From positions 1-20,013 of the IMG/VR virus record IMGVR_UViG_3300044535_001224: a stretch of DNA of 20,013 nt, one strand, 5' to 3'. Made by a program: the position numbers and the translations under genes. Positions 1 through 20,013 of this stretch are shown in pieces. The first letter of the stretch is position 1, and each line of letters opens with the position of its first letter. The stretch comes from a virus. Below the pieces are notes generated by a model that saw only the letters and a list, made by a program, of their open reading frames with translations, was not told where the DNA came from and did not search any database.

Positions 1-2
1 CA

Positions 3-2618
3 CAGGCTTCAACCGAATTGGTGCCGTGGGTTCGTATTATATCAGCAACCGATAGATTACAAGCGGGAAAATCTGGTTCTTTTGGATTGATACTTTCTTC
101 AAATCCAGATGTACCAATGTTTGCGGACTACCTTTCATTTACAAAAAATGCAAGTAATCAAATTACTGCGGTAAACCAAACACCGAGTTTATATGGGGGA
201 AGATATACAAGTGGTATGCTTGGTGTGGATTTTAGTGGAAAGGCTATTTATCCGTATCTAACCCCATGGACAGGAGACCTTGTATTAAGACCTGGACCGT
301 TGGTAACTGCTATGGATATAAAGGAAGGTAAAGACCAAATATCAAGACATTGTACTTTAACTGTTAAATGTTTTTCACTTGCGCAGGCCGAACTTTTACA
401 AGAATATTTAATGGAACCGGGGCATACCCTCTTTGTTGAATATGGATGGAACACCGATGCATCAATTGCGGAATGTATAGATACTGGCACTCCTGGAACA
501 ATCATATCTGAAGCAACCGATGTTGGATTGGATTATAATTTATTACAAAACAAACGAATAAGTTCATACGGTGATTATGATGCGTTTTATGGATTTATAG
601 TGGGTGGTTCTTTGAGTTCGGAAAATGATATATTCAATTTAACAATTAATTTAAGAGGTGCACCAGGATTACCAATATTTTTACAAGGGCAGCACACTTA
701 TTTAGAATTGGATAAAAGTACGAAACAGGTTAAAAATATACCAGCAACACAGACGTATTCAATAAATGATATTGATGAGGTTGCAACTGGTGCAGGTAGA
801 GCTAAAACAATGGGTGGTAGAAGGTATAAATGGATGTTTAACAAACTACCTGGAAATAGACAAACAGCTGAAGTTAAAGCTATAATTCAAAAGGTATATG
901 ATACTGACGAATATGGTTGGTGGGATTTACTAAATTTTGATTATAAAGTTTCACAAGAAGTGGCTAATGCATTAGCTGATACATTTATTACTTCTATAAA
1001 AGAATTATTTGGTCAAAAAGAATTTAGTGTTGGTGGATTAACCGTTCCAAAAGATAAATTGATTTCTGAAAATCGATACATAAGATTTGGGGCTGCACTT
1101 GATATACTTAATGCAAATAATGGATTGTGGGCATATAAAATGGGAACTCAATCGGTTACTTGTAGAGTAAATAATTATGGATTGATTGGAGCATTTCCAA
1201 ATATGTTTTCTACCAAACCAAGTAAATTAATAATACCTGGAAAAATGCCGGATTTTTATCAATATTATTGCAATCCAACTCCTGTATCAATTCAGGATAT
1301 TTTAACAAAAAATTTTATAGATAATCGTATAGATGGATATGCGTTTCAAGCGAGTTCTGGCAAATACGTGCCCACACTATTATCTTTTGTACAAGACGTG
1401 GACATACCTGGTACTATTACCGCAGGTGGTTATTATAATGGATTTTATGAAAAAGCTGGGTATTATGGAAAATTAGAAAATTTATACATAAATTTTAATG
1501 TATTTATAAACGCATTAAAAAACTCATCAAATAAATCAATGAGAGATGTGTTGGTTGAAATGTGTAACGAAATGTCATCTGCTGTAAACTCATTTTGGAA
1601 TTTACAAGTTATTGAAATACCAATGGAGGGCGGTGTTAAATTGCAAATAATTGATGAAAACTGGAGAGGATATCTTGCCAATAAGAAAAAAACTGTAAAA
1701 GAATTTTTCCATTCAGGAGAGCAATCAATCTTTTTAGAAGCAACTTTGGATATAGATATACCACAAGAAATGACAAACCAAATTGTTTTAAAAAGAGAAG
1801 ATTATTCAAGTAATCCTGATTCACATGGATTGGATATGGGAGGATTATTTGGCAAATCAAAAGATAGATTTTTTGATGAAGTGGATTATAGAAAAACCAC
1901 ACTAACCACAGCATCATCTCCCAAAAAAGCTTCAACACCATCTCGTGCTCCAGCAGATGTACAAAAAGAAATTGATACATTATTAGCTAGTTTAGTTAAA
2001 ACTAGTAAAACATCGGGATTACGAAGTGGGATTACAACTGTAACTGATACATATAAAGATTCCGCAGGTAATCTTGTTTATACCGAAACACGAACTGGTG
2101 GTATAGTGAGTTCAAATAAATATAATCGTGGTATATCGGAAGCGGACAAATTATTAGATTTACGAAAAGAACTTGCTACCCTAACGGCCGCGGCAAAGGA
2201 TGTAGCAGAGACGGCTTTGAGTACAAATTTGAATAAAATTGATGTTATACCAAATCCAATTACAAATATAATTGTACCAATGGCATTGAAACCCGCAGCA
2301 GGTTTTACGGAGTTTAATAAAAACTTTAAAATATATTGTTGCGATGATACTCAATTATTTGACATTATGAAAAATAATGCATTTGAAGCATATAGTGGTG
2401 TTGAAAAAACATCACACCCACTACCGATAAAATATACTTTTAAAATTTTGGGAAAAAGCGGTTTAAGAAGAGGTGATACTTTTAATGTTATTGGTATTCC
2501 TAAAAAATATAGAGACTTTGGATTTTTCCAAATAACACAGGTAGAACAAACCGTTGAGGGTAACAGTTGGTACACAACCGTAATCGGACAATATTTTCAG
2601 CAATTAAAATCAGTATAA
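3..2618 (+). CDS. Large virion protein, probable baseplate/tail hub component (5'-partial)
   Basis: The reading frame is open to the left edge, so the N-terminus lies outside the window; the TTG at 18 is only the first start-like codon. About 870 residues are visible. There is no signal peptide or membrane segment. The C-terminal ~70 residues (GKSGLRRGDTF, IGIPKKYRDFGFFQITQVE, GNSWYTTVIGQY) follow the pattern I associate with T4 gp27/late-control-D type hub proteins, where a beta domain ends in 'G-F-x-I-x-x-V-x-H/Q ... W-x-T'. An early segment near residues 100-150 (LTVKCFSLAQAELLQEYL, FVEYGWN) also resembles tail hub proteins. A region near residues 640-740 is Ser/Thr/Lys-rich and low in complexity, probably a linker. 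The stop codon shares its last base with the next start, so the two are probably co-translated. The structural role is fairly likely; the exact hub assignment is inference. Confidence 0.55.
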   Translation, partial: QASTELVPWVRIISATDRLQAGKSGSFGLILSSNPDVPMFADYLSFTKNASNQITAVNQTPSLYGGRYTSGMLGVDFSGKAIYPYLTPWTGDLVLRPGPLVTAMDIKEGKDQISRHCTLTVKCFSLAQAELLQEYLMEPGHTLFVEYGWNTDASIAECIDTGTPGTIISEATDVGLDYNLLQNKRISSYGDYDAFYGFIVGGSLSSENDIFNLTINLRGAPGLPIFLQGQHTYLELDKSTKQVKNIPATQTYSINDIDEVATGAGRAKTMGGRRYKWMFNKLPGNRQTAEVKAIIQKVYDTDEYGWWDLLNFDYKVSQEVANALADTFITSIKELFGQKEFSVGGLTVPKDKLISENRYIRFGAALDILNANNGLWAYKMGTQSVTCRVNNYGLIGAFPNMFSTKPSKLIIPGKMPDFYQYYCNPTPVSIQDILTKNFIDNRIDGYAFQASSGKYVPTLLSFVQDVDIPGTITAGGYYNGFYEKAGYYGKLENLYINFNVFINALKNSSNKSMRDVLVEMCNEMSSAVNSFWNLQVIEIPMEGGVKLQIIDENWRGYLANKKKTVKEFFHSGEQSIFLEATLDIDIPQEMTNQIVLKREDYSSNPDSHGLDMGGLFGKSKDRFFDEVDYRKTTLTTASSPKKASTPSRAPADVQKEIDTLLASLVKTSKTSGLRSGITTVTDTYKDSAGNLVYTETRTGGIVSSNKYNRGISEADKLLDLRKELATLTAAAKDVAETALSTNLNKIDVIPNPITNIIVPMALKPAAGFTEFNKNFKIYCCDDTQLFDIMKNNAFEAYSGVEKTSHPLPIKYTFKILGKSGLRRGDTFNVIGIPKKYRDFGFFQITQVEQTVEGNSWYTTVIGQYFQQLKSV

Positions 2619-2983
2619 TGGCAATAGATATTATTACATATGTTAGAGCTAAATCAACAAATGAAGATGAAATTACACAATTAGATATAAAGACACATGT
2701 CCCAACTCCGGATGAAAATGATTATGCAGTAGGGTATATTGTTAGATACTTTTTACAAAAGGTAAACGATACGGACGCTACTATATATGAAATAAGTAAT
2801 TACTTTCAGGATGCAGTACAATCGAATGGGCTATATAAAATTCAATCTATAAAATGGAGAATTATCGGAACTCCACAAGATATTATGGATTCTAATAAAA
2901 AATCAATTTCTTTAGCATTAGAAAACATGCCAAAACTTTCACTATATCTTCCAAATCTTTTGCAGTTTGCAAAAATAAAATAA
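2618..2983 (+). CDS. Small conserved phage protein, possibly structural
   Basis: This is a 121-residue protein starting MAIDIITYVRAKS. I chose the ATG at 2618 because it overlaps the upstream TAA by one base (TAATG), a typical coupled arrangement; an in-frame upstream ATG at 2567 would lie inside the previous gene. The protein is mixed alpha/beta by eye, with no signal peptide, membrane helix or recognised catalytic motif. Residues 35-60 are aromatic-rich (YAVGYIVRYFLQKV) and the C-terminus is hydrophobic and basic. I do not recognise the family. Its position behind a hub-like gene suggests a baseplate or tail accessory protein, which is inference from context only. A promoter for the tmRNA starts directly after its stop codon. 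Confidence 0.6.
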   Translation: MAIDIITYVRAKSTNEDEITQLDIKTHVPTPDENDYAVGYIVRYFLQKVNDTDATIYEISNYFQDAVQSNGLYKIQSIKWRIIGTPQDIMDSNKKSISLALENMPKLSLYLPNLLQFAKIK

Positions 2984-3015
2984 TTTGGTAATCTAAATTA
3001 TTATTCGTATATTTA
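2984..3015 (+). promoter_or_regulatory. Promoter for tmRNA (TTTGGT-N18-TATATTTA)
   Basis: TTTGGT at 2984-2989 and TATATTTA at 3008-3015 are separated by exactly 18 bases, the same architecture as six other sites in the window. The pair matches the Bacteroidetes -33/-7 promoter. The -7 box ends 11 bases before the predicted mature tmRNA 5' end, so it would produce a transcript with a very short 5' extension. Confidence 0.75.
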
Positions 3016-3026
3016 CATAATTATAT

Positions 3027-3413
3027 GGGGATGCCATGGATTTGATTGCGATGAGAATGGTAGTACCACACGTAGACAGAAGTGCTAGATGTCTTTAAAT
3101 CTGTACAAAACAATAACTGACGTAGAATTATCTACTTGGACCTTTGATGATGTAATGTCATTCATGGGTGCTGATTTAGCTGTAGCAGCCTAATCACCTC
3201 CCGTATCACTCATGGGGTTTAAAAAAGAAGTGAACAAAAAGGAGCTCTACCTATCGGCTCTCTAAAACTGATAGGTTGGTGGAAAGCTGTACTAACCATA
3301 CGGCCCCAATTATTTTGGAAAGTAAATAAGATTAAACTTTATCCTAAACGTGTGACATGCTGGTATTATGATTACTTCGTAAGACAGGGGTTCGATTCCC
3401 CTCATCTCCACCA
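3027..3413 (+). ncRNA. ssrA: tmRNA (transfer-messenger RNA), phage-encoded
   Basis: This is a 387-nt tmRNA that rescues stalled ribosomes by trans-translation. The 5' GGGGATG (3027-3033) pairs with CATCTCC (3403-3409), giving a 7-bp acceptor stem with a G3-U70 wobble and discriminator A, the alanine identity signals; CCA is encoded (3411-3413). The T arm is AGGGG-TTCGATT-CCCCT (3386-3402). The 5' domain has the tmRNA-like GGATTTGATTGCG D-like segment. The likely resume codon is GAC at 3119, preceded by TAACT (compare TAGTC before the E. coli resume codon). From there a 24-codon tag frame runs to TAA at 3191-3193, beginning DVELST and ending ADLAVAA. Downstream complementary segments such as CCTATC/GATAGG suggest the usual pseudoknots. 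The tag is longer than typical bacterial ones of about 10 residues and ends AVAA rather than ALAA. RNA identity is very secure; the resume codon is inferred. Confidence 0.95.
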
Positions 3414-3420
3414 TTTTTTT

Positions 3421-3458
3421 GAATCCTCAATTTACATTTGGTAATTTGGGGATTTTTT
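3421..3458 (+). terminator. Intrinsic terminator after tmRNA
   Basis: AATCCTCAA (3422-3430) pairs with the TTTGGGGATT region (3444-3453), with one G-U pair, and is followed by a run of T (3453-3458). It lies eight bases after the tmRNA CCA. The loop contains the -33 box of the next promoter. Confidence 0.75.
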
Positions 3459-3468
3459 CGTATATTTG
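3437..3468 (+). promoter_or_regulatory. Promoter for the polymerase operon (TTTGGT-N18-TATATTTG)
   Basis: TTTGGT at 3437-3442 and TATATTTG at 3461-3468 are spaced by 18 bases. The -33 box sits in the loop of the tmRNA terminator and the T-run falls in the spacer, so terminator and promoter are interleaved. The ATG it serves is 16 bases past the -7 box. Confidence 0.75.
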
Positions 3469-3483
3469 TATAAATTTGTTTAT

Positions 3484-3750
3484 ATGGGAAGGTGGCCAGA
3501 ACCGGCAAAAGAAAAGCCTACAAAGTTTGAAATAACCTATAAAGATGATGATGGGTGTGAATCCGTATGGAAATATGATTTGAAAAAATTTCCAAATGGA
3601 CCGATAGAGGTTACAAATAAGTTTCCGCCTCATTATGAGAAGGCGTTGAAAAAACAACAAAAGGAAGCTAAATTGGCAAAAAAGCAATCAACATTAGAAA
3701 AAGCAAAGGCTGCAAATAAGAATGATAAGGATAGTAGAAAATATTGGTGA
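3484..3750 (+). CDS. Small lysine-rich protein of unknown function
   Basis: This is an 88-residue protein starting MGRWPEPAKEKPTKF. I chose the ATG at 3484 because the only in-frame start further upstream, a TTG at 3466, lies inside the promoter's -7 box. The first ~55 residues look like a small mixed fold (FEITYKDDDGCESVWKYDL, KKFPNGPIEVTNKFPPHY). The rest is a highly charged Lys/Ala/Gln helix (KALKKQQKEAKLAKKQ) likely to be coiled or nucleic-acid-binding. There is no signal peptide or membrane segment. The 3' end overlaps the polymerase-like gene by 29 bases, so translation is probably coupled and the protein may be an accessory to it. I do not recognise the family. Confidence 0.65.
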   Translation: MGRWPEPAKEKPTKFEITYKDDDGCESVWKYDLKKFPNGPIEVTNKFPPHYEKALKKQQKEAKLAKKQSTLEKAKAANKNDKDSRKYW

Positions 3751-5005
3751 GATTGATGAATTAAAGAGGATTTTGGAAACTGAACCATCGGTTTGGTATC
3801 CTATGTGGGTGGATAATGATAAACATCCACGAAACACACATATATCCTTTATTTTCGTAAGAACTTTGACAGACCGATATATTCTACCACATCAACATAC
3901 AGACTCTCTATCACTCTCTAAATCACTAATAGAGGGTATCTTAAATACAAAAGGGGATAAGTGGGTATTCCAAAAGAAAAAGCTACTACAATCGTTTCAA
4001 AATATAAGGGAAGGATTGAATGACATTGATACCGCTTATTTCTTAAAAACAGGTGAAACGATAGACTACCAACAACCACTACAACACCTGGTAGCTCCCT
4101 TATTACACAAAGGTTACAAAGAAGATGTCATTCAATCTATTCCCATTCTTAAACTTGCGGAAGCGATAGAACCGGAATTGAGAAAAACTTATAGACAAAA
4201 ATCTAAAACTTATAATTGGTACAACGATATCTTCTTACCCATCCTTTCAGAGATTGAGGGATATGGGGTTCGGGTCGATGAGAAAAAATTTATTGATAGA
4301 TGGCCACAAGCCCAGAAACACTTAAAAGGAGATGTGGTATATACCGAATACAATCCATTCACCGTAACCGGTCGTCCATCCAATCGTCATGGCGGTGTGA
4401 ACTATGCGGCATTGAATAAATCGGATGGTAGTAGAGATGTGTTTGTATCGGATGGGATATTCTTACAAATGGATTATAATGCGTATCACCCTCGTCTTAT
4501 CGGTAAGTTGATTAAGTTCGAAATGCCGGATGGTAACGTACACCAATGGTTAGCTGACCAATATGGGTGTAGTGTTGATGAATCCAAAGGGGTTACGTTC
4601 CAATTATTGTATGGTGGTATTGATGATGATTTCCGCCAAATTCCATATTTCAATGCCGTAGCTGATTATATTGATAACCTATGGATTGAAACACAAAAGC
4701 TGGGATACTTACAAACACCACATCGTATTATTCCTTTGGAGTGGATTGAAGGGGCTAACCCACAAAAAGTATTTAACTATCTACTACAAGCGGTTGAGAC
4801 TGAGATGAACGTAGATGTTATGGGAAAGGTATTGGGTTATATAAAGGGGAGTGATATAAAGTTTTGTTTATACACATACGATTCATTCCTTTTTGATGTT
4901 CCTACTGATGTGGATAAAGAATTGGTTAAAGGATTGAAGGAAATCATTGAAGGTAGTGGGTTTCCTGTAAAAGCAAGTTGGGGTTTAGATTACGGAAAGT
5001 TATAA
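3722..5005 (+). CDS. Divergent, compact family A DNA polymerase
   Basis: This 427-residue protein carries the PolA palm/fingers motifs in order: TGRPSN (216-221, cf. TGRLSS); motif A QMDYNAYHPR with Asp251; motif B KGVTFQLLYG with Lys289, Phe293 and Tyr297 at the spacing of the E. coli O-helix residues K758/F762/Y766; and motif C TYDSFLF with Asp387. Both metal-binding aspartates are therefore kept, but the usual HDE of motif C reads YDS, and the O-helix Arg four residues before the Lys is absent. The N-terminal ~160 residues may be a worn-down 3'-5' exonuclease fold, but I see no convincing catalytic carboxylate set. At under half the length of bacterial PolI, it has no room for a 5' nuclease domain; one is encoded separately at 14385. 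It is likely the phage polymerase or a repair/accessory form. Confidence 0.75.
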   Translation: MIRIVENIGEIDELKRILETEPSVWYPMWVDNDKHPRNTHISFIFVRTLTDRYILPHQHTDSLSLSKSLIEGILNTKGDKWVFQKKKLLQSFQNIREGLNDIDTAYFLKTGETIDYQQPLQHLVAPLLHKGYKEDVIQSIPILKLAEAIEPELRKTYRQKSKTYNWYNDIFLPILSEIEGYGVRVDEKKFIDRWPQAQKHLKGDVVYTEYNPFTVTGRPSNRHGGVNYAALNKSDGSRDVFVSDGIFLQMDYNAYHPRLIGKLIKFEMPDGNVHQWLADQYGCSVDESKGVTFQLLYGGIDDDFRQIPYFNAVADYIDNLWIETQKLGYLQTPHRIIPLEWIEGANPQKVFNYLLQAVETEMNVDVMGKVLGYIKGSDIKFCLYTYDSFLFDVPTDVDKELVKGLKEIIEGSGFPVKASWGLDYGKL

Positions 5006-5009
5006 CAGT

Positions 5010-5019
5010 CATATTTATA
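5010..5019 (+). promoter_or_regulatory. CATATTTATA motif, possible second-class phage promoter
   Basis: CATATTTATA lies 34 bases before the nuclease ATG. The same ten bases occur in the leaders at 9918 and 17204. No TTTGGT box lies 18 bases upstream, so it may be a separate promoter class (for example late) or a strong -7 element alone. This is inferred from recurrence only. Confidence 0.4.
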
Positions 5020-5043
5020 TTATATACAAAAATATGCTATAAT

Positions 5044-5649
5044 ATGAAAAAATTGATGTTTCTTTTATCGTTTTTAATCGTTTCTTTGGTTTCAATTGGA
5101 CAAGCGGATGTGAGAATTAAGAATGAAGTGTTTGAAGTACTTTATTCACAATCATTAGAACAACCCCTAGTGATTAAATATCGTTCAACTAATAGACCTA
5201 CAAATGTGAATAGAGGAGCTATGGATTTCTACAAAGAACCAACAATCAAAACATCAGATGGAGATGATTATAAAGCAAATGTTTATGATAAAGGACATGG
5301 AGCTCCTGCTGCATCATTTTCTGATAATATGGAAAATTTGAAGCAAACTTTTTCATATCTAAATTGTATAATGCAAAATCAATATCTTAATAGAGGTGAG
5401 TGGAGATTGTTAGAAGAACAAATTCGTAAGTGGGATGATGTAGAACCAATCACCGTTTTAATAAAAACTTTTTTTGATACTCCTGTTAAAAGAGTACCAA
5501 CTGGGGCAGCAATCCCATCATATTTACAAAAACATGTTTACTTTGAAAAATCAAATAAATGGAAATGTTTTGTATTTCTAAATGAAAAACCAAAATTTCA
5601 TTGGGACGAGTTAGAAATGATATGTGAACCGGCTGACCACAAATTTTAA
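5044..5649 (+). CDS. Exported DNA/RNA non-specific endonuclease (NUC family)
   Basis: This is a 201-residue protein from the ATG at 5044. That start places a classic signal peptide at the N-terminus (MKKLMFLLSFLIVSLVSIGQ, likely cleaved after Ala21); upstream in-frame codons would spoil it. The mature part carries the Serratia-nuclease (beta-beta-alpha metal) signature: DKGH at 82-85 in place of DRGH, with catalytic His85, then LNRGEW at 115-120 giving metal-ligand Asn116, and Glu124 at the spacing of Serratia N119/E127. Family members cut single- and double-stranded DNA and RNA with Mg2+. With a signal peptide it should act in the periplasm or outside the cell, so it could degrade incoming competitor DNA or extracellular DNA or supply nucleotides; that role is inference. 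It lies six bases before the giant protein gene, probably in the same transcript. Confidence 0.85.
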   Translation: MKKLMFLLSFLIVSLVSIGQADVRIKNEVFEVLYSQSLEQPLVIKYRSTNRPTNVNRGAMDFYKEPTIKTSDGDDYKANVYDKGHGAPAASFSDNMENLKQTFSYLNCIMQNQYLNRGEWRLLEEQIRKWDDVEPITVLIKTFFDTPVKRVPTGAAIPSYLQKHVYFEKSNKWKCFVFLNEKPKFHWDELEMICEPADHKF

Positions 5650-5655
5650 TGAATT

Positions 5656-8600
5656 ATGAACGTATCTCAATTAATTAATGAAATTCTTACCGAATGGGCA
5701 TACCGAGTAGATGATGGAATGCCAAATCCAAAAAACCCAACCCATATAAAAGAGTTGGGTATTGTGCTTTCTGAAATGGGTCTATCTCATATCAAAAACC
5801 AATTGGTTGAAAATCTATTAACTGAAAAAGGAAAAACTCCAGAAAAGCATGTGGTAGAAGCGGATAAGCAATTTAAAAATCCTATTTTAAATAAAAGTAT
5901 AAAATACAAAAATACTAAAGGAGAAGATACCGAAGGATTGGTTGGTAACCTTTTGAGATTACCGGCTGAACATCCTGGTAGAAAAGCAGCGGAAAGAATG
6001 TTACCACCGGAAGGGTCAGAGGAAAGAGATACAATTAATAAAGATTTAGGTGGTGAAAACCAACCAGAAAAACCAGAAACACCAACTGATGATAAGGGTG
6101 GTGGGGAACAACAACCAAAAGAAGACCCAATTCAAAAAGCGGCTCCAATGTTTGACCCTAAATTAGACCCTGCTATGGGAGTACGTTTAGATAAAGAAAA
6201 AGAAACTCTTGCTCAATTGGCAAAAGATGATGAAGAAAAGGATGCGGAAGCTGAAAAAGAAGTTAAACCAAAAGAGGAAACTGAATTTAATCCAATAGCA
6301 GCTGTAGATGTTCAAAGTGAAATACCAGAAGCCGATCCTGACACATTTGGTGGTGAATCTGATATACCAGATGGAATTGGCGAAAAAGAATTAGAACAAT
6401 TTAATACTGATATAAAGAAAGTAAAAGATATTGTCGCCGATGCAAAGGCTAAAGGTGAAAAAGCACCAAACATTAACCTTTGTCAAATAACAGTGCCTGG
6501 TACTAACTTATATTGTGATGATAATTTAGGTATTCCAAGAGCAGAGATGCCACAATTTAAAGGTAAAGCAATTGAGGGTAGTAGAGCGGCTAATATGCCA
6601 GTTGATGCGAGTGGTGAAGTAGATACTGAACCTGTATTCAAAGAAATGTTGAAAGAAAAAGGAATTACCGTTTCACAAACCGAAGTTCCCGCTGATAAAT
6701 TAAAAGCAACTCAATCTGAATTGGTTGGTGCTAAAGTGGTGGGAATGATGGGAGCATTGGAAGAAAATCCAGAACATGAAAAAATTACTGCACCAATTTA
6801 TGTGAGTAGAGATGGATATGTAATTGATGGTCATCATAGATGGGCAGCTATAGCGGCATATAACGCAGCACATTCAGATTCTCAAATACAAATGAAAGTT
6901 CAGGTAATTGATATGGATATTAAAGATGCTATCCCAATGTGTAATAAATTTGCAGAAGATATGGGTATAGCAGCTAAAAAAGCAGATGCTAATAAGGAAA
7001 CGCCAACCGAACCAAAAGCTGCAGAAGTAAAACCAAATGAAACTGATCCTGAATCAAATGTAAAAACATTTAAAGGTGAATCATCTGGTAAAGAAATAAA
7101 AACAATTGAATTTGAAGGTGGTGGATACCTTTTTGGAACCGTTCATAGAGACGAAAAAATGGTTGATGATATTGTAAATCAGGTAAAAGCAACCGTACCA
7201 AAAGAAAAGTGGAAAGATATTGTATTTGTTGGTGAAGGTGGTGCAACCGGTAATAGTGGTGAATTGGAGTTCAATGATGAAATGATACCTGCACAAGAAA
7301 AATTTAAAGAAATGGGTGCGGGTGTGGATAGTTTTGATGGAGATGCATTAGATGTACACAAACCCGAATCTGAATTATATAAATCACAAGAGAAACAAAC
7401 TGGCCTTTCACAAAGTAAAATCAAAGCTGGTAATTGGGCTAGTATGATTGGACAAGGTGAGGGTACTGATACAATGGAGACATCTAAATTTTTAGATAAT
7501 GAAGGTAAACAATTCTTACAAGATGCAGCTAAAGAAGCTGGATTCCCACCAATACGAAATTGGGATAATCCATCTGAACAAGATAAAGATACACTATATA
7601 GATTATCATTTCCAGAAGACAATGGCGATAGAGAAACCGGAGTAAATGATATTCAGGTTGCATTTAATAAAGCAAGAGACCTTAATATTATTAAAAAACA
7701 AAAAGAATTATCTGCACAAGGTAAAATACCGGTTGTAGTTGCAGGTGAGGGACATGCTGATTTAGTTGATGATATATGGAGACAAAAAAACAAAAACGAA
7801 CAAATTCAAATGAAAGAAGAATTATTACCATTAGTTGATAAAATGATTGGTCAAATTATTGAAGGATTTATTGAAGAAGCTAATCCGAAACCATCTCAAA
7901 CACATCCTGGATATTATCATAGAGGGGGTGGGTATTATTCTAAACAAGCTGATGGTGATATTACACATAAAACCGATGGTGGTGCTTTAAGAAAATTAAC
8001 AGCAAAAGAAAAAGCAGATAAGAATAAAACAGCAGCTCCTAAACCAAAAGCACAAGTTGGTAAAACAATTGCTCCAAGTGGATTTAGACAAACCAAAGAT
8101 TTAAAAAAATCAACTCCAAAGGCAGAACCAAAACCGGTAACTACGGATAATTCAACTCCATCGGTAGTTTCTAATGGATTAAATAATGGTAGTTTACAAT
8201 CATTGAGAAGTGTAAATGCAAAATTGATTTCAGATAGAGATAAGGGAATAGCTGGAGCGGGTGGTCCTGTTGCATCATATGGAGAAGCTGCACTTACTAC
8301 ATTTGCAAACAAATTACAAGAAGTTGGTGGGTTTGAAGGATATGTAGCGGGAAATAAAAACGCAGTTGCTAAAAAAGTTGGTGAAATTAGCAAAAATAGA
8401 AAAGCATTTAAAAGTTCAATAGAAACCGTAGCTAGACAATTGGGATTTGTTTTACCAAAGGATGAAGCTAAAGTTTTAGAATATATTGGTGCAAGAATCG
8501 TATTTGGTGATAATGAATTGGCTAGATTGAAAAAAGATAAAAATTCATTATGGTATAAAACCGGAAAACAAGGATTTGGACAAGATGAAGATGCGTTTAG

Positions 8601-9894
8601 AGCATGGGCTAGAGCGGATTTTGATGGAGCAATATCAACTAGAATATTAATTCAAGAACAATCTAAAATTGATACAAGCAAAGATTATATTGTTATACAA
8701 TCAGACCCAAAGAAGGGTGGACATGATGATGGTATTATAAACCATTTGAATTCTAAATTAGAACAAGCGAAAGCAAAAGGTAATAAGGATGATATCGCAC
8801 ATTATCAAGCCGAGGTGTATGCGTTTACCAAATTAGGATTCCATGATACTATGGCAGTTGGATTTGATAAGAAAGGAAGAACAACTGTGTTCAGTATTAC
8901 AAATAAAAAACAAGATGACTTACAAGATATATGGGGTAATACAACTCCTGAATATGCTTTAAATTTAATTAAAGATTCTTTTGGACCTAAAGTATCTGGT
9001 ACGGTTGTAAGTGTTATTGAAGATGGAATACTTAAAGTTTCAAATAGTAAAAAAGCAACAACAAGACTGTTTTCTACAATGAAATTAAATGATGATTTTG
9101 TTGCTGTATGTGATACACCACAAATGAAAAAATATATGGGACAATTGAAATCTCATAAAAAATTCAATCAATGGTTATCTGATAAAAAATATAATCCAAC
9201 CGAAACAAAAGAGTGGTTGGTTCTTGCACAAAAATATGCAAAAGAAAACGATGATGCTCCATACGAACCATTTGGAAAATTTGTACATAAAGTTGGTGAG
9301 TTGGCGCAAGTTGGACCGTTTGTAAGAAAACATACTGAAATTAATTTTGAATCTTCTGCAGTTAAAAAAGCAGTTCAGAATAAAAACGATGAAAAAGAAT
9401 TAACTGCAGCGGTGCATAGAGATGTAGTAGATTCAATAGCGGAAGCAGATAAAGTAGCTGGATATCCTAAAAAGGATGGTGTAAATGGTCCGCATACACA
9501 AGCATATCTTACAACTGTAATGCATTCAATGCACTTTGATTTGATGGTTGAAAACTTTGATGGTAATTTAGGAGCTATCACAGGTATACGAGGTTCAGTT
9601 CCATCAGACTTTAGAGAGTGTTTAACGAAATTAAGTGGATTTAAAGGTGAAATCAAAACAAAAGAAGGAAGAGATTTACTAAATAAACACTTATTACAAA
9701 GATGTAAACTAAATCCACAAACAAGAGCTATTGAAATTACAAATGAAGAAGGTACTAGTGTTTTGGCAGAAGATACTTGGAGAACTGCCGGTACATCTCA
9801 AAAAGTAGAAAAGAAACTTGGTGGTGGTTTAAGAAGTTGTATTACTAACAGAATTGATAAAAGACAAGCTGATAAACGAGCAAAGGGTATGTAA
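5656..9894 (+). CDS. Giant multidomain (polyvalent-type) phage protein with ParB-like and TIKI/TraB-like domains
   Basis: This 1412-residue protein has several modules. Residues 1-57 are amphipathic helices with LTE motifs (11-13, 55-57). About 120-260 is an acidic Pro/Glu/Lys-rich linker. About 300-440 is a ParB/sulfiredoxin-like domain with KATQSEL and DGHHRW (391-396). About 480-710 holds GTVH (494-497), Glu527 and GEGH (697-700), that is, two GX2H motifs and a Glu as in the TIKI/TraB/EreA metalloprotease-like superfamily. At 734-742, IIEGFIEE-A is followed by an Ala/Lys/Pro linker to ~840, and a long C-terminal region (850-1412) is mostly unrecognised; GFHDTMAVGF...ITNKK near 1061-1085 is weakly PD-(D/E)xK-like. 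There is no signal peptide. Phage polyvalent proteins of this kind are often packaged and injected. The last codons and stop form part of a terminator. Domain calls are by motif only; the gene itself is certain. Confidence 0.7.
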   Translation: MNVSQLINEILTEWAYRVDDGMPNPKNPTHIKELGIVLSEMGLSHIKNQLVENLLTEKGKTPEKHVVEADKQFKNPILNKSIKYKNTKGEDTEGLVGNLLRLPAEHPGRKAAERMLPPEGSEERDTINKDLGGENQPEKPETPTDDKGGGEQQPKEDPIQKAAPMFDPKLDPAMGVRLDKEKETLAQLAKDDEEKDAEAEKEVKPKEETEFNPIAAVDVQSEIPEADPDTFGGESDIPDGIGEKELEQFNTDIKKVKDIVADAKAKGEKAPNINLCQITVPGTNLYCDDNLGIPRAEMPQFKGKAIEGSRAANMPVDASGEVDTEPVFKEMLKEKGITVSQTEVPADKLKATQSELVGAKVVGMMGALEENPEHEKITAPIYVSRDGYVIDGHHRWAAIAAYNAAHSDSQIQMKVQVIDMDIKDAIPMCNKFAEDMGIAAKKADANKETPTEPKAAEVKPNETDPESNVKTFKGESSGKEIKTIEFEGGGYLFGTVHRDEKMVDDIVNQVKATVPKEKWKDIVFVGEGGATGNSGELEFNDEMIPAQEKFKEMGAGVDSFDGDALDVHKPESELYKSQEKQTGLSQSKIKAGNWASMIGQGEGTDTMETSKFLDNEGKQFLQDAAKEAGFPPIRNWDNPSEQDKDTLYRLSFPEDNGDRETGVNDIQVAFNKARDLNIIKKQKELSAQGKIPVVVAGEGHADLVDDIWRQKNKNEQIQMKEELLPLVDKMIGQIIEGFIEEANPKPSQTHPGYYHRGGGYYSKQADGDITHKTDGGALRKLTAKEKADKNKTAAPKPKAQVGKTIAPSGFRQTKDLKKSTPKAEPKPVTTDNSTPSVVSNGLNNGSLQSLRSVNAKLISDRDKGIAGAGGPVASYGEAALTTFANKLQEVGGFEGYVAGNKNAVAKKVGEISKNRKAFKSSIETVARQLGFVLPKDEAKVLEYIGARIVFGDNELARLKKDKNSLWYKTGKQGFGQDEDAFRAWARADFDGAISTRILIQEQSKIDTSKDYIVIQSDPKKGGHDDGIINHLNSKLEQAKAKGNKDDIAHYQAEVYAFTKLGFHDTMAVGFDKKGRTTVFSITNKKQDDLQDIWGNTTPEYALNLIKDSFGPKVSGTVVSVIEDGILKVSNSKKATTRLFSTMKLNDDFVAVCDTPQMKKYMGQLKSHKKFNQWLSDKKYNPTETKEWLVLAQKYAKENDDAPYEPFGKFVHKVGELAQVGPFVRKHTEINFESSAVKKAVQNKNDEKELTAAVHRDVVDSIAEADKVAGYPKKDGVNGPHTQAYLTTVMHSMHFDLMVENFDGNLGAITGIRGSVPSDFRECLTKLSGFKGEIKTKEGRDLLNKHLLQRCKLNPQTRAIEITNEEGTSVLAEDTWRTAGTSQKVEKKLGGGLRSCITNRIDKRQADKRAKGM

Positions 9895-9917
9895 AAATAC
9901 CCTTTCATCCGTTTTTT
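9882..9917 (+). terminator. Intrinsic terminator overlapping the stop codon of the giant gene
   Basis: AAAGGGTAT (9882-9890) and ATACCCTTT (9897-9905) form a perfect 9-bp stem, with the TAA stop codon inside the 6-base loop. A T-run follows at 9912-9917, six bases after the stem. It is a strong candidate for ending the nuclease/giant-protein transcript. Confidence 0.75.
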
Positions 9918-9927
9918 CATATTTATA
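9918..9927 (+). promoter_or_regulatory. CATATTTATA motif, possible second-class phage promoter
   Basis: This is the same ten bases as at 5010 and 17204, placed immediately after a terminator and 38 bases before the next ATG, where a promoter is needed. No TTTGGT box is present at the N18 position. Confidence 0.45.
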
Positions 9928-9955
9928 GATGATATAAAAGAAAAGGGAAAAGCGG

Positions 9956-10384
9956 ATGAAAACACAGTTACTATGTACGTTTACAACGAAGGGTGAGTTA
10001 CAGAATACATTACAATTAATTAGAGAAACTTACCACATCGTTTATAATTACATTTATATTCTCCAAAATAAGGCGAATTTAGATGAATTATTTATCACGT
10101 ACAATATTGATACAGCATTCCAACCGGATACTCCGTTGGAAAATACAATTTTAATACATAGAAAAAAAGAGTCTAACTCACTTTATACTATTAATGCTCT
10201 TAACGAATTAGTTAAAGAGGAAAATGGTGGAGTGTTAGATACTTCTTTTGTCATCAATTGGCAGAAGTTTAAAAATTCAATCATATTAACCAACGCCGAA
10301 GGTACTAAAAAAATTCAAACAAGAGTTTTTGAAGTAATTGACTTTGGTGAAGGAAAAGAGGTTATAACTGAAGAACGCAAATAA
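9956..10384 (+). CDS. Conserved hypothetical T4-like phage protein
   Basis: This is a 142-residue soluble protein starting MKTQLLCTFTTKGELQ. The segment LIHRKKESNSLYTINALNEL (about residues 61-84) and the following NGG...INWQKFKNSIIL resemble, from memory, a conserved hypothetical family in marine T4-like phages containing a 'TLYTINALN' motif. No function is known to me. There is no signal peptide or membrane helix. It lies seven bases before the endolysin gene and after a terminator, so it is probably the first gene of a short late operon with the endolysin. The gene call is strong; the family link is from memory and should be treated as moderate. Confidence 0.7.
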   Translation: MKTQLLCTFTTKGELQNTLQLIRETYHIVYNYIYILQNKANLDELFITYNIDTAFQPDTPLENTILIHRKKESNSLYTINALNELVKEENGGVLDTSFVINWQKFKNSIILTNAEGTKKIQTRVFEVIDFGEGKEVITEERK

Positions 10385-10391
10385 TATTATT

Positions 10392-11225
10392 ATGTTATTA
10401 AAAAAAGGTGATAACAACGAAAACGTAAAATTGATGCAGGAGAAATTAGGTATCTCTCCGGCAGTTACTAACTTTGGTCCTAAAACCGAAGCAGCAGTAA
10501 AAGAATTCCAATCTAAACATGGACTTCCTGCAGATGGTATTGTAGGTGATGCAACTTGGGCTAAAATTATGGGAGAGGGAACTCCACCACCGGCACCAGC
10601 AGCACCAATAGCACCAGTAGGTGGGTTAAAATTGGATAAATTAAAAGGACACATTCCTGATGCAGTAATCGCTATGATTCCTGATACGGCAGCTAAGTTC
10701 CAAATTAATACTCCATTAAGATTAGCACACTTCTTAGCACAATGTGGACATGAGAGTGGTGGATTTAGAGTAACACAAGAAAACCTAAACTATTCGGCTA
10801 AAGGATTGGCTGGTATCTTTAAGAAATATTTCCCAACTGAAGCAGCGGCAACTCCATATGCTAGACAACCACAAAAGATTGCAAACAAAGTATATGCAAA
10901 TCGTATGGCTAATGGTTCTGAAGCAAGTGGTGATGGCTACAAATTCAGAGGTAGAGGATATATCCAATTAACAGGTAGAGATAACTACACTCAATTCGGT
11001 AAAGCAATTGGTGAAGATATTGCAAATAATCCAGATGCAGTTAGTGGACAATACGCATTATTATCAGCAGCTTGGTTCTGGTCTAAAAATGGATTGAATA
11101 AGTTGGCAGATGGTGGTGCAAATGATACTGTGGTAACATCTATTACTAAAAGAGTAAATGGTGGTACAATTGGTTTACCAGACCGTATCAAACACTTTAA
11201 AGAATATTATCATTTACTAGCATAA
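10392..11225 (+). CDS. Endolysin: peptidoglycan-binding domain plus GH19 muramidase/chitinase-like domain
   Basis: This 277-residue lysis enzyme would cleave host peptidoglycan at the end of infection. Residues 1-59 form a PG_binding_1 domain (KKGDNNENVKLMQEKLGI, FGPKTEAAVKEFQSKHGL, DGIVGDATW). A Pro/Ala linker (~64-76) follows, then a glycoside hydrolase family 19 domain with AQCGHESGGF, where Glu121 is the likely general acid, and the family signature YKFRGRGYIQLTGRDNY. Length and order fit GH19 phage endolysins. There is no signal peptide or membrane anchor, so release to the periplasm should need a holin; none is visible nearby. It is the second gene after the terminator at 9882. Substrate (muramic-acid versus chitin linkages) is inferred from the phage context. 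Confidence 0.92.
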   Translation: MLLKKGDNNENVKLMQEKLGISPAVTNFGPKTEAAVKEFQSKHGLPADGIVGDATWAKIMGEGTPPPAPAAPIAPVGGLKLDKLKGHIPDAVIAMIPDTAAKFQINTPLRLAHFLAQCGHESGGFRVTQENLNYSAKGLAGIFKKYFPTEAAATPYARQPQKIANKVYANRMANGSEASGDGYKFRGRGYIQLTGRDNYTQFGKAIGEDIANNPDAVSGQYALLSAAWFWSKNGLNKLADGGANDTVVTSITKRVNGGTIGLPDRIKHFKEYYHLLA

Positions 11226-11228
11226 TAA

Positions 11229-11260
11229 TTTGGTAGATTTATAAAAAAATCGTATATTTA
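11229..11260 (+). promoter_or_regulatory. Promoter (TTTGGT-N18-TATATTTA)
   Basis: TTTGGT at 11229-11234 and TATATTTA at 11253-11260 have the standard 18-base spacer. The ATG at 11278 is 18 bases past the box. The -7 region continues as TATATTTATATTATA, sharing 14 bases with the leader at 5011. Confidence 0.7.
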
Positions 11261-11277
11261 TATTATAAAGTAAAAAA

Positions 11278-12171
11278 ATGGCAAATATCAGATTAAAAGA
11301 ATTACTGGAAGCTAATATAGACCCTAAATTGGTAGCAAGAAGTAAAGAAAGTGGAAAACTTGTTTATTTCAAAACACCACAAGCTAAAGATGCAGCATTG
11401 AAAGCTGGTTCTCATTTAGACCCTAAAGATAAAAAAGATAAAACTCCTAAAGCATCTGCAAAACCAAATGATATGTTTGGTGGAGATTATGCAAAAGATA
11501 GAGGCGGAGAAGCTCCAAAAGCTGATCCTGTTATTGCAGTAGCATCTAGAGCTCAAATGGTCCCAAAACAGTTAGCAGGTTGGGCAGATAAGAATGGTGT
11601 AGACCTTTCCAAAGTATCCGATGCTTTAAATTCAGGTGAGTTAGATGTATTTGATTTTAGAACGGCAGTTAGTGGTATTGATGGTAACAAATACGCTAAA
11701 GATGTAATTGCTAAATATTCACAATCTGATTCTAATACGAAATATTCACAATCAGTTAAACAAGATATTGATGGACAAACTGATGATGAATTATACGATG
11801 CTTTGTATGATATGGGATATGATTTCGGAGAACTTGGCAGTGATGATTTTGATGAAGAAGGATTCGCCGATGCAGCAATAAATTTAGGTTACCGATATGA
11901 TGACAAAAATAAAGTATGGAATCATAGAGATGACATGGATGATAATGATGATTCTGATGTAGATGGACAAGATGATGAGGAATTATATAACGCTTTATCT
12001 GATATGGGATATGATTTTGGAAAATTTGGTAGTAAGAATTTTGATGAAAAAGGATTTGCTGATGCAGCGATAAATTTAGGTTACCGATATGATGACAAAA
12101 ATAAAGTATGGAATCATAGAGATAATGTAAAAGAAAGTTCAACGAAACTAACATCAATGATTAAAAAATAA
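11278..12171 (+). CDS. Acidic repeat protein, candidate packaged internal head protein
   Basis: This is a 297-residue protein of unrecognised family. Residues 1-45 (MANIRLKELLEAN, then SKESGKLVYFK) form a short amphipathic helix ending LLE-A, followed by a GKLVYFK strand. This layout echoes residues 734-765 of the giant protein at 5656 and resembles T4 capsid-targeting sequences that end xLxE/A or FIAE/A. About 45-80 is a Lys/Pro/Asp linker. About 85-145 is a small helical domain. Residues 163-290 hold two acidic 64-residue repeats, each with ELYxAL, DMGYDFG, FADAAINLGYRYDD and VWNHRD. There is no signal peptide or membrane segment. Its own promoter and a strong terminator make it a single-gene unit. 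Packaging in the head is inference. Confidence 0.7.
   Translation: MANIRLKELLEANIDPKLVARSKESGKLVYFKTPQAKDAALKAGSHLDPKDKKDKTPKASAKPNDMFGGDYAKDRGGEAPKADPVIAVASRAQMVPKQLAGWADKNGVDLSKVSDALNSGELDVFDFRTAVSGIDGNKYAKDVIAKYSQSDSNTKYSQSVKQDIDGQTDDELYDALYDMGYDFGELGSDDFDEEGFADAAINLGYRYDDKNKVWNHRDDMDDNDDSDVDGQDDEELYNALSDMGYDFGKFGSKNFDEKGFADAAINLGYRYDDKNKVWNHRDNVKESSTKLTSMIKK
11764..12123 (+). repeat. Tandem duplication of a 192-bp coding unit
   Basis: The unit at 11764-11955 is repeated at 11956-12123 (last part missing), offset by exactly 192 bases (64 codons). The 53 bases at 11879-11931 and 12071-12123 are identical, including third codon positions, while the first halves have diverged. This points to a fairly recent duplication or gene conversion. 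Confidence 0.9.
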
Positions 12172-12173
12172 AC

Positions 12174-12205
12174 AAAAGGGAGAAACTAAAAATTCTCCCT
12201 TTTTT
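12174..12205 (+). terminator. Strong intrinsic terminator
   Basis: AAAAGGGAGAA (12174-12184) and TTCTCCCTTTT (12193-12203) form an 11-bp perfect stem with an 8-base A-rich loop and a T tail. It lies two bases after the stop codon. With A-rich and T-rich flanks it may act in both directions. Confidence 0.88.
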
Positions 12206-12206
12206 A

Positions 12207-12238
12207 TTTGGTATTGTCACAAATTTATCGTATATTTG
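12207..12238 (+). promoter_or_regulatory. Upstream promoter of the SSB/replication block
   Basis: TTTGGT at 12207-12212 and TATATTTG at 12231-12238, spacer 18. It starts directly after the terminator T-run and gives a leader of roughly 180 bases before the SSB gene. Confidence 0.75.
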
Positions 12239-12285
12239 TTACACATTTGATAAGAAAATAGATGGAAATTTATTACAAAAAAAGA

Positions 12286-12317
12286 TTTGGAAATATCGGA
12301 AAATTGTTGTATATTTG
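12286..12317 (+). promoter_or_regulatory. Second tandem promoter of the SSB/replication block
   Basis: TTTGGA at 12286-12291 and TATATTTG at 12310-12317, spacer 18, placed 79 bases after the first. Two promoters in series suggest high or two-phase expression of the SSB gene. The leader from here is about 100 bases. Confidence 0.7.
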
Positions 12318-12347
12318 TATTTCTATTATATTTATTAATGTAACGGA

Positions 12348-12420
12348 AGTGTAGGAAAGACACTATAATCCAACCTTAAAACATAAACGTTTTAAACCTT
12401 AAACTCTTAAAACTTAAAAG
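12348..12420 (+). promoter_or_regulatory. Candidate translational autoregulatory operator of the SSB gene
   Basis: Five copies of TTAAA (12376, 12392, 12399, 12407, 12414) lie in an almost G-free, probably unstructured stretch ending three bases before the ATG. Upstream is a hairpin, AGTGT (12348-12352) with ACACT (12360-12364), whose loop GGA could pair with TCC at 12369-12371 as a small pseudoknot. T4 gp32 represses its own mRNA by nucleating at a leader pseudoknot and spreading over UUAAA-type repeats, so the layout is the same. The function here is inference. Confidence 0.55.
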
Positions 12421-12423
12421 AAA

Positions 12424-13245
12424 ATGGCTATTAATTTAGACGCAATTAAGAGCAGACTTAACAAACTGCAAAACACCCAAAGAACAACTGTAGAACTTTG
12501 GAAACCAGCACCGGGAAAACACACTATTCGTTTAGTCCCTTACAAATTCAACAAAGAGAATCCTTTCATTGAATTGTACTTTCACTACAACATTAACAAC
12601 AAAACTTATCTATCTCCGATGTCATTCGGTAGACCTGACCCAATTGTTGAGTTTGCTGACAAACTTAAAAGAATGGGTGATAAGGAAGATTGGAAAGCTG
12701 CTAAAAAAATGGAGCCGAAACTTAGAACTTTTGTACCAGTATTGGTAAGAGGTGAAGAAGGTGAAGGTGTAAAATTTTGGGGCTTTGGAAAAACTGTATA
12801 TCAAGAGATTCTTGGTTATATGGCAGATCCTGATTACGGTGATATTACTGACCCAAATGAAGGTAGAGATATTACTGTTGAAGTAGTATCAGCTGAAGAC
12901 AGTGGTACATCTTACCCTGTAACAACAATCCGTGTTAAACCAAAGGAAACTCCATTGGCAACATCTAAAGAAGATACGGACAAGTATTTAACTTCTCAAA
13001 AAGAAATTACTGAACTTTATTCAGAATTAACTTATGCAGAATTGAAAAATGTATTAGAAGGTTGGTTAAATCCATCAGCAACATCGGAAGATGAAAAATC
13101 AGCATCAGCTGAAACACTTTCATCAACTGCTAAAAATGATGATGATGAAGCACCATTTGATACAACTCCATCAAAACCAGCGGCAGCGCCAGCTAAAAAA
13201 TTAGATGATGTGGCAGCGGCATTTGATGACCTTTTCAATTCATAA
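12424..13245 (+). CDS. gp32-like single-stranded DNA-binding protein
   Basis: This 273-residue protein coats ssDNA at replication forks and recombination intermediates. The N-terminus is basic and Gln/Asn-rich (LDAIKSRLNKLQN), as in the gp32 self-association arm. The core has LVPYKFNKENPFIELYFHYNIN and aromatic patches (KFWGFGKTVYQEI) typical of the gp32 OB fold. The C-terminal ~40 residues are acidic and disordered, ending AAAFDDLFNS, like the protein-interaction tail of gp32 and bacterial SSBs. There is no cysteine anywhere, so the T4 zinc site is absent. Two tandem promoters and a UUAAA-repeat leader precede it, consistent with heavy, autoregulated expression. UvsX follows 13 bases later. 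T4 gp32 is about 301 residues, so the size fits. Confidence 0.88.
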   Translation: MAINLDAIKSRLNKLQNTQRTTVELWKPAPGKHTIRLVPYKFNKENPFIELYFHYNINNKTYLSPMSFGRPDPIVEFADKLKRMGDKEDWKAAKKMEPKLRTFVPVLVRGEEGEGVKFWGFGKTVYQEILGYMADPDYGDITDPNEGRDITVEVVSAEDSGTSYPVTTIRVKPKETPLATSKEDTDKYLTSQKEITELYSELTYAELKNVLEGWLNPSATSEDEKSASAETLSSTAKNDDDEAPFDTTPSKPAAAPAKKLDDVAAAFDDLFNS

Positions 13246-13258
13246 AATAAGTTAATAT

Positions 13259-14380
13259 ATGGCTAAAGCAACTAAGGAAATAGACTTGGCAGCAGTACTT
13301 GCTGAGTCCCTTAACAAACAATCAAAAGACCAAAAGGTAGCATTCTTTTTGGACTCGGATGAAGCTCCCACAAATGTAGAGGGATGGATTTCAACCGGAG
13401 CATCAATGTTAGATGTGGCTATCTCAAATCGCCCGTATGGTGGTTTGCCTGTTGGTAGAATTACCGAAGTGACAGGATTGGAACAAAGCGGCAAATCATT
13501 ACTTTCAGCACACTTACTTGCCGAAACACAAAAGTTAGGTGGTATCGCTGTGTTGATTGATACTGAAAACGCCGTAAGTAGAGAGTTCTTGGAAGCCATT
13601 GGAGTAGATACAACCAAATTACTTTATGTAGCAGCTGAAACTGTTGAACAATGTTTTGAATATACCGAAACCATTATTGAGAAAGTGAGAACTAACTCAA
13701 AAGATAAGTATGTAACAATCGTTGTGGATTCAGTAGCAGCGGCATCAACTGAAAAGGAGATGGAAGCTGATTATGGTAAAGATGGTTACGCTACCGATAA
13801 AGCAATTATCATTTCCAAAGCAATGCGTAAAATTACTAACTTAATTGGTAGACAGAAAATCACTTTGGTTTTCACAAATCAATTAAGACAGAAGATGAAC
13901 GCAATGCCATTCTCTGACCCTTGGACAACTTCTGGTGGTAAAGCAATTGCTTTCCACGCATCAGTTCGTTTGAGATTAAAGAGTATGGGAACGATTAAGG
14001 CTAAAGAAAATGGTAACGAAAGAATCGTAGGTATTAAAGTTCGTTGTCAAGTAGTAAAAAATCGTATGGGACCACCGTTACGTTCCGCTGATTTTGATAT
14101 CTTCTTTGACAGAGGCATTGATAACTATGGTGCTTGGTTAGGATTAATGAAGGATAATGGTATTGTAAAACAATCAGGAGCTTGGTATGAATATATTGAT
14201 ATTGATTCAGGCGAAGTGATTAAATTTCAATCCAAAGATTTTCCAACAACATTAGAATCTAATCAGGAAATAAAAGAACAAATCTATAAAAGGATTTGTG
14301 AAGCAACAATTTCACAATACAAAAAAGATTCATTGGATACTGATAGTTTGGTGACAGACTCAGAAGTAATCGGTGATTAA
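13259..14380 (+). CDS. uvsX: RecA/UvsX-type strand-exchange recombinase
   Basis: This 373-residue ATPase forms filaments on ssDNA and drives strand exchange and recombination-dependent replication. Walker A is GLEQSGKS (73-80). The DTENAV segment (101-106) corresponds to RecA DAEHAL, and Walker B is VTIVVD (152-157). The L2/Q-containing segment LVFTNQLRQKMNAM and the SGGKAIAFHASVRLRL motif are RecA hallmarks. It sits between the gp32-like SSB and the 5' nuclease, the natural partners in T4-type replication. No mediator (UvsY) is visible in this window. Whether it is closer to bacterial RecA or T4 UvsX cannot be settled by eye; the length and phage context favour a UvsX-like role. Confidence 0.95.
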   Translation: MAKATKEIDLAAVLAESLNKQSKDQKVAFFLDSDEAPTNVEGWISTGASMLDVAISNRPYGGLPVGRITEVTGLEQSGKSLLSAHLLAETQKLGGIAVLIDTENAVSREFLEAIGVDTTKLLYVAAETVEQCFEYTETIIEKVRTNSKDKYVTIVVDSVAAASTEKEMEADYGKDGYATDKAIIISKAMRKITNLIGRQKITLVFTNQLRQKMNAMPFSDPWTTSGGKAIAFHASVRLRLKSMGTIKAKENGNERIVGIKVRCQVVKNRMGPPLRSADFDIFFDRGIDNYGAWLGLMKDNGIVKQSGAWYEYIDIDSGEVIKFQSKDFPTTLESNQEIKEQIYKRICEATISQYKKDSLDTDSLVTDSEVIGD

Positions 14381-14384
14381 TTAA

Positions 14385-15443
14385 ATGTTACAAAAAAATA
14401 TGAAAGACTTATACAAAAAATTACTCAATGAAGTAGAATCTGAACATGAATCTAATGCCCAAAGGGTAAGGAATGGTAGAGTTCTTATCATAGATGGACT
14501 CAATACCTTCATCCGTAGTTGGACTACTAATCCCATTATGAATGAGGATGGTGAACATACGGGTGGAGTTATTGGTTCATTAAATTCAATCGGATATCAA
14601 ATTCGTCAATTCAATCCAACCAGAGTTATCTTAACCTTTGATGGTAAGGGTGGTTCAAAAGGCAGGAAAGAATTATTTGAAGGATATAAAGCTGATAGAG
14701 GTAAGAATCGTTTTAGAGTAAATCGTCAGTATCCTGAAATGATGACTCAAGAAGATGAACAAATTTCAATGAAAAGACAATTTGTATGGTTAGTAGACTT
14801 GTTAGATAGTTTACCAATTACTACAATGATATATGATGGTATTGAAGCGGATGATGTAATAGGACACATAGCTAGGCATGTGCTTGGTGAAGATGAAGAA
14901 TGTTACATCGTTTCTACTGATAAAGATTTTTTACAACTAGTAGATGAAAAAACAAAAGTATTTTCACCAACTAAAAAGAAACTTTACGATAGAGAATTAG
15001 TTAAATCAGAATGGGGAATGTATCCGCAAAATCTTTTACTATTCAGAACATTGGATGGAGATAATTCTGATAATGTGCCTGGTGTTAAAGGATGTGGATT
15101 AAAGACTGTTCTTAAAAGATTTCCTGAATTATCGGAAGATAGAGAAATAACTTTTGATGAGTTCTTTCAAATATGCGAAGATAGAAGGAAAGAAGCTAAA
15201 ATCTATGAAGATATACTTGCGGCCAAAGATGATGTTTTGAGAAATAGACAAATCATGCAATTGCAAGAACCACATATCAATACAAATACAAAGTTGAAAA
15301 TAAATGACCGTTTTGCCGAACCAAACAAAAAGTTTGATAAGATGGAATTTATCAGAGCAGCTATGAAGTATAAAATTCTTCAAAACTGGAAAGATATAAA
15401 CGATTGGCTAAAATCAACATACACGAATATTATAGTAAAATAA
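14385..15443 (+). CDS. 5'-3' exonuclease/flap endonuclease (T4 RNase H-like)
   Basis: This 352-residue nuclease would remove RNA primers and flaps from lagging-strand fragments. The conserved acidic motifs of the FEN/PIN-like family are present: VLIIDGLNTFIRSW near residue 30, ILTFDGKGGSKGRKELFEGYKADR near 83-105, IEADDVIGHIARHV near 150, CYIVSTDKDFLQLVD near 170-185, and LDGDNSDNVPGVKGCGLKT, the helix-hairpin-helix DNA-binding segment. The start could also be the ATG at 14400 (MKDLYKKLL); the first one is kept because both lie in the short gap after uvsX. T4 RNase H is 305 residues, so the size is compatible. It complements the polymerase at 3722, which lacks a 5' nuclease domain. Confidence 0.92.
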   Translation: MLQKNMKDLYKKLLNEVESEHESNAQRVRNGRVLIIDGLNTFIRSWTTNPIMNEDGEHTGGVIGSLNSIGYQIRQFNPTRVILTFDGKGGSKGRKELFEGYKADRGKNRFRVNRQYPEMMTQEDEQISMKRQFVWLVDLLDSLPITTMIYDGIEADDVIGHIARHVLGEDEECYIVSTDKDFLQLVDEKTKVFSPTKKKLYDRELVKSEWGMYPQNLLLFRTLDGDNSDNVPGVKGCGLKTVLKRFPELSEDREITFDEFFQICEDRRKEAKIYEDILAAKDDVLRNRQIMQLQEPHINTNTKLKINDRFAEPNKKFDKMEFIRAAMKYKILQNWKDINDWLKSTYTNIIVK

Positions 15444-15475
15444 TTTGGTGGTATCACTAAATTGTTGTATATTTG
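15444..15475 (+). promoter_or_regulatory. Promoter for helicase operon (TTTGGT-N18-TATATTTG)
   Basis: TTTGGT at 15444-15449 and TATATTTG at 15468-15475, spacer 18, beginning at the first base after the 5' nuclease stop codon. The ATG at 15493 is 18 bases past the -7 box. Confidence 0.8.
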
Positions 15476-15492
15476 TAAACCAATAAAGATAA

Positions 15493-16887
15493 ATGCAGAG
15501 CGAAGACACACTTTCAAAATACGGACAATCATTTCAAACCAAAGTAATATCTGCTTTGCTTACCGATGATAGAATGATGAATACATTATCCGATGTTATT
15601 CATAAAAAATTCTTTGAATCGGAAGCGAATAAGTGGATAGTGGATGAGATTGTATCGCATCATAAAGATTACAATAAAGTGCCTTCGTTGGACGTATTTA
15701 AAGTTCAGGTATCTAAAATTGATAATCAATCTTTACAAAAAACAATTGTAGGACAACTTAAAGAAATATATGGACAAATCGGTAATACTGATTTTGAATA
15801 TATCAAAGATGAGTTTACTTCATTTTGTATTAATCAAAATTTAAAAAATGTAATTGTACAATCTATTGACTTGTTGAAATCAGGTAACTATGATAAAATC
15901 AAAGACTTGGTTGATAAGGCAATGAAGGTTGGTGTTGATGCCGATTTGGGTATGGATTACCTTATTGATTTTGAAAAAAGGTATGATGAAACAAAAAGAG
16001 ATACTGTTGGTACTGATTGGGAATGTATCAATGAACTTATGAATGGTGGATTAGGACCTGGCGAATTGGGGGTTGTAGTTGCACCATCCGGTGTTGGTAA
16101 GACTTGGGTATTATGTGCTTTGGGAGCTGCAGCTGTAAGAGCTGGAAAGACCGTTGCACATTATTCATTGGAATTATCACAAGAATATGTTGGTTTACGA
16201 TATGATACTGTATTTTCACACATACCATCACATGAATTGGTTGATAAGAAAGAAAAAGTATTAACATCTCTGAAAAAATTAAGAGGTAAACTTAAAATTA
16301 AATACTTCCCACCAAAAGGTGCATCTTCAAAAACAATTCAAGCTCACTTAGAAAAGATGATAGCAGCCGGTAATAAGCCCGATTTAGTTATTGTGGATTA
16401 TGCCGATTTGTTATTATCACATTCAAACAAAACCGATAGTACATACGCTGAACAAGGTGGAGTGTACATTGATTTAAGAGGAATGAGTGGTGAGTTAGGA
16501 ATACCAATTTGGACAGCATCACAAACAAATCGTTCAGCAATTGATAGTGAGGTTATTGAAGCTGATAAAATTGCAGATTCATACGCTAAAGTAATGAACG
16601 CTGACTTTATTATGAGTTTGAGTAGAAAAGCTAAAGATAAGTTGAGTAACACTGCAAGAGTGCATGTTATGAAAAACCGATTTGGACAAGATGGTATAAC
16701 ATTCCCAGCTAAAATGAATACAACCGATGGTACATTGGAAGTATATACAGCATCATCAACCGATGGGGTATTAGCACAAAAGGCTAGTGCAAATGGGAAT
16801 GAAATAGAAAGACAACTATTACATAAGAAATATGTTGAAAGTATGCCGGTTGGAAACAAACCGCAACTGGTTACGGGATTAGGATAA
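15493..16887 (+). CDS. Replicative DNA helicase, DnaB/T4 gp41 type
   Basis: This 464-residue hexameric 5'-3' helicase unwinds DNA ahead of the fork and probably loads primase. The N-terminal ~140 residues form the helical primase-interaction domain (LSKYGQSFQTKVISALL start). The RecA-like domain has Walker A APSGVGKT (197-204), the H1a-type YSLELSQEYVGLRYD, Walker B DLVIVDYADLL (297-307), the H3-type PIWTASQTNRSA, and a late KNRFGQDG segment with the likely arginine finger. T4 gp41 is 475 residues, so the length fits. It has its own promoter and is followed after 19 bases by the small Hc1-like gene, likely in the same transcript. No primase is visible in this window. Confidence 0.95.
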   Translation: MQSEDTLSKYGQSFQTKVISALLTDDRMMNTLSDVIHKKFFESEANKWIVDEIVSHHKDYNKVPSLDVFKVQVSKIDNQSLQKTIVGQLKEIYGQIGNTDFEYIKDEFTSFCINQNLKNVIVQSIDLLKSGNYDKIKDLVDKAMKVGVDADLGMDYLIDFEKRYDETKRDTVGTDWECINELMNGGLGPGELGVVVAPSGVGKTWVLCALGAAAVRAGKTVAHYSLELSQEYVGLRYDTVFSHIPSHELVDKKEKVLTSLKKLRGKLKIKYFPPKGASSKTIQAHLEKMIAAGNKPDLVIVDYADLLLSHSNKTDSTYAEQGGVYIDLRGMSGELGIPIWTASQTNRSAIDSEVIEADKIADSYAKVMNADFIMSLSRKAKDKLSNTARVHVMKNRFGQDGITFPAKMNTTDGTLEVYTASSTDGVLAQKASANGNEIERQLLHKKYVESMPVGNKPQLVTGLG

Positions 16888-16906
16888 CAATTAAAAAACA
16901 AAAACT

Positions 16907-17080
16907 ATGGCAACAAGTCAAGAATTATTTGAGCAAATCAAAGGACATTTTACAACCTTTGAAACAGAACACAATGGTACTAAAAAAGTAAACAAATCAA
17001 GAGCTAGAAAAGCAATTGGTGAGTTGAAGAAATTAGTAACTGCTTATAAGAAAGCTTCAACAGAAGAAGGAAAAGCGTAA
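16907..17080 (+). CDS. Short Hc1/histone H1-like DNA-binding protein
   Basis: This is a 57-residue basic protein, MATSQELFEQIKGHF through KKASTEEGKA. It has the pattern of the bacterial Hc1 (histone H1-like) family common in Bacteroidetes: an N-terminal helix (ELFEQIKGHFTTFET), a Lys/Asn turn, then SRARKAIGELKKLVTAYKKAS, matching the family's 'RARKAxxEIxKLxxxxRK' helix. Such proteins bind DNA through the basic helix and are thought to compact or organise it. The gene sits 19 bases after the helicase stop and before a GC-rich hairpin. Whether it packs phage DNA, remodels the host nucleoid or modulates transcription is not visible. The coding call rests on codon structure and the family pattern. 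Confidence 0.8.
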   Translation: MATSQELFEQIKGHFTTFETEHNGTKKVNKSRARKAIGELKKLVTAYKKASTEEGKA

Positions 17081-17086
17081 TATGAT

Positions 17087-17106
17087 AGGGGGGCTACGGC
17101 TCCCCT
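17087..17106 (+). terminator. UACG-tetraloop hairpin, terminator or mRNA-stabilising element
   Basis: AGGGGGGC (17087-17094) pairs with GCTCCCCT (17099-17106), with one G-U pair, around a UACG loop closed by C-G, the very stable UNCG class. T4 commonly uses such hairpins at gene ends. The tail is CTTATATG rather than a T-run, so termination may be partial and 3'-end protection is an alternative. Confidence 0.65.
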
Positions 17107-17270
17107 CTTATATGTTATAATAGACACCTATTTTAACAAATAAAAATATTTTAAAAAAAGTGGATTTTTTATCCACAAACGTGTATTGTTTAGTCAGACA
17201 CCCCATATTTATATTTTCATTTTGGGGTTTTCCTGAAAAAAATTATTAAACAATCAAATCACAAAAAATT
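17107..17270 (+). promoter_or_regulatory. Leader region of the ribonucleotide reductase gene
   Basis: This gene-free stretch holds GTGGAT-TTTTT-ATCCAC (17160-17176, 6-bp stem), the CATATTTATA motif (17204-17213), and ACCCCA (17200-17205) pairing with TGGGGT (17223-17228), followed by TTTT. The second hairpin encloses the CATATTTATA motif. I see no TTTGGT-N18 promoter and no cobalamin riboswitch signature. It may combine a promoter with an attenuator-like hairpin, but this is speculative. Confidence 0.35.
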
Positions 17271-19127
17271 ATGGACATTTCAACACGAATTTTATCGGAC
17301 ATTACAGTATATATGAAATATGCGAAGTATGTACCGGAATTAAACAGAAGAGAAACATGGGAAGAATTAGTTACTCGTAATATGGATATGCATATTAAGA
17401 AGTTCCCAAAATTAGAAAACGAAATTAGAGAGAACTACAAATTCGTGTATGATAAAAAGGTATTACCATCAATGCGTTCAATGCAGTTTGCTGGTAAACC
17501 AATTGAAATTTCACCAAATAGAATTTACAATTGTGCATTCGCACCAGCAGATGATTGGAGAGTGTTTTCAGAAATTATGTTTCTTTTATTAGGTGGAACG
17601 GGTGTAGGTTACTCTGTTCAAAAACATCACGTTGATGCTTTACCTGAAATTAGAAAACCAAATGCAGATAAGACAAGAAGATTTCTTATTGGTGATTCTA
17701 TTGAAGGATGGGCAGATGCTGTGTTAGTATTAATGAAAGCATACTTCTTTGGCGGAAGTAAACCGCAGTTTGATTTTAGAGATATTAGACCAAAGGGTGC
17801 AAGATTAATTACTTCGGGTGGTAAAGCACCTGGACCTCAACCACTTAAAGAGTGTTTGATTAAAGTAGAAGGTATATTAGATGCACACAAAGACGGTGAT
17901 AAATTAGAACCAATTGAAGTACATGATATTATTTGTCATATTGCAGATGCAGTATTGGCAGGTGGTATTCGTAGAGCAGCACTTATTTCATTATTTTCAG
18001 CAACCGATGAAAAAATGATTAGTTGTAAGAGTGGTGCATGGTGGGAAACAAATCCGCAAAGAGGTAGAGCAAATAACTCTGCGGTATTAATGAGACATAA
18101 AATCACAAAAGATTATTTTATGGACTTATGGAAAAGAATTGAAGCAAGTGGAGCCGGTGAACCTGGTATCTATTTAAGTAATGATAAAGATTGGGGAACT
18201 AATCCTTGTTGTGAAATTGCATTAAGACCTTATCAATTCTGTAACTTATGTGAAGTAAACGTAAGTGATATTATAGACCAAACTGATTTGGAAGAAAGAG
18301 TTAAAGCAGCATCGTTCATTGGAACATTGCAAGCTGGATATACTGACTTCCATTATTTAAGACCAATTTGGCAAAGAACAACCGAAAAGGATGCGTTGAT
18401 TGGAATATCTATGACTGGTATCGGAAGTGGTGCTATTTTAAAGCATGATATGAAGGCAGCGGCTAAAATTGTTAAAGAAGAAAATAAAAGAGTAGCTGAT
18501 TTAATGGGAATCAACGCTTCGGCAAGATGTACAACCGTAAAGCCTGCCGGAACAACATCATTAACTTTGGGTACATCTTCTGGAATTCACGCTTGGCACA
18601 ATGATTACTACATTCGTAGAGTAAGAGTTGGTAAGAATGAATCAATTTATTCTCATTTAGTATTACATCATCCTGAATTGGTTGAAGATGAATATTTCAG
18701 ACCACATGATACTGCCGTAATTGGTATTCCACAAAAGGCACCAGCAGATGCAATCTTTAGAACTGAATCTCCAATTCAATTATTAGAGAGAGTTAAGAGA
18801 GTACATAGCGAGTGGGTTAAGCCTGGTCATAGAAGCGGTAACAATACACACAATGTATCTGCAACTGTTTCTATTAGAGAGCATGAGTGGAAAGCAGTTG
18901 GTGAGTGGATGTGGGAAAACAAAGAATTCTATAATGGTCTTTCAGTATTACCGTACGATGGTGGAACTTATATCCAGGCTCCATTTGAAGATTGTACAAA
19001 AGAAAAATACGAAGAACTTATGAAAACATTGCACGATGTTGATTTAAGTAAAGTTATAGAGTTAGAAGATACAACTGACTTAAGTGGTGAGTTGGCATGT
19101 GCGGGTGGTGCGTGTGAAGTTAAGTAA
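17271..19127 (+). CDS. nrdJ: Adenosylcobalamin-dependent (class II) ribonucleotide reductase
   Basis: This 618-residue enzyme reduces ribonucleotides to deoxyribonucleotides using an AdoCbl-derived radical. Key residues match the monomeric Lactobacillus enzyme (RTPR): Cys88 in IYNCAF (=C119); Asn311, Cys313 and Glu315 in NPCCEI (=N406/C408 radical/E410); Cys324 in FCNL, exactly 11 residues later (=C419); and a C-terminal CAGGAC pair, Cys610/Cys615 (=C731/C736), for re-reduction. PAGTTSLTLGTSSG near residue 423 is the phosphate-binding loop type. It is about 120 residues shorter than RTPR, with 64 fewer residues between the first active-site Cys and the radical Cys. DUF5522 and thioredoxin genes follow; thioredoxin is the expected electron donor. 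Activity depends on host cobalamin. Confidence 0.93.
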   Translation: MDISTRILSDITVYMKYAKYVPELNRRETWEELVTRNMDMHIKKFPKLENEIRENYKFVYDKKVLPSMRSMQFAGKPIEISPNRIYNCAFAPADDWRVFSEIMFLLLGGTGVGYSVQKHHVDALPEIRKPNADKTRRFLIGDSIEGWADAVLVLMKAYFFGGSKPQFDFRDIRPKGARLITSGGKAPGPQPLKECLIKVEGILDAHKDGDKLEPIEVHDIICHIADAVLAGGIRRAALISLFSATDEKMISCKSGAWWETNPQRGRANNSAVLMRHKITKDYFMDLWKRIEASGAGEPGIYLSNDKDWGTNPCCEIALRPYQFCNLCEVNVSDIIDQTDLEERVKAASFIGTLQAGYTDFHYLRPIWQRTTEKDALIGISMTGIGSGAILKHDMKAAAKIVKEENKRVADLMGINASARCTTVKPAGTTSLTLGTSSGIHAWHNDYYIRRVRVGKNESIYSHLVLHHPELVEDEYFRPHDTAVIGIPQKAPADAIFRTESPIQLLERVKRVHSEWVKPGHRSGNNTHNVSATVSIREHEWKAVGEWMWENKEFYNGLSVLPYDGGTYIQAPFEDCTKEKYEELMKTLHDVDLSKVIELEDTTDLSGELACAGGACEVK

Positions 19128-19168
19128 GATGCACGATAACTTGGTACAAAATATAGTAAACGGAATAT

Positions 19169-19369
19169 ATGGCTCGATTCGCGGAAACCGATAAGAACCT
19201 ATATTACTTTGAAGGTAGTAGGGTAGTGTTTACACCGGAATACCACATAGAACGTGGATATTGTTGTGGGAATGGGTGTAGACACTGTCCTTACGAACCT
19301 AAACATATAAAGGGAAATATAGAATTAGAAAAAATATATAAAAAAGAAAACGATGAGTGTAGTAGTTAA
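19169..19369 (+). CDS. DUF5522-type cysteine-cluster small protein
   Basis: This is a 66-residue protein with the conserved block FTPEYHIERGYCCGNGCRHCPY (about residues 21-42). It contains four cysteines and a histidine that could bind zinc or an iron-sulfur cluster. The block matches, from memory, the DUF5522 family found widely in Bacteroidetes; its function is unknown. The C-terminal ~20 residues are charged. The gene lies 41 bases after the reductase and overlaps the thioredoxin start by 17 bases in another frame, so it is probably translated together with thioredoxin. A role in redox or metal handling for the reductase is inferred from position only. Confidence 0.8.
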   Translation: MARFAETDKNLYYFEGSRVVFTPEYHIERGYCCGNGCRHCPYEPKHIKGNIELEKIYKKENDECSS

Positions 19370-19622
19370 AAAATTTGGGGCAGCGTGGTGTGGTCCTTGT
19401 AGAGCATTGGCACCTGTATTAGAGGGAATTAAAAAAGAGTTTGAAGGTAAAGCAACATTCGTTGAATATGATGTTGATAATTCTCCAGAAGAATCGGTAC
19501 AATATAATGTTACATCTATTCCATTAGTAATAATTGAAAAAGATGGTGTAGTTTTAGAAAGATTTCAAGGTTTAGCAGCTAAAGTAGCATATACAAATGC
19601 TATTAATGATGCTATAAAATAA
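19353..19622 (+). CDS. trxA: Thioredoxin
   Basis: This is an 89-residue cytosolic dithiol carrier. The active site is AAWCGPCRALAP with Cys13 and Cys16, and the cis-proline loop is VTSIPLVII. VEYDVDNSPE matches the thioredoxin V/A-D-V-D strand. It is shorter than E. coli TrxA (~108 residues), missing the first helix, as in many phage thioredoxins and glutaredoxins. It is expected to re-reduce the Cys610/Cys615 pair of the reductase encoded just upstream. Translation starts inside the DUF5522 gene (17-base overlap), suggesting coupling. It could also serve as a general phage redoxin. The identity is very clear. Confidence 0.93.
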   Translation: MSVVVKKFGAAWCGPCRALAPVLEGIKKEFEGKATFVEYDVDNSPEESVQYNVTSIPLVIIEKDGVVLERFQGLAAKVAYTNAINDAIK

Positions 19623-19623
19623 A

Positions 19624-19655
19624 TTTGGTAATATCCAAAAAGTTTCGTAAATTTG
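19624..19655 (+). promoter_or_regulatory. Promoter for asparagine synthetase-like gene (TTTGGT-N18-TAAATTTG)
   Basis: TTTGGT at 19624-19629 and TAAATTTG at 19648-19655 have the standard 18-base spacer. Only four bases separate the -7 box from the ATG at 19660, so the transcript is probably leaderless or nearly so. Confidence 0.75.
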
Positions 19656-19659
19656 TTAT

Positions 19660-20013
19660 ATGTGTGGAATAATAGGCGGTAATTGGTTTACTTCTAGTAA
19701 GCAGACCCATACCCATTTACAAAAAATAATTCATAGAGGTAGAGATGCTTCTATTGTAGACGAGATAGACAGTGTCTTTGTTGGACACAATCGTCTTTCA
19801 ATTCAAGATTTATCTTCAACAGCAAACCAACCAATGTGGAATGGTGACAAGACTGTGTGTATTGTATATAATGGAGAGTTATGGGATAGTAATTACACAA
19901 AAGAATTAAAAGATAAAATTACAATTCCATTTAAAACAAAATCTGATACTGAAATAATTCTTAATGCTTATTGTGAATTTGGAACTGATTCATTCAAAGA
20001 TTTGGATGGGATG
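19660..20013 (+). CDS. asnB: Asparagine synthetase-type class II glutamine amidotransferase (3'-partial)
   Basis: The first 118 residues are visible and the gene runs off the right edge. The start is fixed because the catalytic nucleophile must be Cys2 (MCGIIGG). The Ntn glutaminase domain motifs follow: IIHRGRDAS (usual HRGPDG, with Pro changed to Arg), GHNRLSIQDLS...NQPM, VYNGELWD (usual NGEIYN) and SDTEIILNAYCEFGTDSF. This domain releases ammonia from glutamine for transfer to a second substrate. In asparagine synthetase that is beta-aspartyl-AMP, but the synthetase half is outside the window, so related amidotransferases that modify sugars or nucleotides remain possible. Phage copies may serve amino-acid supply or surface or DNA modification; this is open. 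Confidence 0.85.
   Translation, partial: MCGIIGGNWFTSSKQTHTHLQKIIHRGRDASIVDEIDSVFVGHNRLSIQDLSSTANQPMWNGDKTVCIVYNGELWDSNYTKELKDKITIPFKTKSDTEIILNAYCEFGTDSFKDLDGM

Follow-up and report, generated by a model that had tools for sequence, protein, structure and literature searches.

The tmRNA gene and its surroundings

The window, i.e., the whole stretch of viral DNA that was analysed, is an IMG/VR record of 20,013 bases. It contains a single tmRNA gene (ssrA) of the one-piece type at 3027-3413 on the plus strand, which also carries its promoter-like site, stems, pseudoknots, tag frame, probable terminator and the polymerase gene described below. ARAGORN read the tag of this gene as DVELSTWTFDDVMSFMGADLAVAA and called no other gene in the window. 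The only Rfam match returned by cmscan for the window was RF00023 at the same positions, with 83.1 bits (gathering score 47), an E value of 3e-31 and alignment to model positions 1-374 of 374. An earlier note, written from the letters alone, had proposed a phage-encoded tmRNA at this place and took a missing covariance-model match as a reason to give the proposal up; both programs bear it out.

The tRNA-like ends described in that note, with G3-U70, the encoded CCA and the T arm, were confirmed in the sequence. The 5' strand of the acceptor stem, GGGGATG including G3, lies at 3027-3033 and has CATCTCC at 3403-3409 as its partner, within a 3' segment (3403-3413, from sequence and Rfam) that also carries the discriminator A and the encoded CCA. 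Direct reading places G3 opposite the U at 3407 and CCA at 3411-3413. Among 19 aligned tmRNAs the acceptor stem covaries, A5-U68 being replaced by G5-C68 in four relatives (L009, L013, L055 and L059), and the T stem covaries as well. PK1 was located by eye at 3074-3106, in a region aligned by Rfam, with the stem AGACA/TGTCT and a second stem GTGC/GTAC. The stop codon of the tag, TAA, was read at 3191-3193 by ARAGORN and in the sequence. PK2 follows at 3199-3233, where the stem TCCCGT/ATGGGG encloses the loop ATCACTC, which pairs with AGTGA at 3229-3233. This assignment is based on covariation: in the stretch just past the stop codon, a script recovered the hairpin, its loop and the pairing partner, with covariation, in 53 of 64 distinct sequences. 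The compensating stem pairs were TCCCGC/GTGGGA, TTCCGC/GTGGAA, TCTCGC/GTGAGA and TCCCGT/ATGGGA, and the loop changed together with its partner (ATCACTC with AGTGA, ACACATC with ATGTG, ACTCATC with ATGAG). Three of the 11 misfits (L260, L301 and L225) look by eye like the same fold with other loop letters, and the other eight differ in sequence. The locus is a tmRNA in every feature open to test, and hence no new kind of system.

Upstream of the gene, a promoter-like site of the Bacteroidota type was found in the sequence at 2984-3015, composed of TTTGG (2984-2988) and TATATTTA (3008-3015), with 20 nt from TTG to TA. Of 72 distinct upstream sequences from the relatives, 62 contain the pattern TTG-N17-23-TAnnTTTR, whose TTG...TAnnTTTR form is that of Bacteroidota promoters. 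Judging from this conserved promoter-like site, the tmRNA is likely to be expressed. Downstream, a probable intrinsic terminator with 13 of 14 pairs, the loop ATTTG and a T run was recognised by eye at 3422-3458. Among the downstream sequences listed (25 of 27 distinct ones), 21 likewise have by eye a hairpin and T run 3' of the tmRNA; a terminator scanner run on the window reported none and did not flag the hairpin at 3422-3458. A second promoter-like site (TTTGG...TATATTTG) was noted at 3437-3468, before a 94-aa frame, its TTTGG overlapping the 3' half of the terminator.

A family A DNA polymerase gene near the tmRNA, at 3722-5005 (phrog_17, E 3.6e-12), was used as the anchor for relatives. 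Its product shows a 100% match to a record of 273,997 bases that carries the same tmRNA; ARAGORN also located a block of 26 tRNA genes at 5230-12009 of this record (L503). In addition to the polymerase, the window encodes an ssDNA-binding protein, a UvsX-like recombinase, an exonuclease, a DnaB-like helicase, a ribonucleotide reductase and a thioredoxin. The order of the replication genes is that of Flavobacterium phage immuto, with other genes interspersed and with polymerases 26% identical (tblastn). From the promoter type and the distant Flavobacterium phage relatives, the DNA probably belongs to a giant phage of Bacteroidota bacteria. Further along, a 297-aa reading frame at 11278-12171 contains an acidic repeat in two nearly identical versions, one of them DELYDALYDMGYDFGELGSDDFDEEGFADAAINLGYRYDDKNKVWNHRD, and gave no PHROGs match.

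Reading frame and conservation of the tag

Read directly from GAC at 3119 to the TAA at 3191-3193, the tag frame encodes 24 residues, the same length that ARAGORN gave and that the earlier note had counted up to 3193. For the E. coli tmRNA, the accessible part of PMC2481249 puts 12 nt between PK1 and the resume codon on its 3' side, with A86 four nt away from that codon, and reports that changes of A86 strongly reduce activity or shift the frame. In the window, the end of PK1 at 3106 (assigned by eye) lies 12 nt before GAC 3119, and the preceding five bases are UAACU, with UA at -5/-4. As counted by a script, the -4 position before GAC/GCA is A in 166 of 166 loci, which agrees with the A86 rule as given in that part of PMC2481249, and the -5 position is U (149) or C (17). 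The resume position lies 90-96 nt from the 5' end in those phage tmRNAs where ARAGORN picks the long tag and the true 5' end, and 90-103 nt from it in the sampled Bacteroidota tmRNAs, mis-picks excluded. GAC at 3119, which the earlier note had inferred as the resume codon, is supported by the UA at -5/-4, the spacing from PK1 and the conservation of the frame: relatives keep the same frame, peptide and position, and not the different conserved frame that the note had named as fatal to its reading.

In some of these long-tag relatives (L013, L036, L043, L047 and others) ARAGORN picks short tags after PK2, such as VNKPEHYLSAP and EQPQLYLSAV. The VNKPEHYLSAP-like tags, at about 206-241 of some relatives, have the look of mis-picks, the long tag sitting at its usual position, and were rejected. 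Automatic tag lists for phages may therefore be wrong.

The relatives were taken from viral contigs. The best 80 of 106 DNA polymerase relatives were used as loci, nine further loci came through an 871-aa protein and at least 119 through the 5'-end pattern; some loci share one contig, so distinct sequences were counted where possible. The tag pattern was present in 160 of the 209 loci listed, with 41 distinct coding sequences and 28 peptides, and among the remaining 49 are loci that end before the tmRNA, matches to the pattern by chance and tmRNAs of other types. Five of the best 80 polymerase loci have fewer than 700 bases upstream, and one of these (L032) still shows the tag. Among the 75 with at least 700 bases upstream, the tag was found in 72: in 71 by the pattern and in L005 with Ser replacing Thr (DVELSTWSFEDAMAFVGAYDYAVAA). 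The other three (L006, L075 and L078) have the polymerase and no RF00023 match in the locus. The tag is a feature of a large clade of phages, and the 274-kb record is one of its carriers.

The consensus of the tag is E-[LM]-S-T-[MW]-T-[FY]-[DE]-D-[LAV]-M-A-F-V-G-A-D-Y-A-V-A-A, and its length in the family is 22-26 residues, varying by whole codons. The end [YL]AVAA occurs in 22 of the 28 peptides, and AVAA, AYAA or AIAA in 26 of the 28; the 22-residue tag of L243 ends in DLAIA. The earlier note had called the tag divergent, which is right insofar as it differs from host tags and wrong if taken as idiosyncratic, since it is strongly conserved in the phage clade.

Among isolated phages, the window had no megablast match in 50,697 phage records, and two natural tags used as tblastn queries gave no match at E up to 10. 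The polymerase was matched at 26-32% identity in six phage records, and ARAGORN found no tmRNA in the stretches taken from Flavobacterium phage immuto (first 21 kb) and huge phage LR756508 (41 kb). A search for a bacterial genome with the polymerase of the window found none.

Pairwise pN/pS over the 41 coding sequences was 0.39 in frame, and for 30 tag sequences of equal length it was 0.37 in frame versus 1.09 and 1.40 in the shifted frames. For the block of 14 codons starting at E (3125-3166), represented by 38 distinct sequences from 166 loci, the ratio was 0.365 versus 1.08 and 1.57 in the other frames, and 0 of 300 column shuffles were as low (mean 1.03, minimum 0.389); the sequences are kin and not independent events, and column shuffling preserves this kinship. 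The N-terminal 14-codon block is under selection at the amino acid level, and the added part of the tag very likely does something, since related phages keep its amino acid sequence. The idea that the added codons were passively inserted or act as a spacer in the RNA, and that their peptide does nothing, is very improbable in view of these ratios and shuffles. The gaps observed in 19 aligned tmRNAs point the same way, those within the tag being whole codons whereas some of those outside it measure 1, 2 or 8 bases. It is scarcely credible that translation resumes inside the frame, at GGT (3167), to give an 8-residue host-like tag, GADLAVAA. The family form GADYAVAA does look like the short host tags, but A at -4, essential according to the part of PMC2481249 consulted, precedes this codon in 0 of 166 loci versus all 166 for GAC/GCA. 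The codons upstream of the internal site are those under amino acid selection, and nine loci have GGATG directly before the codon, a form in which the tag shows N or E at this place and not G.

Tags of bacteria and of other phages

Since the replication gene order is common with Flavobacterium phage immuto, Bacteroidota were chosen for the tag comparison. In 198 genomes from the phylum of a Cyclobacterium genome, a tmRNA was found in 189 at E up to 1e-15, and 78 Bacteroidota loci were read: eight from an earlier search, the 30 best and 40 down the list of the 189. ARAGORN gave a tag in 73 of the 78, and 71 of these 73 picks have 8-10 residues, of types such as GENNYALAA, GETSYAMAA, DNNYSYRLAA and ADDYSYAMAA. 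The two longer picks (L475 and L479) and one pick of length 10 (L484) are apparent mis-picks. The contrast that the earlier note had drawn between short Bacteroidota tags and the long phage tag is thus seen in the genomes sampled.

Set beside these, the phage tag gives the impression of a host-like tail, G-A-D-Y-A-V-A-A, preceded by about 15 added residues. In the window, the N-terminal module is DVELSTWTFDDVMSF (3119-3163), delimited by its absence from the host-type tags read and by the selection test. The C-terminal part, MGADLAVAA (3164-3190), resembles a short host tag, as in GENNYALAA, ADDYSYAMAA and GEYNYAMAA of Bacteroidota.

A 3'-end scan of viral contigs gave at least 120 stretches, with 111 new loci and nine already-known ones omitted. 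Among the matches listed, ARAGORN called 73 tmRNAs, 25 of them one-piece, and 12 of the 25 had tags of 21-31 residues: four of the present family, four of a second recurring type and four single picks. The second tag family, GNTFAKMAALGL(I/T)(A/R)E(E/A)xVVxA, starts with G-N-T-F-A-K-M-A-A-L-G-L... and has 21 residues. By its DNA pattern it occurs in 62 of 116 loci (L577, L581, L234, L257, L655, L677, L694, L706 and others, some in records above 300 kb), with 36 different coding sequences among them; all 62 have A at -4 relative to the first codon. ARAGORN read the full tag in 20 distinct sequences, for which pN/pS was 0.52 in frame versus 0.88 and 0.91. In 17 loci, including records of 317-321 kb, ARAGORN takes only the last eight residues, and an internal site has A at -4 in 40 of 62, which makes the resume codon less secure here than in the tag of the window. 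Its initial GNT is also found in host tags such as GNTQYAMAA. Its ends (VVKA, VVEA, VVGA, PVVA) often differ from those of host tags, and VVKA, VVEA and PVVA are unlike the usual ClpXP degron. SmpB was absent from 8 of 8 records drawn from the loci of the pattern scan, a set in which the tmRNA was not established in every record and completeness is unknown.

Long conserved tags seem to have more than one origin. They are not the rule among all viral tmRNAs, since most tags from a scan with the canonical 5' end had 8-17 residues, and many looked bacterial or prophage-like. Single long tags were also picked by ARAGORN in the viral tmRNAs of L518, L613, L555, L597 and L614, for example ADEEYRDLLAEAEQIFNNADAYVPEEALLAA (31 residues) and AEDLMSIPTFLNRSVPAVASEAELAMAA (28 residues); the tmRNA of L614 is permuted. 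Another permuted tmRNA (RF04321) lies at 8697-8948 of L263, a viral contig obtained through the same 5' pattern, with the ARAGORN tag GENVYDYQMAA. A motif common to the tags of the window, of the Bxz1 type and of the GNTFAKM type was suggestive by eye and not significant (0.08, 0.222 and 0.142).

Proposed role of the added module and comparison with known systems

It is proposed that the phage tmRNA would be transcribed by the host RNA polymerase from its own promoter, would be charged with alanine and would work with host SmpB to release ribosomes that stall on broken mRNA in the infected cell. It would then add Ala and a two-part tag, i.e., about 15 phage-specific residues (DVELSTWTFDDVMSF) followed by the host-like tail MGADLAVAA. 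The tail, which ends in VAA (AVAA) versus the LAA-COOH type of the ssrA degron for ClpXP, would most likely leave the tagged product open to degradation by host ClpXP. The N-terminal module is hypothesised to be a second signal kept by selection, most likely one that binds a protein of either host or phage (adaptor, chaperone or protease domain) and would thereby alter how fast, or by what route, the rescue products are disposed of. A working phage tmRNA that uses host SmpB, with a tag composed of a ClpXP-type tail and a selected binding module, is on balance probable. The earlier suggestion that a longer tag redirects proteins or recruits an adaptor is now better motivated, because the extra segment is under selection.

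None of the records of seven relatives, which are of unknown completeness, showed SmpB (PF01668), ClpP, SspB (PF04386) or a PF10431 protein (ClpX/ClpB type). There is therefore no support for a partner from these families encoded by the phage, and host SmpB is presumed; the absence of SmpB, ClpP and PF10431 proteins fits the use of host machinery. In E. coli, the adaptor SspB binds the N-terminal part of the tmRNA tag. Among 14 control genomes, PF04386 matched only in E. coli and Caulobacter, and not in Bacteroides ihuae. The module reads like an N-capped helix, with T, N or S in the cap position, D or S three positions later and a terminal G. An amphipathic helix was considered and rejected, as its hydrophobic moment did not exceed that of shuffled controls (0.06-0.80 for ten tags of the family and 0.16 for FEDLMAFV permutations). 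Mimicry of a phage protein by the tag was also rejected: when the 274-kb record was cut into 20-kb pieces and its 6,950 stop-to-stop frames were searched with a profile, the sole significant match was the tmRNA itself, and the next had E 1.6.

Two further alternatives concern the origin and the effect of the long tag. Its inheritance from a bacterial lineage that has long tags itself is improbable. Longer bacterial tmRNA tags do exist outside Bacteroidota and the sample covers a part of bacterial diversity, but the Bacteroidota picks are short (71 of 73), and the phage-type 5' end, with 86 occurrences in genome_contigs (84,980 species), gave one tmRNA by ARAGORN (L414, with the 17-residue tag ADSNELVGVPAMATVAA) and the long-tag motif in none of the 86 loci. 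A rather unlikely reading is that the long tag is non-degradative or slow, the phage mainly needing ribosome release and the module masking or weakening the ClpXP signal. The AVAA, AYAA or AIAA tails of 26 of the 28 peptides, versus the ALAA/AMAA of most sampled hosts, would agree with it, as would the ends of the second family, which are far from LAA. Against it, the C-terminal end is conserved ([YL]AVAA in 22 of 28), suggesting that recognition of the end still matters.

tmRNA tags are usually described as short degrons. A tag whose length in a phage clade is over double that of the sampled Bacteroidota tags, and whose amino acids are conserved, would imply a second function and a partner. 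A second, apparently unrelated conserved long tag suggests a recurrent phage strategy and offers an approach to the question of why tmRNA is present in large phages at all. Tentatively, large phages may have, at least twice independently, made the tmRNA tag a two-signal label, with a host-type end and a phage module that binds a dedicated receptor. If so, rescue products would be handled by a route chosen by the phage (another protease, a chaperone or sequestration) and not by the host default.

tmRNAs in phages are known, with a list in the accessible part of PMC4131195. They are encoded by 402 of 18,146 phage genomes according to the part of PMC9004378 consulted, and huge phages have tmRNA together with SmpB in the part of PMC7162821 available. 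In the literature searched, with partial coverage of the sources, no description of long, conserved tags in phage tmRNAs was found. The marine phage Melnitz and pelagiphages share with the window a phage-encoded tmRNA, but theirs is a permuted two-piece RNA of alphaproteobacterial type, and no discussion of long tags was found in the same part of PMC9004378. The Bxz1-type mycobacteriophage Rabinovish (MH590593) is closer in form, with a phage-borne one-piece tmRNA and a 25-residue tag, ATDTDATVTDAEIEAFFAEEAAALV, so the earlier note was right in comparing the tag with those of this type of phage. It differs in having an unrelated host and an unrelated tag, which ends in AALV and whose similarity to that of the window (0.222) is not above shuffled controls. 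The second long-tag family has in common with the window its occurrence in viral contigs, a long conserved tag and A at -4, whereas its peptide is another one (similarity of 0.08 in the shuffle test). The tmRNAs of Bacteroidota are likewise one-piece, with a GGGG start, a resume position in a similar place and an A-A tag end, but their tags have 8-10 residues, in contrast to 22-26 with a conserved N-terminal module in the phages. The two-part conserved tag is an uncommon variant of tmRNA.
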